A DNA stretch of 64,000 nt from Natronolimnobius baerhuensis. Its GTDB lineage: Archaea > Halobacteriota > Halobacteria > Halobacteriales > Natrialbaceae. Positions 1-64,000 of the stretch are shown here, in pieces. Made by a program: the position numbers and the translations under genes. The DNA lies in contig NZ_MWPH01000001.1 of NCBI RefSeq assembly GCF_002177135.1, positions 558,001 through 622,000 of the forward strand. Direction: 5' to 3'. Under the pieces are notes generated by a model, which was not told where the DNA came from, did not search any database, and saw only the letters and a program-made list of their open reading frames with translations. Positions within the stretch are counted from its first letter, which is position 1. Every line of letters begins with the position of its first letter.

Positions 1-77
1 CCAATCGTCAGCAAGCAACTCGTCGCTGGCGTCGCACGAAACAGTTCGGAAATCGGGACGGATTGGCGGGTAGACAT
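1..77 (-). CDS. 5' end of an unidentified gene running off the left edge
   Basis: An ATG at position 77 on the minus strand opens a frame of 25 codons that is still open at the window edge. The visible N-terminus begins MSTRQSVPISELFRATPA and then becomes hydrophobic (CLLTI). That would fit the cytosolic lead-in to a first membrane helix, for example of a rhomboid-type protein, but this is only a guess. It is divergent from the gene starting at 205. Confidence 0.4.
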   Translation of the reverse strand, partial: MSTRQSVPISELFRATPATSCLLTI

Positions 78-204
78 GGCGAATCGAGGGATATGCGTCC
101 TGTCGGGTCACCCGTCGTATTCCTTTTGGTTCGTGCCCTGACTGGGCACCTCCGTTTTCACCCCGACCGATACGTTCATTCCGACTGCGTTCCAACCGCC
201 GCCT

Positions 205-759
205 ATGCGGATTCGCGAGTGGCAGGACATACTTGAGGACGTTACTGACCGAGGTGTCGACGCCGAAGACTGGCGGGCAGTTGCCGGTGACCGAGCCGGT
301 GGTGTCGGCGAAGACATGTATCTCGCACATCCTCGCGCTGGGGTCTTTTTCCTGAAAACGTACGCCAAAAACCCCTACGAGGTGCGCGGCGTCGGCACGC
401 ACGTCGCCCGCAATCTCGACGACGAAATCGGCTCGTTTCTTCCCGACCAGCAAGAGTCGGGGGGCCGCTTTGCCGTCCAGTCGCCACCCGAGGACGAAGA
501 CCATGCCCACTCCGTCTCGAAGCGCCTCCAGACAGTTCTCGAGACCCACGCGGATGCACCGACGCGGCCACAGGATCTGTTCGACGACGTGATGGACGCT
601 CTCGAGAGTCCGGCGTTCGGGCCGATGGAGTACGACCAGTATGACCGCCCCGACGAACTCGAGGCGTTGGCCGACCGGTTCGAGGAGGCCGACGACCTGC
701 TGAACGCGGAACTCGAAGACTTGATCGAGACGGATGAAGTCGACCGCGGCTTCATGTGA
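205..759 (+). CDS. conserved haloarchaeal protein, function unknown
   Basis: This is a soluble acidic protein of 184 residues with no signal peptide or membrane helix. It starts MRIREWQDILEDV and contains a region around residues 35-60 (hydrophobic GVFFLKTYAKNPYEVRGVG) that could form a small alpha/beta core. The C-terminal third is a run of acidic helices. I do not recognise the family. Codon use matches its neighbours, with strong G/C in third positions, which supports it being a real gene. It is followed by an NTF2-like gene in the same direction. Confidence 0.75.
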   Translation: MRIREWQDILEDVTDRGVDAEDWRAVAGDRAGGVGEDMYLAHPRAGVFFLKTYAKNPYEVRGVGTHVARNLDDEIGSFLPDQQESGGRFAVQSPPEDEDHAHSVSKRLQTVLETHADAPTRPQDLFDDVMDALESPAFGPMEYDQYDRPDELEALADRFEEADDLLNAELEDLIETDEVDRGFM

Positions 760-802
760 CCTGCGACGTGCCTGCAACTCGCCTGCGATTGCGTCCGGTG
801 GG

Positions 803-809
803 TCTATAC
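803..809 (+). promoter_or_regulatory. TATA box for the NTF2-like gene
   Basis: The sequence tctatac lies 28 bp ahead of the ATG at 834, the spacing expected for a leaderless haloarchaeal transcript. This supports 834 as the start rather than the upstream in-frame extension. Confidence 0.5.
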
Positions 810-833
810 GACTCGCATCCGACGAAGACACCA

Positions 834-1247
834 ATGAGTGAGTCCCCAGCAACCGTCGTCCGCGAGTACTACGACGCGCTCCGGGCCGGCGAGGCGCTCG
901 AGGCGTATTTCCTCGAGGTCGAGGGAGCGACGACAGTCAAGTTTGGCATCAGCGAGGCGCTGTCTGGCTACGAGGCGGTCGCCGAGGCGCTTCGAGAACA
1001 GACCGAAACGACCGATGCGTGGTCACTCGAGAGTACCAATCTGGTCGTCAGCGAGTACGAGGGAGCGGCGACGTTCGCAGACGAAGTGACGATGGCCTGG
1101 ACGGACACCGAACGCGGCGACCGCAAGCGCTTCGAAACGCGCTGGAGTGGGACGCTTGTTCCGGCCGACTCGAGCGAGGACGCGACTGATTCAGACCCAG
1201 ACTGGCGCTTTGTCTCGATGCACGTCAGCACCGCGGAGGCGGTATGA
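834..1247 (+). CDS. SnoaL/NTF2-like domain protein
   Basis: The protein has 137 residues. The N-terminal helix SPATVVREYYDALRAGEA, the later G-YEAVAEALREQ helix and the beta strands ending in WRFVSMHVST are typical of small cone-shaped NTF2/SnoaL-like proteins, which act as ketosteroid isomerase-like enzymes or ligand carriers. No substrate can be inferred. The ATG at 834 is preferred because a TATA box sits 28 bp upstream. Its stop overlaps the start of the next gene by 4 bp (ATGA), so the two are probably co-translated. Confidence 0.75.
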   Translation: MSESPATVVREYYDALRAGEALEAYFLEVEGATTVKFGISEALSGYEAVAEALREQTETTDAWSLESTNLVVSEYEGAATFADEVTMAWTDTERGDRKRFETRWSGTLVPADSSEDATDSDPDWRFVSMHVSTAEAV

Positions 1248-1543
1248 GCGACGACCGCGGGCGGACGTATGGGCACAAACGCGACCGTGAGCAGGACACT
1301 CGAGAGCACGGTCGCCGCGGACGGAACCGCCGGGGACGAGGCCGTCACGGCACGAGCGCACGCGATCCCGACGTCGCGGGCCGACGACAACTCGGTGCCG
1401 GATTCGTCGCTCTCGTCGGGCTCTCCGGTGGCCTCATGGCGATTCAGGGCGGCGCTCCGCTCGAGGTGATCGGCGCGGTCACGCTCGGCAGTTTCCTTCT
1501 CGGTGGCGCGTTGCTGTGGTACCTGTCCCGGATCATGGGATAG
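1244..1543 (+). CDS. small basic-tailed membrane protein
   Basis: The protein has 99 residues. The first 45 are highly charged and arginine-rich (RRGRNRRGRGRHG), followed by two closely spaced membrane segments (about residues 50-65 and 72-92) and a short tail. The start overlaps the stop of the NTF2-like gene by 4 bp, indicating translational coupling. Arg-rich cytosolic tails with a two-helix hairpin recur in small haloarchaeal membrane proteins of unknown function. No catalytic motif is seen. Confidence 0.7.
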   Translation: MSDDRGRTYGHKRDREQDTREHGRRGRNRRGRGRHGTSARDPDVAGRRQLGAGFVALVGLSGGLMAIQGGAPLEVIGAVTLGSFLLGGALLWYLSRIMG

Positions 1544-1559
1544 CGAGGTCAGACGGACT

Positions 1560-2522
1560 TCAGCGCTCGACGCGTCGAATCCACGTCTCCGGCGCGTCGA
1601 GTTCATCGTGACTCGGCAGGTACTCCGGGCCCTCCCAGACCAGCGAGGCCGTCTCGAGGTCGCGAGCGGCGGCGATGTGTTCGAAGAAGTCCTTCCCGCG
1701 TTCGTACTGGCGGCGCTTGAGACCGAGCCCGAGCAGGCGACGGAACAACTGCTGGAGCGGGCCACGACCCTGTCGGCGCTCGTCGAGTTTTCGCCGCAGG
1801 TCTTCGTACTCGCCGTCGAAGGCGTGATCCATCAGCAGTTCAGCATAGCCTTCGACGACGGTCATCGCCGCGTCGAGTTCGCGGAACGCATCACGGTCGA
1901 ACGACCCCTGTGAAAGCGTCGCGATACCCGCCTCCATGCGCTGCTCGAGATGCTCGGAGAGCCACGGTGCGGCCCCGAACTCGGCGGCGTGGGTGACTTC
2001 GTGGAACGCGATCCAGCGCCGGAAGCGGTCGGCATCGACCGCGAGCGTGTCAGCCGCATTGAGGATGTTTGGCTGGACGAAATACAGCGCGTGATCTTCC
2101 TGTGGCGAGTCAGCAAGCAAGAGCGGGTCGTACTGACCGAGGACGTTTCGTCCGAGGAAGGCAAGCAGCACCGTCATCGTGCCCGTATTGACGGTTCGGG
2201 CGACGCCCGGAAACGCACCAGTCCCGGCGTGGGTCTCGAGCGTGCGCATAATGCGTTCGAAGGTCGCGACGTTGGCGTCGATCCAGTGATGGCGGTTCTG
2301 GATCTCGACAGTCTCGGGAACGTCAAACTCGAGTCCGGAAACCTCACGGACGCCGGCACGGGCGTCTCGAACGTCACGTGCGTACGCCTCGCGTTCGTCC
2401 GCCGTTAGCGCAATCGAGCCAGGCTCGGTCGCCGCCTTGGCTGCGTCGGCGGCCGACTCCCAGTCGATTGCATCGTCGCCGGACGCGTCGGCAACGGCCC
2501 GGACGCTACGATAGAGATTCAC
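1560..2522 (-). CDS. zinc-dependent metalloprotease-like protein, DUF2342 family
   Basis: The protein carries the zinc-binding motif HEVTHAAEF (HExxH) in the middle, preceded by NAADTLAVDADRFRRWIAFH and followed by an acidic EGYAEL segment. This arrangement is typical of the DUF2342 group, often annotated as coenzyme F420 biosynthesis-associated. Its real substrate is unknown. The reading frame is open upstream to an ATG at 2576, but that extension looks non-native. I prefer the GTG at 2522 (VNLYRSVRAVA), giving 320 residues. It converges with the preceding plus-strand pair. Confidence 0.8.
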   Translation of the reverse strand: MNLYRSVRAVADASGDDAIDWESAADAAKAATEPGSIALTADEREAYARDVRDARAGVREVSGLEFDVPETVEIQNRHHWIDANVATFERIMRTLETHAGTGAFPGVARTVNTGTMTVLLAFLGRNVLGQYDPLLLADSPQEDHALYFVQPNILNAADTLAVDADRFRRWIAFHEVTHAAEFGAAPWLSEHLEQRMEAGIATLSQGSFDRDAFRELDAAMTVVEGYAELLMDHAFDGEYEDLRRKLDERRQGRGPLQQLFRRLLGLGLKRRQYERGKDFFEHIAAARDLETASLVWEGPEYLPSHDELDAPETWIRRVER

Positions 2523-2662
2523 GGCCCTAGGTACGGTAAGCGAACGCAAAAGGGTTCGGCCCGGCCAGCACTCCACTCACAGACAACGAACTGGCAACTC
2601 GATTGCGCGGAAGGCCGCTCTATTCCGTGCCGAGTCGACCGCGCTCGCAGCGCGCTCGAGGG

Positions 2663-2998
2663 TTAGTTGACGATAACGTCTGGCTGTTCGTCTTCGGCCT
2701 CGAGGTCGGCCTCATCGTCGCCGCCGCGGAACTTCTTGACGGCAACGCCGGCAACGACGAGGACGGCAAGCGCGACGACAGCACCGAGTGCGCCCTTCCC
2801 GCTCGAGCCGTCGTCCTCCTCGAACTCCGACTCGAGGTCGGTGTCGGTTTCTGGCTCCGTCTCGAGGTCGTCGACTGCGTCTTCGTCGGCAGTATCAGCA
2901 GTGCCACCGAACGGCAGCGCGTCGCTGATCGTTCGCGGGCCGAACTGCGGATTCCCGTCCAGATGCAACTCGATGAGGGTGAAGTTTTTATCTCCCAT
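2663..2998 (-). CDS. membrane-anchored acidic haloarchaeal protein
   Basis: The protein has 111 residues. The N-terminal part (MGDKNFTLIELHLDGNPQFG) is conserved-looking, followed by an acidic Glu/Asp linker, one membrane helix (about GALGAVVALAVLVVAGVAV), a short KKFRGG stop-transfer segment and an acidic tail. It is probably anchored with the N-terminal domain outside, though the orientation is inferred. A TATA-like box on the minus strand at 3021-3028 fits a leaderless start at 2998. Confidence 0.75.
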   Translation of the reverse strand: MGDKNFTLIELHLDGNPQFGPRTISDALPFGGTADTADEDAVDDLETEPETDTDLESEFEEDDGSSGKGALGAVVALAVLVVAGVAVKKFRGGDDEADLEAEDEQPDVIVN

Positions 2999-3020
2999 AG
3001 TGGGACGGTCAACGACGGCC

Positions 3021-3028
3021 TACTTATC
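3021..3028 (-). promoter_or_regulatory. TATA box for the 2998 start
   Basis: Read on the minus strand, gataagta lies about 27 bp ahead of the ATG at 2998, which fits a leaderless transcript. Confidence 0.4.
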
Positions 3029-3117
3029 CGTTTGGTTGACTCCGATATCTTGATAGTCGTTGTTCGGGCCTCAGTAGGCATCCCCTGACCCCGCACGCTG
3101 TGCACGGAGGACCGGTA

Positions 3118-3125
3118 CGATTAAG
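3118..3125 (+). promoter_or_regulatory. TATA box of the Lsm-L37e operon
   Basis: The sequence cgattaag lies about 28 bp ahead of the Lsm ATG at 3150, matching the spacing of other leaderless starts in the window. Confidence 0.45.
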
Positions 3126-3149
3126 TGTTCATCACCTGCGGTCTTTCGT

Positions 3150-3395
3150 ATGAGTGGACGACCGCTGGACGTCCTCGAGGCGTCACTCGGCGACCGGGTC
3201 ACAGTACGACTCAAAAGTGGCGACGAGTACGATGGCGACCTCGCTGGCTACGACCAGCATATGAACCTCGTACTCGAGGATGTGACGATTGCGACGACGG
3301 ACGCCGTCTCGGGGTCTGAACCGACCGACGACGATGCGTCGAGTGAAGACACAACCATTATACGCGGCGATAACGTCGTTTCGATCACTCCATGA
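3150..3395 (+). CDS. lsm: archaeal Lsm (Sm-like) RNA-binding protein
   Basis: This protein of 81 residues has the Sm1 motif ([33 protein letters not shown]) and the Sm2 motif [10 protein letters not shown] with the expected RGD-N signature. Archaeal Lsm proteins form heptameric rings that bind U-rich single-stranded RNA and act in small-RNA metabolism. The loop between Sm1 and Sm2 is lengthened by an acidic insert, as is usual in haloarchaea. The stop overlaps the start of the L37e gene by 4 bp. An Lsm-L37e pair is a well-known haloarchaeal arrangement. Confidence 0.95.
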
Positions 3396-3568
3396 CTGGT
3401 GCAGGAACCCCAAGCCAAGGAAAGAAGAACACGACGACCCACACGAAGTGCCGTCGCTGCGGAGAGAAGTCATACCACACGAAGAAGAAAGTCTGCTCGT
3501 CCTGTGGCTTTGGCACGTCCGCCAAACGCCGCGACTACGAGTGGCAGTCGAAAACCGGCGACAATTAA
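3392..3568 (+). CDS. rpl37e: 50S ribosomal protein L37e
   Basis: This short gene (58 residues) encodes [19 protein letters not shown] at its start, then the zinc-ribbon pair CRRCG and CSSCGFG, and ends [13 protein letters not shown]. The length and the four cysteines match L37e, a zinc-binding protein of the archaeal and eukaryotic large subunit that contacts 23S rRNA. It overlaps the Lsm gene by 4 bp (ATGA) and must be co-transcribed with it. Confidence 0.97.
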
Positions 3569-3769
3569 TTCGCGCCGATCTCGATACCCGTTCTTCTTCA
3601 CTTTCAGTACCCTGAGCGATGCGTGTCTCGATTCCCTCGAGACCGCGACCGACTGAAGCCGCCAGATCGGCTGAGATACTTGATTTCGGGCGTAACAAAC
3701 GTTTATGCCCGTCTCGAGCCTAATTAGTAGCGACCACGCTGCACCGAGGCAGGCGGTCGAGGGATACCC

Positions 3770-4468
3770 ATGCTAACTGACGCACTTTCCTACCTGAACA
3801 ACAGTGACGACGCCTGGAAGACGACTATACTCGGCGGAATCTTTCTCTTGTTTAGCTTCTTGTTGCTCCCCCTGTTTCTCGTCTGGGGCTACATTGTCCG
3901 CGTCGTCGACCGAACCGCACATGGCGACGAGGAGGCTCCGACGTTCGAAGACTGGGGCGAGATGTTGGTCGACGGCGCGAAAGTGGGCCTCATTTTGCTC
4001 GCGTACGCGCTTGTTCCGGCCGTCGTCGGGACGGTACTCGTCGGCGGAATTCTGCTCGCAACGGGTGGCGAACCCGGCGTCCTCGGCATCGGCGCGCTGA
4101 CCATCAGCGCCCTCCTGACGCTCGCCGTCGCCATCGCGGCGATGTACGTCGCGCCAGCAGGAATCGCGAACTTCGCCGCCGAGCGACGACTCGGCGCGGG
4201 AATCGATCTCGAGGCACTGCGCCCAACGCTTCGAACCGGAACCTACGCGAGCGCCTGGCTGATCGCCCTCGGAATCGTGATCGTCGGCGGGTTCGTCTCT
4301 GGCGTTCTCGCGCCGATCCCCTTCCTCGGGCCGGTACTGGGTGCGCTCGTCTCGTTCTACGCGCTGGTCGCCGCGTACTCCGTGATCGGGCGCACCTGGG
4401 GCGAACTCCACCCCGTCACGCTCGAACAGGATGGCACCGAATCGACGGGCGAACGACCCGCTGTTTGA
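3770..4468 (+). CDS. DUF4013 family multi-spanning membrane protein
   Basis: The protein has 232 residues with about five to six membrane segments. The start (MLTDALSYLNNSDDAWKTTILGG), the first hydrophobic helices and the internal WGEMLVDGAKVGLILL segment are characteristic of DUF4013 membrane proteins, common in haloarchaea and some bacteria. Their biochemical role is unknown. The C-terminus is a short soluble acidic tail. It stands alone with 200 bp of upstream non-coding sequence. Confidence 0.85.
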   Translation: MLTDALSYLNNSDDAWKTTILGGIFLLFSFLLLPLFLVWGYIVRVVDRTAHGDEEAPTFEDWGEMLVDGAKVGLILLAYALVPAVVGTVLVGGILLATGGEPGVLGIGALTISALLTLAVAIAAMYVAPAGIANFAAERRLGAGIDLEALRPTLRTGTYASAWLIALGIVIVGGFVSGVLAPIPFLGPVLGALVSFYALVAAYSVIGRTWGELHPVTLEQDGTESTGERPAV

Positions 4469-4480
4469 ACCGGTTTTTCA

Positions 4481-4554
4481 TACTGTTGGACAGAACTATT
4501 TGAAGATCGGTCGCGAATCGCGACCGACTTCTCACTGACTTCTGTCCGACAGTA
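4481..4554. repeat. 74-bp nested inverted repeat, MITE-like or strong hairpin
   Basis: The outer arms are TACTGTTGGACAGAA (4481-4495) and TTCTGTCCGACAGTA (4540-4554), which are reverse complements except for one base. Inside them is a second inverted repeat, cggtcgcga (4508-4516) and tcgcgaccg (4518-4526), around a single base. The element is flanked by the trinucleotide tca on both sides, which could be a target-site duplication. It could equally act as a terminator between the DUF4013 gene and the next gene. Confidence 0.6.
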
Positions 4555-4606
4555 TCACCAGCCGACCGATGGACAGCCATTAGTCTCGGGCCGCAAACAC
4601 ACCGAT

Positions 4607-5803
4607 ATGGAACTGGAGACGACCGACGCGTTCGTCGGCCTCGAGTGTGTCGACTGCGAGACGACCGTCGACGCCGACGAATCGCACGCGTGTCCGGACT
4701 GTGGGGGACGACTCGAGGCGCGCTATGACTACGACGCAATCGACTTGGACCGCGAGACGCTCGCCTCGAGACCGTTCGACACCCAGTGGCGCTACGAGGA
4801 ACTGCTGCCGTTCACTCGCGAGAGTGCGGTCTCGACAAACGAAGGAGCAACGGCGCTGGTCGAGTGCCCGGCGCTGGCCGAGGAGTTGGGCGTTGAGCGC
4901 GTCTACATCAAAGACGAGGGACGGAATCCGACGGGCTCGGTCGCAGACCGTGGGCAAAGCGTCGCCCTCACGGCCGCGAGCCAGCACGGCGCGACCGACG
5001 TGGCACTCGCCTCGACCGGCGACGGGGGGCAGTCCGCAGCCGCCTACGCGGGCCGCGCGGGCCTCGAGTCACACGTCTATCTTCCCTCGCGCTCGGGCTT
5101 TACGACCAAGGCGATGGTCAACGTCCACGGCGGCGACATGAACGTCGTCGGCGGGCGCTACGGCGACGCGCTCGAGGCGGCCGCGGAGGTCCTCGACGAA
5201 CACGACGACTGGTACTCGCTGCAGGCGTTCGAGACGCCCTATCGCCACGAGGGCGCGAAGACGCTGCTGTACGAACTGATCGAACAACTCGAGTGGGAGG
5301 TGCCCGACGCGATCTGTTATCCGACGGGCAGCGGCGTCGGCCTCACGGGCCTCTACAAGGGTGCAACGGAGTTTCGCGAACTCGGGCTGATCGACGACCT
5401 GCCGCCGCTGTACGCGGTCCAACCCAGCGGCTGTGCGCCCATCGTCGAGGCCCACGAGGCGGGCCAGGACGCCCACCAGCCCGAGGAAACGCCGGACACG
5501 ATCTGTGGCACACTCGAGGTTCCGGACCCCGCAGGCGGCCCGCAGGCGCTCGAGGCGATCCGCGAGAGCGGTGGCGGTGCCGTCACGAGCGACGACCCCA
5601 GCATTCTCGAGTCCGGCGTCCAGGTCGCCCAGCACGCGGGCATCGAGATGGCCCCGAGTTCGGCCGCGGCAGCCAGCGGCGCGTGGGAACTGGCCGAGCA
5701 AGGTGCCTTCGACGGGGACGAGACGGTCGTCATCTGCAACACGGGCACCGGGAACAAGGAGGCGGACGTACTGCGCAGTCACCTGATGGGTCAGGGAATC
5801 TGA
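4607..5803 (+). CDS. threonine synthase-like PLP-fold protein lacking the Schiff-base lysine
   Basis: The protein has 398 residues. An N-terminal zinc ribbon (CVDC and CPDCGG, residues 14-34) precedes a fold-type II PLP-enzyme domain, as in archaeal threonine synthase, which converts O-phosphohomoserine to threonine. The usual PLP-lysine motif NPTGSFKDR reads NPTGSVADRG here, so residue 113 is alanine (GCA at 4943-4945). The substrate loop (STGDGGQSA, normally SSGN-like) and the glycine loop (PTGSGVGLTGLYKG) are also altered. It is therefore probably a diverged paralogue rather than the working ThrC. A regulatory or non-PLP role is possible. Confidence 0.8.
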   Translation: MELETTDAFVGLECVDCETTVDADESHACPDCGGRLEARYDYDAIDLDRETLASRPFDTQWRYEELLPFTRESAVSTNEGATALVECPALAEELGVERVYIKDEGRNPTGSVADRGQSVALTAASQHGATDVALASTGDGGQSAAAYAGRAGLESHVYLPSRSGFTTKAMVNVHGGDMNVVGGRYGDALEAAAEVLDEHDDWYSLQAFETPYRHEGAKTLLYELIEQLEWEVPDAICYPTGSGVGLTGLYKGATEFRELGLIDDLPPLYAVQPSGCAPIVEAHEAGQDAHQPEETPDTICGTLEVPDPAGGPQALEAIRESGGGAVTSDDPSILESGVQVAQHAGIEMAPSSAAAASGAWELAEQGAFDGDETVVICNTGTGNKEADVLRSHLMGQGI

Positions 5804-5822
5804 TCGCTGCTGGTCGACGCAG

Positions 5823-6143
5823 CTACCGTACGGACCAAATCGCTCGAAGGTTATTGAACACCGCATAGGCACCAACCATCGCGATTCCGGCCGGGATAAG
5901 CAGCCGAATTCGAGGGTCGGGCACGGCGAGCGAGCCTGCGTAAAAGACGCCGAGAATCACGGCCTTGAACAGGCCGAATCGCACGGCCGACGGTGGCTCG
6001 CCGAGTATTGTGCGCGGGATTTGTTGCCCTTCCTCGAGGTCGTCGTACTCGAGGCCGCGAAGCGTCGTCACGAGGTCGCCAACGCCGTAGAAGCCGATAG
6101 CCAGCGCCCAGAGCACGACCGCGAGTGGTGACGAGACGAGCAC
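5823..6143 (-). CDS. small three-helix membrane protein
   Basis: The protein has 106 residues and three hydrophobic segments (about 7-30, 58-75 and 80-100). The loop after the first helix is acidic (GLEYDDLEEGQQIPRTILG). I do not recognise the family; similar short membrane proteins are widespread in haloarchaea. It lies immediately downstream of the pelota gene on the same strand, 27 bp away, so the two may share a transcript. Confidence 0.7.
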   Translation of the reverse strand: MLVSSPLAVVLWALAIGFYGVGDLVTTLRGLEYDDLEEGQQIPRTILGEPPSAVRFGLFKAVILGVFYAGSLAVPDPRIRLLIPAGIAMVGAYAVFNNLRAIWSVR

Positions 6144-6170
6144 GTGTCTGACCTCTCTGTGCTCTCCGTC

Positions 6171-7238
6171 TCACTCGAGGCGATAGCGAAGCAACGCTGC
6201 GATGCCGCCGAGATTCGACAGCTGTTCGCCCGGCGGGAACTCGCTCGAGAAGACGGTGACGTCGCCGCCTTTCTGCTCAGTCGTTCGGACGAGGTCATCG
6301 ATATCGAGCGCCCACTCGCCGTCGGGGCCGCGCTCTTTTCGCAGGCGGTCGTCGAGGACGAGCAAGCGCTCGATGGCACCAAATTCTGCGGCCTGCTGGA
6401 CCTGGTCGGGACCGTAGGCGGCTTTCGCGCCCTGAGCCATGCGCTTCGTGAGTTCGTCGATGTACTCGGCCTCGCTCTCGATGCGCGTTTCCTGTTGAAC
6501 GTCTGCGACGGCTCCGCGTTTCAGGACCTCGTGGACCCCGCGGTCGCCAACGGCTGCCGTATCGACCATCGTGAGCTTCTCGGCGACTGCGGGTTCGTTG
6601 TTCTCGATGTACTTTTGCGCGTCCTGTTTCGTAAAGCCGGGTCCGGCGAGGATGATCGCATCGGCGTCCTGGCGTTTGAGGACGTTGCCGAGTTCGGCGA
6701 ACAGTTCGGAGCGCTCGCGGGCGAACTCGCCTTTGCCGGTCGGACCGGTGATCGCCGCGCGCTCTTCGGTGCCGTACTGGGCGACCGTGTGGACGTGGGC
6801 CTGGCCCTCTTCGACCGTCGCGATAGCCACGTCGGGGTTTTCGGTGGCTTCTTCGGCTTCCTCGAGGCGGGCCTCCTGATCCGGCTTGAACCACTTCTCG
6901 ATGGAGAGTTCCTCACGCTCTTCGACGTTCAGGGTGTGGTGGAATCCCAACTGGTCCTCGCGCGAACAGGCGACGATCTCGCCGCCGACCCGCAGCCGGT
7001 TCGCGAACTTGTGGAACTCGATATCGTCGACGGCGATAGCGACCCACATGTGCTCGCGCTCGCCGCCCGTATCGCGCATCTGGTCGTCGTTGCGCTGGAT
7101 CCGCCGGGTCGTATCGCCCGCAACGCGGTCGCCGGGCTCTAAGACGTACTGGAGGTGCCAGAGATCGTCGACGCTCTCGGGGACGACCGTCACCCGCTCG
7201 CGGCCGCCCTCGACCTGCTCCCGGTCTTTGATCTGCAT
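6171..7238 (-). CDS. pelA: mRNA surveillance protein Pelota
   Basis: The protein has 355 residues from the ATG at 7238 ([20 protein letters not shown]). The order of domains is the Sm-fold N-domain with the [16 protein letters not shown] signature, a central eRF1-2-like domain, and a C-terminal eRF1-3-like domain ending [19 protein letters not shown]. It lacks the GGQ of release factors, as Pelota does. With aEF1A and ABCE1, Pelota rescues stalled ribosomes. The longer open frame to 7391 is upstream non-coding sequence. Confidence 0.96.
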
Positions 7239-7376
7239 AGTCTGCGATTTGGGTGGCGAGACTAAGTGGGCTGCGATCCCTCGAGTCACGGCGCGTGATG
7301 CGCGGCCACGGCGCCCTCTGCGAGTCTTGGCACTGTTAGGGACGACTGCTAACCGCTGTGAGTGCCATGTTACCGT

Positions 7377-7901
7377 ATGAAGATCGCACACGTCTCCGCA
7401 CTCGAATCATTCGGTTCCCGGTCGCTCGTCATCCATGGCGTGATGGTGCTTGCGTTCGCCAACGCCGTCTTTGCGGGGTTGTTCATCGGCGGCCAGCTCG
7501 GCGTCGTTTCGTTCGTCGCGCTGCTCAACTTCACCGCGGGGCTGTGGGTCGCCCACTCGGTGCACTCACTCGGCAACGCCACGACTGGCGAGTACAGCGG
7601 CGTCCTGAACGAACTGGCCGACCGCACCGAGCGCGGTGGCGGCCAGTGGCTCGGAATCGGCCGCTTCGGTCGCCTGCTCGCGCTCATCGCAGCCGTGACC
7701 GCCACCGCACTGTTGACCGCCGCACAGGTCCTTCCCGGCGCGCTACTCCCCGTCGCGACCGTCGCCGTCGGCATCATCGCCCTCGTAACCGCCATCGTGG
7801 GCTTTCTCATCGCCCTCGGCGCCTCCTACGACGAGAGCCAACAGCGCTGGGACGACCGCCTCGAGCACGCCGACGCAGAGCCGGGTGAGATCGACGGCTA
7901 A
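7377..7901 (+). CDS. four-helix membrane protein, function unknown
   Basis: The protein has 174 residues with four membrane segments (about 18-42, 45-65, 103-125 and 128-150) and an amphipathic loop between helices two and three. The C-terminal tail is acidic. A GTG at 7362 would add five residues; the ATG at 7377 ([16 protein letters not shown]) is the more natural start. It is divergent from the pelota gene, with about 138 bp between the two starts for both promoters. No family recognised. Confidence 0.75.
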
Positions 7902-8140
7902 GTCGAGAGCCGAGCCGATACTCCCGGTCAGTTCGAGTCGGTGTGAGAGGTAACCACACCCACGAAGACACCGTTTTCGCAGGTTCGAATCGAGAGATTC
8001 AACTCTCCGAAGTTGTGACTGAGAGGCGTGGACGTTCCGAACGATTCCGTCGCCCGTCGATCCGATTCCGCCGTGTCCGTGAGTCGGTCTGTTTGCTCGC
8101 CAGCGAAGCGATTCGATAATTCGTCGACTCGAGTAAGAGC

Positions 8141-9340
8141 ATGATCCGCGAGCGCGTACCGGCGCTGTCGGGTCGCCTCGGCGTCTTTCTCTCGATCTGT
8201 CTGCTCTCGTTTCTCGTCAACGGCGTTCGCATCGCGTTCGCGCCGCTGGTTGACGTCTTCATCCAGATGGGAATCAACCCCGCGACGGCTGGGCTGGCGG
8301 CAACGGCCGTCTGGGTCGGCAGCGCGCTCTCGAGGTTGCCGACGGGCTACCTGCTGACGTACGTAAGCCGCCAGCGGACGATTCTCGCGATGGGGCTCTT
8401 TCTCTCGATTACGTCGGCGTTTACCGCCATCTCGCCGGATATCCGCTACACAATTGTCGGCGCGTTTCTGGTCGGGCTCGCGACGGGTGTTTTCTACATC
8501 GCCGCGAATCCGCTGGTGAGCGAACTCTACCCTGAACGGGTTGGACTGGCGGTTGGCATCCGCGGGATGTTCTCGCAACTGGCAGCCGTCAGCGTGCCGT
8601 TTCTGGTCTCACTCGCGATTATCCTCGGGACGTGGCGACTTGTCTTCGGTGCGATTGCCGTCGGCGCGTTCGTCGTCACGATAGTCTTCCGGGTTGCGGT
8701 GACCAACGCCGACATGCCGACGGCCGGCGCTGACGACCGCGACTTTCTGGGCGCGATTCGGCGACAGTGGCGACTGATCGCCGTCGGCATCATCTTTGTC
8801 GGCTTCGCGGGCTTCGTCTGGCAGGGCGTGTTCAACTTCTACGTGACCTACCTCGGTGCGGCGAAAGACATTCCACCTGGACAGGCCACGACGCTACTGA
8901 CCGTGATGTTCGCCGCCGGCGTCCCCTCGTTCGTTATCGCTGGTCGACTCGCGGATCGATTCTCCTATCTCCCGGTGCTATTCGCGACGCTCGTCGGCTT
9001 CGTCGCCACGCTGCTCGCGCTCACCATGGTCGAGGGGTTCATTGCAATCGCGCTCGTCTCGGTCGCGATGGGACTGATCGTCCACTGTCTGTTCCCCGTC
9101 GCCGACGCCTACCTGCTCGATACCCTCCCCGACGAGAACCGCGCCAGCGCCTACTCGGGTTTCAGCGCGACCATGATGCTCATGCAAGCGCCCGGCAGCG
9201 TCGCCGTCGGCCTGCTCGCACAGGCTGGTCTCGGCTACACCCGCGTTTTCCAGGGCTACGCGATCTTCGTCGCCCTCATCGTACTCGTGATGGGCGTCCT
9301 CGCCAGCGCTGACCGGCTTCCACAGGGTAACACCGCGTAA
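8141..9340 (+). CDS. major facilitator superfamily transporter
   Basis: The protein has 399 residues with twelve predicted membrane helices and the MFS loop motif after helix two (GSALSRLPTGYLLTYVSRQR). A second related motif, AGRLADRFSYLPV, follows helix eight, as in the twofold MFS architecture. The substrate is unknown; the overall layout resembles small-molecule antiporters of the drug or nitrate/nitrite type. It is monocistronic, with 239 bp of upstream sequence in which I see only a short GAGAG/CTCTC hairpin near 8000. Confidence 0.9.
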   Translation: MIRERVPALSGRLGVFLSICLLSFLVNGVRIAFAPLVDVFIQMGINPATAGLAATAVWVGSALSRLPTGYLLTYVSRQRTILAMGLFLSITSAFTAISPDIRYTIVGAFLVGLATGVFYIAANPLVSELYPERVGLAVGIRGMFSQLAAVSVPFLVSLAIILGTWRLVFGAIAVGAFVVTIVFRVAVTNADMPTAGADDRDFLGAIRRQWRLIAVGIIFVGFAGFVWQGVFNFYVTYLGAAKDIPPGQATTLLTVMFAAGVPSFVIAGRLADRFSYLPVLFATLVGFVATLLALTMVEGFIAIALVSVAMGLIVHCLFPVADAYLLDTLPDENRASAYSGFSATMMLMQAPGSVAVGLLAQAGLGYTRVFQGYAIFVALIVLVMGVLASADRLPQGNTA

Positions 9341-9365
9341 CGCTCGTTTCTGGACTCCGCTCCTC

Positions 9366-9635
9366 TCAGTCCCGAATCTCCTCGAGTTTGTCCTTCGCCT
9401 TATCGACCGTCGTATCGAACGTATCCTCGAGTTCCTCGACGGAGCGTTCGACGTAGTGGACGCGGCCGTGGGGAACCCGTCGGACGATGTCGTTTCCGTC
9501 GTCGTCGACGTCGTAGGCGAACAGCCAGTGCTGTTGGAAGAAGGCGATGTGTTCGTTATCGACAGTAACCTCGTCGATCTCGCCGTCGGGGGTCTCGTAG
9601 ACGATTGTCGCGGTGCCGAGTGCTGCGTCCGTCAT
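9366..9635 (-). CDS. conserved haloarchaeal protein, function unknown
   Basis: The acidic soluble protein has 89 residues. The first half forms predicted beta strands (ATIVYETPDGEIDEVTV, WLFAYDVDD, RVPHGRVHYVER) and the last 25 residues a charged helix. It looks like a small beta-barrel or sheet domain followed by a helix. No catalytic residues stand out. It converges with the MFS gene. Confidence 0.7.
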   Translation of the reverse strand: MTDAALGTATIVYETPDGEIDEVTVDNEHIAFFQQHWLFAYDVDDDGNDIVRRVPHGRVHYVERSVEELEDTFDTTVDKAKDKLEEIRD

Positions 9636-9723
9636 ACGAGACCGTCACCAGCCTCACCCGTGTACGCTGTCCTTGTCGCTGCAGGCGAGGGTGAAAACAA
9701 AGACCGGGGCCCAGCCGTCGACT

Positions 9724-9730
9724 CTATATA
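9724..9730 (+). promoter_or_regulatory. TATA box for the asparagine-synthase-like gene
   Basis: The sequence ctatata lies about 31 bp ahead of the ATG at 9758, fitting a leaderless transcript. Confidence 0.55.
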
Positions 9731-9757
9731 CGTCTCGCGGAAAGCAGACCACAACCT

Positions 9758-11527
9758 ATGGAGACGACGCTGCGCGGACCCGACTGGACGCGCGTCGACG
9801 AGGTCGCGGTTCGCGGTCGGGCGTTCGCCGACGGACGGCTGCTCCGGGGCGAGGCCCTGGCAACGCACCTTTTGGACGCCGTCGAAACCGCACCGGCCAC
9901 GGACTCGCTCGAGACCGTTGCGAATGCCGCCGCCGAACTCGAGGGATTCTACGCCGCCGTGCTCTCGACGGACGAGAGCACGACGCTCGTCGCCGACGGC
10001 GCACGCTCGATCCCACTGTACTACGATGTGGATGGCCGCGTCGTCCGCGACGCGACCGAGGCCGACCGCGATCCCATCGCCGAGAGCGAGTTCCTGCTCA
10101 CGCGGTACGTGACCGGGCCGGAGACGATCTGGCACGGCGTTCGTGCCGTCCAGCCGGGCGAGGTCGTGCAACTCGAGGGTGGAACCGTGCGTCGGCGGAC
10201 GTACCGCGAGTACTGGCCGGCCGGCTCGCTCGAGAGTGACGACGACGGGAGCGAGAAAGCGAACGGACCCGACCACGCGACGGAACTCGAGGCGGCGCTC
10301 GAGACCGCCCTCAACCGACTAGAACGGGTCGCCGCAGACCGACCGATTGTCCTGTCGCTGTCGGGCGGTTACGACTCGCGGCTGCTCGCTGCGTCGCTCG
10401 TCGAGCGCGGGCGCGAGGTGATCGGCTTCACGTTCGGCCGCTCGGGCCACCCCGATGTGGAGATGAGTCGCGAGGTGGCCTCGAGACTCGGAATCCGCTG
10501 GGAGTTTCTCCCCTACGACGAGTCGCTGTGGCGGAAGTGGTACCACGGCGAGGCGGGTAAACAGTACCGCAAAGATGCGTTCGGTGGCGACGCGCTCCCT
10601 TTTCTCGCCGAGTGGCCCGCGCTCAGGCTGTTGCTCGAGGACGGACGGCTCCCCGCGGACGCGCTGTACTGTCCCGGTCACACGGTCGCGACGCCGAGCG
10701 AGCGGGTGCCGGTGTTCGCGGGCGAATCGCGATCCGGAAACGGCGACCACGTTGGCTGCGGTCCCGGCGACGACCCCGACCACGAGCGCGAAACCGTTGA
10801 CCCCTCGCTCGAGGGACTCCTCGAGTACGTCCTCGAGACCCACTACAGCCTGTGGGACTGGGATGACGACGCGTTTCGCGCCGCCGCGCGCGAGCGGATC
10901 CGGCGCGGGCTGCTCGGCGGGCGCGACCCGGCGATGATCGACGGCCACGAAAGCGCCGCCGCCGCGTACGAGCGCTGGGAGTGGCGCGGGCGCATGTCGA
11001 CATTCACCAACGGCGATCTTCGGGCCTACGAGAATGCCGGCGTCGACTGGTGGCTTCCGCTGTGGGATCCGGCCTACGTCCGCGCGTGGCAGCGGGTGCC
11101 ACTCGAGCACCGTCGCGAAAAGCGCGCCCATACGCGTCTCGCCGTCGACCGATATCGTGCAGTCGCCGACGTCTCGGCTGAACGGGCCGCGATCACGGAC
11201 CGAACGCTCTCGCCGGTCGACCGCCACCTCGCGCTGGTTCGACACACGCCAGCATGTCAGTTCACCGAGCGCGGGGGCGACTGGGACCCGCCGTTTCTCG
11301 CGCCGCGGTCAGTCTGGAGCGAGCCAGGTCAGCACCCGCTGGCGTGGGACGGCGCGGTCGACGACGCCGTCCTCAAGCGAGTGCCGACGGAGCGGGGGTT
11401 CTACGCGCTTCGGACGCTGGCCGAAACGGGACGACTGGACCTCACCGACGGCGAGAGCGCCGTTCCGGACGGCCCGTTATCGCTGCCGATAGGCGATTCG
11501 AATGACTCGAGTGACGCGCGCTCGTGA
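9758..11527 (+). CDS. asparagine synthase-related protein without the glutaminase cysteine
   Basis: The protein has 589 residues. Residues 1-150 resemble the class II glutamine amidotransferase fold (ADGARSIPLYYDVDG), but the protein begins MET instead of MC, so the N-terminal nucleophilic cysteine is absent. Residues about 185-520 form the synthetase domain with the ATP-pyrophosphatase loop LSLSGGYDSRLLA. Such proteins would have to use free ammonia or another nucleophile, and several relatives act in cell-surface glycan or natural-product amidation. It directly precedes the thiamine uptake locus but need not belong to it. Confidence 0.85.
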   Translation: METTLRGPDWTRVDEVAVRGRAFADGRLLRGEALATHLLDAVETAPATDSLETVANAAAELEGFYAAVLSTDESTTLVADGARSIPLYYDVDGRVVRDATEADRDPIAESEFLLTRYVTGPETIWHGVRAVQPGEVVQLEGGTVRRRTYREYWPAGSLESDDDGSEKANGPDHATELEAALETALNRLERVAADRPIVLSLSGGYDSRLLAASLVERGREVIGFTFGRSGHPDVEMSREVASRLGIRWEFLPYDESLWRKWYHGEAGKQYRKDAFGGDALPFLAEWPALRLLLEDGRLPADALYCPGHTVATPSERVPVFAGESRSGNGDHVGCGPGDDPDHERETVDPSLEGLLEYVLETHYSLWDWDDDAFRAAARERIRRGLLGGRDPAMIDGHESAAAAYERWEWRGRMSTFTNGDLRAYENAGVDWWLPLWDPAYVRAWQRVPLEHRREKRAHTRLAVDRYRAVADVSAERAAITDRTLSPVDRHLALVRHTPACQFTERGGDWDPPFLAPRSVWSEPGQHPLAWDGAVDDAVLKRVPTERGFYALRTLAETGRLDLTDGESAVPDGPLSLPIGDSNDSSDARS

Positions 11528-11589
11528 TTGGCGGTTGAAAGATCCTCGAAGCGCGACCCTTACGTACCACCGGGTGCGACCACGGAGTG

Positions 11590-12711
11590 ATGAGACGACG
11601 CACGTTTCTTACGTCCGGGACGGCGATTGCGACAGCCGGCCTCGCTGGCTGCTCTGCAATCGATATCGACGGTGGCAATGGTGACGGAAATGGGAATGGC
11701 AACGGAAACGGCGGAACCACTGGGTCCGTTGACGAAGACGAGGTGCTGACTGTCGGCACCTACTCCTCGTTCGTCGACGCCCCCAGCGACAGTCCGGGCG
11801 AGTGGATCAAAGACGAGTTCGAGGACCGCCACGACGTCGAACTCGAGTGGCAATTCCCCGAACAGGAACTGAACTACTACGCCGAACGCCACAACGACGG
11901 TCAGGACATCGAAGCCGAACTGTATCTCGGCGTCCGGCCACAGAACCTCGTCCGAGTCGACGAGCACATTGATGGCGACATGTTCACAACGACTGACGAG
12001 AGCGTACTCTCGAATGCCGCCGACATCGGCGATGAATACTACTTCGACCCATACGACCGCGCGGTACCGGTCTTTCGCAGCCACTGTGGCATCGTCTACG
12101 ACGGCCGGAACGTCGAAGCGCCCGAGACGTTCGAGGACCTGCTCGACGAGCAGTATGAAGGACAGATCGCACTCGCGAACCCCCAGGACTCGACGACGGG
12201 ACTCTTGTTCTTCCTCTGGTCGATAGACATGTTCGGCGAGGACGACTATCTCGACTACTGGTCGGACCTGATCGACAACGATGTCCGAGTCCTCAACTCG
12301 TGGGACGATGTCTACACGCAGTTCGAGTCGGAGGACGTCCCAGTCGTCGTCTCCTACACGAACGACCGCGTCTACGCCAGTCGCTTCGGCAACGACCTCG
12401 ACAAACATCAGGTTTCGACGCTCCACGATCAGGGCTATGCCAACATGGCCGGAATGGCCCGCTTCGCCGATGGCACCAACGACGAACTGGCCCACCAGTT
12501 CATGGACTTCATCCTCGAACCCGAAGTGCAGGGCGTCATCGCCGAGCGCAACGTTACCGGCCCCGTCAACGACGAAACCGAACCGCCCGAGGCCTACGCC
12601 GAGTACGCTATCGAACCCGACGAGACCGTCTTCTTCGGCTACGACGAACTCGAGGGCAACCTCACCGGGTGGCTCGACGAGTGGGAACGCGAAGTCGTCG
12701 GGAGCAGCTAA
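11590..12711 (+). CDS. thiB: thiamine ABC transporter substrate-binding lipoprotein
   Basis: The protein has 373 residues. The N-terminus RRRTFLTSGTAIATAGLAGC combines a twin-arginine signal with a lipobox (LAGC), then a glycine/asparagine-rich linker. The mature part follows the periplasmic-binding fold of TbpA/ThiB: it opens TVGTYSSFV, has an EDLLDEQYEGQIAL segment, and ends with the helix-rich lobe. Iron-type binding proteins of the same superfamily are the main alternative. The permease and ATPase downstream and the thiamine-binding protein between them favour thiamine. The ATG at 11590 is chosen over the GTG directly before it. Confidence 0.88.
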   Translation: MRRRTFLTSGTAIATAGLAGCSAIDIDGGNGDGNGNGNGNGGTTGSVDEDEVLTVGTYSSFVDAPSDSPGEWIKDEFEDRHDVELEWQFPEQELNYYAERHNDGQDIEAELYLGVRPQNLVRVDEHIDGDMFTTTDESVLSNAADIGDEYYFDPYDRAVPVFRSHCGIVYDGRNVEAPETFEDLLDEQYEGQIALANPQDSTTGLLFFLWSIDMFGEDDYLDYWSDLIDNDVRVLNSWDDVYTQFESEDVPVVVSYTNDRVYASRFGNDLDKHQVSTLHDQGYANMAGMARFADGTNDELAHQFMDFILEPEVQGVIAERNVTGPVNDETEPPEAYAEYAIEPDETVFFGYDELEGNLTGWLDEWEREVVGSS

Positions 12712-12861
12712 GGACGGAATCGATACCAGCAACAGAATCACTGACGTGTTTCACGAACCGACTCCCGCTGCTCGAGTACAGGGTGCGAGCGAGACGCATC
12801 GCTCGACTCGTCGATGTCGACTACCCAGCACGAATCGTCGGCGGACTCGCCGATACCGTCC

Positions 12862-13176
12862 TTATTCCTGGGTGCTTCGCGCCTCGCGCCCGAGTTCCGA
12901 CTCGACGGCATCGATTTTGTCGTCGGTCGAGAGGTCGACCTCCCGTTTCTCCTCGACCTGGACCAGCGTCTGGATTTCGGCGGTCCCGACGGCTTCGTGG
13001 GCCGACGCACACGCCGCGAACAGTTCGTGGACGTCCTCGGCCTCGAGAATCGTCGCCATGGGCGTCGTCTCGTACTCGACGTCGTGCTCTTCGAGAGCAT
13101 CAATCGCGGCAGCGACGTCTTCGGTGATGTCGTCGTCGGTTACTGGCGTCACGCGCAGGAGTGCAAACACGCTCAT
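12862..13176 (-). CDS. MTH1187-family thiamine-binding protein
   Basis: The cytosolic protein has 104 residues. It starts MSVFALLRVTPVTDDDI and continues with a ferredoxin-like fold carrying HDVEYETTPMATILEAEDVHE and, near the end, IQTLVQVEEKREVDL. These features match the small MTH1187/YkoF-like family (COG0011), members of which bind thiamine. It is encoded opposite to the transporter genes, between the binding protein and the permease. It could act as a soluble thiamine buffer or reporter. Its start and the permease start share a 105-bp divergent region. Confidence 0.88.
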   Translation of the reverse strand: MSVFALLRVTPVTDDDITEDVAAAIDALEEHDVEYETTPMATILEAEDVHELFAACASAHEAVGTAEIQTLVQVEEKREVDLSTDDKIDAVESELGREARSTQE

Positions 13177-13281
13177 ACCACCGGGTTGTGTCGACCGGCC
13201 CATAGCCGTTGGGTTCGACGACGACACAGTCTCGGGTGACTGTCCGAACCCAGCCGACTCGAGGACGGAGGGCCAATTAGT

Positions 13282-15096
13282 ATGACCGAACCAACCACAG
13301 CCGACGCCGAGACAGAGACCGTCATGCGTCGCGTCCAGAACCGCGTCGAACGCCGCGCGATTGCCGCCCTCGCCGTCGCCACGACACTCGTGTTGGTGGC
13401 CCTGTTTTACTACCCCGTCGCGACGGTCTTTCTCGAGTCGATCTACGTCCAGGGTGCTCTCACCTTCTCGGTCTTTCTCGAGGTCCTGCGCGATCCGCTG
13501 TATTTCGGCGATTTTGCGCGACTTTTTGAGGGGGAGTCACCGTTCGCCGTCGCCGCCGATCTGGTTTCGGCTGACCGCCGGATCGGCGTTATCGGCTTTA
13601 CGGCCTACCAGGCGGCGTTATCGACCTTGTTGAGCGTCATCCTCGGAGTGCCCGCAGCCTACCTGTTAGCTCGGTATGAGTTCCGCGGTCGGCGGACGCT
13701 GCGTGCGCTGACGATTCTCCCGTTCGTCCTGCCGTCGATCATGGTCGCCATCGGGTTCGTCGCGACATTCGGCCAGAACGGGACGTTCAACGCTGCGCTG
13801 GGCGCAGTCGGGCTCGGTTCCGTCTCGCTGGTCCCCTCGCTCGAGGTCATCCTGTTGGCTCATGCCTTCTACAACGCGCCGCTGGTCGCGCGCGTGACGA
13901 CCGCAGCCTGGGAGTCGGTCGACGCGAGCGCGATTGAAACGGCGCGCAGTCTCGGCGCGAGTCCGTTCCGAGCGTTTAGAGACGTCGTCGCCCCGCAACT
14001 GTATCCAGCCGTGCTGATGGGTGGCGCGCTCACGTTCGTCTTCACCTTCGGCACCTTCCCTATCGTCCTCGCGCTGGGTGGGTTCCAGTTTGCGACCGTC
14101 GAGGTGTTCGTCTACCGGCAAATTCAGGATTTGAACTATGCCGAGGCAGCCGCGCTTGCGATCATTGAACTGCTCATCTCGTTGGGCGTCCTCTATGGCT
14201 ATCTCCGGTACGAGGCTACGCACGTCGTCCGCTCGCGTGGGATTCGTCCGCTGCCACGACGGTCGCTGTCTCCACCATCGCTCTCAGTTCGGGAACTCGC
14301 ACCGCGGTTCGGACTGGCTCTCTACGGCGTCGTCGCTCTCTTCGTCTTCGTCTCGCCCGTCCTGAGCCTGCTCTATGCGAGTGTCAGTGGCTCGAGCGGC
14401 CTCACCCTCGAGCACTACCGATTCCTCCTCGAGCGCCAGGAGACCGCGGCGGCGTTTCAGGTTCGCCCCTGGGACGCCGTCCGGAACTCGCTTCTCTTTG
14501 CGCTTGGCGCGCTCGCGATTGCGTTGCCGATGGGCGTCGTTGTCTCCGTACTGACGACGCGTCGGTACCGCGGGCGAAAGCTTGTCGACGCCGTATTGAT
14601 GGCACCGCTGGCGGTGTCCGGAATCATCGTCGGCATCGGCCTGCTTCGTGGCCCAGTCTTCGGGTTCGAGATTGGTAGCTGGCGGATTTCGGTCGCCGGG
14701 GCTGTCGCCATCGTTGCCGCCCACGCCGTTTCGTGTTACCCGTTTGTCGTCCGCACCGTCGCGCCCGGCCTCGAGTCGGTCGACCGGTCGCTGATCGAGT
14801 CCGCGCGGGCGCTCGGTGCGTCACGAACGCGAGCGCTGGTCGACATCGAACTGCCCCTGATCTGGCCGGGAGTCGTCGCTGGCGCGGCTTTCGCCTTCGC
14901 GATTTCGATGGGCGAGTTTTCCTCGACAGTCATCCTTGCAACGGGGACCGACCAGTACACCATGCCGGTCGCAATCGAACGGTTCAGGGGGCGTCGGCTC
15001 GGACCGGCAACCGCAATGGGTGTCGTCCTACTCGTCGTCACGAGCATCAGTTTCATCGTGATCGACCGACTCGGAGGTGAGAGCTTTGGTATCTGA
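13282..15096 (+). CDS. thiP: thiamine ABC transporter permease, fused two-domain
   Basis: The protein has 604 residues and about twelve membrane helices. It is made of two tandem binding-protein-dependent permease domains, each with an EAA loop: ETARSLGASPFRAFRDVVAPQ in the first half and ESARALGASRTRALVDIELP in the second. The segment FTFGTFPIVLALGG matches the ThiP/iron-type permease group. It forms the membrane channel for the ThiB-like protein. Its last 20 bp overlap the ATPase gene. Confidence 0.9.
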   Translation: MTEPTTADAETETVMRRVQNRVERRAIAALAVATTLVLVALFYYPVATVFLESIYVQGALTFSVFLEVLRDPLYFGDFARLFEGESPFAVAADLVSADRRIGVIGFTAYQAALSTLLSVILGVPAAYLLARYEFRGRRTLRALTILPFVLPSIMVAIGFVATFGQNGTFNAALGAVGLGSVSLVPSLEVILLAHAFYNAPLVARVTTAAWESVDASAIETARSLGASPFRAFRDVVAPQLYPAVLMGGALTFVFTFGTFPIVLALGGFQFATVEVFVYRQIQDLNYAEAAALAIIELLISLGVLYGYLRYEATHVVRSRGIRPLPRRSLSPPSLSVRELAPRFGLALYGVVALFVFVSPVLSLLYASVSGSSGLTLEHYRFLLERQETAAAFQVRPWDAVRNSLLFALGALAIALPMGVVVSVLTTRRYRGRKLVDAVLMAPLAVSGIIVGIGLLRGPVFGFEIGSWRISVAGAVAIVAAHAVSCYPFVVRTVAPGLESVDRSLIESARALGASRTRALVDIELPLIWPGVVAGAAFAFAISMGEFSSTVILATGTDQYTMPVAIERFRGRRLGPATAMGVVLLVVTSISFIVIDRLGGESFGI

Positions 15097-16273
15097 AGAG
15101 CCGCGCTCGAGTGAGCGGCCACGAGAGCAAGAGCAAAACCGGCGGGCGACCGACGACGCCGCGGGTCCGTCACCGGACCCCGACGCCCCAATCACACTGG
15201 AACTCGAGGGCGTCACCAGACAGTATGCCGAGACGACGGCCGTCGACGACGTCTCGCTTGCAGTCCGCGAGGGCGAGTTTTACACCTTCGTCGGCCCCTC
15301 GGGCTGTGGGAAGACAACGACACTCCGACTGATCGCCGGCTTCGAAACGCCGACCAGCGGCACGATTCGATTCCGCGGCGAGGATGTCACTGGCGTCCCA
15401 CCGGAGGATCGCGACGTCGGCGTTGTCTTCCAGAACTACGCGTTGTTTCCGCATATGACCGTTGCCGAGAACGTCGCGTACGGCCTCACGTTCGCCGACG
15501 CACCCGGCGGCGTTCCCGACGACGTGCGCGTCGACGAACTGCTCGAGTTGGTCGACCTCGAGGGGATGGGCGAGCGCGAACCAGACCAGCTGTCGGGTGG
15601 CCAGCAACAGCGCGTCGCAATTGCGCGCGCGCTGGCACCCGGTCCCGATGTCCTGTTGCTCGATGAGCCGATGAGCGCACTCGACGCGCAACTGCGCGAG
15701 CGACTCCGGATTCAGGTGCGAGAGATTCAGCGAGAACTCGGAATCACGACGATCTACGTCACTCACGATCAGGAGGAAGCCCTGGCCGTCTCTGACCGCG
15801 TCGCCGTCATGCGCGACGGCAAACCCGAACAGGTTGCGCCACCGCGAACAATCTATCGCCGCCCCAAAACCCGCTTCGTCGCCGAATTCATCGGTGACAA
15901 CAACGTCTTTTCCGGAACTGTCACGTCAGTCGACGACTCAAGCGACGGGCTCGTACGCGTCGATGTCGGACTCGAGACGTTCACAATCGATGTCTCGAAT
16001 CGCTCCGTCGAACCCGGCGACGCGGTCTCGTTTTGCATCAGACCTGAGCACCTCGAACTCGAGGAATCGGGTGCCGGCGAGGTGATGCGAGCGCCTAATT
16101 CGGCGAATTCGACGACTGCAAGCGTCGCCAGCGCGGAGTTCCTCGGCGAGACGACTCGCGTCCACCTCGAGTGGGGTACTCGAGCCCTTGTCGCGCGGAG
16201 CCGTGACCCGCCAACGGGTGAGGTGACTCTTGTGTTCGACCCTGGTGATGTACACGTCCTTGCCAGGCCATAA
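15077..16273 (+). CDS. thiQ: thiamine ABC transporter ATP-binding protein
   Basis: The protein has 398 residues with Walker A GPSGCGKTT, signature LSGGQQQR, Walker B VLLLDEP and switch histidine VTHDQEEA. The C-terminal 130 residues form a TOBE-like regulatory domain, as in the PotA/FbpC/ThiQ class. A GTG at 15077 lies inside the permease gene, giving a 20-bp overlap and likely translational coupling. No ATG occurs before the ATPase core. With ThiB and ThiP it completes an importer. Confidence 0.9.
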   Translation: MRALVSEEPRSSERPREQEQNRRATDDAAGPSPDPDAPITLELEGVTRQYAETTAVDDVSLAVREGEFYTFVGPSGCGKTTTLRLIAGFETPTSGTIRFRGEDVTGVPPEDRDVGVVFQNYALFPHMTVAENVAYGLTFADAPGGVPDDVRVDELLELVDLEGMGEREPDQLSGGQQQRVAIARALAPGPDVLLLDEPMSALDAQLRERLRIQVREIQRELGITTIYVTHDQEEALAVSDRVAVMRDGKPEQVAPPRTIYRRPKTRFVAEFIGDNNVFSGTVTSVDDSSDGLVRVDVGLETFTIDVSNRSVEPGDAVSFCIRPEHLELEESGAGEVMRAPNSANSTTASVASAEFLGETTRVHLEWGTRALVARSRDPPTGEVTLVFDPGDVHVLARP

Positions 16274-16307
16274 TGCGCCACACGGGCAGGTGTTTCTGGG
16301 ACGTGAG

Positions 16308-16985
16308 TCACTCTGCCTGTCGGTAGAGACTCCCGCCGAGTACCATCGCCCACAGGTAAAGCACTGGCAAAAGCAACGTTGCCCCATCGAACAGGGCGTG
16401 ACCGTCTGAACCGCCGCCGAACGCGGAGACGAGCGAAATCGTCGCCGCGACGACCGTCAGCGCGCCGAGGACGACGCCCGCCCAGCCGACAGCGCGAGCA
16501 ACGAGTGCGCTTCGATGGAGCGCCCAGCCAAGCAGGGAAACGGCAGTTCCGAGGAGAATACAGTACATGAGCAAATGTCCCGCCCCGTACGGGACGACAA
16601 TCACGTCAAGGACCTGTTCGTGCTCGGCGAACGCCGACCCACGGACATCGACGTACGCCCAGGTGACCCACTGCAAGCCGTGATAGACACCCAGTCCGAG
16701 CACGCCGACGCTGAGATACCCAGCGAGTCCGCGTCTGAGCGCGGGTTCATAGCGAACCAACGTGACAACGCCAACTGCCAGAATCGCAATCGCAAGCGCC
16801 CACAACGCGTGACTGAGCATCCCAAGCGTCGGCGACAGCGACGGCGGCGTATCTGTCTGAATAACGAGTGCCCCACCGACGAAAAACGGAATCCCGGCGA
16901 CAACTAATGCCGCACTCGCACGCCGGAGTCCTGCGGGCGACTCGTTCTCGAGCCCGCGTTCATGCCGGACGGTATCGTTAGACAT
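16308..16985 (-). CDS. six-helix membrane protein, function unknown
   Basis: The protein has 225 residues. A short soluble N-terminus (MSNDTVRHERGLENESPAGLR) is followed by six membrane segments spread through the rest. The loop after helix four (YVDVRGSAFAEHEQVLDVIV) is the only larger polar stretch. I do not recognise the family. The start at 16985 is supported by a TATA box 26 bp upstream. A short palindrome covers the start site, suggesting repression or activation at this promoter. Confidence 0.75.
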   Translation of the reverse strand: MSNDTVRHERGLENESPAGLRRASAALVVAGIPFFVGGALVIQTDTPPSLSPTLGMLSHALWALAIAILAVGVVTLVRYEPALRRGLAGYLSVGVLGLGVYHGLQWVTWAYVDVRGSAFAEHEQVLDVIVVPYGAGHLLMYCILLGTAVSLLGWALHRSALVARAVGWAGVVLGALTVVAATISLVSAFGGGSDGHALFDGATLLLPVLYLWAMVLGGSLYRQAE

Positions 16986-16998
16986 AGACTACTGTCTA
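16985..16998. promoter_or_regulatory. palindrome over the transcription start of the six-helix membrane protein
   Basis: The sequence tagac-tact-gtcta forms a 5-bp-arm palindrome directly next to the ATG at 16985 and just downstream of the TATA box at 17007-17014. That is where an archaeal repressor would block the polymerase. No binding protein can be named. Confidence 0.35.
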
Positions 16999-17006
16999 CG
17001 CTTTGA

Positions 17007-17014
17007 TACTTAAA
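17007..17014 (-). promoter_or_regulatory. TATA box for the 16985 start
   Basis: Read on the minus strand, tttaagta lies about 26 bp ahead of the ATG at 16985, which implies a leaderless mRNA. Confidence 0.5.
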
Positions 17015-17083
17015 CCGAAGGGGTGCCAGAAGTGTGGTCAGCACGGACGAATCCTGTATTGACCACAGACCGTCGCCGCAGTC

Positions 17084-19252
17084 TTACTCGTCGATCACTC
17101 GGCTGCCGCCCGGCGGCATGAAGTGCTGGATGCGGTCCGGACTCGCGATTTTCCGAACGAACGACTCGTCCGTAAACTCCTCGCGGAACTGCCGGTAGAG
17201 TCGCTTTGCTGCATCAGCCTGCGCGTACCGACCCGGCTCGAGTTCGATCATCGTCTCGGCTTGGCCCTCGATAGCCGACGGCGGGCCGCCGATGACGCGC
17301 GTGTACGGTTCACACTGGATGCCAACGGCGACGCCAACTGGTGTGTCGTCGTAGTAGGTTCGGTCACCCCGAATTGCGAACCCGCCTTTCTCGAGGTACT
17401 CACCGCTTTCGGGCGTCTTCGTCACCTGATCCGAGTCGACGGCGTAGACGTCGCCCGCGTAGCGGCCATCCTTCCAGACCGACGCGTAGGAAACCGCAAA
17501 CTGGGCGGCCTCCTCGATGCTCGAGTCGGGCAGTTCGATGTCCGAGGAGGACGCCTCGCTCGGATCGGTCGCCTTCAACACGGTGACGGGGCCGCCGTGG
17601 GCCTGCGTGTGGAGGACTTGATCTCCCGGCTCGAGGTATTTCTTGACTAACTCCTCGTTCTGGTCGGCGTTGCGTCCGCCGATCACGAGGTAGTCGTCGC
17701 TGGTGTGGAACCAGCGGAAGCGGTCGTACCACGGCTCGTTCTCCCGAATCGGGACGGACTGCATCGACAGCCAGTCAGTGTCCGCGTGCTCGTCGTCACC
17801 CTCGTCCTCGTCATCGCCGTCGTCTGCGTCCCACTGCTCGCGGCGTTGCTTTGCATCCTCGAGATCCTCGCGGGTGTCCTCGATGGCTGCGAGTGCGCCT
17901 TCTTTTTTCTCCTCGACGCGTTTGGCTTCGGTGTAAAGCCGGTCAGCGTTCTGCTCGACGCCGTCGTGAGCAACCAGGTCGATGTACTCGCCGTCAACCT
18001 CGACGGTGACGATACCCTCGCTGCCGTCGACGTCGATGACTGCCTCGGCCGCTTCGATACCTTGCTCGGCTCCCTCCTCGAAGCGCGCTTCGATGTCCTC
18101 CCACGGTCGGTCCTGCTCACGAGCGTCCTGAATCGTCGAGAGGATATCGTCGACCAGCCCATACTCGGCGTACAGCGACTCGGCCTGCTCGCGCAGATCA
18201 TCAGCCTCCTGTTCGAACCCACTGATCGCGCCCTGCTGTTGTTCGATGATCCGCTCGTACTTGGCAACCTCCTCGTCGAAATCCGGCTTCTGTTCCGTTG
18301 GATCCGGCGCAGACTCCTCCTCGAGTTCGAGTCGGAAGAAGTAGTCATCGAGTGCAGCCAGGAAAGAGTCGTAGCCGTCCGCAACGAGTCCCTCGGCCTC
18401 GTGTTCCTCGAGCGGGAACGGCGTGACATCGACGACCTGTTCGCTAGCGTCGCCGTCGTCGCCGTCGTCACTGTCGTCGTCACCATTGTTGCCATCCTCC
18501 TCGCGCTCGAGATACAGTCGCGGCTCGAAATTGCCGTTGCGGATGTCGAGTGCGAGTCGCTCGATGGCTTCGTAAAGTCGGTCGTAGACGCCCTCGTCGG
18601 CCTCCTCGATATCCATCGCCTTCTCAATTCCGGCGCGGGTACAGACCTCCTCGGCGTAGAGACCACCGAAATTGAGTTGTGTGGCGAGCGTCCGAACCAC
18701 GTCCGTATCCGAGTCGTTCATCTCGTGATCAAAGGCCTCTCGAGAGACCGTCAGCGGATTCGTCCGCGTGTCAGGGAACTCGTAGCGCGAGCCCGGAACG
18801 ACGGTTCGGGACTTGAGGCGAACGGTTTCGAGGGAGTCGATGACCTCGTACTCGCCGTCGGTGACCGCGACGTTCCCCTGACCGAACAGTTCGACGATGA
18901 TCCGGGTCGTCCCGTCGTCGCGCTCGAAGATGAACTCGAGGATGCGGTCAAACTCGTACTGTTCGACATCGACGAAGTCCGCGCCCGAGAGGCGATTGCG
19001 CAGCATCATCGCGAACTGGGGGGGTCGGCCGGGCGCGTCGGGGATGCGTTCGGGCGCGACTGTGTGGGCGCGCTTGGTCTCACCGACCTCGAAGACGAGT
19101 TCCATCCGCCCGCGGTCGAAGTCCCGCATCTTCAGCCGGACCATGTCGTCGCCGTAAAGATAGGCCTTGTCGACCTTTGCACCCTCGAACGCGCCGAGTT
19201 CTTCGACGAGGGCGGCAAGGTCGACGCTCGTAAGCTCCCGCTTTTGCTCCAT
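17084..19252 (-). CDS. rqcH: NFACT ribosome quality control protein (RqcH/NEMF/Rqc2 homologue)
   Basis: The protein has 722 residues from the ATG at 19252 (MEQKRELTSVDLAALVEEL). The NFACT-N domain covers about 1-180 (GAFEGAKVDKAYLYGDDMVRL), followed by HhH and coiled-coil regions with an acidic insert near residue 270. The NFACT-R/DUF814 domain follows at about 530-640 (RFRWFHTSDDYLVIGGRNA), then the C-terminal domain. Family members bind stalled 50S-peptidyl-tRNA complexes and recruit tRNA to tag the nascent chain. The longer open frame to 19363 is not coding in my view. Confidence 0.93.
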   Translation of the reverse strand: MEQKRELTSVDLAALVEELGAFEGAKVDKAYLYGDDMVRLKMRDFDRGRMELVFEVGETKRAHTVAPERIPDAPGRPPQFAMMLRNRLSGADFVDVEQYEFDRILEFIFERDDGTTRIIVELFGQGNVAVTDGEYEVIDSLETVRLKSRTVVPGSRYEFPDTRTNPLTVSREAFDHEMNDSDTDVVRTLATQLNFGGLYAEEVCTRAGIEKAMDIEEADEGVYDRLYEAIERLALDIRNGNFEPRLYLEREEDGNNGDDDSDDGDDGDASEQVVDVTPFPLEEHEAEGLVADGYDSFLAALDDYFFRLELEEESAPDPTEQKPDFDEEVAKYERIIEQQQGAISGFEQEADDLREQAESLYAEYGLVDDILSTIQDAREQDRPWEDIEARFEEGAEQGIEAAEAVIDVDGSEGIVTVEVDGEYIDLVAHDGVEQNADRLYTEAKRVEEKKEGALAAIEDTREDLEDAKQRREQWDADDGDDEDEGDDEHADTDWLSMQSVPIRENEPWYDRFRWFHTSDDYLVIGGRNADQNEELVKKYLEPGDQVLHTQAHGGPVTVLKATDPSEASSSDIELPDSSIEEAAQFAVSYASVWKDGRYAGDVYAVDSDQVTKTPESGEYLEKGGFAIRGDRTYYDDTPVGVAVGIQCEPYTRVIGGPPSAIEGQAETMIELEPGRYAQADAAKRLYRQFREEFTDESFVRKIASPDRIQHFMPPGGSRVIDE

Positions 19253-19421
19253 ACTATCAGTGCCCGGCGCTGTCAAAAAGGCGTGTCGCTCCGAACCGGA
19301 CTCGATCAAGGCCGTTCGATCACTCAGCGGACGAACCGAGGACGCACTCTCGTTCCGTTCCAAGCGCGGTCCAACCGAATCAATTATCGTCTGACAGTTC
19401 GACTACTGAGACGTCATCGAT

Positions 19422-19598
19422 ATGCTCGGCGCAGCAATCCAGCGGTTCGCGATGGTACTCGCACTCGTCGGCGGACTCGGCGAGTTGGCCCTCGGTACCG
19501 GCGCACTTCTGTTGGTCCTGGCGCTTCCGGTCGGCATCGTTGGAGTCGCTCTCGAGCTATCCGAATTTCACTATTTCCGCACGGAAGGGCGCAGGTAG
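19422..19598 (+). CDS. 58-residue hydrophobic membrane mini-protein
   Basis: The frame starts MLGAAIQRFAMVLALVGG, continues through a glycine-rich hydrophobic stretch to residue 44, and ends with the polar tail LSEFHYFRTEGRR. One to two membrane passes are likely. It lies divergent from the NFACT gene with about 170 bp between the starts. A clean length and a membrane-type composition support a real small gene, but there is no family match that I recognise. Confidence 0.5.
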   Translation: MLGAAIQRFAMVLALVGGLGELALGTGALLLVLALPVGIVGVALELSEFHYFRTEGRR

Positions 19599-19750
19599 CG
19601 AGCGGTGAGATGGGGACGGGACGTGCCGGCAGCCGCGACGATCCGTCCGCCGTGGTCGGAAAGGCTAATCCGGGCCGACCCGTTTCACACACCTATGAAC
19701 GGCGCTCCCGTCGATCAATCGAACTCGTTCGAGCGAACCGGAGGACACCC

Positions 19751-20410
19751 ATGAGCACGCCGAGTGGCCACCGTCCATGGCAAGACGTCCGCGAGATTCC
19801 ATCCCTGTTCGAGCAACTCGAGGCCGACGGCGGGATCGCCATACTGGACCTGCTCGAGCAGTTGAACGCCCACAACGACCTCGGAATCGACGCCGACGGT
19901 GTGGTTTATCACGACCGCGGGATTCGTGTTCCCGGCCACGACGCGACGTTCGTCCACGAGCCGACTGGCTCACGGGGTCGGCCCGCATTCAGCGTCGAAC
20001 TCAATACCGTCGGGCCGCGCAACTGCTGGGCGAAGTTCGACAACACGAACTCGTGGGATGTCTACCTCCTGCGCACGCAGGGGCTGGCAGCACTCGCCTG
20101 GCTCAGCGACGAGGAGTACAAAGTCGAGGAAGCCGATCAGTTCGAGACAAAAGTCGACGCCGTCGCATCCGGGCGCTTTTCGTTCGGACTCTTTCTCCAC
20201 GGCGGCGAAGACTGGGACGAGCAAGTCGAACGGATGCGCAAAACCAACGCGCCCGCATACCTCCAGGGCGAAGACGGCCGCGTCATGATGCCGTCGACCC
20301 AAAACGAGTTCTACCAGTACGTCGATTCGACGCCGACCGAGTTCCGCACCAGCGGCGGAAACGCCCCCTCGTATCTCGGGATACTCGAACTCGAGATTTC
20401 GATTGACTAG
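19751..20410 (+). CDS. conserved haloarchaeal protein, function unknown
   Basis: The soluble acidic protein has 219 residues. The first part is helical (WQDVREIPSLFEQLEADGGIAILDLLEQLN), the middle has beta strands (DGVVYHDRGIRVPGHDATFV, AKFDNTNSWDVYLLR), and the last third is alpha/beta, ending YLGILELEISID. The reading frame is open far upstream, opposite to the NFACT gene, but that part is a coding-strand shadow. The ATG at 19751 is the natural start. Function unknown. Confidence 0.7.
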   Translation: MSTPSGHRPWQDVREIPSLFEQLEADGGIAILDLLEQLNAHNDLGIDADGVVYHDRGIRVPGHDATFVHEPTGSRGRPAFSVELNTVGPRNCWAKFDNTNSWDVYLLRTQGLAALAWLSDEEYKVEEADQFETKVDAVASGRFSFGLFLHGGEDWDEQVERMRKTNAPAYLQGEDGRVMMPSTQNEFYQYVDSTPTEFRTSGGNAPSYLGILELEISID

Positions 20411-20419
20411 CGCTCTCAG

Positions 20420-20821
20420 TCAGCAGTCCTGATTCAGTTCACGCTTGCGCTCGAGTCGCTGACAGCCCTCAACGAGTGAATCAGGCAGGTCCGGCGCAGC
20501 GGACTCGAGGGTGGCGAGGACCGTGCCAATTTCGGCAAATCGCGGGCCTCGCATCGCGATGAGTGGGTCACGCTCCCACTCGATGAATCCTCGATCAGCC
20601 AGCTGTGGCAGGTGACAGTGGATAAGCTCCTGTCGAAGCGCAGTCGGATCTGGTGGGACGGTTGGACTGATTGCACTCTCAGGAAGTGGGACGGATGCCT
20701 CCGGCGGGGCCTCCAGCAGCGAGAAAATCAGTTGCCGCCGTGGCTCTGCTTGTGCTGCTTCGAACACCCGGTCCCAATTCTGAATAACTCGCCTCCCGTT
20801 TTCGAATCGTGGCACCGACAT
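20420..20821 (-). CDS. winged-helix regulator, haloarchaeal DUF7344-like
   Basis: The protein has 133 residues from the ATG at 20821 (MSVPRFENGRRVIQNW). The central segment VFEAAQAEPRRQLIFSLLEA, followed by LRQELIHCHLPQLADRGFIEWERD, is a typical ArsR-like winged helix, with the recognition helix around HLPQLADRG. Haloarchaea encode many such single-domain regulators of unknown target. It is convergent with the 19751 gene. The longer frame to 20845 adds eight residues and is less likely. Confidence 0.75.
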   Translation of the reverse strand: MSVPRFENGRRVIQNWDRVFEAAQAEPRRQLIFSLLEAPPEASVPLPESAISPTVPPDPTALRQELIHCHLPQLADRGFIEWERDPLIAMRGPRFAEIGTVLATLESAAPDLPDSLVEGCQRLERKRELNQDC

Positions 20822-21173
20822 ACGCCACCTGTTCCACACACCCATGCTAAGGTGTTTCGGATGGAAATTCGTTTCATGGCTAAATCATCATATTGGTTGG
20901 TGAGGGGCCCGAATACGTTCGGTTCGAGAACTTTTGCTGCGGCATCTATGCTGATACACTCTGTGACAGAGTAGAACGGTTATAGAGTAACAGAATGAGC
21001 TGATGTTATTAATACAGAACAATGGGCGTCATACACTCACTATTGTTCTACGTATCGCTATGTAGTTGCAGTCAAAACAGACCGACTCGAGATCGACGAC
21101 ACAACAGTGCCGACCAGACATCGGGCAGACTCACTGTTCGAGCCCGCATACGGTTGAACCGCGCTGACTTGTT
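20822..21173. other. 352-bp AT-richer intergenic region with two inverted repeats
   Basis: No convincing gene is seen here. The region contains actctgt-g-acagagt at 20958-20972 and agaacaat (21016-21023) facing attgttct (21042-21049). Its base composition is lower in G+C than its surroundings. It separates the winged-helix gene start from the end of the TenA gene, so it must hold the regulator promoter and perhaps the TenA terminator. Confidence 0.5.
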
Positions 21174-21860
21174 TTATCTGGCACTCACAGAGTCACTCTC
21201 TGTCGACCCCCACCCCTCGAGCGTGTAGGCCATCTCCCAGAACCGATGCTCGAGGTTTGCGCTCGTCAAAAACGCCTCGCGCATGGCCTCGTGTTCGCCG
21301 GGATAGCGCTCGCCACAGCGGTCGACGAACTCGCGACACCACGCCGTCGCATCGCGGAACTCTTCGCCGGTGTACATCTCGATAAAGGGCGTGTACTGAT
21401 GTTCGCCGTCAGCCAACTCGGCCATGTGCTCGCCCACGTCGAGATAGCCCTGCATACAGGGATAGAGCGCCGCCGCAATCTCCGCGAGTGATCCCTCGTA
21501 GGCCGTCCGAACGAGGAAATTCGTGTAGGCGACACAGGTCGGTGCTTTCTCGACGGCCTCGAGTTCCGCCCTCGAGATGCCGTAATCAGCCGCGAACTCG
21601 CGGTGGAGGTCCATCTCGTGGTCGAGCACGTCGTGGGCGACGCCGAGCAGTCGCGTCATCGTCTCCTCGTCGCGGGCCTTGACGCCGGCGAGCGCGAACA
21701 GCCGCGCGTAATCGAGCAGGTACCGATAATCCTGTTTCACCCAGTGTTGGAACGCCGCCTCGTCGAGCGTCCCAGCGGCGAGTTCTTCGACGAACGGATG
21801 TGCCTTCTGTGCCTCCCAGATCGATGCGCCGTCTGCGAGTAGGTCGTCACTGAACGCCAT
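21174..21860 (-). CDS. tenA: TenA family thiaminase II / aminopyrimidine aminohydrolase
   Basis: The all-helical protein has 228 residues. It begins MAFSDDLLADGASIWEAQKAH and carries the TenA signatures HWVKQDYRYLLDYAR, the cysteine in ALYPCMQGY (equivalent to the catalytic cysteine of TenA_C enzymes) and, near the C-terminus, LEHRFWEMAYTLEGW. TenA salvages thiamine by hydrolysing aminopyrimidine breakdown products to HMP. It fits functionally with the thiamine importer 5 kb upstream. A TATA box and palindrome lie just before the start. Confidence 0.93.
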   Translation of the reverse strand: MAFSDDLLADGASIWEAQKAHPFVEELAAGTLDEAAFQHWVKQDYRYLLDYARLFALAGVKARDEETMTRLLGVAHDVLDHEMDLHREFAADYGISRAELEAVEKAPTCVAYTNFLVRTAYEGSLAEIAAALYPCMQGYLDVGEHMAELADGEHQYTPFIEMYTGEEFRDATAWCREFVDRCGERYPGEHEAMREAFLTSANLEHRFWEMAYTLEGWGSTESDSVSAR

Positions 21861-21869
21861 CAGTGGGCT

Positions 21870-21897
21870 ACTCGAGCGCCTCGAGTGAATTATAACT
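21870..21897 (-). promoter_or_regulatory. TenA promoter with TATA box and ACTCGAG palindrome
   Basis: Read on the minus strand, the AT-rich box at 21888-21897 (agttataatt) is about 30 bp ahead of the ATG at 21860. Between them, actcgag-cgc-ctcgagt (21870-21886) is a 7-bp-arm palindrome. It may be an operator, but CTCGAG is common throughout this genome, so chance is possible. Confidence 0.4.
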
Positions 21898-21998
21898 GAC
21901 TACTATAATCGTCTTATCGAGTGTTGCGTGCAGTGACAGCATAAACGAGTGCGCTCTGCCGGCAGGTGTCTTTTGCCCTCACGTCGTGTGTCACGTGT

Positions 21999-22802
21999 GT
22001 GTCGAGTCTCACACTCGTCGTCCTCGTGACGCTGGCTGCCGGCTGTGCGACCGGCCTCGGTGCACTCCCGACGCTCGTCACGGATCGCGTCAGTCACCGA
22101 GTCTACGACGGCGCACTCGGCTTCGCCGCCGGCGTCATGGTCGGGGCCGCGATGTTCGCGCTCGTCGTCCCCGGCCTCGAGTTGGGGACGCCGCTCGAGG
22201 TCGTCGTCGGAATCGGGCTTGGTGCGGGCTTTCTCCTCGTGACGAACGCGCTCCTCCCGCATCTCCACCTCCGATTTCGCGGCGGACAACTCGAGGGAAC
22301 GGCAGCGCTCGAGACCGAGGCCGACGATGGGGCAGCGCCGGCGACCGCTGACGACCGCCGCCGGGCACTCCTGGTCGGCAGCGCGGTGACGATTCACAAC
22401 GTCCCCGAGGGCCTCGCCGTTGGGATCGCATTCGCCAGCGGCGAGACCGGACTCGGGATTGCAATCGCCACCGCCATCGCCGTCCAGAACGTGCCCGATG
22501 GGTTCGCAATGGCAGTCCCCGCCGTCCGTGCTGGTCTCTCGAAGCCGAAAACGATCCTCTATACGACGCTCTCCGGTGGGATTCCGGAGCCACTCGCTGC
22601 CGCAGTCGGGTTCACCCTCGTCGGCTTCGTTACCGGACTCTTCCCGCTCGCGGCCGGCTTCGCCGCAGGCGCGATGATCGCCGTCGTCTTCCGCGAACTT
22701 GTCCCCTCGAGCCACGGCCACGGCTACGCCGACACGGCGACGGCAACCTTTATCGCCGGCTTCGCGCTGATGCTCGTCGTGGATACGGTACTGGCGGTCT
22801 GA
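21999..22802 (+). CDS. ZIP-family divalent metal transporter
   Basis: The protein has 267 residues from the GTG at 21999 (another GTG at 21966 would add 11). It has eight predicted helices. Helix four carries the metal-binding motif HNVPEGLAVG, typical of the ZIP/GufA type. The matching helix-five motif reads QNVPDGFAMAVP, with Gln and Asp replacing the usual His and Glu. ZIP proteins move Zn, Fe or Mn into the cytosol. The altered second site may change metal choice. The loop between helices three and four is acidic and variable. Confidence 0.85.
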   Translation: MSSLTLVVLVTLAAGCATGLGALPTLVTDRVSHRVYDGALGFAAGVMVGAAMFALVVPGLELGTPLEVVVGIGLGAGFLLVTNALLPHLHLRFRGGQLEGTAALETEADDGAAPATADDRRRALLVGSAVTIHNVPEGLAVGIAFASGETGLGIAIATAIAVQNVPDGFAMAVPAVRAGLSKPKTILYTTLSGGIPEPLAAAVGFTLVGFVTGLFPLAAGFAAGAMIAVVFRELVPSSHGHGYADTATATFIAGFALMLVVDTVLAV

Positions 22803-22874
22803 GACGTGTGCGAGAGCGGTCAAAAGAGTGCCGCCACCCGTGGCCTTTTCTTACTGATAGGCTAACACGTCACT

Positions 22875-23660
22875 ATGACGTTCGTCTCAAAACTCCGTAA
22901 CCGGGAGTCACTCGTTGGAACCTGGGTCGCGCTGAGCGATCCCGCAATCGCTGAACTCAGCGCCAGCCTCGCGTTCGACGCGGTCGTGATCGATGGCGAA
23001 CACTCGACGAACTCCCTCGAGACGATCACCGAAATGGTTCGGGCGGTCGACGCTGGGAGCGCCGACCGCGAAGTCGGCTCTATCGTTCGCCTCTCAGAGA
23101 ACGACGCGACGGAGATCAAGCGCGTGCTCGACTCGGGCGTCAGCGGCGTCATGGCCCCGATGATCGACTCAGCCGACGACGCCCGCGAACTGGTCGAGGC
23201 CACGCGCTACCCGCCCGACGGCGTTCGGGGCGTCGGCTACGGTCGCGGCACCGGCTACGGCGAGGCCTTCCCCGAGTACCTCGAGCACGCGAACGACGAG
23301 ATCGCGACCATCGCCCAGATCGAAACCGAAGCCGGTTTCGAGAACGTCGAGGAAATTGCCGCCGTCGACGGCCTCGACGGGCTCTTCGTCGGTCCTGCCG
23401 ACCTCTCTGCCGCGCTCGACATGTTCGGCGAGACGGAGAGCGATGGTTTTCTGGCAGCTGTTGATCGGGTGCTCGAGGCCGGCCACGCAGTCGACAAACC
23501 CGTCGCAACGCTGGCGTTCGAGGAGGCAGAAATCGAACGCTGGGTCGACTGCGGGTTTGACTTCGTCTTGGCCGGCGTCGACATCGACTACATCCAGGCG
23601 GGCGCGACACAGGCGATTACGATGTTCGAGGACGCACTCGATGGACACGGCGGTGTGTGA
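22875..23660 (+). CDS. HpcH/HpaI family aldolase
   Basis: The protein has 261 residues with the (beta/alpha)8 fold of the metal-dependent class II pyruvate aldolases. Key elements are DAVVIDGEHSTNSLET (catalytic His), ARG-equivalent PPDGVRGVGYGRG, IAQIETEAGFENV (metal-binding Glu) and LFVGPADLSAALD (metal-binding Asp). Family members split 2-keto-3-deoxy acids to pyruvate and an aldehyde. The natural substrate here could be a 2-keto-3-deoxy sugar acid, which would link it to the uronate cluster at 49-64 kb, but this is inference. Confidence 0.9.
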   Translation: MTFVSKLRNRESLVGTWVALSDPAIAELSASLAFDAVVIDGEHSTNSLETITEMVRAVDAGSADREVGSIVRLSENDATEIKRVLDSGVSGVMAPMIDSADDARELVEATRYPPDGVRGVGYGRGTGYGEAFPEYLEHANDEIATIAQIETEAGFENVEEIAAVDGLDGLFVGPADLSAALDMFGETESDGFLAAVDRVLEAGHAVDKPVATLAFEEAEIERWVDCGFDFVLAGVDIDYIQAGATQAITMFEDALDGHGGV

Positions 23661-23688
23661 CTGGGCGGTCGTACGACCATCTATCGGG

Positions 23689-24735
23689 TTACGTCGCTCG
23701 AGCGAGCTCGACGACGAATATCGTTCCCGTCGGGTCGTTGTCTTCGGCCCAGACCTTGCCACCGTACTGAGAAACCAGCGTCTGAACGAGATAGAGGCCG
23801 ATTCCTGAGCCGGGACTCCCGAGACTTTTCTCACCTTTTCCGAAGATCACGTCCTTCTGCTCGTCCGGGATTCCGGGCCCGTTGTCAGCGATCCGAACGA
23901 CGGCGGTATCGGTACGCACCTCACAAGAGAGTTCAACGACAGGGTTGTCTTTGTCGTTATGTTGGACGGCATTGTTCAACAGATTTCGAAACACCGAGGT
24001 AAGCATCCCATTGGCAGCAACCTCGATGTCGGGAAGAGAATCGTCGACATCGAACGTCGCCTCCGGGAAAGACTCTTTGCGAAGCGCCAGTTCCGACTCG
24101 AGGACTGAACACAGTGAAACCGATTCGACCGTAAGTTCGTCGTTGGTCGACAGCGTCTCGACATAGTCACGAGCGATTTCAGTCACCTCAACGATGTGTT
24201 TGCCGCTCTCGAGGATGTGCTGGAGGGACGGCTCTCCGTCGTCGTCGACGTGTTCCTCGAGCATTTCGGCCCAGCCAAGCATAATAGCCATATCGTTTCG
24301 AACGTCGTGGCGGACGACCCGATTCAAGATCTCGAGTTCCTGTTCCCGATGCTTTTGCTCCGTGATGTCCGTACAGATGCCGACGACTTCGGTGATCTCT
24401 CCGTCACGATTTTGCAGGACAATCTGATGCGTTAGCACCCACCGGATCGAGCCGTCCGGTCGAATAACGCGGCCCTCGTATGTCGTATTAGAGGGCTCGC
24501 GGTTGGATGATTCGATATTTGCGCGCACACGCTCTCGGTCATCGGGGTGGATGGATTCAAGCAATTTACTCACGTCTTCTTCGACCTCCGCTGGCGGAAT
24601 CCCCCAAATTTCCTCGAAGCCGGCGCTGATGTAGTCGAACTCGCCGGGTGTCGTCACCGTCCAGAGCGCAACCCCCTCGAGGTGATCAAACAGGGTGCGG
24701 AAGTTACGGTGATTGCCGAGCGAAGAATTACTCAT
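23689..24735 (-). CDS. PAS-domain sensor histidine kinase
   Basis: The protein has 348 residues from the ATG at 24735, supported by a minus-strand TATA-like element (agttttac, at 24761-24768). An N-terminal PAS domain (about 15-135, EEIWGIPPAEVEEDVSKLLE and the PAC-like tail GICTDITEQ) leads into the H-box NRVVRHDVRNDM. The ATPase domain follows, with N-box FRNLLNNAVQHN, G1 IADNGPGIP and G2 GSGIGLYLV. No membrane helix is seen, so it is a cytosolic sensor. No response regulator lies next to it. Confidence 0.92.
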   Translation of the reverse strand: MSNSSLGNHRNFRTLFDHLEGVALWTVTTPGEFDYISAGFEEIWGIPPAEVEEDVSKLLESIHPDDRERVRANIESSNREPSNTTYEGRVIRPDGSIRWVLTHQIVLQNRDGEITEVVGICTDITEQKHREQELEILNRVVRHDVRNDMAIMLGWAEMLEEHVDDDGEPSLQHILESGKHIVEVTEIARDYVETLSTNDELTVESVSLCSVLESELALRKESFPEATFDVDDSLPDIEVAANGMLTSVFRNLLNNAVQHNDKDNPVVELSCEVRTDTAVVRIADNGPGIPDEQKDVIFGKGEKSLGSPGSGIGLYLVQTLVSQYGGKVWAEDNDPTGTIFVVELARAT

Positions 24736-24852
24736 ATCCACCGATCTATTCATCGACGGGTAAAACTGGCTGCTACTCCCACGCTGTGGTTATTCAGGTA
24801 AGTACGTTGGATCGGTTCTCCACTTAAAATGAAGGTTCCGATCCGTTGACCG

Positions 24853-26523
24853 TTAGAGTTGCTTGCTCACGTACGGTCCGTCCTGGTGGTAGCCCAGTTT
24901 GTTACGGTAGTACTCCCGCGCGCCGATCCCCGAAATTACGCTGACCTTATCGTAGCCGGCGTCGGCAGCGAGTGATTCGGCTGTTTCCATCAGGCGACGG
25001 CCGTACCCCTGGTGTTGATGCTGGCCCGATTCGCCTTCCTCACCCATCGTCACCTCACCGCCGTAGACGTGGAGTTCGCGGATCAGCGCCGCGTTCTCGA
25101 GTTCCCGCCGAACCGGGTCGTTCGGGAACCGAAGCCGGCAGAAACCGATCAGGAGGTCTTTCTCGAAGTCCTCGACGGAGATGAAGTGTTCCGTCCCGCC
25201 GCAGGCGTCGTAGGTCATGACGTCGAGTTCGATGTTTTCGGGTTCCTCGTCGTTCATCCCGGCCTCGCGACAGCGGATACAGTCACAGGTCCAGTCGTGG
25301 TCTTCCATGCGCTTTCGGGCCAGCTGTCGGAGATTCGACTTCCAGACGCCGGCGTCGATGTAGTCCGCCGGAATGTCACGCTGGACGCGCTGCAGTCGCG
25401 TATAGCGCGGAATCATATCCTTGATCTCGGCGACCAGTTCAGCGGCCTCCTCGTTGCCAAGTGGGTCGTACTCGCCCTTGTGCCACCAGTCGTACGTTGC
25501 CGTGCCGCGGACGATCAGCGTCGGGTAAATCTTGAGGTAATCGGGCTTCCACTCTTCCTGTTCGAAGATGCGCCGGAAGTCCTCGAGACACATCTCCTTG
25601 CTCATCCCCGGTTGGCCGGGCATCATGTGGAACCCGACCTTAAAGGCCGAGTCGCGTAGGCGCTGGTTGGCCTCGATTGAAGCCTGTGCGCCGTGACCGC
25701 GGTGCATTTCTCTGTTTATGCGCTCGAAGGTGGTCTGGACGCCCACTTCGACTTTCGTCCCGCCGAGATCGAGCATGCGGTCGATCTGTTCGGGATCGCA
25801 CCAGTCGGGTTTCGTCTCGAACGTCGTCCCAATATTTCGAATGTCGTTCGTCTCGTTCTCAGTGATGACGTCCTCGAGGTACTGCCACTCGTACTCCTCG
25901 CGATCCTGTGCGAAGCTGACGCCTTCGGCCGGTTCGGGCTCTTTGTCCACGTCGAAGTCGTTCATCGCCTCGAGTGCGCGCTTGACGAACCACTCCTGAT
26001 AGTCGTGGCTGCGGGCAGTCATCGTCCCGCCCATCAGGATGAGTTCGACCTTGTCGACTGGATGGCCGATCTCTCGCAACTGCTCGAGTCGCAGCGTGAC
26101 CTGCCCGTAGGGGTCGTAGTCGTTCTGGACGCCGCGGGCGGCCGCAGGCTCTTCGCCCGTGTAGCTCTGGGAGGACGAAAACTCCGAGTCGGGCCCGCCA
26201 GGGCAGTAGAGACACTTTCCGTGGGGACAGCGTTCGGGCGAGGTCATGATCGCGACCGGCGACACGCCGGAGGCGGTCCGGACGGGCTTGCGCTGGAGAA
26301 CCTCCTCTAAGACCTCGCGGTGTTCCTGGGCCGCGTGATCGAGGAGTTCGGAGTTCTTGGGCACTTTGGGTGCCGAGTGCTCTGAACAGGCCTCGAGTTT
26401 GGCCTTCTCGACGTCGTCGCGTTCGATCTCGCCCGCGAGGATCCGCTCGACGAGCGTCTCACAGACCTGCCGGAAGGCTTCCGTCTCGGTGGGATCGTCG
26501 GAATCGGGCGTCTCGGTACTCAC
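24853..26523 (-). CDS. elp3: Elp3-type tRNA U34 acetyltransferase (radical SAM plus GNAT)
   Basis: The protein has 556 residues. The radical SAM cluster motif CPHGKCLYCPGG is at about residues 100-110, and the central domain includes HMMPGQPGMSKEMCLEDFRRIF. The C-terminal GNAT domain carries GYGRRLMETAESLAADAGYD and ends REYYRNKLGYHQDGPYV. Archaeal Elp3 alone makes the acetyl-derived (cm5U) modification of wobble uridine. The start MSTETPDSDDPTETEAF is supported by the acidic haloarchaeal lead-in. Confidence 0.95.
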   Translation of the reverse strand: MSTETPDSDDPTETEAFRQVCETLVERILAGEIERDDVEKAKLEACSEHSAPKVPKNSELLDHAAQEHREVLEEVLQRKPVRTASGVSPVAIMTSPERCPHGKCLYCPGGPDSEFSSSQSYTGEEPAAARGVQNDYDPYGQVTLRLEQLREIGHPVDKVELILMGGTMTARSHDYQEWFVKRALEAMNDFDVDKEPEPAEGVSFAQDREEYEWQYLEDVITENETNDIRNIGTTFETKPDWCDPEQIDRMLDLGGTKVEVGVQTTFERINREMHRGHGAQASIEANQRLRDSAFKVGFHMMPGQPGMSKEMCLEDFRRIFEQEEWKPDYLKIYPTLIVRGTATYDWWHKGEYDPLGNEEAAELVAEIKDMIPRYTRLQRVQRDIPADYIDAGVWKSNLRQLARKRMEDHDWTCDCIRCREAGMNDEEPENIELDVMTYDACGGTEHFISVEDFEKDLLIGFCRLRFPNDPVRRELENAALIRELHVYGGEVTMGEEGESGQHQHQGYGRRLMETAESLAADAGYDKVSVISGIGAREYYRNKLGYHQDGPYVSKQL

Positions 26524-26655
26524 TACACGTCTTTGGACGCGCGGCGCGAATAAGCGTGTCGGACTCTCGAGGCACAGACGGGGTCCTGTCAGTCAGTTCC
26601 GGCACAACCGCGACTCGGCGGCGGGTGCGCCGGTATATCGGTACAGCAATCCGTC

Positions 26656-27162
26656 TCAAGTGTCGTACTCGAGCGAGCGGTCTCGTTGTTCGTTGCGTTC
26701 GCTGGCCTGCTCACTCTGCGTACCGTTCTGGGTGTGCCACTGCTCGACATCCTCGAGCGATTCCGTCTCGAGTAAGCGCTCGAGTTTGCGTTCGAACTGG
26801 TCGTCGGTGATCTCGCCCGCGGCGTAGCGTTCGCGAAGCGTCTCGAGGGCGTCGCCGGGCGTCGACTCGCCTGCGGTGCTTGGTTGTGTCTCGGCCGACG
26901 CGGTTTCGCGCTCGCTTGCGTCCTCGCTCTCGCCGGTTCCCCACCAGTCGTCCCAGGATTCCTCGTCCCACCACTCCGCTCGATCCGCCTCGTCACCGTA
27001 CAGGAGGGCCACGACCGGGATGACAACGATATATCCGAACAGCAGTATCGGCAACCAAAGGTTGCTCCCGCCTATTAGGAGTGCAATCCAGAGCCCTGTG
27101 ACGACCATCGACGCGATCTCCGTGGCGTTTTCGCGAAACCGACTCGCCGGATCGTCACTCAT
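26656..27162 (-). CDS. SHOCT-domain membrane protein
   Basis: The protein has 168 residues. Two membrane helices (about 17-35 and 38-58) are followed by an acidic Trp-rich linker (WWDEESWDDWWGTGE) and a SHOCT domain at about 103-133 (DALETLRERYAAGEITDDQFERKLE). The tail is polar. SHOCT is a short oligomerisation domain at protein termini. Many haloarchaeal relatives have this two-helix plus SHOCT layout with unknown role. Confidence 0.88.
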   Translation of the reverse strand: MSDDPASRFRENATEIASMVVTGLWIALLIGGSNLWLPILLFGYIVVIPVVALLYGDEADRAEWWDEESWDDWWGTGESEDASERETASAETQPSTAGESTPGDALETLRERYAAGEITDDQFERKLERLLETESLEDVEQWHTQNGTQSEQASERNEQRDRSLEYDT

Positions 27163-27203
27163 ACGGTTTCAAACGACAGACAGGGCGAAAGCTGTTTCTA
27201 CTG

Positions 27204-27264
27204 GACTCGGCCCCGAGTCGCCTCGAGTGCGCCACTGGGCGTTCGAAAGGAACTGGTTCGAACG
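27204..27264. terminator. two tandem hairpins between the RecJ-like and SHOCT genes
   Basis: gactcgg-cc-ccgagtc at 27204-27219 and cgttcgaa (27240-27247) facing ttcgaacg (27257-27264) both form perfect stems of 7 and 8 bp. They lie just past the end of the RecJ-like gene on the minus strand and before the SHOCT gene, so they may end that transcript. Archaeal terminators usually need T-runs, and none is obvious. Confidence 0.3.
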
Positions 27265-27329
27265 AGCGTCGCCACTGGACGGTTGAACGGTCGAGAGGAA
27301 CTGACTGGACTGGCGTCCGGTCGTCGTGC

Positions 27330-29477
27330 TTACGCGAGCGTCTCGCCGAGTGCCTCGAGTGCGGCCGCCTTGACGGCGTCGCGTTCGCCGGGGAGGAACT
27401 CGAGGTGACCGTCCTGGCCGCCGACAACGTGGCTGCCGGCATCAGGAACGCGGTCGGCGACAGCGTCGCCGAGATCGCGGACGTTCAGCGAGTCGGTTGC
27501 GCGGACGTGCAGTTCGTCGTCACCGACACCGAGGGTGACGGCCGACTCGTCTTGCTGGCGGTGCAGTTCATCGAGCAAGAGCGTCGTCGTCGGGAAGTTG
27601 TACCGATGCGTGAACGCGCCGGTGTCGAGGACGGCGACCGAAATGCCGTCGACGTCTTCCGTCGTCATGTTCTCGCGAGCCGTCTCGAGTTCGGTCTCGA
27701 GTTTCGCGCGGAACTGCTCGGAGACGTGGGCTGCGAGGTCGCCATCTGCATCGCCGTCAAACAGCAGGTCAGCAACGAGTTCACGTTTGTCCTTGTAGGA
27801 CTGGTAGTACGCCTCGAGTGCGACGGCTTCGCGCCGGTCGCTGAGTGCGGTCTCGTCGTAGCCAGCCTCGGTCGCGAGGTCGACGTATGCCTCGGGGGTG
27901 TCCTCCCAGTAGCTGACAGCGGGGAGGTGTGCGAGGTCGTCGCGAACGTCGTCGTTGATGTGGGCCGCGACATTTGCGCCAAGTGCCGTCGAGGTGACGT
28001 CCGAAATGTCTGCGCCCGCAAGCGATGGCGCGGCGGCGACGGAGACGGCATCGACGATTGCATCGTCGGCATGACTGTCGTCGATGACTATCGACTCGGC
28101 GTCGTAAATCGAGAGCAGGTCGTAGCCGTCGACGGACTCTTCGGTCGAGCCAGCATCGACGAGGACGACCAGCGGCAGTTGCTCGCCGTGGCGGTCGCGT
28201 GCCTCGAGCATCGAGGTCACGTCGTCGGTTGCGGTGTCCATGCCGTAGACGCGCCCGTCGAGTGGGCGGCGCTCGAAGTAGTGATACTGTGCGTCCTCGC
28301 GGGTGTGTTTCTCGCGGATCAGCGGCAAGACAGCGCGTTCGATGGCCGCGCCAGCGACGTAGCCGTCGGCGGTCGCACTGTGGCGGACGACGACGGGGCG
28401 CGCTTCCATGACTGCGCGCCGAATCGCGGTCGCAGCCTCGACGAGTTCGTCTTCGACAGCAGCGACGGTGTCGTGGGCTGCCAGCAGCGAGACCTCGGTC
28501 GGTCGGGCTTCCGCTTCGATTGCGCTCTCGAGGCGGTCGACGACGGTGTCGCGCTCGTCGTCCGCGAGGACATCGAGCGATTCGGTTTCGATCTGGAGGT
28601 CGCCGTTGTGGCGTTCGACCTCGCCCTCGAGGGCGACGACATCGTCGAGTTCGACGTCGGGGTAGGCGCGGACGCCGGCTTCCTCGAACGCAGCACATTC
28701 GACGGTGCCGGACTCATCGCGCAGTTCGAAGACGGTTGGGCCGCTGGTCTGGCGGATGCCAGTGATTTCGCCCTCGAGACGGACGATGCTCCCGATCTGG
28801 TTGTCGATTGCGCCGACGGTCGTTCGGTTGAGAGCGGGTTCGTCCGCAGTGGAGTCGTCGGCGTCGGTCGCGTCCTCCGCTGACGGGGTGGACGCAGCAG
28901 ACGATTCGGTTGCGACGGAGCCACCGGAGCCGCCGGAGTTGCCGGGATCTGCAGCCGCCTGCAGGTCGCCTGCATCTGCGTCAGCGCTGGTATCGGCCGG
29001 AGCCGAGGTGTCCGACGCGTCTGGCGTGTCTGCGTCAGCGGTTGTGTCGTTAGTGTCCGCATCGGCGTCTGCCTCGTCGGCCTCGTCGGAATCGGCTTCG
29101 TCGGGGAGCAGTTCCTCACTGCCGGTATCGACGAGTTTGCCGCGGAACTCGCGTTCGCGCTGGCGGATCGACCAGCCGAGGTCGATGTTGCCGTTGTCGC
29201 GGACGTCGAGAACCTGGACGAACACATCGTCCCCGGGTTCCCAATCGAGACTTTCGAGTCGTTGGTCGAGTTCGCTTCGGTGCAACAGGCCGGTGACGTG
29301 ATCGCCGACATCGACGAAGACGCCGAAGTCAGCGTAGCCATCGACGGTCCCACGGTAGTACCGTCCGGGAGAGAGCTGCGAGGCAGACGAGCCGGTAAAC
29401 TCGAAGACGGCGTCCTCCTCGTGACTCTCGCAAATCTTCCCGTCGACAGCTGTGCCGCAGATGATACAGTTACCCAT
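27330..29477 (-). CDS. DHH-family RecJ-like protein with S1 and OB domains
   Basis: The protein has 715 residues. In order: a possible zinc knuckle (CIICG...C, residues 4-16), an S1-like RNA/DNA-binding domain (37-105, YADFGVFVDVGDHVTGLLHR), an acidic low-complexity linker (125-215), an OB-fold (225-305, GEITGIRQTSGPTVFELRDE), then the DHH phosphoesterase region. The normal catalytic aspartate cluster is altered: HSATADG (366-372) replaces the usual H-x-D-x-DG type motif and DDSH (466-469) replaces DHH. It may be an inactive or regulatory RecJ paralogue that still binds nucleic acid. Confidence 0.88.
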   Translation of the reverse strand: MGNCIICGTAVDGKICESHEEDAVFEFTGSSASQLSPGRYYRGTVDGYADFGVFVDVGDHVTGLLHRSELDQRLESLDWEPGDDVFVQVLDVRDNGNIDLGWSIRQREREFRGKLVDTGSEELLPDEADSDEADEADADADTNDTTADADTPDASDTSAPADTSADADAGDLQAAADPGNSGGSGGSVATESSAASTPSAEDATDADDSTADEPALNRTTVGAIDNQIGSIVRLEGEITGIRQTSGPTVFELRDESGTVECAAFEEAGVRAYPDVELDDVVALEGEVERHNGDLQIETESLDVLADDERDTVVDRLESAIEAEARPTEVSLLAAHDTVAAVEDELVEAATAIRRAVMEARPVVVRHSATADGYVAGAAIERAVLPLIREKHTREDAQYHYFERRPLDGRVYGMDTATDDVTSMLEARDRHGEQLPLVVLVDAGSTEESVDGYDLLSIYDAESIVIDDSHADDAIVDAVSVAAAPSLAGADISDVTSTALGANVAAHINDDVRDDLAHLPAVSYWEDTPEAYVDLATEAGYDETALSDRREAVALEAYYQSYKDKRELVADLLFDGDADGDLAAHVSEQFRAKLETELETARENMTTEDVDGISVAVLDTGAFTHRYNFPTTTLLLDELHRQQDESAVTLGVGDDELHVRATDSLNVRDLGDAVADRVPDAGSHVVGGQDGHLEFLPGERDAVKAAALEALGETLA

Positions 29478-29559
29478 CTACTCGGTTCAAGCAGGTTCGC
29501 CCTAAAACGGTTGTCGAAATGTCTTCGCGCCGCAGCGACGACCCATCGGTCCGAATCGA

Positions 29560-29823
29560 TCACTCAAACGCCGGCGATTCCGCCTCGAGCGTCTCGATGT
29601 CGTCTGCGAGTTTTCGGACCTGTTCGGGAAAAAGCGACACCTGAATTTCGTTGCCCTCCTCGTCCTCGAAGACGAGTTTGGCGCGTTTGTCACCGAACTC
29701 ACGCGCTTCCGCGTCCTCGACATCAAATAGTTTGACCGTTGCCGACTTGTTCTTCGGGCCGACGTTTTTGATTCCGCCATCGTTCAACTCGACCATGAAG
29801 TCCTCGAGTGTTAGTGCAAGCAT
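29560..29823 (-). CDS. conserved small haloarchaeal protein
   Basis: The protein has 87 residues from the ATG at 29823 ([17 protein letters not shown]). It has alternating strands ([33 protein letters not shown]) and a C-terminal acidic helix. The composition and the intact frame argue for a real gene; the function is unknown. It shares a divergent upstream region with the UPF0173 gene. Confidence 0.75.
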
Positions 29824-29929
29824 GAAGCCTCGTACGGTCCCCGAATAAAAAACGTCGTGGCATTGGCTGCTGTGAGTTGGACCCGAACAGAGAGTCCCGA
29901 GAACCACAAGAGCACCCGCGGTCACCTAC

Positions 29930-29935
29930 TTTTAA
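29930..29935 (+). promoter_or_regulatory. TATA box for the UPF0173 gene
   Basis: ttttaa lies about 32 bp ahead of the ATG at 29965. This supports the shorter start, since the frame is open much further upstream. Confidence 0.5.
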
Positions 29936-29964
29936 GGCCGTTTCGAGCCAATCGAACACACGCT

Positions 29965-30669
29965 ATGGAGCTTACTTGGTACGGTCACTCGACGTGGCAC
30001 GTCACCGTTGGGGAGACCGAATTGCTGATCGATCCGTTCTTCGACAATCCGAAGACCGACCTCGAGCCATCAGACCTCGAGACGCCCGATTACGTCCTGT
30101 TGACACACGGCCACGCCGACCACATCGCCCACGCCGAGGCGTTTGCCGAGGCGACGCTAGTTGCAACGCCCGAACTCGTCTCCTACTGCGAGGCGGAGTT
30201 CGGCTTCGAGGACGCCGTCGGCGGGATGGGGATGAATCTCGGGGGCACCGTCGAGTGTGGCGACGCGACGGTCACGATGGTTCGGGCCGACCACACGAAC
30301 GGCATCATGACCGAAAACGACCAAAGCGGCGGCATGCCGGCTGGGTTCGTCATCGCTGACGGCGACCCAACCGCCGACGACTCGACGACGCTGTACAACG
30401 CCGGCGACACCGCTCTGATGTCCGAGATGCGCGACGTCATCGGCGACTATCTCGAGCCCGACGCAGCTATCGTGCCGATTGGCGATCACTTCACCATGGG
30501 GCCGGAGCAAGCCGGCGTCGCCGTCGACTGGACCGGCGCAGCGCATGCGTTCCCACAGCACTACGACACCTTCCCGCCGATTGAACAGGACCCCGCAGAC
30601 TTCGAGGCCGCCGTCAGCGACGCCGACGTTCACATCCTCGAGGCTGACGAGCCGTTTGCCCTCGAGTAA
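29965..30669 (+). CDS. UPF0173 metal-dependent hydrolase, metallo-beta-lactamase fold
   Basis: The protein has 234 residues. It begins [20 protein letters not shown], carries the metal-binding motif [14 protein letters not shown] (HxHxDH), a further histidine in [10 protein letters not shown], and an aspartate in [12 protein letters not shown]. These match the UPF0173 (UlaG-like) subgroup. The true substrate is unknown; relatives hydrolyse phosphodiester or lactone bonds. The start is fixed by the TATA box. Confidence 0.92.
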
Positions 30670-30826
30670 CGACGTTGCGCGTCCCGCTCGAGTTTCGAGG
30701 AGTCACTACTCGTCGGAGCATGTCGCCTGCCGTGACCCCGTTTTATCATCCTGTATTCTTGCTCGACAGACCGTCGTGCTGGTGAGAACAATGTTTAGGT
30801 CCCTCCCTGTGGACGCTCGGAGTGCT

Positions 30827-31219
30827 ATGTCGAAACAGGTCACGACAGTCTCCGAGGAGGGCTACAGCGCCACGAACGAAATCCGCAACTTCGAGACGAC
30901 AATCGACGCCAACGGCGAGGACGCACCCGACACGCTCGAGAGTTTGCTCGCCGCCTACGCCTCCTGTTACGTCCCCGCGCTCCGAGTCGCGAGCAAGCAA
31001 CGCGGTGTCGAGGACCTCGGCGCCATCGAAATCGACGTCACTGGCGACCTCAACGACGACGACAAACTCGAGTCGATCACGTTCGATATCCACCTCGAGG
31101 CGGACGTCGACGACGAGCAGAGCGATGAAATCCTCGAGCGAGCGAACGAACTCTGTAAGGTCCACGATGCGCTGAAGTCGGAGCTGTACGCCGAGATGAC
31201 CGTCGAAGGCACCGCCTGA
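30827..31219 (+). CDS. OsmC family protein
   Basis: The protein has 130 residues from the ATG at 30827 (MSKQVTTVSEEGYSATNE). It has the OsmC-like layout, with an N-terminal beta region, the helix APDTLESLLAAYASCYV that carries the cysteine typical of the peroxidase-like group, and the C-terminal strand/helix pair ending LKSELYAEMTVEG. OsmC and Ohr proteins reduce organic peroxides through two cysteines. Only one obvious cysteine (C46-type) is present besides C114 in NELCKVH. Confidence 0.88.
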   Translation: MSKQVTTVSEEGYSATNEIRNFETTIDANGEDAPDTLESLLAAYASCYVPALRVASKQRGVEDLGAIEIDVTGDLNDDDKLESITFDIHLEADVDDEQSDEILERANELCKVHDALKSELYAEMTVEGTA

Positions 31220-31303
31220 TCGTCGACTCGACCGTGGCGGTGCAACTGGATAGCGATTCGAGGAGTCCAAACTGCCATACTTCTCCGTCACGTCCAACAA
31301 GAG

Positions 31304-32371
31304 GTGACCCGAACGAGCGCAGTCGTGGCAGTCGCACTCCTCGTCACCCTCGCGGGCTGTGTCGGCGGCCTCGGAATCGAAGGAGTCAGCGACGAATCCG
31401 ACGAGAACGGCGCAGACAGCGCGCTCGAGGTCGACACGGGCGCCCTCGAGATTCGGCATCTCGATGTTGGACAGGCTGACGCGACGCTGGTCGTCACTCC
31501 CGACGATGAGACGATACTGATCGACTCGGGTGACTGGCGCGCCGACGGGAGTGGCGTTATCGACGCCCTCGAGACACAGGATATCGACCGACTCGACCAT
31601 CTAGTCGCGACGCACGGCCACGCCGATCACATCGGCGGTCACGCGGCGATTATCGAACACCTCGAGACTGAGGGCGAGGGCGTCGGCGCGGCCTACGACT
31701 CGGGTGTCGCCCACACGAGCCAAACCTACGATAACTACCTCGACGCCATCGAGACCCACGACGTCCAGCTATTCGAGGTCCAGGATGGTGACGACCTCCC
31801 ACTCGAGGACGAAACGCTCGCGGCAACCGTTCTGAACCCGCCAGCAGGCGACTCCGGTGACGACTTGCACTCCAACAGCGTCACACTTGTCCTCGAGTTT
31901 GGCGACTTTGCGTACCTGACGACCGGTGATGCCGAAGCCGATGCCGAACAGCGACTCGTTGACGACCATGGCGAGGCCCTTGCAGCCGACGCCTATCAGG
32001 CTGGCCACCACGGCTCGTCAACCTCCTCGACTGAGCCGTTCCTCGACGCCGTCGAGCCGGAAATCGCCGTCATCTCGAGCGCACTCGAGTCCCAGTACGG
32101 ACACCCACACGATGAGGTTCTCGAGGACTTTGATGACCGCGACGTTGACACCTACTGGACGGCAGTGCATGGCGATATTACCCTCACAGTCGAGCAGACA
32201 GGCAACGGCACAGACGTGAGTGTAACGACAGAGCACGACGCCTCGAGCGACCCTGCAGCCCTGCTCGACCGTAAGCACGAGGCGACTGCAGAGGACGACG
32301 GCTCGGCATCGCTGCTTGAGCCGCGTCCACAGGACGCACTCGCAGCACCCGGAGCGCTGGTCAGTACATGA
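31304..32371 (+). CDS. secreted ComEC-like metallo-beta-lactamase fold lipoprotein
   Basis: The protein has 355 residues. The N-terminus (MTRTSAVVAVALLVTLAGC) is a lipoprotein signal with lipobox LAGC. The MBL domain carries VGQADATLVVTPD, the motif [24 protein letters not shown] and AYQAGHHGSSTSST. It matches the C-terminal MBL domain of ComEC, which works on nucleotides or DNA during uptake. As a free lipoprotein it may process extracellular nucleic acids. A GTG at 31304 is the start. It is followed by a DUF3006 gene that overlaps by 4 bp; this pair is common in haloarchaea. Confidence 0.9.
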   Translation: MTRTSAVVAVALLVTLAGCVGGLGIEGVSDESDENGADSALEVDTGALEIRHLDVGQADATLVVTPDDETILIDSGDWRADGSGVIDALETQDIDRLDHLVATHGHADHIGGHAAIIEHLETEGEGVGAAYDSGVAHTSQTYDNYLDAIETHDVQLFEVQDGDDLPLEDETLAATVLNPPAGDSGDDLHSNSVTLVLEFGDFAYLTTGDAEADAEQRLVDDHGEALAADAYQAGHHGSSTSSTEPFLDAVEPEIAVISSALESQYGHPHDEVLEDFDDRDVDTYWTAVHGDITLTVEQTGNGTDVSVTTEHDASSDPAALLDRKHEATAEDDGSASLLEPRPQDALAAPGALVST

Positions 32372-32679
32372 AGACGACCTACACTGCCGTCCTCGACCGG
32401 ATCGTCGACGGTGAGACAGCCGTCTTCTTGCTCGAGGACGATGGCGAGGTCGTCGACGAGCGCACGGAACCCATCACGGCGCTGCCGGCGGGGGCAACGG
32501 AAGCGGCACACGAGGGGGCCGTCTTCGAACTGACGTACGAGGACGAGACGCTACTCGAGGCAGTTCCAAAACCGGCGGCTGAACGCGAGCGTCGGGAACG
32601 AACACAGGATCGATTCGACCGCCTCTCCGAGCGGTTGCCGGGTAGTGACGATGAAGAGAGAAACGAAAGTGGTGGATAA
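32368..32679 (+). CDS. DUF3006 family protein
   Basis: The protein has 103 residues. The N-terminal strands TYTAVLDRIVDGETAVFLLEDD and the ELTYEDETLLEAV segment match the small beta-barrel DUF3006 family. The C-terminal half is a charged helix. It overlaps the ComEC-like gene by 4 bp (ATGA), so the two are co-translated. DUF3006 often sits beside ComEC-like hydrolases, suggesting a shared but unknown role. Confidence 0.85.
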   Translation: MKTTYTAVLDRIVDGETAVFLLEDDGEVVDERTEPITALPAGATEAAHEGAVFELTYEDETLLEAVPKPAAERERRERTQDRFDRLSERLPGSDDEERNESGG

Positions 32680-32684
32680 TCCAC
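32672..32684 (+). terminator. short hairpin at the end of the DUF3006 gene
   Basis: gtggat-a-atccac forms a 6-bp stem around one base and spans the TAA stop. It is followed at 32691-32720 by a G-rich run. It is a possible transcript end for the ComEC-like/DUF3006 pair. Confidence 0.3.
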
Positions 32685-32690
32685 GTCACC

Positions 32691-32720
32691 GGGGAGGTGG
32701 GGTGGGGTGAGGTGGTGGGA
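32691..32720 (+). other. G-rich tract with G-quadruplex potential
   Basis: Four G runs (gggg at 32691-32694, 32699-32702 and 32704-32707, ggg at 32717-32719) are separated by loops of 4, 1 and 9 bases. It lies in the 259-bp region between the DUF3006 gene and the convergent lipoprotein gene. A perfect tgccaa/ttggca hairpin is nearby at 32802-32819. Confidence 0.35.
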
Positions 32721-32938
32721 TGACACTCAGCGGAACGCGGGCCGGGGAAGCCACGACGCCCGCTGCACATGATTCATCAGTTTCGATGATAATAGCCATA
32801 CTGCCAAATCATATTGGCATCAGACGGCGACCTGAGCCGGATCTTCCCGTCATATGGCGGGTTGGGCCGTCTTCGGGCCATCATGTACAGACCGAAGTCG
32901 GTTGTAATCTAGTGACGACACGAGTAACGTGGCGTCCA

Positions 32939-33601
32939 TCACCAGCGGCAGGGATCGATGTCGGCAACCGACAGATCGAGTTGCACTCGAGTCGTCGACT
33001 CGAGTGTGAGGCCATGAAGCGTTGTTCCCTGGCTAATGGACCACGATTCCTCGAGTGGGTCGGAGTCGTCGAACTCGATCTCGAGAGTGTACTGACCGTA
33101 TCGATGCCACGCTTCGGGAGCAGTCTCGCTCTCGCCGACGGACAACTCGAGGCGGTCGTCGCGAATCGTCTCCGGGTCGCCATCGTTGCCCGGTGGCTGG
33201 TACGTGACTGTGATCGCGGCATCAATATCCTCGCCGGTTCGATTTCTGATCGGGAGTTCATGGTCGCCCTGTCTCGGGATTGACTCCTCGAGGACGAGCG
33301 TGGTGGTCTCGTCGTCCGCGTCGATTCGGGGCTCGACGTACTGCCCGGACACGCGGATGTGGGTTGTGTTCGGTCCCATCACCTCCTGCAGTCTGAGGTC
33401 ACCAGGTGTCTGATACTGGCCGGACTCGAGAGCAGTCTCGACTTCCGAGACAACAGGGTTGGGGAGATTGCCAGCGAGAATAATTGATTGACTGCAGTCG
33501 TCGAACTCGGCCGGGCGAGTGCGAGATGTTGGCGTCGAACACCCCGCAATTGCACTTGCTGTGGTCGCACTGACCGACGCGAGAACCGCACGTCTGTTCA
33601 T
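32939..33601 (-). CDS. haloarchaeal secreted lipoprotein
   Basis: The protein has 220 residues from the ATG at 33601. The N-terminus MNRRAVLASVSATTASAIAGC has a twin-arginine-like start and lipobox IAGC. The mature part is beta-rich with repeated strands such as DAAITVTYQPPGND and RVQLDLSVADID. No catalytic motif is visible. It is likely anchored outside the cell. The longer frame to 33856 is not needed. Confidence 0.75.
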   Translation of the reverse strand: MNRRAVLASVSATTASAIAGCSTPTSRTRPAEFDDCSQSIILAGNLPNPVVSEVETALESGQYQTPGDLRLQEVMGPNTTHIRVSGQYVEPRIDADDETTTLVLEESIPRQGDHELPIRNRTGEDIDAAITVTYQPPGNDGDPETIRDDRLELSVGESETAPEAWHRYGQYTLEIEFDDSDPLEESWSISQGTTLHGLTLESTTRVQLDLSVADIDPCRW

Positions 33602-33732
33602 ACAACCTGCGTACTTTGCTGACATATATGTTTTCTCCCGCCAGCACCGCAGTACCGTCAGCGCCGCCAGTATTACTGCCAGCGGCGTCTGGGAGGGAAA
33701 CCCTGATACACACACCGGCCGAATCCGGGAGT

Positions 33733-34206
33733 ATGAGCGACAGCAACTGGACGGACCGGATCGTCGGTGCGCGAATGAGCGTCGACCAGGAGTTTTCCTC
33801 GCGGATCGCCCAGTCGGAGCTCTCGAGTCAGCAGTGGAGTCTCGTAATGACGGCAACCGAACTCGAGATCGACAATCCCGATGATCCTGAAAACGCCCAG
33901 ATGGTGGCGAACACGGACAAGTTGGATCAGATCATGCCCGAACTCGAGAACATCGAGTCGGGGATGGGTGCGATGGGTGGCGGTGGCGCTGGCGGAGCCG
34001 GATCGAGTTCCGGTTCCTCGGGCGGTCTCGTCGATTCGATCAAGGGTGCCCTTGGGCTGAGCGGCGGTAGCGGCGTCGACGACGCGAAACGCGATGCGGC
34101 CGAACAGCTCACAGCGGAGTATGCCGACGAGCTACAGGCCCAGATCAAATCGAACGGGCAGTGGAACTCGGTTTGTGAGGCCGCCGCGAGCGAGACCAGC
34201 GACTAA
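33733..34206 (+). CDS. DUF5799-like haloarchaeal protein
   Basis: The protein has 157 residues. The first 55 (SNWTDRIVGARMSVDQEF, then the segment SQQWSLVMTATELEID) look like a conserved globular part typical of the haloarchaeal DUF5799 group. They are followed by a glycine/serine-rich linker (about 75-105) and a short helical C-terminus. The family's role is unknown. The name is a recognition from the N-terminal pattern, not checked by a search. Confidence 0.75.
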   Translation: MSDSNWTDRIVGARMSVDQEFSSRIAQSELSSQQWSLVMTATELEIDNPDDPENAQMVANTDKLDQIMPELENIESGMGAMGGGGAGGAGSSSGSSGGLVDSIKGALGLSGGSGVDDAKRDAAEQLTAEYADELQAQIKSNGQWNSVCEAAASETSD

Positions 34207-34214
34207 CGCCGATC

Positions 34215-34430
34215 TCAGTCGCCCGCGTGAAAGAGCGTCAGTTCGCCCGTCTCGTAGATATTGAGCAGTTCGGTCACCAGTTCGTCGTACGATTCGTCTT
34301 CGATTCGCAGGCCGTCTACCCGCTCGACCGTTTCGCCCTCGAGTTCAATCTGAGATATGGCTCCACTCGAGTTTCGCTTTCGAGAGGCAAAAACGCCGCG
34401 GGGAAACAGGCGTTTTACTGCCTGAAACAT
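34215..34430 (-). CDS. small conserved haloarchaeal protein, antitoxin-like
   Basis: Residues from about 25 read ISQIELEGETVERVDGLRIE and then DESYDELVTELLNIYE, a strand plus two helices like the ribbon-helix-helix DUF7557-type proteins of haloarchaea. The expected start of such proteins would fall at the ISQ position, but the codon there is ATA rather than ATG. I therefore use the ATG at 34430, which adds a basic lead of 24 residues. Whether the start is real or the gene is decaying cannot be told. No toxin gene is adjacent. Confidence 0.55.
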   Translation of the reverse strand: MFQAVKRLFPRGVFASRKRNSSGAISQIELEGETVERVDGLRIEDESYDELVTELLNIYETGELTLFHAGD

Positions 34431-34502
34431 ACCGTAAGGCGAGTTTCAGGAAATCCGTCGAAAGCCACAGCATCTTTACGGACGCTCCCCAACCGTAGGG
34501 GT

Positions 34503-34793
34503 ATGTCCGACGACGTAGACACAATTACGCTCTCGATTGAAGCCGACGACGAAACGACCGACGACGTGACCATCCCGGCCGGCCTCGTCGACCTCGTCGC
34601 CGAAGGCGACCAGACCACCGCCGAAACCGTCGGCGACATCGCGCTGCTGTCGTTCGCCAGCCGCGCCCACCACATCGTACACCACGGCCAGGACACAGAC
34701 GAAGACCTCGAGGCCCAGGAAGCGCGCATCATGGATCTGTTCGAAGAACGCTTCGGCGTGACGTTCGGCGAAGCGACCGGTCACCAGCACTAA
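34503..34793 (+). CDS. DUF7545-like small haloarchaeal protein
   Basis: The acidic protein has 96 residues. It begins MSDDVDTITLSIEADDETT, with beta strands to about residue 30, a helix TAETVGDIALLSFASRAHHIV, and a C-terminal helix (RIMDLFEERFGVTFGEA). Histidines cluster near the end and in HHIVHHG, which may bind a metal. The function is unknown. The promoter region includes ctttac at 34474-34479. Confidence 0.7.
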   Translation: MSDDVDTITLSIEADDETTDDVTIPAGLVDLVAEGDQTTAETVGDIALLSFASRAHHIVHHGQDTDEDLEAQEARIMDLFEERFGVTFGEATGHQH

Positions 34794-34855
34794 GCGGGCC
34801 GCTTTTCGTCGTTCTGATTTTCGGAGAAAATTGGTGCCCCGAGGCTGTGTGGTAG

Positions 34856-37800
34856 CTACGTGAGCGCAGCCGTTGGCTCGTTCGTCTCAGCCGGTTCTGT
34901 CGACTCGTCTCCTGTCGGTTCGTCAGCGTCCGGTGAGTTGTCGGTGTCACCCGGTTCTCCGTCAGTATTGTCCGTCTCACTGGACTCATCGGGGTCACCC
35001 GTCTCGTCGGTTTCATCCAATTCTGTCGTCTCGTCGGACTCGTCCGTGTCGGTTTCTCCAGTTTCGTCTTCGTCACCAGTTACCGGCTCGGTCTCGTCAG
35101 TCTCCGTCGTCTCGTCAGCGTCGGCCTCTGTCGTCTCATCAGTTTCGTCAGCGTCGTCGACTCCAGGCACGTCCGGATCGGCAAGCCCTTGGACCGTCGC
35201 CGTCCCGGCATCGTCCTCGGTCGCAATTTCGTGGACCGACTCCCCTTCTTCCGCTTCGGACGTGAACTCGAGCGTTTCGGTCTCGCCGCCCTCGAGGTCG
35301 AGTTCCATCTCGTCGACGAGGTCGTCGTCGACGCTGTAAGTGACGGTCTGGGTTCCCTCGAGGTCGCCGACGTTCGTGATGTCTGCTTCGACGGTGACCT
35401 CCTCACCGACGGAGGCGACTGGATCAGCGAAGACGAAACTAACTGCGAACTCGGCGACCTCACCGGCTTCCTCGACTGTCACCGGCACCTCGTCGCTGTC
35501 GTCTTCGCTCGCGACGACTGCGGTGTACTCATCCGGTTCGATCTCGTCCGTGTCAGCGGTCAACGTCACCGACTCAGTCTCGTCGCCCTCGAGTTCGACC
35601 GTCTGTGAATCCACTTCGAGATCGAGTTCGGCCAGCGAGAGCGTGACGTTCTGCTCGCCGGCTTCGTCGCCGATGTTCTCGATGTCGGCGTCGACCTCGA
35701 GTGCGTCACCCTGCTCGACGGGCGAGTTCGTCTCGGTGATCGAGACGCTGTAGTTTGCGGGGTCGTCCGTGTCGATCTCGCCCGCTGGCTCGGTTTCGGC
35801 GGTGAGTGGCTCGTCGTAGCCGTGGTTGGTCATATCGACCTCCCAGACGAGTCGTTCGTCGTCGGTTTCGGGCGTCCACAGGGCCGTGAACTCGTGCTCG
35901 CCGGGCTCGAGTCCGCCGACTGGCTCGTCTTCGGTCGTTCCCTCGACGTACTCGCTGATGACCGCGAGCGGCTGGTCGTTCGGGTTATCGTAGCCGAAGG
36001 TCACGTCGATCCCGTCGTCATCCTCGAGCGGTTCAGTTTCTTCGACGCCGATGTCGGGCTGTTCGGGCCGGATCTCCTCGAGACAGGTCTCAGAATCCGG
36101 GTGTGGGTGGTCGATGCCAGCGACCGGAATCGCTTCGTCCGAACTGATGCCCGTGATCGCGGTGCCGAAGTCGCCGTAGTCGTTGACGCCGACGGTCACT
36201 TCGTCCTCGCCGGTTTCCGTGACGCCATCGTCGGCGTCGATGTCGAACACAATCGTTCCGATAAACGGTGCCTCGATGTCGTCGCCAACGGTGATGAAGT
36301 CCTCAATGATCGTGTTGCCGTAGCCGGCAGTGTCGTAGAACCCGGTGCTGGCAGCGACTTGCTCGCCGTCCTCGAAGTTGCCGGTCACCTCCGCTCGCGT
36401 GCAGTCGGTGAACTCGACCATGAACGTCGGATCGACCGTGTACTCGAGCGAGTCCGCAGCCAGCGTCTCGCCCTCGTCGGTCGACTCGAGGGCGACGTCG
36501 ACCGTCGCATTATCCGTCAGCGGCTGCTCGAGGTCGACCGTTTCGTTGTTCAATCCGGTATCGGGCGCGAACGGCTCGGTTTCGACCAGTTCCGTCTCGT
36601 TGGCCGTCGCCGTCAGCATGTACTCGACCGAGGCGTTGGTCTCTTGCACCGTCAGCGTCTGTCCGTCGCCGGTCTGGTCGGTCACGTCGAGGACGGCGTC
36701 GGTTTCACCGGGATCGTCGGGGTCGTCAGCGTCCTCGAGCGTGTACGTAATCGTCTCACTCGCCAGCGTCTCGTCGTCGTCGCTGGCGCGCACGGACACG
36801 TCGACCGTCGTCTCGTCCTCGAGTGCTGGCTCGAGGTCGATCTCGAGGCCGGTCACGGGTTCGTCCGCATCGAACGTCTCACTGTCGACGCGCTCGCCGT
36901 CGTACTCGGCCGCGACGGTGTAGTCCTCGCTCGCGTTCGCCTCGTCGACGAGAAGCGTCTCGCCGTCACCGGTCTGGTCGCTCACCGAGAGCGTTGCCTC
37001 GGGATCCGGTTCTGGGTCGGGGTCTGGCTCCTCGTCACCGACCGTCACGAACGCGCCGTCGAGAACCGGGCCACCGCTTGCGGTGACGTACGGCTCGTCG
37101 TCCGCGCCGTCGCTCTCGACGTACTGGAACGTCTGGTCGTCGGTCGTATCGTGATGGACGACTGCGACGAGCGGCTGGCTCTCCTCGAGCGACTCATCGA
37201 GGCCGATCTCGAGATTCTCGTGTTCGCCGCTCTCGAGGTAGTCGGAGACGCCGATGACCGCTTCAGGGTCCACATCGGTTGCGACACCGTCGTAGATCGC
37301 GACGAAGCCGCCCTCCGAGAGGTCGACGCTGTCGACGACGACGCTCTCGCCGTCGGACTCCTGATCCGCGAACGTGATCGAGGCTGTTCCCTCGAGTTCG
37401 TCGATCTCCTCGATTGTCTGGGTGATCTCGATTTGGACGTGCTGGACGATCTGCGTGACGTCGTCAGTGTCCTCGCTGACGGCGTACGCCGTTGCATCGG
37501 CCGCAGTGTCCTGCGTGAGAATCTGCAGTTGCGTGATGCTGATCTGCTGGTACTGGATCGCTCGAGCGGTCTCCTCGCAGGCGGTCTGGGCCGCCGTCTG
37601 AATCTGCGTGACCGTCGCCTCCTGATGCTGGACGAGCGCGCCGCTCGAGGCACCGTGGGCGAGCGTCTGGACCTGCGTGACGTCGACGACCTGCGTCTGG
37701 GTGACCGCACCCTGACCAGCGCCGTATGCAGCGGCCTGGATTTGTTCGATTTCGATGACCTGGTGCTGGATTGCCGATTCAACTGCCCCCTTCGAGGAGC

Positions 37801-39112
37801 CAAGCGCAGCGTGTTGGATCTGCGTTACCGAAACCTCCTGATACTGGGTGAGGCTACCCTGTGCAGCCCCGTCAGCCGCCGCCTGAATCTGCTCGACGCT
37901 CGCCGCTTGGCTCTGGGAGATCGACCCCTTCGAGGCACCGAAGGCCGCTTCCTGAATCTGGGTGATCGAAATGCGCTGGACCTGCTCGACCGTCACCGAC
38001 TGGACCTGTGTCAGCGAGCCTTTGCTCGCCCCGCGGGCCGCGGACTGGGTCTGCTCGACATTCACTTCCTGGCGCTGCTCGAGTGCACCTTTCGCCGCGC
38101 CCGTCGCCGCCTTCTGGATCTGCTTGATATCGACGCGCTGGTGCTGTTCAACCTCGACATCCTGGGCCTGCTCGAGTGCCGCCTCAGTGCTCCCCTCGAG
38201 CGCACCAGCCGAGGCTCCCGCTGCTGCGTGCTGGACGTGCTCGAGCGTGACCTGCTGGCGCTGCTCGACAGTGATCTTCTGATACTGCTCGAGGACGCCG
38301 TAGGCTGCACCTTGTGCGGCTTCCTGAATCTTCGGCGTTCGCTCGATGTCACGCTCGCCGGCTTCGCTCGCCGCACCGGCGGCCGCGCCGTAGGTTGCAA
38401 CCTGAATCTGCTCGACAGTCACGCGCTGTTCCTGCGCGAGCGCACCGTGGGTCGCGCCCCAGGTGGCACTCTGCATCTGGGTCGCGGTGACCGTCTGGTG
38501 CTGGGCCAGCGCGCCATCAGTTGCGCCACCGACTGCGTACTGGACCTGCGTCGCGTTCACCTCTTGCTCTTGCATCATCGAGCCGTGGACCGCCCCTTTC
38601 GTCGCCTCCTGGACCTGCTCGGCATCGGCTTCTTGATGCTGGCTCGCCGCGGCACTCGCCGCCTCGAGCGCCGCTGCGTGCTGTTCCTGCGTCACCTCGA
38701 CACCTTGGGACTGAGCAAGTTCGACACCCTCCTCGACACCGGCTTCGACGGCGTCAGGAACGTCGGGGTCATCCTGCGTGGCTGCCGCGTCGGTCTCAGC
38801 TGTGTCGGCATCCGCCTCTGCGTCTGTGTCGTCCAATCCGATTGGCGACTCGAGTGCCAGTACCTCGACATTACCCTGACTGGTCGTCTCAGGGGTCGAC
38901 TGGTCGTCGGCTCCGTCGCTACCGTCATCGTCGCCGTCCTGTTGTGCGTCAACGTCCGTCAGCACAGTCTCGTCGTCTGGCGTCTCCTCACCGTCGGCAG
39001 TGCCGTCCGCGAACGGGGTGACCCCGCCGCCGAGCAACGGCAACGCGACGACGCTTGTGATCATCAACGCGGCGATCAGCACGACACCGAGTGCTCCCTG
39101 TTGCCACCTCAT
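34856..39112 (-). CDS. giant secreted surface protein with Gln-ladder repeats and CARDB-like domains
   Basis: The protein has 1418 residues from the ATG at 39112. A hydrophobic signal (about 5-35, ALGVVLIAALMITSVVALP) is followed by an acidic linker to 135. A repeat region covers 138-570, a DUF7282-like domain about 575-690 (SITFADQESDGESVVVD), and two related beta repeats 700-900 (SVSDQTGDGETLLVDE, DVTDQTGDGQTLTVQE). A Cys-bearing domain follows (FMVEFTDCTRAEVTGNF), then two CARDB-like Ig folds 1140-1320 and a Thr/Glu/Asp tail. No PGF-CTERM or C-terminal anchor is seen. It is probably an adhesin or S-layer-associated fibre protein. Confidence 0.88.
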   Translation of the reverse strand: MRWQQGALGVVLIAALMITSVVALPLLGGGVTPFADGTADGEETPDDETVLTDVDAQQDGDDDGSDGADDQSTPETTSQGNVEVLALESPIGLDDTDAEADADTAETDAAATQDDPDVPDAVEAGVEEGVELAQSQGVEVTQEQHAAALEAASAAASQHQEADAEQVQEATKGAVHGSMMQEQEVNATQVQYAVGGATDGALAQHQTVTATQMQSATWGATHGALAQEQRVTVEQIQVATYGAAAGAASEAGERDIERTPKIQEAAQGAAYGVLEQYQKITVEQRQQVTLEHVQHAAAGASAGALEGSTEAALEQAQDVEVEQHQRVDIKQIQKAATGAAKGALEQRQEVNVEQTQSAARGASKGSLTQVQSVTVEQVQRISITQIQEAAFGASKGSISQSQAASVEQIQAAADGAAQGSLTQYQEVSVTQIQHAALGSSKGAVESAIQHQVIEIEQIQAAAYGAGQGAVTQTQVVDVTQVQTLAHGASSGALVQHQEATVTQIQTAAQTACEETARAIQYQQISITQLQILTQDTAADATAYAVSEDTDDVTQIVQHVQIEITQTIEEIDELEGTASITFADQESDGESVVVDSVDLSEGGFVAIYDGVATDVDPEAVIGVSDYLESGEHENLEIGLDESLEESQPLVAVVHHDTTDDQTFQYVESDGADDEPYVTASGGPVLDGAFVTVGDEEPDPDPEPDPEATLSVSDQTGDGETLLVDEANASEDYTVAAEYDGERVDSETFDADEPVTGLEIDLEPALEDETTVDVSVRASDDDETLASETITYTLEDADDPDDPGETDAVLDVTDQTGDGQTLTVQETNASVEYMLTATANETELVETEPFAPDTGLNNETVDLEQPLTDNATVDVALESTDEGETLAADSLEYTVDPTFMVEFTDCTRAEVTGNFEDGEQVAASTGFYDTAGYGNTIIEDFITVGDDIEAPFIGTIVFDIDADDGVTETGEDEVTVGVNDYGDFGTAITGISSDEAIPVAGIDHPHPDSETCLEEIRPEQPDIGVEETEPLEDDDGIDVTFGYDNPNDQPLAVISEYVEGTTEDEPVGGLEPGEHEFTALWTPETDDERLVWEVDMTNHGYDEPLTAETEPAGEIDTDDPANYSVSITETNSPVEQGDALEVDADIENIGDEAGEQNVTLSLAELDLEVDSQTVELEGDETESVTLTADTDEIEPDEYTAVVASEDDSDEVPVTVEEAGEVAEFAVSFVFADPVASVGEEVTVEADITNVGDLEGTQTVTYSVDDDLVDEMELDLEGGETETLEFTSEAEEGESVHEIATEDDAGTATVQGLADPDVPGVDDADETDETTEADADETTETDETEPVTGDEDETGETDTDESDETTELDETDETGDPDESSETDNTDGEPGDTDNSPDADEPTGDESTEPAETNEPTAALT
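37403..38701 (-). repeat. coding repeat region, about 23-residue units with Gln ladders
   Basis: Within the surface protein, residues 138-570 carry about 15 units of the pattern VxVxQIQxAAxGAxxGALxQ followed by xQ. Examples are VTATQMQSATWGATHGALAQ and ISITQIQEAAFGASKGSISQ. Gln at fixed points alternates with small residues (Ala, Gly, Ser). Some units are spaced by partial copies (VTVEQVQR, VEVEQHQR). The DNA repeats are diverged, so the array is old rather than a recent expansion. Confidence 0.85.
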
Positions 39113-39565
39113 AGGCCACGCCCACCGGCACTCGCCACAGTTGATCCAGCCAGTTGCTGGTCGCGTTCTGGTCGCATCCACGCGGGTCGCGCGCAGTGTG
39201 ATTCCTCCTCAATCGAACCGTCCCATCCCACGCCATAGCACCGCTGTTTCGCCCCCGCGTCGCAATACCATCGGTCGTCAGCAGTTGCACTACCGGATTG
39301 CATTGGTTTCCGACCACGGGACCGAATCGACGCATAAACACGCCGGTCGTTTCGGTTAGCCAGCGGATACAATCCCGTATTACTCACCGTTTCGCCAGAC
39401 TGAACCGGCCTCAATCGACCGCACAGTGACACCTCGAGCGCTGTCGCTGCCCGCGGCCGGCCAGCCTCGAGTAGCCACGTACGTGAGAGGAAGCCCGGTG
39501 TTTCGGCGTGTATATCCACCGCAGGCAGCCGTCTCCTCGAGCCACGGATTACGATATCACTAGGT
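39113..39565. other. intergenic region between the surface protein and bioY
   Basis: No gene could be supported in these 450 bp. Short open frames here lack acidic, coherent protein sequence. The region must contain the surface-protein promoter. Only scattered CTCGAG and GC-rich sequence is seen before the BirA-like operator that follows. Confidence 0.5.
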
Positions 39566-39597
39566 TCGTAAACCGATGTTTTGATTACTGTTTACGA
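39566..39597. promoter_or_regulatory. BirA-type biotin operator upstream of bioY
   Basis: TCGTAAAC (39566-39573) and GTTTACGA (39590-39597) are perfect inverted repeats 16 bp apart. Their core GTAAAC and GTTTAC and the spacing match the BirA operator known from bacteria and archaea (TTGTAAACC and GGTTTACAA half sites). The site ends 13 bp before the bioY ATG, where it could block transcription in the presence of biotin. No birA gene is in the window. Confidence 0.65.
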
Positions 39598-39610
39598 GCG
39601 AGCGTCTGGC

Positions 39611-40189
39611 ATGGCAACTGACCAGCAGTCGGTCGACCTCGTCGAGGGCGATGTCGTCCGCTCGTTCGCACGCGCAGCGCTGCTCGCTGTGCTTATTGGC
39701 GCATCTGCGCCCGTCGCAATACCAATTGGGCCGGCACCGATCACGCTGCAAGTACTGTTCGTCTTCCTCGCTGGCCTCGTACTCGGCCCGCTGTGGGGAA
39801 GTTTTTCGATGGTACTCTATCTCGCCGCGGGCGCGGTCGGCGTTCCGGTCTTCGCGGGGATGGAAACCGGCTTTGGCGTGCTCGTTGGTGAGACGGGCGG
39901 CTACCTCTGGTCCTACCCCATCGCCGCGGGTCTCATCGGTCTGTTCGTCCACCGCGGCACGGACCTGCGCGACCCCGCTGAACAGCCACTTATCCTCGTC
40001 GTCATCGCGCTTCTTGCCGGGCTGGTCGTCATCTACGGCATAGGCGTCAGCTACATGGCCCAGGTGCTCCGGCTGGACCTGTGGGAGGCGCTCCTCGTTG
40101 GGATGATCCCGTTTATCCCCGGCGACCTGCTCAAACTGGCCGCCGCAATCGCTATCGTCAAAAGCGGCCGGCTCAACGTGGCCAACTAG
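39611..40189 (+). CDS. bioY: biotin transporter substrate-binding membrane protein BioY
   Basis: The protein has 192 residues and six membrane segments. It is the S component of an energy-coupling factor transporter. The first helices with SAPVAIPIGPAPITLQVLFVFLAGL match the BioY signature P-IT-Q. The segment AGAVGVPVFAG and the C-terminal IPFIPGDLLKLAAA are also typical. The bioM gene starts 3 bp after its stop. The short upstream operator suggests biotin-responsive control. Confidence 0.95.
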   Translation: MATDQQSVDLVEGDVVRSFARAALLAVLIGASAPVAIPIGPAPITLQVLFVFLAGLVLGPLWGSFSMVLYLAAGAVGVPVFAGMETGFGVLVGETGGYLWSYPIAAGLIGLFVHRGTDLRDPAEQPLILVVIALLAGLVVIYGIGVSYMAQVLRLDLWEALLVGMIPFIPGDLLKLAAAIAIVKSGRLNVAN

Positions 40190-40192
40190 TCG

Positions 40193-40912
40193 ATGATCGA
40201 ATTCCGATCCGTCTCGTACGCCTTCGGCGACGTGCCCGTCCTCGAGGATCTCTCACTCGAGATCGGCGACGGCGAGTTCGTCCTCCTCGCGGGCGCAAAC
40301 GGCAGCGGGAAGACGACCCTGTTGCGCCACTGTAACGGCCTGCTCGAGCCCGATTCGGGAACCGTCGTCGTCGATGGCACGCCAGTCGCCGACAACGTGG
40401 TCGCCGCCCGCTCGAGTGTCGGCATGGTCTTTCAGCACCCACGTGATCAGTTCGTCGCCGCGACCGTGGGTGCCGACGTCGCCTTCGGCCCCGAAAATCT
40501 CGGCCTCGAGTGCGACGAGATCGACCGACGCGTCGAAAATGCGCTCGAGGCGGTGAACCTTGCGGGGCGCAAAGCCGAGCGCATCGACGCACTTTCGGGC
40601 GGTGAGCAGTCTCGCGTCGCCATCGCTGGCGCGCTCGCGATGGAGCCGAGTCACCTCGTCCTCGACGAACCCTTCACCGGACTCGACGACCCCGCCCGCC
40701 GATCCGTCCTCGAGCGCCTCGAGTCGCTCTCGGCCGCGGGAACCGGCGTCGTGCTTGCGACACACGACCTGCGTGACGTGTTCTCCCTTGCGGACCGCGT
40801 CGTCGCCATGCAGGCGGGACAGGTCGTTGTCGATGACGCGCCGACGCGGGCACTCGCCGACCTCGAGTCACTCGCGATCCGGATTCCGGAAACTACCCGC
40901 GAACGATGTTGA
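40193..40912 (+). CDS. bioM: ECF transporter ATPase BioM
   Basis: The protein has 239 residues with Walker A GANGSGKTTLLRH, the Q-loop region FQHPRDQFVA, signature LSGGEQSRVAIAG, Walker B LVLDEPFTG and switch region ATHDLRDVF. This is the cytosolic energy subunit for BioY/BioN. It begins 3 bp after bioY and overlaps the start of bioN by 7 bp. Confidence 0.95.
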   Translation: MIEFRSVSYAFGDVPVLEDLSLEIGDGEFVLLAGANGSGKTTLLRHCNGLLEPDSGTVVVDGTPVADNVVAARSSVGMVFQHPRDQFVAATVGADVAFGPENLGLECDEIDRRVENALEAVNLAGRKAERIDALSGGEQSRVAIAGALAMEPSHLVLDEPFTGLDDPARRSVLERLESLSAAGTGVVLATHDLRDVFSLADRVVAMQAGQVVVDDAPTRALADLESLAIRIPETTRERC

Positions 40913-41610
40913 CCTACGAACCCGACGACACCCTGGCTCACCGGCTCGATCCGCGCGCAAAACTCGCGGTCCAGATCGGGTTCGCCACAACAGCGCTGGC
41001 ACACACTACGATCCCAGCACTGGCCGTCCTTTCACTGCTGACGGCCGGTATCCTGTACAGCACGCGCGTCCACCTCATTCGGACGCTCGTCGCCTTCCGA
41101 TTCGCGCTCGCCATCCTCGTAATTGCCCCGCTGATCGCCGCGCTCACACTCGGGCCAACCTGGATCGACTGGGCCGACGGACAAGCCTCCCTGCAGGCCA
41201 GTTACCGCGTGGTGCTCATCCTCCTCGTCAGCGCCGCCTACGTCCGCTCGACGCCGATCCGGCACTCGAGAGCCGCGATCCAGCGGACGATTCCGGGCAA
41301 ACCGGGCCAATTACTTGGCATCGGCATCGCGCTCGTCTTCCGATTCCTGCCGGTGATTCAGCGCGACATCACAACCATTCGGGACGCGATGGCTGCCCGA
41401 CTTGGAACCGAACGGAGCGCACTCGAGCGCGCTAGCACGCTCGGCATTCGCAGCCTTGCGCGAGCGTTCGAGCGAGCTGATCGGCTCTCGCTCGCCCTGC
41501 AAGCGCGGTGTTTCGCCTGGAATCCGACGCTTCCGCCGCTTGCGTTCTCGAGGCGTGATTGGGGCGTGCTCGTCTTCGCGTTGGCGCTCGGGCTGACAGC
41601 AGTGCTGTGA
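40906..41610 (+). CDS. bioN: ECF transporter transmembrane subunit BioN
   Basis: The protein has 234 residues with membrane segments in the first half and the coupling-helix region ALERASTLGIRSLARAFERADRLSLALQAR in the second. That second part carries the A-R-G-like motif (LQARCFAW) of the CbiQ/BioN T component. It completes the BioYMN biotin importer. Its gene overlaps the end of bioM. Confidence 0.93.
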   Translation: MLTYEPDDTLAHRLDPRAKLAVQIGFATTALAHTTIPALAVLSLLTAGILYSTRVHLIRTLVAFRFALAILVIAPLIAALTLGPTWIDWADGQASLQASYRVVLILLVSAAYVRSTPIRHSRAAIQRTIPGKPGQLLGIGIALVFRFLPVIQRDITTIRDAMAARLGTERSALERASTLGIRSLARAFERADRLSLALQARCFAWNPTLPPLAFSRRDWGVLVFALALGLTAVL

Positions 41611-41627
41611 CCATGACCCCGCGAGAC

Positions 41628-42380
41628 CTACACCGACGAAAACGGCACCTGATCGCTGCTCGAGTCGCCCTCTGCCGTCGCCTCGAGACCGGCAGGAGGC
41701 GGAACGTCTTCGGGAACATCGAGTTCACGGTCGAAAAACGGCTGGTTCGCTCGAATCCGGTCTTCGTCCCACTCCCACCACTCGAGATCGAGCAGTCGCT
41801 CCCTGATATCGTCGGGAAATCGCCATTTGATACGTTCGGCCGGGACGCCGGCAACAACGGCGTACGGCTCGACATCATCAGTGACGATTGAACCGGCACC
41901 GATCACTGCCCCGTCGCCAATCGTGACGCCCGAGAGGACAACCGCACGCGCCCCGATCCAGACGTCATTGCCGACCGTAATCGCCCCATTCGAGGTGACC
42001 TCGAGCCCGCTGTCGAGAACTTCGTCATACAGTCGAATCTGTAACGATGGCTGGTCGAGCTTGTGGTTTGTCTCCTGAAAAATGCAATCTCGAGCAATCG
42101 CACAGTAGTTGCCGAGCGAGACGTCCCCGATTAGATCGCAGTTCGGCTCGAGGTTCGTGCCTCGTCCGACAGTCACATCCCCGCTGAGTACACAGCCCCG
42201 ACTCAACCGCGTCCGAGGGCCGAGATCAATCGTTCCACGAAGGAGACACCCCCTCGAGAGTCGTGCAGACGGGGCCACAGCCAACTCGAGTGCGTCAGTG
42301 TGTCGGTTGAGTACGCCGTGGATTGCGCTCGGGTAGCCAAGCACTGACAGCGCCCGGTTCATGACGGTCTCGAGGCTCAC
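41628..42380 (-). CDS. hexapeptide-repeat acyltransferase, left-handed beta-helix
   Basis: The protein has 250 residues. Residues about 35-175 hold hexapeptide repeats ([LIV]-G-x4; LSRGCLLRGTIDLG, VSLGNYCAIARD, ITVGNDVWIGARAVVLSGV), as in CatB/LacA-type O-acetyltransferases. A histidine in FQETNHKLDQ may be the catalytic base. I chose the GTG at 42380 because the TATA box at 42408-42415 is 31 bp upstream. The ATG at 42362 and TTG at 42398 are alternatives. It may act in surface glycan acetylation. It is convergent with the bio operon. Confidence 0.85.
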   Translation of the reverse strand: MSLETVMNRALSVLGYPSAIHGVLNRHTDALELAVAPSARLSRGCLLRGTIDLGPRTRLSRGCVLSGDVTVGRGTNLEPNCDLIGDVSLGNYCAIARDCIFQETNHKLDQPSLQIRLYDEVLDSGLEVTSNGAITVGNDVWIGARAVVLSGVTIGDGAVIGAGSIVTDDVEPYAVVAGVPAERIKWRFPDDIRERLLDLEWWEWDEDRIRANQPFFDRELDVPEDVPPPAGLEATAEGDSSSDQVPFSSV

Positions 42381-42407
42381 AGTTAGGAAACGGCCCAACA
42401 GCCTGCG

Positions 42408-42415
42408 CTATATAG
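42408..42415 (-). promoter_or_regulatory. TATA box for the acyltransferase
   Basis: ctatatag reads the same on both strands and lies 31 bp ahead of the GTG at 42380. Confidence 0.5.
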
Positions 42416-42646
42416 TTCACTGAATTGAATCATACACTCGGTTACTGTGATTGGTCAAAGGCACTCCATACTCCGTAGTCAGCAGGCGTACATTCAGATA
42501 GCGTCTTCTTACAGCGATCTACTGGGGGCGCGGTCGCCCGTCTCAGATGTGCCAACAGTTCGCCGTCTGAGCGCGGAGACAGGTCACACGCTGTATCCGG
42601 GGCATAAAATTAACCGCTCACCGTGGAGGGACCGACTGGGCACACA

Positions 42647-43378
42647 ATGAGTCACGATCCATCAACAGGAGACGACGCCGATAGTGACACGCTCGTCCAC
42701 GACGAGTGGCCACTCGACGACTACGAGGCCCCCGACCGCGAACCGACCTATATCGGCATCATGAACCCCAATGCGGACCAGAAATCGACGGCGCTCTTCT
42801 ACGACGACCGGACGGATACCGTCTTTCAGGCCGATGTCGAAGAAGAATCCCAGCGATTCGTCACCCGCGACGACAGCGAACGAAGCCTCGAGCCGACGGA
42901 CACACTCGGCGAAGTCCTCGAGGACGTCGGCGACCGCCTCGAGTGGGACTCGCTGTCGGCGTTCGGTCGCGAGCAGTTACAGAGCGATGACGAACAGGAG
43001 TCAGAAACGGACGCCGCCAGTCCTGATTCGATGACGTTCACACAGAGCAACGTCAGCGAAAGCGCAGCCCACGACCTCGAGTTCTCGGGGTCATATCTGT
43101 ACCAGGGCACAGACCAGGAACTCACCGTCGAGCGTACGTTCGAAATCACACTCGACGACCCCACGAACCCACACGGTGCCGTTGCAGTCGTTATTGATCG
43201 GTTGTTAGACACGGGTGCCGATGCTGGAACTCTGGACACCGACGCCGACATACTCGAGGAATACGAGCGGACGTTCGAAATCGACCTCGACGCAAGCGAT
43301 CCCGACCGGCAACTCGAGACCAGAATCGAACAGGCGTGTAAAGACTGGCACGCAGCCCACGCTGACCCAACGGCGTGA
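42647..43378 (+). CDS. acidic conserved haloarchaeal protein, function unknown
   Basis: The protein has 243 residues from the ATG at 42647. It is highly acidic, with an N-terminal segment EWPLDDYEAPDREPTYIGIM, a central helical/charged part, and a C-terminal alpha/beta region with GAVAVVIDRLLDTGADAG. No membrane helix or motif is seen. An AT-rich promoter-like stretch (ataaaatta) is at 42604-42612. Confidence 0.65.
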   Translation: MSHDPSTGDDADSDTLVHDEWPLDDYEAPDREPTYIGIMNPNADQKSTALFYDDRTDTVFQADVEEESQRFVTRDDSERSLEPTDTLGEVLEDVGDRLEWDSLSAFGREQLQSDDEQESETDAASPDSMTFTQSNVSESAAHDLEFSGSYLYQGTDQELTVERTFEITLDDPTNPHGAVAVVIDRLLDTGADAGTLDTDADILEEYERTFEIDLDASDPDRQLETRIEQACKDWHAAHADPTA

Positions 43379-43932
43379 CTACGACGGTTCGAACGTCACG
43401 CTCGATGTACTCGTGAGAGGTGCGAACAGAGATCGGCCCCAAACTGGCGATGTCACACCATCGTCCCAGACAGCGGATATTCTCCGATAAATTTAACTCG
43501 AGATAGAAATAATACTCGGGTGGCGAGCGAGCACAGCCGTACTGTGTCCTCAGCCAGACACCGACTCGGTTCTCGTTTACTCCTCGCCACGACTACTTTC
43601 GTCGCCTTCTGCATCACAGCTCGAGCGGGACCGTTTCGAACGGTAGTGCTAATCGTCTCATCGTTCTCGAGACCGAGAAGGAGTACCACCAATCCGTTTT
43701 GGCTTCAGCGCTTTCTTTCGAGGAGCGGAATACCCACTGCGGGCGTTGACTGATCACCACCCGCAGTCATCTCACCCCCACACCTTCGTGTGGGTTCCCA
43801 AAGTACTTCGGAAGCACAGTTAATACGGACAGTCTCGATTTTCGAAATGGCGAGGGGTGGGGGACTGTCGTTGCCACCGGCTCCCGTGCGAAGACATCAC
43901 CACCTCGCCAACTGCGGAGAACGAAAGTTTCG
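43379..43932. other. 554-bp gene-free stretch with AT-rich patch and two hairpins
   Basis: No gene is supported. It holds an AT-rich patch at 43487-43520 (ccgataaatttaactcgag), a perfect palindrome-like accgtt-tcg-aacggt at 43630-43644, and the strong CCCACAC hairpin at 43777-43794. It marks the change from CTCGAG-rich DNA to a CTCGAG-free stretch. Confidence 0.5.
43777..43794. repeat. CCCACAC-CTTC-GTGTGGG hairpin resembling an IS200/IS605 end
   Basis: The 7-bp arms around a 4-base loop, followed by ttcccaaag, look like the subterminal hairpins of IS200/IS605-type elements and of TnpB guide-RNA scaffolds. No transposase or tnpB gene is near, so this would be a remnant. The assignment rests on pattern only. 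Confidence 0.3.
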
Positions 43933-44340
43933 GTGGCTGACTCTGCCCAACAGATCGTCGGTTGGTTTCTCCTTGCTGGGCCGTTCGTGGTGACCGAAGA
44001 AGTCTGGCTCTTCGCAGAGAATATGAGTCTCCTACAGGCAGTAGCCACAATCGGCGTCGTGTGTGGTATCGGATACGCAATGCTGTACAAAGCGGATACG
44101 AAGCGAGATCCAACTACTGAACAACGTATTGCTAGAATCCCTGTCCAATCTTTTTCGTTGATGATGGTCGCGTTCGGTTCAGTGACGATCTTGGCACTCC
44201 TGTTCGATGCACGGGATACGGTTCTCGAATCCGTCGAATCTAACCGCGAAATAGCACTCATCACGTTCAAAACAATCAGCGTTGGTTCTGTGTTCAATGT
44301 CGTTGGAGCAGCCACTGCCGATAGCGTCTTTTCACGATAG
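43933..44340 (+). CDS. DUF2391-like (TIGR02587-like) integral membrane protein
   Basis: The protein has 135 residues starting at a GTG (VADSAQQIVGWFLLAGPF). It has four membrane segments (about 8-25, 32-52, 68-92 and 108-128). The layout and the FLLAGPFVVTEEVW segment resemble DUF2391/TIGR02587 membrane proteins. The codon use is less G/C-biased than in most of the window and no CTCGAG occurs, pointing to a separate origin shared with the MgtE gene. An upstream start is possible but not evident. Full-length members are longer, so it may be truncated at its N-terminus. Confidence 0.6.
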   Translation: MADSAQQIVGWFLLAGPFVVTEEVWLFAENMSLLQAVATIGVVCGIGYAMLYKADTKRDPTTEQRIARIPVQSFSLMMVAFGSVTILALLFDARDTVLESVESNREIALITFKTISVGSVFNVVGAATADSVFSR

Positions 44341-44383
44341 CGCAACCGGTCATAATTTGGTGCTCGGCTTATATACTCAGCAC

Positions 44384-45640
44384 ATGACTCGGCAAAGGGA
44401 AATACAAGAGGCAGTTGCGATGGCTTCGGAGCCATCGTCTCCGTTCACAGACCTGCCAGTGAACGAGTGGCGGGACGTGTTCTTCGGACTCACCGAAGAC
44501 GTGAAAGGACACCTCATCGCGGACATGAGTCAAGGTGAATTGGAGACGTTTATCGACCCGCTCGATCCAGACGAGGTGACGGACGTTCTCGGATACACTA
44601 ACAAGGAGACACGTGAGGCAATGCTCGCAACGCTCAATGGCGAGCGCCGCAAGAAAATCGAATTTCTGCTCTCGTTTGATCCTGAAAGTGCAGCCGGAGT
44701 GATGAGTCTCGATTATGTTACCGTCGATGAAGCACGGAACTTCCCCGAAGTAGTCGAACGTGTTCGTCGGTTCGAGGAGAGAACAGGACAGGTTCCGACG
44801 ATTTTCGTCACTGACGATGGCGAGTTACGTGGCGAACTCCCCGGCACAGCGCTATCCGTGGCTGATGAGGAAACCGAAACGATCAGTGACTACGTCCAAG
44901 AGACGCCACACATCCGATATGATCGCGAAGACGAAGAGGTTCTTGAGGTGTTCAAGCAAAATCGTGAGCGTTCCGTTGCCGTACTTGATGAAGAGGAAGA
45001 CATCCTTGGAGTGATTCACTCCGAAGACTTGCTGCGGCTGCTCGAAGAGGCACGTGGGGAGACACTCTATGAGTTCACCGGCGTCGCTGAGGAGGAGAGC
45101 GTTCTCGACGGTCCGGGAACGAAGGTACGGAGGCGATATAAGTGGTTGATCCTGAACCTCGGAACGGCGTTTATGGCTGCAGCGGTCGTTGGGTTGTTCG
45201 AGTCAACTATCGCTGCCGTCGCTATCTTGGCAGCATACATGCCGGTTGTCGCCGGGATGGGTGGAAATGCTGGGACACAAGCGATGGCAGTCACGGTTCG
45301 TGGGATTTCACTCGGTGAGGTGTCACTCAACACTGGCAAACGTGTCATCTTCAACGAAGTGGTTGCCGGTGCGGTCAATGGGATGATTACCGGCGTGCTT
45401 GTCGCCGTGATCGCTATCGCCTTTTCGTTCGGTGAGTTTGGCCTCTTACTCGGGGCCGTTATTGGTATCTCGATGGTCGCAAATCTCGTCATCGCAGGCT
45501 TTTTTGGTGCCATCACGCCGCTGTTGCTCGACCGAATAGGATACGATCCGGCAACCTCTGCGACGATCTTCATCACCACGGCAACCGATGTGCTGGGCTT
45601 TTTTGTCTTCCTCGGATTGGCCCAAGCAGTCCTGTTATAA
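44384..45640 (+). CDS. mgtE: MgtE family magnesium transporter
   Basis: The protein has 418 residues. The N-terminal superhelical domain and two CBS-like segments (PTIFVTDDGELRGELPG, ERSVAVLDEEEDILGVIHSE) are followed by five membrane helices. The channel part includes PVVAGMGGNAGTQAMAVTVRG, the hallmark MgtE signature. It imports Mg2+ gated by cytosolic Mg2+. A TATA box (cttatata, 44368-44375) lies only about 10 bp before the ATG at 44384, so translation may begin at the ATG at 44420 (MASEPSS). Confidence 0.93.
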   Translation: MTRQREIQEAVAMASEPSSPFTDLPVNEWRDVFFGLTEDVKGHLIADMSQGELETFIDPLDPDEVTDVLGYTNKETREAMLATLNGERRKKIEFLLSFDPESAAGVMSLDYVTVDEARNFPEVVERVRRFEERTGQVPTIFVTDDGELRGELPGTALSVADEETETISDYVQETPHIRYDREDEEVLEVFKQNRERSVAVLDEEEDILGVIHSEDLLRLLEEARGETLYEFTGVAEEESVLDGPGTKVRRRYKWLILNLGTAFMAAAVVGLFESTIAAVAILAAYMPVVAGMGGNAGTQAMAVTVRGISLGEVSLNTGKRVIFNEVVAGAVNGMITGVLVAVIAIAFSFGEFGLLLGAVIGISMVANLVIAGFFGAITPLLLDRIGYDPATSATIFITTATDVLGFFVFLGLAQAVLL

Positions 45641-45796
45641 GTCGCCGGTTGCTTTCTGTCTACTAAATGATGACCGGTCTGATGGTTCCAAGCCGACCGC
45701 TCTATCTATGTGATTGGCGATACTTATTCAAAACACGTTAGAACTATCAACAACAGAGCATTTTAACAAGGCCGGATTATCAGTAATTCAGTAGGG

Positions 45797-45869
45797 GCCG
45801 GTAGAGGATTTGAACGACGCCGAGACGCGCAGCGAAGCGAGCGTCTCGTCTACTTCAAATCCCTCCAGT
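45797..45869. repeat. two tRNA-Thr 3'-end fragments around a hairpin, attachment-site-like
   Basis: gccggtagaggatttgaac (45797-45815) is a near copy of the tRNA-Thr acceptor/T-arm end in the same orientation. ttcaaatccctcca (45854-45867) is an exact inverted copy of tRNA positions 45913-45926. Between them is the hairpin gagacgc (45822-45828) / gcgtctc (45841-45847). Such fragments typically mark old integration events at a tRNA gene. Confidence 0.55.
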
Positions 45870-45907
45870 CGCTCTGTTACTCCTCACGTCCGTTCGTCAC
45901 AGAAAGA

Positions 45908-45980
45908 GCCGGTGGAGGGATTTGAACCCTCGACCTAATCCTTACGAAGGATTCGCTCTGCCAGTCTGAGCTACACCGGC
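45908..45980 (-). tRNA. tRNA-Thr (anticodon CGT)
   Basis: On the minus strand the 73-nt sequence begins GCCGGTGTAGCTCAGACTGG and ends in CACCGGC, with a 7-bp acceptor stem. The anticodon arm AATCC-TTCGTAA-GGATT gives anticodon CGT, reading ACG (Thr). The T-loop GGTTCAAATCC is normal. No intron is present. Confidence 0.95.
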
Positions 45981-46106
45981 ACCGATTCGAGTGTACTTAC
46001 AGATAGGTGGGATGAAGGGCATAAGGATTGCGAATCAAATCGCTCGTGTGAACGCAGTGCGTGGGTCTCTCTGTCGTGCGGGACTCGAGAGTCCCAAACC
46101 AACCGA

Positions 46107-47129
46107 TTAGCGCTCGAGGCGAACGTCTAGACAGACGTTCAGTTCATGCGGAGCATACGAGCGGACGGTGTGGCGTGTCTCGACAGTCACGTCATACTCG
46201 GGTTCGGCGACAGCACGAATCGTGCGCTCGCCGGGGCCAAACGGGTCGTCTTCGTGCTGGATGTCGTAGTAGTGGAGCACGCACTCATCGCCGGCGAGTG
46301 CGACCGCGGTCTCGAGGAATTCGTCGGCGCTGTGGGGGAGGTTCATTACGATGCGGTCGGCCCAGTTGTCGTAGTTGGGTGCACCACCTTTCGTCGTGGA
46401 CGGCTGTTCTCTGTCCGGGTCGGCGAGTGTTCGGACGTTCGCACAGATTGCCGTCACGTCGTCGACAACGTCGTTCCGACGCGCGTTTTCACGAAGGTAC
46501 GCGATGGCATCCGGATTGATATCCACCCCGACGCACTCGGCGCCGCGTTTGGCGAACGGGATCACGAAGGGGCCGACGCCAGCGAACATATCGAACGCTC
46601 GCTCGCCCGTCTCAACCTGTTGTGTGATGCGATGGCGTTCGGTCGCCAGTCGCGGCGAAAAGTAGACTGCGGCTAAATCGAGCGCGAACTCACAGCCGTA
46701 CTCGCGGTGGACGACCTCGGTGTTCTCGCCGGCCAGTAGCTCCCAGTCGCGAACGCGTGTCTCACCTTTCACCTTCGAGGCCTTATTGAGGACCGTCTCG
46801 ACCGGCAAATCGGACTCGAGGATCGCTGTCGCGATTTCCTGGGCGCGTTCGGGGTCGTCTTCGTCGAGCAACGCGGCCGTCCCGAGGCGCTCGTAAGAGG
46901 GATCGAACTCGAGAATGTCGGCGGGCCGGGTCTGCGTTTCGCGTTCGTCGACACGTCTCGAGACGAGGTCGAACTCGTCGGTCACGGCGTCGCGGTCGGT
47001 CACCGGAATGTAGAGCGTTCCGTCTTCGACCGTAATCTCGTAGTCGTCGTCGATCAGGTCCGCGTCTGCCAGTTCGCGACGCGTTTGCTCCCCCGACTCG
47101 CGGGCGACGCGGACACACGGCACTTCCAT
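46107..47129 (-). CDS. trm5: tRNA (guanine37-N1)-methyltransferase Trm5
   Basis: The protein has 340 residues. An N-terminal D1/D2 region (SYERLGTAALLDEDDPE, LNKASKVKGETRVRDWE) precedes a Rossmann-fold methyltransferase with SAM motif AFDMFAGVGPFVIPFA, VGVDINPDAIAYLREN, and the catalytic/guanine-binding MNLPHSADEFLE. This matches archaeal Trm5, which makes m1G37 (and precursors of wyosine) to prevent frameshifting. The start at 47129 (MEVPCVRVARESGEQ) is divergent from the Rieske gene. Confidence 0.95.
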   Translation of the reverse strand: MEVPCVRVARESGEQTRRELADADLIDDDYEITVEDGTLYIPVTDRDAVTDEFDLVSRRVDERETQTRPADILEFDPSYERLGTAALLDEDDPERAQEIATAILESDLPVETVLNKASKVKGETRVRDWELLAGENTEVVHREYGCEFALDLAAVYFSPRLATERHRITQQVETGERAFDMFAGVGPFVIPFAKRGAECVGVDINPDAIAYLRENARRNDVVDDVTAICANVRTLADPDREQPSTTKGGAPNYDNWADRIVMNLPHSADEFLETAVALAGDECVLHYYDIQHEDDPFGPGERTIRAVAEPEYDVTVETRHTVRSYAPHELNVCLDVRLER

Positions 47130-47243
47130 ATCGGTACTGAACCGGCCGGTGGTGTAACGCTGACGTTTTGTGCACGTGTACCCGCGTTCGCAAACCCGTC
47201 TCCCGATACGAACGTTTTCCTTCGATCACGACAAGAGGCGGGC

Positions 47244-47669
47244 ATGAGCGCTCGGATGCGACTGACAAGCGTCGAGACGGTACACGAAGACGGGTCGTGG
47301 TTGTTTACGGGCCGGGATGGACACGGCGAACTCGAGGAGGTGCTGCTCGTTCCCTGCGAGGACGGTGCCGAAGCCTGGGTCAACCGCTGTACGCACGAAG
47401 CACAGCGACTGGATATGGGCCGTGGGGCGGCAATACGCGACGGCCAGGTCATCTGTCCACGACACGGCTCGATGTTCGACTCGTGTTCGGGCTACTGTGA
47501 CAACGGCGACGCTGCGGACACAACGTTGCCGTCGGTTGACGTTGCCACCGAGGACGGCACCGTTTATCTTACTGATGACGACCTGTCGTATCTCCATGAC
47601 GGCGGAATCGAGGAGTCGGACCGCGACGACAATAACGGACCATCGTCGACATCGCATATCTCGTTTTAA
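47244..47669 (+). CDS. Rieske [2Fe-2S] domain protein
   Basis: The protein has 141 residues with the two Rieske cluster motifs CTHEAQRL and CPRHGSMFDSCSG, separated by 17 residues. It is a stand-alone ferredoxin-type Rieske protein without membrane anchor, likely passing electrons to an oxygenase or reductase. The C-terminal tail (NGPSSTSHISF) is flexible. The ATG at 47244 (MSARMRLTSVETVHED) is the likely start. Confidence 0.92.
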   Translation: MSARMRLTSVETVHEDGSWLFTGRDGHGELEEVLLVPCEDGAEAWVNRCTHEAQRLDMGRGAAIRDGQVICPRHGSMFDSCSGYCDNGDAADTTLPSVDVATEDGTVYLTDDDLSYLHDGGIEESDRDDNNGPSSTSHISF

Positions 47670-47713
47670 GCAGGAACCGATTCAGGACGGCTGGTGTGGA
47701 GACGACGACTGAT

Positions 47714-47720
47714 TTTATAC
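47714..47720 (+). promoter_or_regulatory. TATA box for the RidA gene
   Basis: tttatac lies about 25 bp ahead of the ATG at 47742. Confidence 0.5.
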
Positions 47721-47741
47721 CTCAAACCGGAAACACAGCGT

Positions 47742-48146
47742 ATGGAACGGACGACGATCTCGAGCGGCACTGAGTGGGAATCACACGTCGGCTACTCGCG
47801 AGCTATCCGCGCGGGGTCACACATCCACGTCTCGGGGACGACAGCAACGGACGAAAACGGCGACGTGGTTGCACCTGCAGATCCGTACGCACAGACGACA
47901 TACGCCCTCGAACTCATTTCGAGTGCACTCGAGGAGGCGAACGCAAGCCTCGAGGATGTCGTCCGAACGCGGTTGTACGTCACAGATATTGAGGAGTGGG
48001 AAGAGATTGGACAGGCACACGGCGATGTGTTCGAGACGATTCGACCGGCAACCAGCATGGTCGAAGTCCAACGGCTCATCGATTCGGCCCACTGCGTCGA
48101 AATCGAAGCCGTCGCAATCGTCGACGGTCATGCCGAGCAGACGTGA
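47742..48146 (+). CDS. RidA family protein (YjgF/YER057c/UK114)
   Basis: The protein has 134 residues. It begins MERTTISSGTEWESHVGYSR and carries AGSHIHVSGTTATDENGDVV, LEDVVRTRLYVTD and the C-terminal VEIEAVAIVDG. The arginine in VVRTRLYV corresponds to the RidA substrate-binding residue. RidA enzymes hydrolyse reactive enamine/imine intermediates. It is monocistronic with its own TATA box. Confidence 0.92.
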   Translation: MERTTISSGTEWESHVGYSRAIRAGSHIHVSGTTATDENGDVVAPADPYAQTTYALELISSALEEANASLEDVVRTRLYVTDIEEWEEIGQAHGDVFETIRPATSMVEVQRLIDSAHCVEIEAVAIVDGHAEQT

Positions 48147-48333
48147 TCGGAGACCTGTAGTAGCCACTACAAGTCACTGCACACCTGATCGCCAGATGGC
48201 TCGGCGATCAGTGTGTAACTAGTTGAAGTTGTTACTATAACCCACTCCAGCAAGGGTTGATCGAACCGCTGTTCTCTTCTCGAGGCACACCCACACCGCC
48301 ACTCGTCACCACGAAAAACTGCGGACTCGAAAG

Positions 48334-48340
48334 CTTATAG
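48334..48340 (+). promoter_or_regulatory. TATA box for the diphthine synthase gene
   Basis: cttatag lies about 28 bp ahead of the ATG at 48365, fitting a leaderless transcript. Confidence 0.55.
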
Positions 48341-48364
48341 CCGCGCCTGTGACTACGAAATGCT

Positions 48365-49138
48365 ATGCTCACCTTCATCGGGCTTGGCCTCTACGACGAC
48401 CGTTCGATCACCGTCGAAGGTCGGGACGCCCTTCGAGACGCTGATCGCGCCTATGCCGAGTTCTACACCAGCAAACTCATCGGCACGACACTCGAGGACC
48501 TCGAGGCCGCCTACGAAACTGACATCGAGGTTCGAGACCGCGCTGGCGTCGAACAGGAACCGGACGATATCCTCGCAGCCGCCAAAGACGAGGACGTCGC
48601 TTTCCTGACTGCGGGAGACACGATGATTTCGACGACGCACGTCGACCTCCGACTCCGGGCACACGAGCGCGGAATCGAGACACACGTGATCCACGGCGTC
48701 ACTGCCCAGACGGCTACCAGTTCACTTACAGGACTGCAGAACTATCGGTTTGGGAAGGCAACGACGCTTCCGTTTCCCTACGCCCACGGCGCGGATGGGT
48801 TGCCCGCGAGCGTCACGAATACAATCGACGACAATCGGGCAGACGGCCTTCATACCGTCGTCTACCTCGATATCAAAGCCGCACGCGAGGAGTACATGAC
48901 CGCAAGTACGGGTGCAGAACTACTCGCCGAGGAATACCCCGACCTCGTCGGCGTCGTCGTCGCTCGAGCAGGCAGTCCCGACCCGCTCGTCGAAGCCGGG
49001 ACGATGGACGAACTCGCAGATCGGGAGTTCGGTGATCCGCTGCATCTGCTCGTGATCCCCGGAGACTGTCACCTGCTCGAGGCCGATGCGCTCGTCGAAC
49101 TGGCCGGAGCCGACAGGGGCGCCCTCGAGATTGCCTAA
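48365..49138 (+). CDS. dphB: diphthine synthase
   Basis: The protein has 257 residues. It is a SAM-dependent tetrapyrrole-methylase-fold protein beginning MLTFIGLGLYDDRSITVEG, with AFLTAGDTMISTTHVDLRL, HVIHGVTAQTATSS and the later VVVARAGSPDPLVEAG and LLVIPGDCHLLEA. These match archaeal DphB/Dph5, which methylates the modified histidine of EF-2 on the way to diphthamide. The start is fixed by the TATA box. Confidence 0.96.
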   Translation: MLTFIGLGLYDDRSITVEGRDALRDADRAYAEFYTSKLIGTTLEDLEAAYETDIEVRDRAGVEQEPDDILAAAKDEDVAFLTAGDTMISTTHVDLRLRAHERGIETHVIHGVTAQTATSSLTGLQNYRFGKATTLPFPYAHGADGLPASVTNTIDDNRADGLHTVVYLDIKAAREEYMTASTGAELLAEEYPDLVGVVVARAGSPDPLVEAGTMDELADREFGDPLHLLVIPGDCHLLEADALVELAGADRGALEIA

Positions 49139-49319
49139 CTCGAGTGCACGGTCTCTGCTGTGCGGGTAGCGTCGATACGGTACCGAATCGCACAGCGCAC
49201 AGTCATCACCCACACCCGGACCTACCAACTAAATTATTATCCTTTGGATCTGTCATACGGGCGTTTTTCGAGGTGCGCTGAGAGTACAGTGTGGATGTGA
49301 TAGGGGAAAGGACCCAGCG

Positions 49320-50042
49320 TTACTCGAGCGGTTCGATGGGGTCGTTTTGGCCCCAGTCTGGGTCGGCCGCGCCCTCGTTCGGCGTGGCCCAGTGGACGGC
49401 GTTTTCGATCACGCGCTGGACTTCGTCCTGGTAGTAGATCGGGTACTCCTCGTGACCGGGTCGGAACGCGAAGATGCGTCCGCGCCCGCGGCGATAGCAG
49501 AGTCCGGAACGGAACACTTCGCCGCCTTCGAACCACGAGATGAACACCGTTCGGTCGGGTTCGGGGACGTCGTAGGGTTCGCCGTACATCTCGGTTTCGG
49601 GGATTTCGAACGACTCCGGCAGGCCGTCGACGATGGGATGACCGAAGTCGACCGCCCAGAGGCGTTCGGTTTCGCCGCCGTGGCGGTACTTGATGTTACA
49701 GGTCGTCCCCAAGAGCCGTTTGAACGGTTTGGAGTTCTTCGCAGAGTGGAGCGGAATAAAGCCCATTCCATCGTGGACCCGATTGACGACGCGTGTGGCC
49801 ACCTGGTCGCTCAGTTCATGATTCGCACAGTGTGACCACCAGACGAGTACGTCCGTCTCTGCGAGCACGTCCTCAGTGAGGCCGTGTTCGGGTTCCTGCA
49901 GGGTTGCAGTTCGAGTCTCGAAGCCAGCATCCTCGAGAAAGGACGCGATTGCCCCGTGGATGCCGTCAGGGTAGCGCTCGGCGACGTCGTCCGATTCCTG
50001 TTCGTGAACGTTCTCGTTCCAGACCGTCACGCGTGTAGCCAT
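49320..50042 (-). CDS. ThuA-like trehalose-utilization domain protein
   Basis: The protein has 240 residues and a glutamine-amidotransferase-like fold. It begins MATRVTVWNENVHEQES, with VLVWWSHCANHELSDQVATR, FIPLHSAKNSKPFKRLLG, FEIPETEMYGEP and RIFAFRPGHEEYPIYY. Relatives sit in sugar-catabolism clusters, often beside Gfo/Idh/MocA enzymes, as here. The exact reaction is unknown. It is the leftmost gene of the polyuronide cluster and divergent from the secreted beta-helix gene. Confidence 0.9.
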   Translation of the reverse strand: MATRVTVWNENVHEQESDDVAERYPDGIHGAIASFLEDAGFETRTATLQEPEHGLTEDVLAETDVLVWWSHCANHELSDQVATRVVNRVHDGMGFIPLHSAKNSKPFKRLLGTTCNIKYRHGGETERLWAVDFGHPIVDGLPESFEIPETEMYGEPYDVPEPDRTVFISWFEGGEVFRSGLCYRRGRGRIFAFRPGHEEYPIYYQDEVQRVIENAVHWATPNEGAADPDWGQNDPIEPLE

Positions 50043-50208
50043 ACCTCATCGGCCGATGGGAGTCGTAATCAAACTGGCGGCACGGGCACGCCTTGAGTCT
50101 GCTGGCGGTCCTCGAGAGGCCGACTGGCTGGCGCAAAATAGACAGACGACGTATGTTTCACTTTGTGCTGTCAAAATCATCGATCAATAAGTGGTAGAAT
50201 CAAAGGAA

Positions 50209-50226
50209 TTAAATACAACATTGTTG
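50209..50226 (+). promoter_or_regulatory. TATA box and adjoining palindrome of the secreted beta-helix gene
   Basis: ttaaata (50209-50215) is 31 bp ahead of the ATG at 50243. Immediately downstream, caaca-t-tgttg (50216-50226) is a 5-bp-arm palindrome that could bind a regulator between TATA box and start site. Confidence 0.4.
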
Positions 50227-50242
50227 ATCGTGATGGTGTCGT

Positions 50243-51907
50243 ATGGCAGACAGTGACTCACTAGAGGAGAGAGCAGTGGATCGACCGACGACCGAACACT
50301 CACGAGCCATGAGCCGCCGACAGACGTTGGCAGTACTGGCAGCAGGACTGACGACTGCTGGCGTCGCAACCACCGCAACTGCGGACAGCCACGAGGCGGA
50401 TGTCTGGTCCGATGGCGGGACCTGGTACGCCGAAGCCCACGGCTCGGAAGTGTACAGCGGCAGCGACTACATTACGGCGATTCAGGCCGCTGTCGACGGA
50501 CTCACCGACGGCCGCCAGTCCAAAGAGACGGTCATTGTTTGGGACTCGGGCACGGCTGACCTCGGCGGCGACACCGGCGTTGAACTCCCAAGTTACACCG
50601 TACTCGACATTCGTGAGACGATGACGGTCCCCGGGTCGGGCGGGGTTCCGATCTACGCTGACTCGGTCGAATCAATCGAGATTCCGACCTACTCGCTCGA
50701 GGGCAGCCCCGATATGGGCGTCCAGATTCAGCGCGCGAGCGACGTGTACTTCGGTGACGTGACGATGGACATCGACTCCGGCCTTGGCATTCGAATCGAC
50801 AACGCCTACGAGACCGGCAACGCGGTGACGACCGAGGACGTGACCATCGACTCGGCGACGATTTCCGGATCGGGCTCACACGCCGTCGAAACCTACGGCG
50901 TTCACGACATCGACATCGGAACCGTCGAGACGGAAGACACCGGCGGCTGTGGCCTCCTGTTAAACGACACGAGCAGCGCAAACGTCGACCTCGTTGACGC
51001 CATCCGCGCGGACGAGGGCGGCGGCTACGCCGGCTTCCGCTGTGCGAACGACGCCGGCCCGAACATCCACGTCGACGAGGTTCGCGCGAGCAACTGCGGG
51101 CGCGGCGTCTTCACTGTCTCGGGCAGCCACGGCATCACAATCGACCACGTCGATATCGATTCCTGCGGTTCGAACCTGATTCAGGACTCGAGAGACGTCG
51201 AGATCAACGGCGGATCGATTACGGACTGCGGGGGCGAGGGTGTCCGCATCGACTCGCGCAGTGACGACGGCCACCACCACACGCGCGACGTGACGATCCA
51301 GTACGTCGACATCCACGGCAACGATTACGGCGTCCTCGAGACCGGCCCCGACACGGAAGAAAACGCGATTCTCGACAACGACTTCTGTGATAACGGCACC
51401 GACATCGAGACCTACGCCAGCAGTACGACGGTCAGTGGCAACACCTACTGCAACAGCGGTGGCGGCGGTGACGGTCCGATTTCGGACGGGACCTACCGGA
51501 TCACGAACGTCAACAGCGGGAATCTCCTCGAGGTCGAAAGCGCCGAGACGGAAGAAGGCGCGAACGTCCAGCAGTGGAGCGACACCGGCTGTTCCTGCCA
51601 GCACTGGCACGTTAGCGAGGAAGGGGACGGCATCTACACTCTCGAGAACGCAAACAGCGGCCATCTACTCGATGTCGACGCGCTTGGCACCGACGAGGGC
51701 GATACGCTGATCCAGTGGTCCGATACGGGCGGCGACAACCAGCGATTCGTTATCGAAGACGTTGGCGGCGGCGAGTATCGACTCGAGAACGTCAACAGCG
51801 GGCTAGTCGTTGACGTCTACGGCGGGCGAACCGACGACGGCGACGATGTCATCCAGTGGTCCTGGAGTGGCGACGACAATCAGCGCTGGACGTTCGAGGA
51901 GGTATAG
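50243..51907 (+). CDS. secreted right-handed beta-helix protein with ricin-type lectin tail
   Basis: The protein has 554 residues. The N-terminal Tat signal (SRRQTLAVLAAGLTTAG, about residues 24-40) precedes a parallel beta-helix domain (about 85-405) with repeated strands such as DVTIDSATISGSGSHAVETYG and ITIDHVDIDSCGSNLIQDSR, as in pectate-lyase-like polysaccharidases. Residues 412-554 hold three ricin B-type repeats (NVQQWSD, LIQWSDTGGDNQRF, VIQWSWSGDDNQRW). It probably cuts or binds an acidic polysaccharide outside the cell. No catalytic residues can be assigned. Confidence 0.9.
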   Translation: MADSDSLEERAVDRPTTEHSRAMSRRQTLAVLAAGLTTAGVATTATADSHEADVWSDGGTWYAEAHGSEVYSGSDYITAIQAAVDGLTDGRQSKETVIVWDSGTADLGGDTGVELPSYTVLDIRETMTVPGSGGVPIYADSVESIEIPTYSLEGSPDMGVQIQRASDVYFGDVTMDIDSGLGIRIDNAYETGNAVTTEDVTIDSATISGSGSHAVETYGVHDIDIGTVETEDTGGCGLLLNDTSSANVDLVDAIRADEGGGYAGFRCANDAGPNIHVDEVRASNCGRGVFTVSGSHGITIDHVDIDSCGSNLIQDSRDVEINGGSITDCGGEGVRIDSRSDDGHHHTRDVTIQYVDIHGNDYGVLETGPDTEENAILDNDFCDNGTDIETYASSTTVSGNTYCNSGGGGDGPISDGTYRITNVNSGNLLEVESAETEEGANVQQWSDTGCSCQHWHVSEEGDGIYTLENANSGHLLDVDALGTDEGDTLIQWSDTGGDNQRFVIEDVGGGEYRLENVNSGLVVDVYGGRTDDGDDVIQWSWSGDDNQRWTFEEV

Positions 51908-52006
51908 GAGCGCGTCGGCCACACCCGAACGAGGGCGTTCCGTCGACAGGACGTGTCATACAGCACAAAAGGTAAGTAGGTGTATTACGGATTTCGAGGC
52001 AACCAC

Positions 52007-52993
52007 ATGAAGTTCGGGATTTTCCCCATTGAAGGCGGTGACCGATGGACAGGCGTCGTCGAACAGTGCCAGCTCGCCGAAGACGTTGGATTCGAGACCT
52101 GCTGGGTCAACGACCACCAGGCGACCGAGGGCGACAACTACTGGCCCTCGCCGCTGACGCGCCTGACCAGTATCGCCGAAGGCACGGAGGACCTCGAGTT
52201 GGTGACCTCCGTCCTCATCCTGCCGCTGTATCACCCGCTGCACGTCGCCCAGCGCGCGGCGATGCTCGATAACATCTCCGACGGTCGACTCACGCTCGGC
52301 GTCGGACTCGGCTACGTCGAAGAGGAGTTCGAGGCATTCGACGTGCCAATGGACGAACGCGCCGGTCGGATGATCGAAGGCCTTCGATTCATCGACGAGT
52401 TCTTCCGCAGCGACGAACCGATCACGTTCGAGTGTCCGTTCTTCTCGGTCGAAGACTGGGAGCCGCTGCCGAAGACGGTACAGGACCCGCGCCCACCGCT
52501 GTGGATCGGCGGCTGGGGCGACAAACAGATCGCTCGCTCGGTGAAGTTCTCCGATGCGTGGGTGCCGGGCGTCGTCGCCGACCTCGGCATCGTCGAAGAC
52601 CGCAAGGAACTCCAGCAAGAGCGCATTGAAGACAGCGATCAGGAGTGGGACGAGATCGCCCACCCACTAATGCGCGAAGCCGTCATCGCCGAGACCGAAG
52701 AGGAGGTCATGGAACGCAAGAAATACCTCCACGAGACCTATGTCGCGGAGTACGGCGGCGAGTTCTCGCACCCACTGATGAACGCCGACAGCGTCGAGGA
52801 CTTCGAGGAACTGGCAGATGACCGCTTCATCTACGGCACGCCGGACCAGATCATCGAACAGATCGAAGCGATGCAAGAGCGGTTCCCGCTTACTGAACTG
52901 ACGCTTCGATTCCACCACTCGGGCATGCCCGCCGACCTGGTCGAAGACCAGATCCGCCTGTTCGGTGAGGAAGTCATCCCCGCCTTCGAGTAA
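52007..52993 (+). CDS. LLM-class flavin/F420-dependent oxidoreductase
   Basis: The protein has 328 residues and a luciferase-like TIM barrel. It begins MKFGIFPIEGGDRWTGVVEQ, with ELVTSVLILPLYHPLHVAQR, SDGRLTLGVGLGYVEEEFEA and PPLWIGGWGDKQIARSVKFSDAWVPG. In haloarchaea such proteins usually use F420 or FMN. The substrate is unknown; its place in the uronate cluster suggests an oxidation or reduction of a sugar-derived acid. Confidence 0.9.
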   Translation: MKFGIFPIEGGDRWTGVVEQCQLAEDVGFETCWVNDHQATEGDNYWPSPLTRLTSIAEGTEDLELVTSVLILPLYHPLHVAQRAAMLDNISDGRLTLGVGLGYVEEEFEAFDVPMDERAGRMIEGLRFIDEFFRSDEPITFECPFFSVEDWEPLPKTVQDPRPPLWIGGWGDKQIARSVKFSDAWVPGVVADLGIVEDRKELQQERIEDSDQEWDEIAHPLMREAVIAETEEEVMERKKYLHETYVAEYGGEFSHPLMNADSVEDFEELADDRFIYGTPDQIIEQIEAMQERFPLTELTLRFHHSGMPADLVEDQIRLFGEEVIPAFE

Positions 52994-53128
52994 GTCAGGA
53001 CCGCTTTTCAACACTTACCAGTCATCCGTTCACACCGGATACGCCTCGAGAGCCATCTCATGATCGCGTTGCTGTTGACCCTTGAGTGTGAGCGGTGGAT
53101 TCATTTCGGTGCCGTTCGATGGGTGGGT

Positions 53129-54370
53129 ATGGAAATCGCGACAGTGAGCGGCTACGCTCTCTCGTCACCAATCGACCCAGTACAGGACCGGCTGTTCCAT
53201 GGCGGCACGCGCCGTCTGCACAAGCGCGATGTTGTCCTCGTCGTCGTCGAAACGCGCGATGGCACCCGCGGGTTCGCAACCGCTGGAGCCAGCAGTTCCG
53301 CGATGCGCGAGTACTTCGAGGGCGACTCACAGGGGACGTTCGCCGATGTGGTCAACGACACCATCGCCGACGCACTCGAGGGTGAGACACTCGAGGAGAT
53401 CACTGACGTGGCGGCGCTCATTCGAGATACCGCATTACCAGCGCACCTGCAGACGGAAGCGATTTCGGCGCTCGATGTCGCACTGTACGATATCCGCGGA
53501 AAGGAACTCGGTGCACCAATTTACGAGTTGCTCGCCGAGGAGTACGACGACGAGCCGACGACGGAGATTCCGCTGTACGCGAGCGCGGGCATGTACATGG
53601 AACCCGAGGGCTACGCCGACCAGGCCGCAGTCATTGAAGACGCGGGCTTTTTCGGCTACAAGTACCGGCCCGGGATCGGTCCCGAGGGCGACCGCCAGAC
53701 GGTCGAGTTGCTCGCAGAGCGACTCTCGGAGACGGAATTCATGCTCGACGTCCACACCTGGTGGAAACTCGGCGAAGCCTACGGCGAAGACGTCGTCCGC
53801 GACCTTGTCGAACACGCCGCGGATTCGGGTGCCTACTGGGTCGAAGAACCCGTCGAGCCGACCGACCGCGAGGGGTATCGTCGGCTCGCCGAAACGGGCG
53901 CGCCACTCGCCGGCGGCGAAAGCGAGGAGACACCTGCGTCACTCGTCGAGCTCGGCGAAACCGGATCGGTCGCGTTCTTGCAAGGCGACGTTCGCCACCA
54001 CGAGGGCTTCACTGGCTGTCTCCCAGCAATCGAGTCCTGCCGTGGCCGCGACGTCGAGTTCGTCCCGCACAACTTCGGCACCTGGGTCGGTCTCATCGCC
54101 AACGCCCACCTCGTCGCCGCCGCGCCGGAGGTCCGACTGCTCGAGTACCCCGTCTTCGAGAACGACCCGCTCATCGACGCCGAGCCGGATCCGGGCATGT
54201 ACCCCTTCGAACTGTCCTTTGACATTCTCGAGGGCGAACCCGCGGTCTCTGACGGGCGGTTGACCGTCCCTGACGGGCCGGGACTCGGACTCGAGGTCGA
54301 CCTCGACGTCATCGAGGAGTATCCCTTCACCGAGGGGCCGTGGACTGAGTTCCAGTACGACGACGAGTAA
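53129..54370 (+). CDS. enolase-superfamily protein, mandelate racemase/muconate lactonizing type (A)
   Basis: The protein has 413 residues. The capping domain (MEIATVSGYALSSPIDPVQD) and barrel are present with metal ligands D in MLDVHTWW, E in YWVEEPVEP and E in LAGGESEETP, plus a catalytic His in FVPHNFGTWVG. The usual KxK motif appears as YKYRPG. It likely dehydrates a sugar acid to a keto-deoxy acid. The second copy at 55446 differs in its base motif, so the two probably have different substrates. Confidence 0.88.
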   Translation: MEIATVSGYALSSPIDPVQDRLFHGGTRRLHKRDVVLVVVETRDGTRGFATAGASSSAMREYFEGDSQGTFADVVNDTIADALEGETLEEITDVAALIRDTALPAHLQTEAISALDVALYDIRGKELGAPIYELLAEEYDDEPTTEIPLYASAGMYMEPEGYADQAAVIEDAGFFGYKYRPGIGPEGDRQTVELLAERLSETEFMLDVHTWWKLGEAYGEDVVRDLVEHAADSGAYWVEEPVEPTDREGYRRLAETGAPLAGGESEETPASLVELGETGSVAFLQGDVRHHEGFTGCLPAIESCRGRDVEFVPHNFGTWVGLIANAHLVAAAPEVRLLEYPVFENDPLIDAEPDPGMYPFELSFDILEGEPAVSDGRLTVPDGPGLGLEVDLDVIEEYPFTEGPWTEFQYDDE

Positions 54371-54383
54371 AATCGGTGGCTGA

Positions 54384-55322
54384 CTACTCGAGCAGGCGCT
54401 CGAGGTCGTCGTCGAGTTGCTGATAAATCTCTTCGGCGCGGCGTTCGTCCGCGTCCGACAGCGGCTGAATGGGTTCGCGCACGTTGCCGCCGTTGAGTCC
54501 GGCGAGTTCGAGTGCCTTTTTCACTGCGGAGACGCTGATTGCACCGGGAATCTCGTTGTGCTGGCCAGTTTCCTCGCGGAACTGCTGGTACGGCAGGCAA
54601 GCGTTTCGAAGTTCGCGGGCGCGTTCCCAATCGCCACTCGAGAGTGCGTCGAAGAGTGCGAGGCCGACTTCGGGGCGGAAGTTGCTGACGCCGGCGGAGA
54701 AGCCTTCGATGCCTTCTGCCCAAAAGGAGACGGCGTAGGGTTCGGCGAGGCCATCGACCCAGACGACGTCGTCCGCGCCAGCGGCAACGCCAGCGCCGAG
54801 TTTGATCGGGTCTGGCAGGGCGTACTTGATGCCGACGACGCCGTCGATGCGGGTGAGGTCGCCGAGGTACTCGACGGATGGCTCGAAGCCGCGGACGTAG
54901 GGAACGAGTGGCGTCTCGGTCGCCGCGTCGAGTTTTCGGTAGTACTCGAGGAGGCCGCGCTCGTGGATGTAGGTGTGATCCGGCGGCATGATCATCATCG
55001 CGTCGACGCCGATCTCGTCGTAGCGCTCGATCAGGTCGATTGCGTTGGTCGTACTGCCGCCAACGCCGGCGAGGACGCAGGCATCGTCGGGCAGTGCGTC
55101 GACGCTCGTTTCCGCAACTGCGACGCGTTCGTCTTGCGAAAGAGAGTGATACTCGCTGATGTTCGCCGTCGCGAGGAACGTTTCGATACCGGCACTCGAG
55201 AGTGTCTCGGCGTTCTCGCGGATGTCATCGTGGATGATCCGACCCTCGTCGTCGAACGGCGTCAGCAGTCCAACGGCGACACCGCGGAGATGCTCCCGTA
55301 CGTCGTCAGCTGCAACTGTCAT
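54384..55322 (-). CDS. DapA/KDG-aldolase superfamily lyase
   Basis: The protein has 312 residues in the (beta/alpha)8 NAL/DHDPS fold. It has GVAVGLLTPFDDEGRI, ATANISEYHSLSQDERVAVA, GVGGSTTNAIDLIERYDE, the tyrosine in PLVPYVRGFE and the Schiff-base lysine in VVGIKYALPDP. In haloarchaea KdgA-type members cleave or dehydrate keto-deoxy sugar acids. It lies between two enolase-superfamily genes, consistent with acting on their product. Confidence 0.88.
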   Translation of the reverse strand: MTVAADDVREHLRGVAVGLLTPFDDEGRIIHDDIRENAETLSSAGIETFLATANISEYHSLSQDERVAVAETSVDALPDDACVLAGVGGSTTNAIDLIERYDEIGVDAMMIMPPDHTYIHERGLLEYYRKLDAATETPLVPYVRGFEPSVEYLGDLTRIDGVVGIKYALPDPIKLGAGVAAGADDVVWVDGLAEPYAVSFWAEGIEGFSAGVSNFRPEVGLALFDALSSGDWERARELRNACLPYQQFREETGQHNEIPGAISVSAVKKALELAGLNGGNVREPIQPLSDADERRAEEIYQQLDDDLERLLE

Positions 55323-55414
55323 ACGAGCGTTCTGACCGCGGATTACATTAAACCCATCGACGCTCTCGTCGGCGCTCAGACCGGCAACGGGCGTCGTTTG
55401 CCCTCGAGCACAAG

Positions 55415-55421
55415 CTATATT
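55415..55421 (+). promoter_or_regulatory. TATA box for the second enolase-superfamily gene
   Basis: ctatatt lies about 28 bp ahead of the ATG at 55446. Confidence 0.5.
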
Positions 55422-55445
55422 GGACCCCCGACCGGGCGTCTATGC

Positions 55446-56582
55446 ATGCACATCACCGATCTCGAGACGATTCCGATCAGCCACTCACTGCCTGACGGCC
55501 ACGGCCTCGGCGACGCGCGAAGCTTCGGCCACGACCGGGCGACGACACTCCTGCGATTGGAAACGGATACCGGTCTCGAGGGCTGGGGCGAGGCGTTCGC
55601 ACCGGGACGAATCGTCGAGGCAACGGTCGCGGAACTGTTCGCCGAGGACGTACTCGGGATGGACCCATTCGCCGTCGAATCGCTCGCCGTCGAGTCCTAT
55701 ACGAACCCGTATCATTTCGGCGGGGATGTCTTCGTCCAGAGCGTCGTCAGCGCCATCGACGTGGCCTGCTGGGATATTATCGGCAAATCACTCGAGCGGC
55801 CGGTCCACCGGATTCTCGGCGGCACAGAGTGCGAGTCGCTCGTCCCCTACGCCTCAACGATGTACTTCACCGAGCAAGAGCGCCCGCTCGAAGAGCCGAT
55901 TCAGGAAGCCGTCGACGAGGGATTCACGGCGGCGAAGATCAAGATCGGCGCGAACACCGACACTGACGTCGAACGGGTGCGAACCGCTCGAGAGGTTCTC
56001 GGCGACGACGGCCGATTGATGGTCGACATGAACGGCAACTATCGGCCCCACCAGGCAATCGAGACGGCACACGCGATTGCCGAGTACGACATCGACTGGA
56101 TCGAAGAGCCAGTGCCGCCGGAAAACGACAGTGGCTATCAGGACGTGAAAGCGGCCACCGACATCCCAATTGCTGCTGGCGAAGCCCACTACGGTCGATT
56201 CGCGTTCAAGAAACTTATCGACAACCGTGCGGTCGATATCGTCCAGCCGAACCTCGGCCGCTGTGGTGGGCTCTCGGAAGCCCGACTTATCGCCGACATG
56301 GCGACCACCGAAAACGTCGCCGTCAGACCCCACATCTGGAACAGCGCCGTCGGCATGGCCGCTGCAATCCAGTTCGCCGCGAGCGTCACCGACTACCCGC
56401 ACACCCGCAACATCCCCGACCCCATGCTGATCGAGTTCGACCGCAGCGAGAACCCACTTCGGGAAGACCTTCTCGAGTCGCCGTTCGATCCATCCGGCGG
56501 CGAACTCGACGTCCCACAGGAACCCGGACTCGGGATTTCAATCGACGAGGACGCCCTCGAGCGCTATCGCAGCGACGAGTAA
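55446..56582 (+). CDS. enolase-superfamily sugar-acid dehydratase, mandelate racemase type (B)
   Basis: The protein has 378 residues. It carries the KxK motif in AAKIKIGANTDTD, metal ligands D in LMVDMNGNY, E in DWIEEPVPPEN and E in IAAGEAHYGR, and the catalytic His in VRPHIWNSAVG. The dyad partner region reads QPNLGRCGG, with Asn where Asp is common. Likely substrates are aldonic or uronic acids such as galactonate, gluconate or rhamnonate. It is preceded by its own TATA box and divergent from the aldolase gene. Confidence 0.9.
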   Translation: MHITDLETIPISHSLPDGHGLGDARSFGHDRATTLLRLETDTGLEGWGEAFAPGRIVEATVAELFAEDVLGMDPFAVESLAVESYTNPYHFGGDVFVQSVVSAIDVACWDIIGKSLERPVHRILGGTECESLVPYASTMYFTEQERPLEEPIQEAVDEGFTAAKIKIGANTDTDVERVRTAREVLGDDGRLMVDMNGNYRPHQAIETAHAIAEYDIDWIEEPVPPENDSGYQDVKAATDIPIAAGEAHYGRFAFKKLIDNRAVDIVQPNLGRCGGLSEARLIADMATTENVAVRPHIWNSAVGMAAAIQFAASVTDYPHTRNIPDPMLIEFDRSENPLREDLLESPFDPSGGELDVPQEPGLGISIDEDALERYRSDE

Positions 56583-56918
56583 CACACCTGTGTTTCAAAT
56601 ATCGAAGCGAAAACCATCCGGCAGCACCGAACGGTTGGGCTGACACCCAGTAGGCAGCTACCATTCCATCACACAGCCTCGAGAGGCCCACATCCCGATG
56701 TAGAACAGAATATCTGCGAAATGAATTACACAGGTACGATTGTAACAGTCGTGAGGTCGTTATCGATTCTCACGGAGGACGCAAACTCACATATTCGGTT
56801 ATACCGGACGCAGCGAGCGAGGTATTCACACATCACAGATACCTCTCGAGGTCGCTGAATCAGTACAGTGTTCAAGTCGGGGGAACCCGCACGAAAAAAC
56901 GTCAACAGTCGTTCGAAA
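56583..56918. other. 336-bp gene-free region
   Basis: No gene is seen between the convergent enolase-superfamily and uronate-dehydrogenase-like genes. aacaca-cc-tgtgtt (56581-56594) is a small stem right at the stop codon of the enolase-superfamily gene and may help end its transcript. The rest is lower in G+C than its neighbours. Confidence 0.5.
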
Positions 56919-57758
56919 CTACGCTGGCGGTTCGTCCCACTCCTCGCCGTTATCCTGTGGCGTGTAGCCGATAAGCGAGCGCGCGTGCTCGAGTGAGTAC
57001 CAGCGTCGGTCGTTATCACTGACGCCGTGAAAAATCTCGAACCCATCGAGATCGGCCTGCAGACAACAGTCGATCTGATGGGCGAAATCCCGGCGAGATT
57101 GCCACATCGCTTTCATGCGGGCGACGTTTCGGTCGTACTCGTCGCTGCCGTGTTCGAACTCGTCGTTGTCCGCTTTCTCTTCGGCATCACCGTACGGGTG
57201 ATCGTACGCAGCCGAATTGACCGTACAGATTCGGATCGCGTAACACCGCTCAAGTGCAGAGTCGTTCTCGACGTACTGGCGGCCGAGGTTCTCACCGAAC
57301 GCCTTGGTCGTCCCATAGTACGAATCAGGGCGCACGGGATCGGTTCGCTCGAGAGCTATTCCGTGCCCCGGCTGATAGATGTCTGGCGCGTGTTCTTCCT
57401 CGTACATGCCCATGACGTGGTTCGTCGAGCCGAAAATCATCGTCTCGACGCCAGCGTCGTCGGCCGCCTTGAGTACGTTGTGCATACCCTCGATGTTCGG
57501 ATCGTGGACCTGCTCCCAGGTGCCGTCTGTCTCGGGATACGCCGCAAGGTGGATTACGGCGTCCTGTCCGTCGAAGGCAGGTCGAATGGCGTTGTAGTCG
57601 CCGACGTCTGCAAGAACAGTGTCGTAACCGCCGTATGGGTGACTGTCGTCGCGATCCGACCGGTTCAGATAAGTAAACTCGTAGTCGTCGCGGTCATGAA
57701 GATGGTCGATGATCGCTGTGCCGCACCGACCGTACGCGCCAGTGACCAGTACGTTCAT
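56919..57758 (-). CDS. NAD-dependent epimerase/uronate dehydrogenase-like protein
   Basis: The protein has 279 residues. It is an extended SDR with MNVLVTGAYGRCGTAIIDHL (GxxGxxG), the catalytic SYYGTTKAFGE (YxxxK) and IFGSTNHVMG. The small size and layout match uronate dehydrogenases, which oxidise galacturonate or glucuronate to the aldaric acid lactone. The neighbours (dehydratases, aldolase) support a uronate pathway. A TATA box on the minus strand is at 57781-57788. Confidence 0.87.
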   Translation of the reverse strand: MNVLVTGAYGRCGTAIIDHLHDRDDYEFTYLNRSDRDDSHPYGGYDTVLADVGDYNAIRPAFDGQDAVIHLAAYPETDGTWEQVHDPNIEGMHNVLKAADDAGVETMIFGSTNHVMGMYEEEHAPDIYQPGHGIALERTDPVRPDSYYGTTKAFGENLGRQYVENDSALERCYAIRICTVNSAAYDHPYGDAEEKADNDEFEHGSDEYDRNVARMKAMWQSRRDFAHQIDCCLQADLDGFEIFHGVSDNDRRWYSLEHARSLIGYTPQDNGEEWDEPPA

Positions 57759-57780
57759 ACCGCTAGCAGGGCGCGTAACC

Positions 57781-57788
57781 GATATAAA
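57781..57788 (-). promoter_or_regulatory. TATA box for the uronate dehydrogenase-like gene
   Basis: On the minus strand tttatatc is about 27 bp ahead of the ATG at 57758, so this gene has its own promoter despite the adjacent mutarotase gene. Confidence 0.5.
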
Positions 57789-57803
57789 CGCTTGGGAGAC
57801 GCC

Positions 57804-58109
57804 TCACCGCAGCCGATACACTTCGTCCATCCACCCGCCGTCCTCGCTTGGCTCGAGAATGCCGTCCATCACCTTGTCCCAATCAGCCTGGGCCTCGCTC
57901 TCGTTCATGACCTCCTTGAGCGCATCTGGGTCCTCGAGTTCCAGAAACCCGAAGACGTGGCCGTCTCGCTCGAAGACGGAGTAGGTCTCGATGCCGGCGT
58001 CGGACTCGAGATACGCCGCCTCGAGTGCGTCGTGGACGTTTTCGTGAGTCTCTCGATACGCATCGCGCTGTCCGTCGACGATTGCTAGGTGGAACGCAAT
58101 TCGCTCCAT
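57804..58109 (-). CDS. L-rhamnose mutarotase-like protein (RhaM/DUF718)
   Basis: The protein has 101 residues with the dimeric ferredoxin-like fold of the family. It begins MERIAFHLAIVDGQRDAYR and carries HENVHDALEAAYLESDAG, ETYSVFERDGHVFGFLELED, and the end WMDEVYRLR. RhaM interconverts the anomers of L-rhamnose. Its place here hints that the degraded glycan contains rhamnose. The substrate of this protein has not been shown. Confidence 0.87.
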   Translation of the reverse strand: MERIAFHLAIVDGQRDAYRETHENVHDALEAAYLESDAGIETYSVFERDGHVFGFLELEDPDALKEVMNESEAQADWDKVMDGILEPSEDGGWMDEVYRLR

Positions 58110-58176
58110 AGAAATAGATCAGTTCAGGAGCACATAGCCGTTTGGGTCGGCGAATCCGCAGGCAGGTACCTGCGAA

Positions 58177-59178
58177 CTACTCGAGGTCGACTGTTACCCG
58201 TTCGCCCGTGCGCGCCGACTCGTAGGCTGCATCGAGCAGTGCCGTCACTCGGACGACGTCATCGACCGTCGCTGGCGGTTCGGTTCCGGACTCGATGGCC
58301 TCGAGAAAGGCCTCGACTTTCCCGGGTGCGTCCTCGTGGTCGACCGCACAGACCGATTCGGCACCGTCGGCGTCGAGTTCTGTCAGCGTGGGCCGCCCCC
58401 AGTCGCGACTGGTCAACTCGAGTGCGCCGTCGTCGTCCCAGATACGGATGCGCTCGCGTTCGGTCGGCGCAGTTGCGGTGTCGCTCATCGACGCGAGCGT
58501 CCCGTTTGCGAATCGAATCGAAAGGACGGATTCTTGGTCGATTTCTTCGGCATCGTCGTAGAACGTCATCTCGGCCGACACGGATTCGGGCTTGAGGCCA
58601 GTCATCCAGACGAGTGACTCGAGGACGTGCGTGCCGACGCTAAAGAGATGGCCACGCCCGCCCACGTCGGGGTCCGTTCGCCAGTTCGTGCCGGACTCGA
58701 AGTGATGCGTCCAGTCCTGGGTGAGTTCGCCGGTCATGAACGTCGGCTCTGCATCGCCCTCGTTCCAGCGCTCGTAGCCCCGGCTGAACGCCGGATCGAG
58801 ATGACGCTGATAGCCCGCCATCAGCACCTGCGAACTGTCTTCGAACAGCGCAGCGACCTCTCGAGCCTCCTCGAGGTCGATGACGACCGGCTTCTCACAG
58901 AGCACGTGGAGGCCGCGGTCGAACGCCTCGAAAATCTGGCGGTGATGAAACGCCGGTGGCGTCGCGATAATGACTGCATCGAGATCGTGGGCGTCGTACA
59001 GCGCCGTTTCGTCGGTGTAACAGGCGTCCTCATCGACGCCGAACTCCTCGACTGCCGTCTCGAGATTGTCCGTATTCACGTCGACGACGGCCTCGAGCGT
59101 CGCGTTCGGATGGTCGAGCAGTTGCTGTGCGAGCAATTTTCCAAACCCGCCGAGCCCCAGAATCGCAGTCCGAATCAT
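58177..59178 (-). CDS. Gfo/Idh/MocA family oxidoreductase
   Basis: The protein has 333 residues from the ATG at 59178 (MIRTAILGLGGFGKLLAQQ). The Rossmann domain (GLGGFG), the motif LCEKPVVIDLEEAREVA with the EKP triad, and the C-terminal sheet region (FMTGELTQDWTHHFESG, GGRGHLFSVGTHVLESL) are typical of the family. These enzymes oxidise, epimerise or hydrolyse sugars using NAD(P). Genes for it and for a ThuA protein occur together in sugar clusters. Confidence 0.92.
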   Translation of the reverse strand: MIRTAILGLGGFGKLLAQQLLDHPNATLEAVVDVNTDNLETAVEEFGVDEDACYTDETALYDAHDLDAVIIATPPAFHHRQIFEAFDRGLHVLCEKPVVIDLEEAREVAALFEDSSQVLMAGYQRHLDPAFSRGYERWNEGDAEPTFMTGELTQDWTHHFESGTNWRTDPDVGGRGHLFSVGTHVLESLVWMTGLKPESVSAEMTFYDDAEEIDQESVLSIRFANGTLASMSDTATAPTERERIRIWDDDGALELTSRDWGRPTLTELDADGAESVCAVDHEDAPGKVEAFLEAIESGTEPPATVDDVVRVTALLDAAYESARTGERVTVDLE

Positions 59179-59268
59179 GGCTCGAACAACAGAGAGTCGG
59201 CAGTTAGGTGTTTCCCTTCCGCCACTGGCACTGCCAGAAGGCGCCACCCTCGAGTGCGATACCGACGA

Positions 59269-59946
59269 TCACTCGAACGCCAGTCGACCGAAGTACGACG
59301 GCGAGTGGTAGTCGGGTTCGGGTTCCGCAATCGGGTTCCACGTCGACTTTTGGGTGTCCGGCAGGCCGCTGCGATAAAGGTTCCCTCGCCACTCGGTTCC
59401 CGATTCGGGTGCGATCTCGAGGCCGGTCACGTCGCTGAGGACGGCAAACGGGATGCGGGCGGCCAGCCACCACGACTCGTCGTCCGGCGCTGACGCTTTC
59501 GTCGACCCTGAAACCGAGGTTCGAACGTCGACCTGCTCGGCTACGTCGGGCATGATCAGTTCGCGGCCGATCCCTCGTTCCTCCCAGTCGGTTTCCTGCC
59601 AGGCAAGTTTGAACTGTCCGCAGCAGTTGGGTTCGAAATTGAAATATCGCGAATCCTCGCCGGGAGTCGGATCGGCGAACAGTTCGACCGAACTGTCCTC
59701 GAACGTCGGTCCGTTCAACTCGGTCACCGACGCGGTGATCTCGGTGTCGTCGACCTGAAACTGCGCGTACAGTGCCGCCTCGTCGTAACAGAGTCGCGCC
59801 GTCGTCGCCGGCTTCGGTTCGTCGCCGTCGTGCCACGTGAACTCCTCGAGTGCGAGCGCGGGAACGTCGGCCCAGACTGTGTCAGTGTGCTCGCCCGTGA
59901 GTGGGACCTCTTCGGTGACTCGAGTGATCGAATAGGTTTTCGTCAT
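59269..59946 (-). CDS. CBM9-like carbohydrate-binding protein
   Basis: The protein has 225 residues and lacks a signal peptide. The segments ARLCYDEAALYAQFQVDDTEI, DSSVELFADPTPGEDSRYFNFE and WWLAARIPFAVL match the family 9-like carbohydrate-binding fold, often found in glycan-degrading loci. As a cytosolic stand-alone domain it may be an enzyme or binding protein of the same fold. The open frame to 59997 is not needed. Confidence 0.82.
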   Translation of the reverse strand: MTKTYSITRVTEEVPLTGEHTDTVWADVPALALEEFTWHDGDEPKPATTARLCYDEAALYAQFQVDDTEITASVTELNGPTFEDSSVELFADPTPGEDSRYFNFEPNCCGQFKLAWQETDWEERGIGRELIMPDVAEQVDVRTSVSGSTKASAPDDESWWLAARIPFAVLSDVTGLEIAPESGTEWRGNLYRSGLPDTQKSTWNPIAEPEPDYHSPSYFGRLAFE

Positions 59947-60096
59947 CGCTTGTCCGTGGATTTCGCCGACACTGAAATAAATTGCTGTGGTCGACACGCC
60001 GGCCCTGCGCGCCCGTGTCGTCGCGTCTCTGTCCGTCCATCGTCTTGCGTCGCAGTGTCATAAGAGCTATGGGTTCCCCACAAGACATGCGTTGAC

Positions 60097-61374
60097 ATGA
60101 CGACGACTGTCGACCTTCGCGAGCAGACATCGCTCGAGATAGCCGATGTTTGGGCTGGGACACCTGCACCGTTCGATTGCTACACGCACGGCGACCACCA
60201 GTTCGTCGCGTTCTACGACGCCGAGCGACGGCTGACAGTCGGGAGTCGCACGCTCGAGTCCGAGTCGTGGACGCTCGTCCGACTTCCCGAGGATCGACGG
60301 ATCGAGTGGGACGCGCACAACTCGCTCGTCCTCGCGGTCGACAGCGCCGGGCACCTCCACGTCAGCGGGAACATGCACGTCCATCCCCTGAAGTACTACC
60401 GGACGACCGAGCCACTCGCAATCGACACGCTCGAGCGCGTCGACGAGATGGTCGGCACAGACGAGCAGCAGGTGACGTACCCGCAGTTTCTGCGTGGGCC
60501 GGACGACGAACTCGTGTTCACATACCGCGACGGCTACAGCGGCGGCGGCAACTGGCTGTACAACGTCTACGACGCCTCGAGTCGCGAGTGGGAGCGACTG
60601 CTTTCGGAGCCGCTTACGTACGGTGGCGACGCGATGAACGCCTATCCCCACGGCCCGGTCGTCGGCCCCGACGGCACCTATCACGTCTGCTGGGTCTGGC
60701 GAGACCACGGCGGCGCACAGACGAACCACGACCTCTGTTACGCCCGCAGCCCCGACCTTCGTGAGTGGGAGACCAGTCAGGGCGAGCCACTCGAGGTCCC
60801 CATCGATATCAACTCGGGCGACCTCGTCGACCCCGTCCCACCCTACGGCGGGATGATCAACAACAACACGAAGATTGGCTTCGACAGCGAGGATCGGGTC
60901 ATCATTAGCTACCACAAGTTCGACCACGAGGGCAACACCCAACTCTACAACGCCCGCGCCGAGGCCAACGGCTGGGAGATCTACCAAACGACCGACTGGG
61001 ACTACCGGTGGGCCTTCGGCGGCGGTGGCACGATTCCGTTCGACATCGAGTTCGATCCGGTCGAACACGAGAACGGCCGACTCACCCAGACCTACGAACA
61101 CGTCGAGTACGGCACCGGCAAGTGGGTCCTCGAGGAGGAGACGCTGACGCCGACTGACTGGTACTCGCCGTGGCACACCTACCCTGACGACCTGCGCGAA
61201 GTGACTAGCGACTACCCCGGCATGCAGGTCAACTGGGCCGAAGACAGCGGCGACGCGCCCGGCGAAACGCAGTATGCGCTTCGCTGGGAAACGCTCGAGG
61301 AGAATCGCGATAGAGCCCGTGCGGATGACCCACCGGCGACGACGCTGACGCTGTACGCCTTCGACCGGCAGTAA
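60097..61374 (+). CDS. BNR_4-type beta-propeller, ulvan-lyase-like (PL24/PL25-like)
   Basis: The protein has 425 residues and no signal peptide. It shows the seven-bladed propeller pattern of BNR_4 proteins, including ulvan lyases: DAHNSLVLAVDSAGHLHVSG (His74), GNMHVHPLKYY, YPQFLRGPDDELVFTYRDG, and TNHDLCYARSPDLREWE (His211). By similarity a His/Tyr/Arg set would act on glucuronate-containing chains. Family members outside PL24/25 also exist, so lyase activity is inferred. The missing signal suggests it acts on imported oligosaccharides. Confidence 0.82.
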   Translation: MTTTVDLREQTSLEIADVWAGTPAPFDCYTHGDHQFVAFYDAERRLTVGSRTLESESWTLVRLPEDRRIEWDAHNSLVLAVDSAGHLHVSGNMHVHPLKYYRTTEPLAIDTLERVDEMVGTDEQQVTYPQFLRGPDDELVFTYRDGYSGGGNWLYNVYDASSREWERLLSEPLTYGGDAMNAYPHGPVVGPDGTYHVCWVWRDHGGAQTNHDLCYARSPDLREWETSQGEPLEVPIDINSGDLVDPVPPYGGMINNNTKIGFDSEDRVIISYHKFDHEGNTQLYNARAEANGWEIYQTTDWDYRWAFGGGGTIPFDIEFDPVEHENGRLTQTYEHVEYGTGKWVLEEETLTPTDWYSPWHTYPDDLREVTSDYPGMQVNWAEDSGDAPGETQYALRWETLEENRDRARADDPPATTLTLYAFDRQ

Positions 61375-61424
61375 CGGACTCGAACGTCGGTGCGTTTATG
61401 AGAGCCCCCATCCTGTGCCAGCAT

Positions 61425-62633
61425 ATGTCACGACAGCCAGCGGCGCTCGCGGCCGCCGTTTCCGATCCCGGTGTGCCCGAGCGCTACCACGAGTCGCAGT
61501 CGCCCGCAGTCGACACCGCCACGCTCGAGCGCGGACTCGCCGATGCACTCGAGCAGGTTGAGGCTAACCTCGATCCGTTCTACGACCGGTTTCCGACCGC
61601 CTCGAGCGACGATCTTCTCTACCCTTCGACCGACAATATGGGTGGCTGGACGACGAGTTTTTGGACCGGCCAGTGCTGGCTCGCCGCCGACGTGACCGGC
61701 GACGACCGGTTTCGCGACGCCGCCGACACCCAACTCGAGACGTTCGCTCGTCGACTCGAAGACGGCGACACGGACACGCACGACCTGGGCTTTCTGTACA
61801 CTCTGTCGGCGGTCGCCGGCTACCGGCTGACAGGGCAGTCTGACTACCGAGAACTGGCGCTCGAGGCCGCGCAAGTGCTGGTCGAGCGCTACCGAGACGG
61901 CCCCGGGATCATTCAGGCGTGGGGGCCACTCGAGGAGTCACAGGACGGGTGGGTTCAGGGGCGGATGATCGCCGACACGATGATGAACCTCCCGCTGCTG
62001 TACTGGGCCAGCGAGACCACGGGCGAGCACCGATTTGCAGCGATTGCAGACACGCACGCACGGACGAACGCCCAGCACATCGTTCGGTCGGACGCATCGA
62101 CCGCCCACACTGTCGTCTGCGATCTCGAGTCCGGCGATCCGCTCGCAATCGAGACACATCAGGGCTATGCCGACGACTCCTGTTGGGCACGCGGGCAGGC
62201 GTGGCAGGTCTACGGCTACGCGCTCGCCGCGACCTACACCGGCGAATCAGCGTATGTCGACCTCGCGGCGAAACTGGCGAACGCTTACCTCGAGCGCCTC
62301 GAGTCAGATCACGTCCCCCGCTGGGACTTCGACGCACCGGCAGCTGCCGTCCGAGACACTTCGGCCGCCGCTATCGCGGCCTGCGGGCTCGACGAACTCG
62401 CAGGCGTGCTGCCAGCAACCGACGAACGCACGCCCCAGTACCGGGCGGCGTCACTGGCGATGCTCGAGTCACTTGCCGAGAACTATAGCGCACCGACCGA
62501 CTCGAACGGCCTCCTGAGCGACGCGGCGTACAACCAGCCCGAAGACGACTACGACGAGTGTTGCATCTGGGGTGATTACTTCTATCTCGAGGGCCTGACT
62601 CGGGCGACGGAGGCGTGGCAGCGCTACTGGTAG
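61425..62633 (+). CDS. GH88 unsaturated glucuronyl hydrolase
   Basis: The protein has 402 residues from the ATG at 61425 (an in-frame ATG at 61398 adds nine). The alpha6/alpha6 barrel carries the two GH88 aspartates in THDLGFLYTLSAV (Asp120) and MIADTMMNLPLL (Asp184), plus GYADDSCWARGQAWQVYGYA. GH88/GH105 enzymes remove the 4,5-unsaturated uronic acid that polysaccharide lyases leave at the non-reducing end. It follows the BNR_4 gene by about 50 bp in the same direction, so the two may form a lyase-hydrolase operon. No signal peptide is present. Confidence 0.93.
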   Translation: MSRQPAALAAAVSDPGVPERYHESQSPAVDTATLERGLADALEQVEANLDPFYDRFPTASSDDLLYPSTDNMGGWTTSFWTGQCWLAADVTGDDRFRDAADTQLETFARRLEDGDTDTHDLGFLYTLSAVAGYRLTGQSDYRELALEAAQVLVERYRDGPGIIQAWGPLEESQDGWVQGRMIADTMMNLPLLYWASETTGEHRFAAIADTHARTNAQHIVRSDASTAHTVVCDLESGDPLAIETHQGYADDSCWARGQAWQVYGYALAATYTGESAYVDLAAKLANAYLERLESDHVPRWDFDAPAAAVRDTSAAAIAACGLDELAGVLPATDERTPQYRAASLAMLESLAENYSAPTDSNGLLSDAAYNQPEDDYDECCIWGDYFYLEGLTRATEAWQRYW

Positions 62634-62690
62634 CCCGCTAACCGCTGACTTCGTTGTGGTGCGAACAGGCCACTGTCCACCGCGCAGCGC

Positions 62691-64000
62691 TCACCGATCA
62701 CAGCGAATCAGGTCCGAGCCGTCAGCGTCGACGACACAAATCGGCTCCGTCGACTCGAGGCGCGGCGGCTCGTCCCACCGATCATCGCCGTCCGGACTGG
62801 CTGCCGTGACCGCCGTCACCAGCCAGTGAACGCCGGGTTCGTGCTCGCCGACGAGCGTCGGGACGACCGTTCGCGGGTGACTAACGTTTGTGTTCGGCTC
62901 CTGGCCCCTTGCCTCGCCCGCCCGATGGCCGCGGAGGTCACGAACGCCACTCGAGCCGCCAGGTGTTCGACACCACGCGCGCTCGTCGTCCGTTCGATTC
63001 TCGTGACGCGCTGGACTGTCGGCCTCGCCTTTCGGCAGCGCGAAGCCACCTTCTGCGCTGTTGAGCGGACGTTCGGTCTCGAGGCGATGCACGCGGACGT
63101 GCCACGGCGTCGCGGCCGCGAGCCAGGTCTCGACGCGCACGTCATCCCAGGGCGACCAACGCGAATAGAGCACGTCGTCCATAACGGCCGTTTCGTCGAT
63201 GCGCTCTCGAATCCGATAGTCGCGGCCGTCCTCGCTCAGCGCGAGCGCGCTATCGTGGCCGGCCCCCTCGAGGCCGGGTCGTCGACCGCGGACGCCGAAG
63301 CCGAACGCACTCGAGTAGGCGAACTTGGTGTACTTTTCGCGGTACTGCGTGGACTGGCCGGCGGCGAGTGCGTAGTGGTGATCTGCGCCCCGGTCGCGAC
63401 AGACGACGAGTTCGGGTTCGGACTGGACAGTCTGTTCGGGCAACGCTGGCAGCGGCTCGGGTTCGGCTTGCCAGAAGGGATGGTCCGCCTCGAGTGCAAG
63501 CGGGAGGAACGCCTTCAACGCCCAGTAGGGCGAACTCGGCGAGTTGTAGGGTTCGCTCACCTTCAGTGTCGGGTAGCGGTAGCCGACCGAGAGGACACCG
63601 CCGTCGGTGAAAATCGGCTGCTCGGCCCACCACTGGATGTTGCGCAGCCAGAGCCCCTTGAGTTGCCCCCACGGGAGCGCCTCGCAGTCGGCGAACGCGA
63701 GCGCGCCCCAGAAGGCCGTCTGGGCGAACCGGTAGGTCAGGCTCCGGCCGTAGGGCAGGGCCGCACCGTCCTCACGGAACCAGTGGCGAAACTGCGGCGC
63801 GAACTCGACGGCCCGCTCGCGAAAGCGCGCGGCCCGCTCGGGATCATCGTCTTCGGCCAGCGTCGCGTAGAGCAGTCCGTAGGTGTGCATCGCCCACGGA
63901 ATGTAGTAATCGCGCGCGCTCTCAGCCGGCGGCCCGTCGGCGTACCAGCCGTCCGCCGTCGCGAACGACTCGAGGCGGTCGAGCGTCTCTCGAGACAGGT
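62691..64000 (-). CDS. DUF2264 family protein, 5' end beyond the window
   Basis: The frame is open to the right edge. Visible residues include DGWYADGPPAESARDYYIPW, AMHTYGLLYATLAEDDD and then WFREDGAALPYGRSLTYRFA, which match DUF2264, a helical-barrel family that includes glycoside hydrolases (GH154, beta-glucuronidase type, by my recollection). The last 150 residues are beta-rich. An ATG at 63890 is not the true start because the conserved DYYIPW segment lies upstream. It converges with the GH88 gene. Confidence 0.85.
   Translation of the reverse strand, partial: LSRETLDRLESFATADGWYADGPPAESARDYYIPWAMHTYGLLYATLAEDDDPERAARFRERAVEFAPQFRHWFREDGAALPYGRSLTYRFAQTAFWGALAFADCEALPWGQLKGLWLRNIQWWAEQPIFTDGGVLSVGYRYPTLKVSEPYNSPSSPYWALKAFLPLALEADHPFWQAEPEPLPALPEQTVQSEPELVVCRDRGADHHYALAAGQSTQYREKYTKFAYSSAFGFGVRGRRPGLEGAGHDSALALSEDGRDYRIRERIDETAVMDDVLYSRWSPWDDVRVETWLAAATPWHVRVHRLETERPLNSAEGGFALPKGEADSPARHENRTDDERAWCRTPGGSSGVRDLRGHRAGEARGQEPNTNVSHPRTVVPTLVGEHEPGVHWLVTAVTAASPDGDDRWDEPPRLESTEPICVVDADGSDLIRCDR

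Follow-up and report, generated by a model that had tools for sequence, protein, structure and literature searches.

A 23-residue repeat array in an exported haloarchaeal protein, a probable glutamine-edged alpha-solenoid

The window analysed here, 64,000 nucleotides from Natronolimnobius baerhuensis, contains a gene for a 1418-residue protein in which 461 residues (116-576) form an array of about 17 helix units, most of them 23 residues long. We consider it probable that this array is a finite, capped alpha-solenoid, packed through Ala and Gly and bordered by Gln along both edges, which is exported to the cell surface and displays a DUF7282 and CARDB-like domains. In our searches no curated family or solved structure was found that covers the array. 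The chances appear about even that it represents an undescribed class of helical repeat, i.e., single-helix 23-residue units which alternate as hairpins, are packed by GxxxG and Ala, are edged by Gln on both sides and provide Halobacteriales with a salt-stable, low-charge extracellular scaffold. If true, this adds an unannotated helical-repeat family, nearly universal among the members of one haloarchaeal family, and protein design could use the regular unit as a scaffold.

Gene and domain layout

The gene (1418 aa plus stop) occupies 34856..39112 on the minus strand, to which all feature coordinates below refer; its frame is open upstream to 39181. An earlier note on this DNA had delimited the frame correctly, leaving the strand unstated. 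An antisense ORF of 1138 aa at 35822-39238 on the plus strand was rejected as an Arg/Leu-rich artefact of GC-rich coding.

Hydropathy and homologue conservation delineate a hydrophobic export segment at the N-terminus (residues 1-30, 39023..39112), in which the motif VALPLLGGG is conserved. A poorly conserved acidic linker (residues 31-115, 38768..39022) leads to the array. This begins with two cap-like terminal helix units without a GxxxG spine which carry the conserved sequence QGVxV[TS]QEQ (residues 116-161, 38630..38767). The core array follows (residues 162-498, 37619..38629), with the consensus V[TSND][VI][ET]QIQxAAxGAxxGALxQxQx, units of mostly 23 residues and a few +3 and +8 units. Cap-like C-terminal units, more acidic and likewise without GxxxG, conclude it (residues 499-576, 37385..37618).

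The DUF7282 domain (PF23951; residues 577-690, 37043..37384) is identified by Pfam with an E-value of 2.8e-37 and 127.8 bits against a gathering threshold of 27. Next to it, two related segments are seen in the sequence (residues 706-894, 36431..36997), each starting with [AV]xLxVxDQTGDG; they resemble the start of DUF7282 at a level below the Pfam threshold. Homologue conservation defines a two-cysteine domain at residues ~895-1040 (35993..36430), for which Pfam gave no match. Two CARDB-like domains are located at residues ~1116-1330 (35123..35767); the best Pfam stretch for CARDB (PF07705), residues 1231-1296, reaches 24.7 bits at a gathering threshold of 22.7 (E 2.8e-5). Both domain types had been proposed from the sequence beforehand and are confirmed. 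The protein ends in a variable Asp/Glu/Thr-rich tail without a hydrophobic anchor (residues 1331-1418, 34859..35122).

In the Pfam scan of the whole protein DUF7282 and CARDB were the only matches and the repeat array stayed uncovered; for the array there was also no NCBIfam match and no PDB sequence match. The protein shares its display domains with other haloarchaeal DUF7282 and CARDB proteins and differs from them by the extra, unannotated N-terminal array. Elsewhere in the genome (C3:336590-337294) a frame of 402 aa matches the protein in the DUF7282 region and over part of the CARDB region, and lacks the helix repeat.

More than 70 homologues were examined and each has a hydrophobic segment at its N-terminus, in support of the earlier proposal of an exported haloarchaeal repeat protein. 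In the family this segment runs into the conserved VALPLLGGG, a sequence that would fit cleavage by signal peptidase (Sec) or a retained anchor alike. Some paralogues possess Tat-type signals, which would mean export after folding. A C-terminal hydrophobic segment with a basic end, as in archaeosortase (PGF-CTERM-like) anchors, is absent in the window copy, just as had been read from the sequence. Such a segment with basic residues is present in relatives from other families (L057, L059, L060, L106, L107, L110, L113).

The repeat unit

The 23-residue period is far beyond chance. Identity at lag 23 amounts to 123 matches compared with a shuffle mean of 45.3 (sd 6.1, maximum 65; 2000 shuffles), and the strict unit pattern is found in nine units compared with a shuffle mean of 0.0015. 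The earlier note had counted about 15 units from residue 138 to 570; its repeat stands, the extent is somewhat wider. Its two Gln rows at fixed spacing hold as well: QxQ pairs recur over residues 134 to 530 and, as the glycines of GxxxG do, stay almost invariant, also across families. Across homologues 23-residue units prevail (n=455), followed by units of 26 (+3, n=69), 31 (+8, n=41) and 25 residues (+2, n=11).

The unit sequence carries helix-cap signatures. In 84% of 261 units position 2 is occupied by T, S, N or D, residues that serve as helix N-caps. The Q occupies N3, and the hydrophobic residues at positions 1 and 6 correspond to a hydrophobic staple. As a sequence feature this supports a model with one helix per unit.

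The variable positions 4, 8, 11 and 15 make up one exposed face. In 16 arrays with 184 units the likeness of this face was 0.203 for units two, four or six apart versus 0.133 for units one, three or five apart, a difference reached in none of 2000 shuffles; the effect sits at positions 4, 8 and 11 and is weak, absent or non-significant in some single arrays. This alternation suggests a two-unit (46-residue) structural repeat, likely a helical hairpin. This evidence is independent of AF2.

Predicted structure

The most confident model was obtained for the homologous array from Haloarcula rara, which is 47% identical to that of the window. With 34 sequences AF2 reached a pLDDT of 88.1 and a pTM of 0.86, and four of five models were at pLDDT 87-88. 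Each unit contains one helix of 16-17 residues (overall range 15-21 residues), and the linkers comprise 5-7 residues. The window's own array was predicted as all helix with the same helix-per-unit pattern at pLDDT 65 and pTM 0.49; this model is confident mainly in the N-terminal third, and its middle is below pLDDT 50. As in the alpha-solenoid fold class, tandem helical units with a regular period are predicted, and so is a compact, confident stack of helices when judged by the homologous array (pTM 0.86; window copy 0.49).

A long coiled-coil stalk was rejected since the helices of the Haloarcula rara model, 15-21 residues long, are broken by linkers. Of the long helical stalk considered in the earlier note the helical character has survived, being nearer to the prediction than any beta structure; the single long helix or coiled coil has given way to many separate helices of 16-17 residues. 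We have encountered neither a plain coiled-coil fold nor a known, studied family, either of which the earlier note had named as speaking against its proposal.

The note had also proposed a curli-like or amyloid beta-solenoid, i.e., a fibre subunit. Like the curlin repeats of CsgA the array has a period of about 22-23 residues and Gln at fixed spacing, and it contains V-x-V stretches. Unlike them it lacks an Asn ladder and is predicted to be helical. The confident all-helix model of the homologue, the Ala-rich sequence with its helix caps, the fixed unit order and the cap-like ends all argue against a curli-like fibre. Pfam gave no curlin match, and hhalign against CsgA repeats returned a probability of 0.1%. 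The structure and curlin checks proposed at the time have thus favoured the helical over the beta part of that reading, and a curli-like fibre is most improbable.

How are the helices connected? In an LRR-like alpha/beta solenoid each turn would consist of a helix and an extended QxQxV return strand; all helices would run parallel, and the strands would form a parallel sheet with a true Gln ladder. In the linkers conserved positions do take turns with variable ones (Q x Q x V), an alternation that the +2 and +8 insertions preserve, and a strand of 7 residues could conceivably just span a helix of 16 residues. However, one strand per turn would be expected, and neither AF2 model, of the window array or of the Haloarcula rara array, contains any strand; some linkers contain short helical turns instead. 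Further, the two-unit alternation of the exposed face is unexpected for identical parallel turns, and no Pfam LRR match was obtained. We regard an LRR-like fold as unlikely.

The linkers of the predicted model seem not long enough to return along a helix of 25 A. Neighbouring helices are most likely antiparallel; their direction and handedness are inferences. Accepting the all-helical solenoid, successive helices would pack via their GxxxG/Ala faces, probably in alternating direction, and two units would build one hairpin. The QxQ pairs at the start and just past the end of every helix would then line up in hydrogen-bonded Gln rows on both edges of the stack.

Relation to known folds

Alpha-solenoid repeat classes such as TPR, HEAT, TAL and PPR have been reviewed (PMC11514114); where the review gives unit lengths, these are about 34 residues for TAL and TPR and 31-36 for PPR, with two helices per unit. 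The array resembles alpha-solenoids in that tandem helices are packed in an open stack. It differs from TPR, TAL and PPR by its unit of 23 residues with a single helix, which packs through GxxxG/Ala and has QxQ at either end. No profile match of the array to TPR, HEAT, ARM, ANK, PPR or TAL was obtained in Pfam scans up to E 10.

When the confident model was compared with solved structures by Foldseek there was no global match (best TM 0.32); local matches were to TALE and designed helical repeats. The designed flat repeat FD15 (PDB 8ugc), recovered with a Foldseek probability of 0.98, is also a flat helix-turn-helix-turn stack; yet it is artificial, has a TM of only 0.31-0.32 and shows no sequence relation. 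A library of viral structures contained no match. The literature on DUF7282, Gln-rich repeats, haloarchaeal amyloids and secreted alpha-solenoids yielded nothing on this repeat family.

Charge and ends of the array

Asp and Glu account for 10.7% of the core array compared with 31.5% of the downstream part; Gln makes up 17%. Such a low charge in a haloarchaeal exported protein is notable. Halophilic proteins normally use acidic residues; the array uses Gln and Ala/Gly instead, an unusual design for saturated salt. The Gln-edged stack may constitute a rigid slab of low charge.

Conceivably the alpha-solenoid might polymerise end to end or sideways and form an extracellular filament or matrix, i.e., a fibre associated with biofilm or S-layer. 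A repetitive, low-charge, Gln-edged stack could well associate, and in some paralogues (L120) the arrays are longer or more regular. Yet the first and the last units of the array are degenerate: GxxxG is missing and acidic residues are more frequent. This is how caps should look, and it speaks against a fibre with open ends. In addition, large globular domains come after the array, and the number of units is almost fixed within the family. Polymerisation therefore seems improbable to us. The terminal units would rather cap the stack, and the array would be a monomeric scaffold on which DUF7282, the CARDB-like domains and further extracellular domains are displayed outside the membrane.

Conservation and distribution

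The array was identified in 104 of 125 Natrialbaceae genomes, usually as one colinear copy and mostly at 59-79% identity. Carriers include Natronorubrum, Natrinema, Natrialba, Haloterrigena, Halopiger, Natronococcus and Halovivax; more distant ones are Halorussus, Haladaptatus, Halosimplex, Haloarcula, Halorientalis and Halobaculum. In a sample of the order 124 of 392 genomes were positive, 45 of them from other families, and in a sample of the phylum 13 of 295, all from the order Halobacteriales. A scan of one genome each of 84,980 species, at the sensitivity of two seed patterns, disclosed no lineage outside Halobacteriales. The search in other archaea that the earlier note had suggested has thus recovered the pattern in further families of the order and not beyond it. 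Phage or mobile origin was considered and rejected: phage records and IMG/VR viral contigs contained no array, and the two plasmid matches are both haloarchaeal.

Across homologues no other part of the protein is as well conserved as the array. Against three relatives its dN/dS values are 0.11, 0.19 and 0.19, each time the lowest of all segments. Single units, e.g., QEAAQGAAYG, hold the same place across families; hence its architecture is fixed, unlike that of an expanding repeat. Because DNA-level tandem repetition is almost absent from the window gene the units are taken to be ancient. By its sequence record, then, the array is old and strongly conserved. That conservation should peak here, in an exported protein of very large size, points to an important surface function, which has not been studied as far as the literature searched shows.

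Gene neighbourhood and paralogues

The repeat gene lies between the divergent bioY-ecfA-ecfT genes of a biotin-type ECF transporter (window 39581-41610) and a convergent neighbour of unassigned function (window 34227-34793). The same arrangement is found in nearly all loci of the family examined with enough flank; in one exception (L054) the bioY-ecfA-ecfT link is absent. A BioYMN transporter has been described from the genome of Natrialba magadii, a biotin auxotroph (PMC3403918). A biotin role from operon context was rejected, since neither L054 nor the other families show the link. In the latter the neighbours are unrelated, and because synteny is lost we claim no functional link to bioY-ecfA-ecfT. 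The gene neighbours point to no function for the repeat protein.

Several paralogues and divergent relatives depart from the layout of the window protein. Two small paralogues with Tat signals, L118 (3185-4213, minus) and L119 (3095-4141, minus), have about three helix units and a Lys-rich stretch; their tails consist of octapeptides of the QSQSVDVS type, resembling the +8 insertion of the main array. Another Tat-signal paralogue, L120 (1676-4822, minus), is very regular, and most of its units have 26 residues, i.e., one more helical turn. Downstream of the array L124 and L125 carry DTDGDG calcium-binding-like (TSP3-type) repeats together with Ig-like domains and, at the C-terminus, a hydrophobic anchor. 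L126 (946-7254, minus) is a relative of 2102 aa in which a NosD-like, beta-helix-looking region and a long low-complexity EEP tail come after the array.

Follow-up and report, generated by a model that had tools for sequence, protein, structure and literature searches.

A probable BirA operator before the biotin importer genes of Natronolimnobius baerhuensis, and its counterparts across haloarchaea

The BirA protein of Escherichia coli is a bifunctional biotin ligase with an N-terminal helix-turn-helix (HTH) domain, and the haloarchaeal BirA is built likewise. The E. coli bioA-bioB operator has the form TTGTAAACC-N16-GGTTTACAA, with the half-site core GTAAACC/GGTTTAC that is also found in the haloarchaeal site described here. 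Rodionov et al. are said to have predicted, in 2002, BirA sites in archaea too, and reportedly found conserved sites ahead of bio genes in genomes with an HTH-bearing BirA; to our knowledge, the archaeal side of BirA regulation rests on prediction. Their study of the BirA regulon of Eubacteria and Archaea is cited in passages of PMC3199775, PMC4877710 and PMC3403918, and no description of a haloarchaeal BirA regulon was found in a search of the open-licence literature. In Streptococcus suis, a BirA site lies at the bioY promoter with an N14 spacing by our count, as here, and binding to it has been shown in that organism (PMC4877710). The S. suis case differs from the haloarchaeal one in its bacterial promoter, in its half-site, TTGTTAACC, and, according to the passages of that paper that treat it, in lacking a biotin synthesis pathway (PMC4877710).

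We analysed a 64,000-nucleotide stretch of the genome of Natronolimnobius baerhuensis, hereafter the window. Its positions 39566-39597 read TCGTAAACCGATGTTTTGATTACTGTTTACGA, a 32-bp repeat in which the left half-site TCGTAAAC (39566-39573, plus strand) and the right half-site GTTTACGA (39590-39597, plus strand) form the perfect inverted repeat TCGTAAAC-N16-GTTTACGA, 13 bp before the bioY ATG at 39611. The dyad is perfect over 8 bp per arm, the next pair outward and the ninth pair inward being mismatched. The site can be written with 8-bp arms and an N16 spacer, or with 9-bp arms (left arm TCGTAAACC) and an N14 spacer, in which case the innermost base of the right arm is T, not G. The first-pass annotation had described a perfect inverted repeat directly ahead of a BioYMN importer and had matched its core and spacing to known BirA operators. 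The repeat, its coordinates and its distance from the start codon proved exact, and the core GTAAACC/GGTTTAC is that of E. coli. With 14 bp between the 9-bp arms, the spacing lies within the 14-16 bp of BirA operators; it agrees with S. suis but is 2 bp shorter than in E. coli, from which the outer bases also differ (TCG here, TTG in E. coli).

The importer itself was borne out by domain matches directly downstream, where BioY is accompanied by its own ATPase and T component. The gene bioY (39611-40189, plus strand; Pfam BioY, E 5.7e-43) encodes the biotin-specific S component of an ECF importer, bioM (40193-40912, plus strand; Pfam ABC_tran, E 2.7e-30; ECF_ATPase_1, 3.2e-67, below the cut-off of that model) the ECF ATPase, and bioN (40906-41610, plus strand; Pfam CbiQ, E 7e-15) the transmembrane T component. 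Only 3 bases separate bioY from bioM, and bioM overlaps bioN by 7 bases; the three genes are therefore read as one operon. Two minus-strand ORFs lie nearby. One, of 1441 residues (34856-39181), carries many degenerate (V/I)-Q-x-A-A-x-G-A repeats followed by acidic domains, and by eye resembles a large secreted or surface protein. The other, of 256 residues (41628-42398), lies downstream of bioN, is convergent with it, and by eye is like a hexapeptide-repeat acyltransferase.

Judged alone, the bare inverted repeat is only mildly improbable. The exact repeat was matched once in the 64 kb and never in 100 dinucleotide shuffles, and in simulations a perfect 8-bp repeat arises within 250 bp at a frequency of 0.4% with a spacer of 16 and of 3.8% with spacers of 10-20. 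A chance palindrome, or a promoter sequence conserved by descent only, would accord with the fact that 8-bp repeats are not rare, the window holding 39 perfect ones with spacers of 10-20. What places this repeat beyond chance is its conservation in relatives and its gene specificity.

Two checks proposed by the first-pass annotation, for a birA with an HTH domain and for further sites, both gave a positive answer in the genome, an assembly of 3.9 Mb in 8 contigs with 99.5% completeness. The single biotin protein ligase gene (G000:C1:329303-330238, minus strand) encodes a protein with an N-terminal winged HTH (PF08279 HTH_11, residues 4-53 of the scanned protein, E 1.4e-12) and with the catalytic and C-terminal ligase domains PF03099 (BPL_LplA_LipB, E 6.4e-18) and PF02237 (BPL_C, E 2.7e-14), the composition of a group II biotin protein ligase. 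It matches TIGR00121 over the cut-off, and birA_repr_reg at 53.7 bits, below the 70-bit cut-off of that model. Global alignment with BirA from the E. coli K-12 genome gave 92 identical residues, and the stretch SRAA--KH---LRD-G in the HTH is common to both proteins.

A scan of the same genome for 9-bp arms with N14, allowing up to 3 mismatches, returned three sites against none for the reversed pattern, the bioY site being the best. The second-best, TCGTAAACCATAGTTTCTAGGCATGTTGACGA, lies on another contig and overlaps the start codon of a minus-strand bioB (TIGR00433, E 2.7e-102). This gene heads a bioB-bioU-bioF-bioD operon outside the window (G000:C2:263699-267886; L212:5700-9887), in which it is followed by BioU (NF047886, E 3.8e-100, below the cut-off of that model), BioF and BioD. 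Because sites stand at both bioY and bioB, which are unlinked, one motif marks both biotin uptake and biotin synthesis. The third site, with 3 mismatches (C1:1043366; L213), was taken as chance. No BioA model matched any of the four operon proteins, and BioU occupies the place where bacteria commonly have BioA. Identified here by its model name, BioU presumably acts in biotin synthesis, and may fill the step of the absent bioA. For Halobacteria, the gene list in the relevant passage of PMC6138646 has bioF, bioD and bioB, and no bioA.

The first-pass annotation had staked its reading on the repeat recurring in related bioY promoters. Of 80 bioY-like loci fetched, 66 were haloarchaeal, and these were compared together with the window. 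A site scoring at least 12/16 and ending 12-14 bp before a start codon was present at 57 of the 67 loci; eight of the remaining ten have a site of at least 12/16 elsewhere in the stretch, their start codons not being settled, and two (L043 and L074) reach 11/16 only. A Methanosarcinaceae locus (L076) carries TTGTTAACC-N13-GGTTAACAA at bioY. In the 57 aligned sites, columns 1-9 and 25-32, corresponding to the two half-sites, are conserved. So are spacer columns 16, 17 and 19 (T in 56/57, T in 54/57 and A in 56/57), which belong to a TATA-like element of the family TTSAW that is displaced from the dyad centre and conserved off its axis. In the window, this element is TTGAT (39581-39585, plus strand), at -30 to -26 of the bioY ATG. 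This is where the TATA box of a leaderless archaeal transcript would be, and the position is consistent with a leaderless bioY message. The same alignment bears on whether the repeat could act as an RNA hairpin or riboswitch-like leader, as an inverted repeat directly ahead of a start codon might. Column 4 of the left arm is G in 23 of the 57 sites and its right-arm partner is A in all 57, so pairing is not kept; moreover, the internal TATA-like box would put the repeat upstream of the bioY transcript. We consider an RNA element extremely improbable.

Gene specificity was assessed across 292 genomes of the class, of which 279 have a BirA, 277 a BioY and 128 a bioB that passes the cut-off. Allowing no more than 2 mismatches, a site was found in 224 of the 292 genomes, and the reversed control in 4 of 292. 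Assigned to genes by coordinates and fetched DNA, the 75 distinct sites listed at this threshold comprise 39 at bioB, 35 at bioY and one at neither, so that 74 of the 75 stand at genes for making or importing biotin, and the listed sites are almost confined to them. The exception (G264:C1:2645968), with no bioY or bioB nearby, was taken as chance. In two genomes (G095:C34 and G122:C10) bioB matched in two pieces, possibly reflecting broken genes. Together with the two unlinked biotin genes and the different promoter positions of their sites, this genome-wide specificity contradicts a chance palindrome or mere descent, for which we see next to no likelihood.

Sixty-eight of the 292 genomes lack a site at 2 mismatches. 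In 13 of these, neither BirA nor BioY nor BioB was found over the cut-off; since the whole biotin set is absent, they are no test of bioY without BirA, and were dropped as a confounded control; a Fisher value for this comparison accordingly does not count as independent evidence. The DNA upstream of bioY was scanned in 32 BirA-bearing siteless genomes. Weaker sites of at least 12/16 were found in 29, two of them (L188 and L204) doubtful by position, and the other three score 10-11; shuffles of these loci reached maxima of 10-13 per locus. In 19 of the 32, the best site has an in-frame start 12-14 bp downstream, L198 among them scoring 11. The bioY operators of genus g47 (L186, L195, L200, L202 and L206) tend to have 15 rather than 16 bp between the 8-bp arms, and several operators of this genus lie about 23 bp from a start codon.

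Inspection of 34 genomes in which the BirA match was weaker or split brought out one genus, g61, in which the HTH is missing from the BirA match in 4/4 genomes (L242-L245). The match begins at residue 59-61 in two of them, and the HTH segment alone, used as a query, found no match in the four birA loci. The gene bioY is kept, and the operator is absent from both of the bioY promoters examined in this genus (0/2). The best stretches in the two genomes concerned score 10/16 and, at 354 bp upstream, 11/16; no site with up to 3 mismatches lies near bioY in either, and 3-mismatch sites are far off. The joint loss concerns one lineage, perhaps one event, and genus g61 fits the BirA reading as a natural negative. 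Elsewhere, one genome has a second ligase match without an HTH (G080:C1:1126213-1126986; 44% identity over residues 74-310) alongside its HTH-bearing BirA.

Genus g61 is also informative about a different haloarchaeal transcription factor that would recognise a GTAAAC-type half-site and respond to biotin status. BirA binding is predicted here from sequence, and haloarchaea have many HTH regulators from which such a factor could come. However, the half-site core recurs in the bio operator of E. coli, g61 has lost the bioY site along with the BirA HTH, and no further regulator gene was seen beside the bioYMN operon when the ORFs of the window were examined by eye. We regard another factor as quite unlikely. 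Chance, an RNA hairpin and another regulator were each considered and rejected.

From the site, its conservation and gene specificity, the HTH-bearing BirA and the joint loss, we infer with high confidence that the repeat is the operator through which a group II BirA represses bioYMN and bioBUFD by way of biotinyl-5'-AMP; the mirrored site before the importer genes is thus very probably a BirA shut-off site. At bioB, the arrangement differs. We found 43 distinct bioB loci, of which two scoring 8-9/16 were omitted from the base counts. In the 41 used, a TATA-like TTTAT lies at about -30 to -26, just upstream of an operator that spans -21 to +11 and includes the start codon, and the right half-site GTTTACGA encodes Val-Tyr-Glu as codons 2-4. 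All 43 of the 43 loci have GTT as the second codon, a triplet that accounts for 7.4% of the Val codons in those genes, the count being partly selected by our choice of each bioB start as the best fit to the site. A single operator in two registers suggests that TBP/TFB might be blocked at one promoter and initiation at the other. The coincidence of the site with the core promoter at bioY would also suit an activator site or general basal element, but a position of -21 to +11 at bioB seems unsuited to activation, and we hold this alternative to be very improbable.

Under the preferred reading, BirA would keep biotinyl-5'-AMP when biotin is plentiful and no acceptor protein is left to biotinylate, and would then dimerise and bind both half-sites. 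At bioYMN, where the half-sites flank the TATA-like box, bound BirA would exclude TBP/TFB. At bioBUFD, where the operator takes in the start codon and the point at which transcription is expected to begin, it would block polymerase at initiation, the operator being written into the codons for Val-Tyr-Glu. When biotin is low, both promoters would be free. That the binding form is BirA loaded with biotinyl-AMP is a supposition taken from the bacterial paradigm; Bacillus subtilis BirA is reported to bind its operators only with biotin and ATP (in a passage of PMC4016012). We consider it on balance probable that the two registers, one on either side of the TATA box at bioY and the other over the start site and initial codons of a leaderless bioB, provide graded control of uptake and synthesis that collapses jointly when the HTH is lost.

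Overall, the repeat appears to be a clean, if ordinary, archaeal representative of the BirA operator family, an interpretation that is well supported. BirA is one of few regulators with a DNA signal common to bacteria and archaea, and the prediction is now sharp and testable in haloarchaea, where genetics exist. Unlike the E. coli operator, the haloarchaeal site is set in an archaeal TATA-box promoter, and importer and synthesis operon are marked at separate loci, in contrast to bioA-bioB. Relative to the predictions of Rodionov et al., the haloarchaea-wide footprint, the bioB start-codon site and the HTH-loss genus come from the present analysis, and the placement over the bioB start codon and the joint loss of HTH and site raise the case slightly above routine. 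The predicted haloarchaeal system brings together two promoters, two operator registers and one regulator, and genus g61 provides a natural HTH knock-out.
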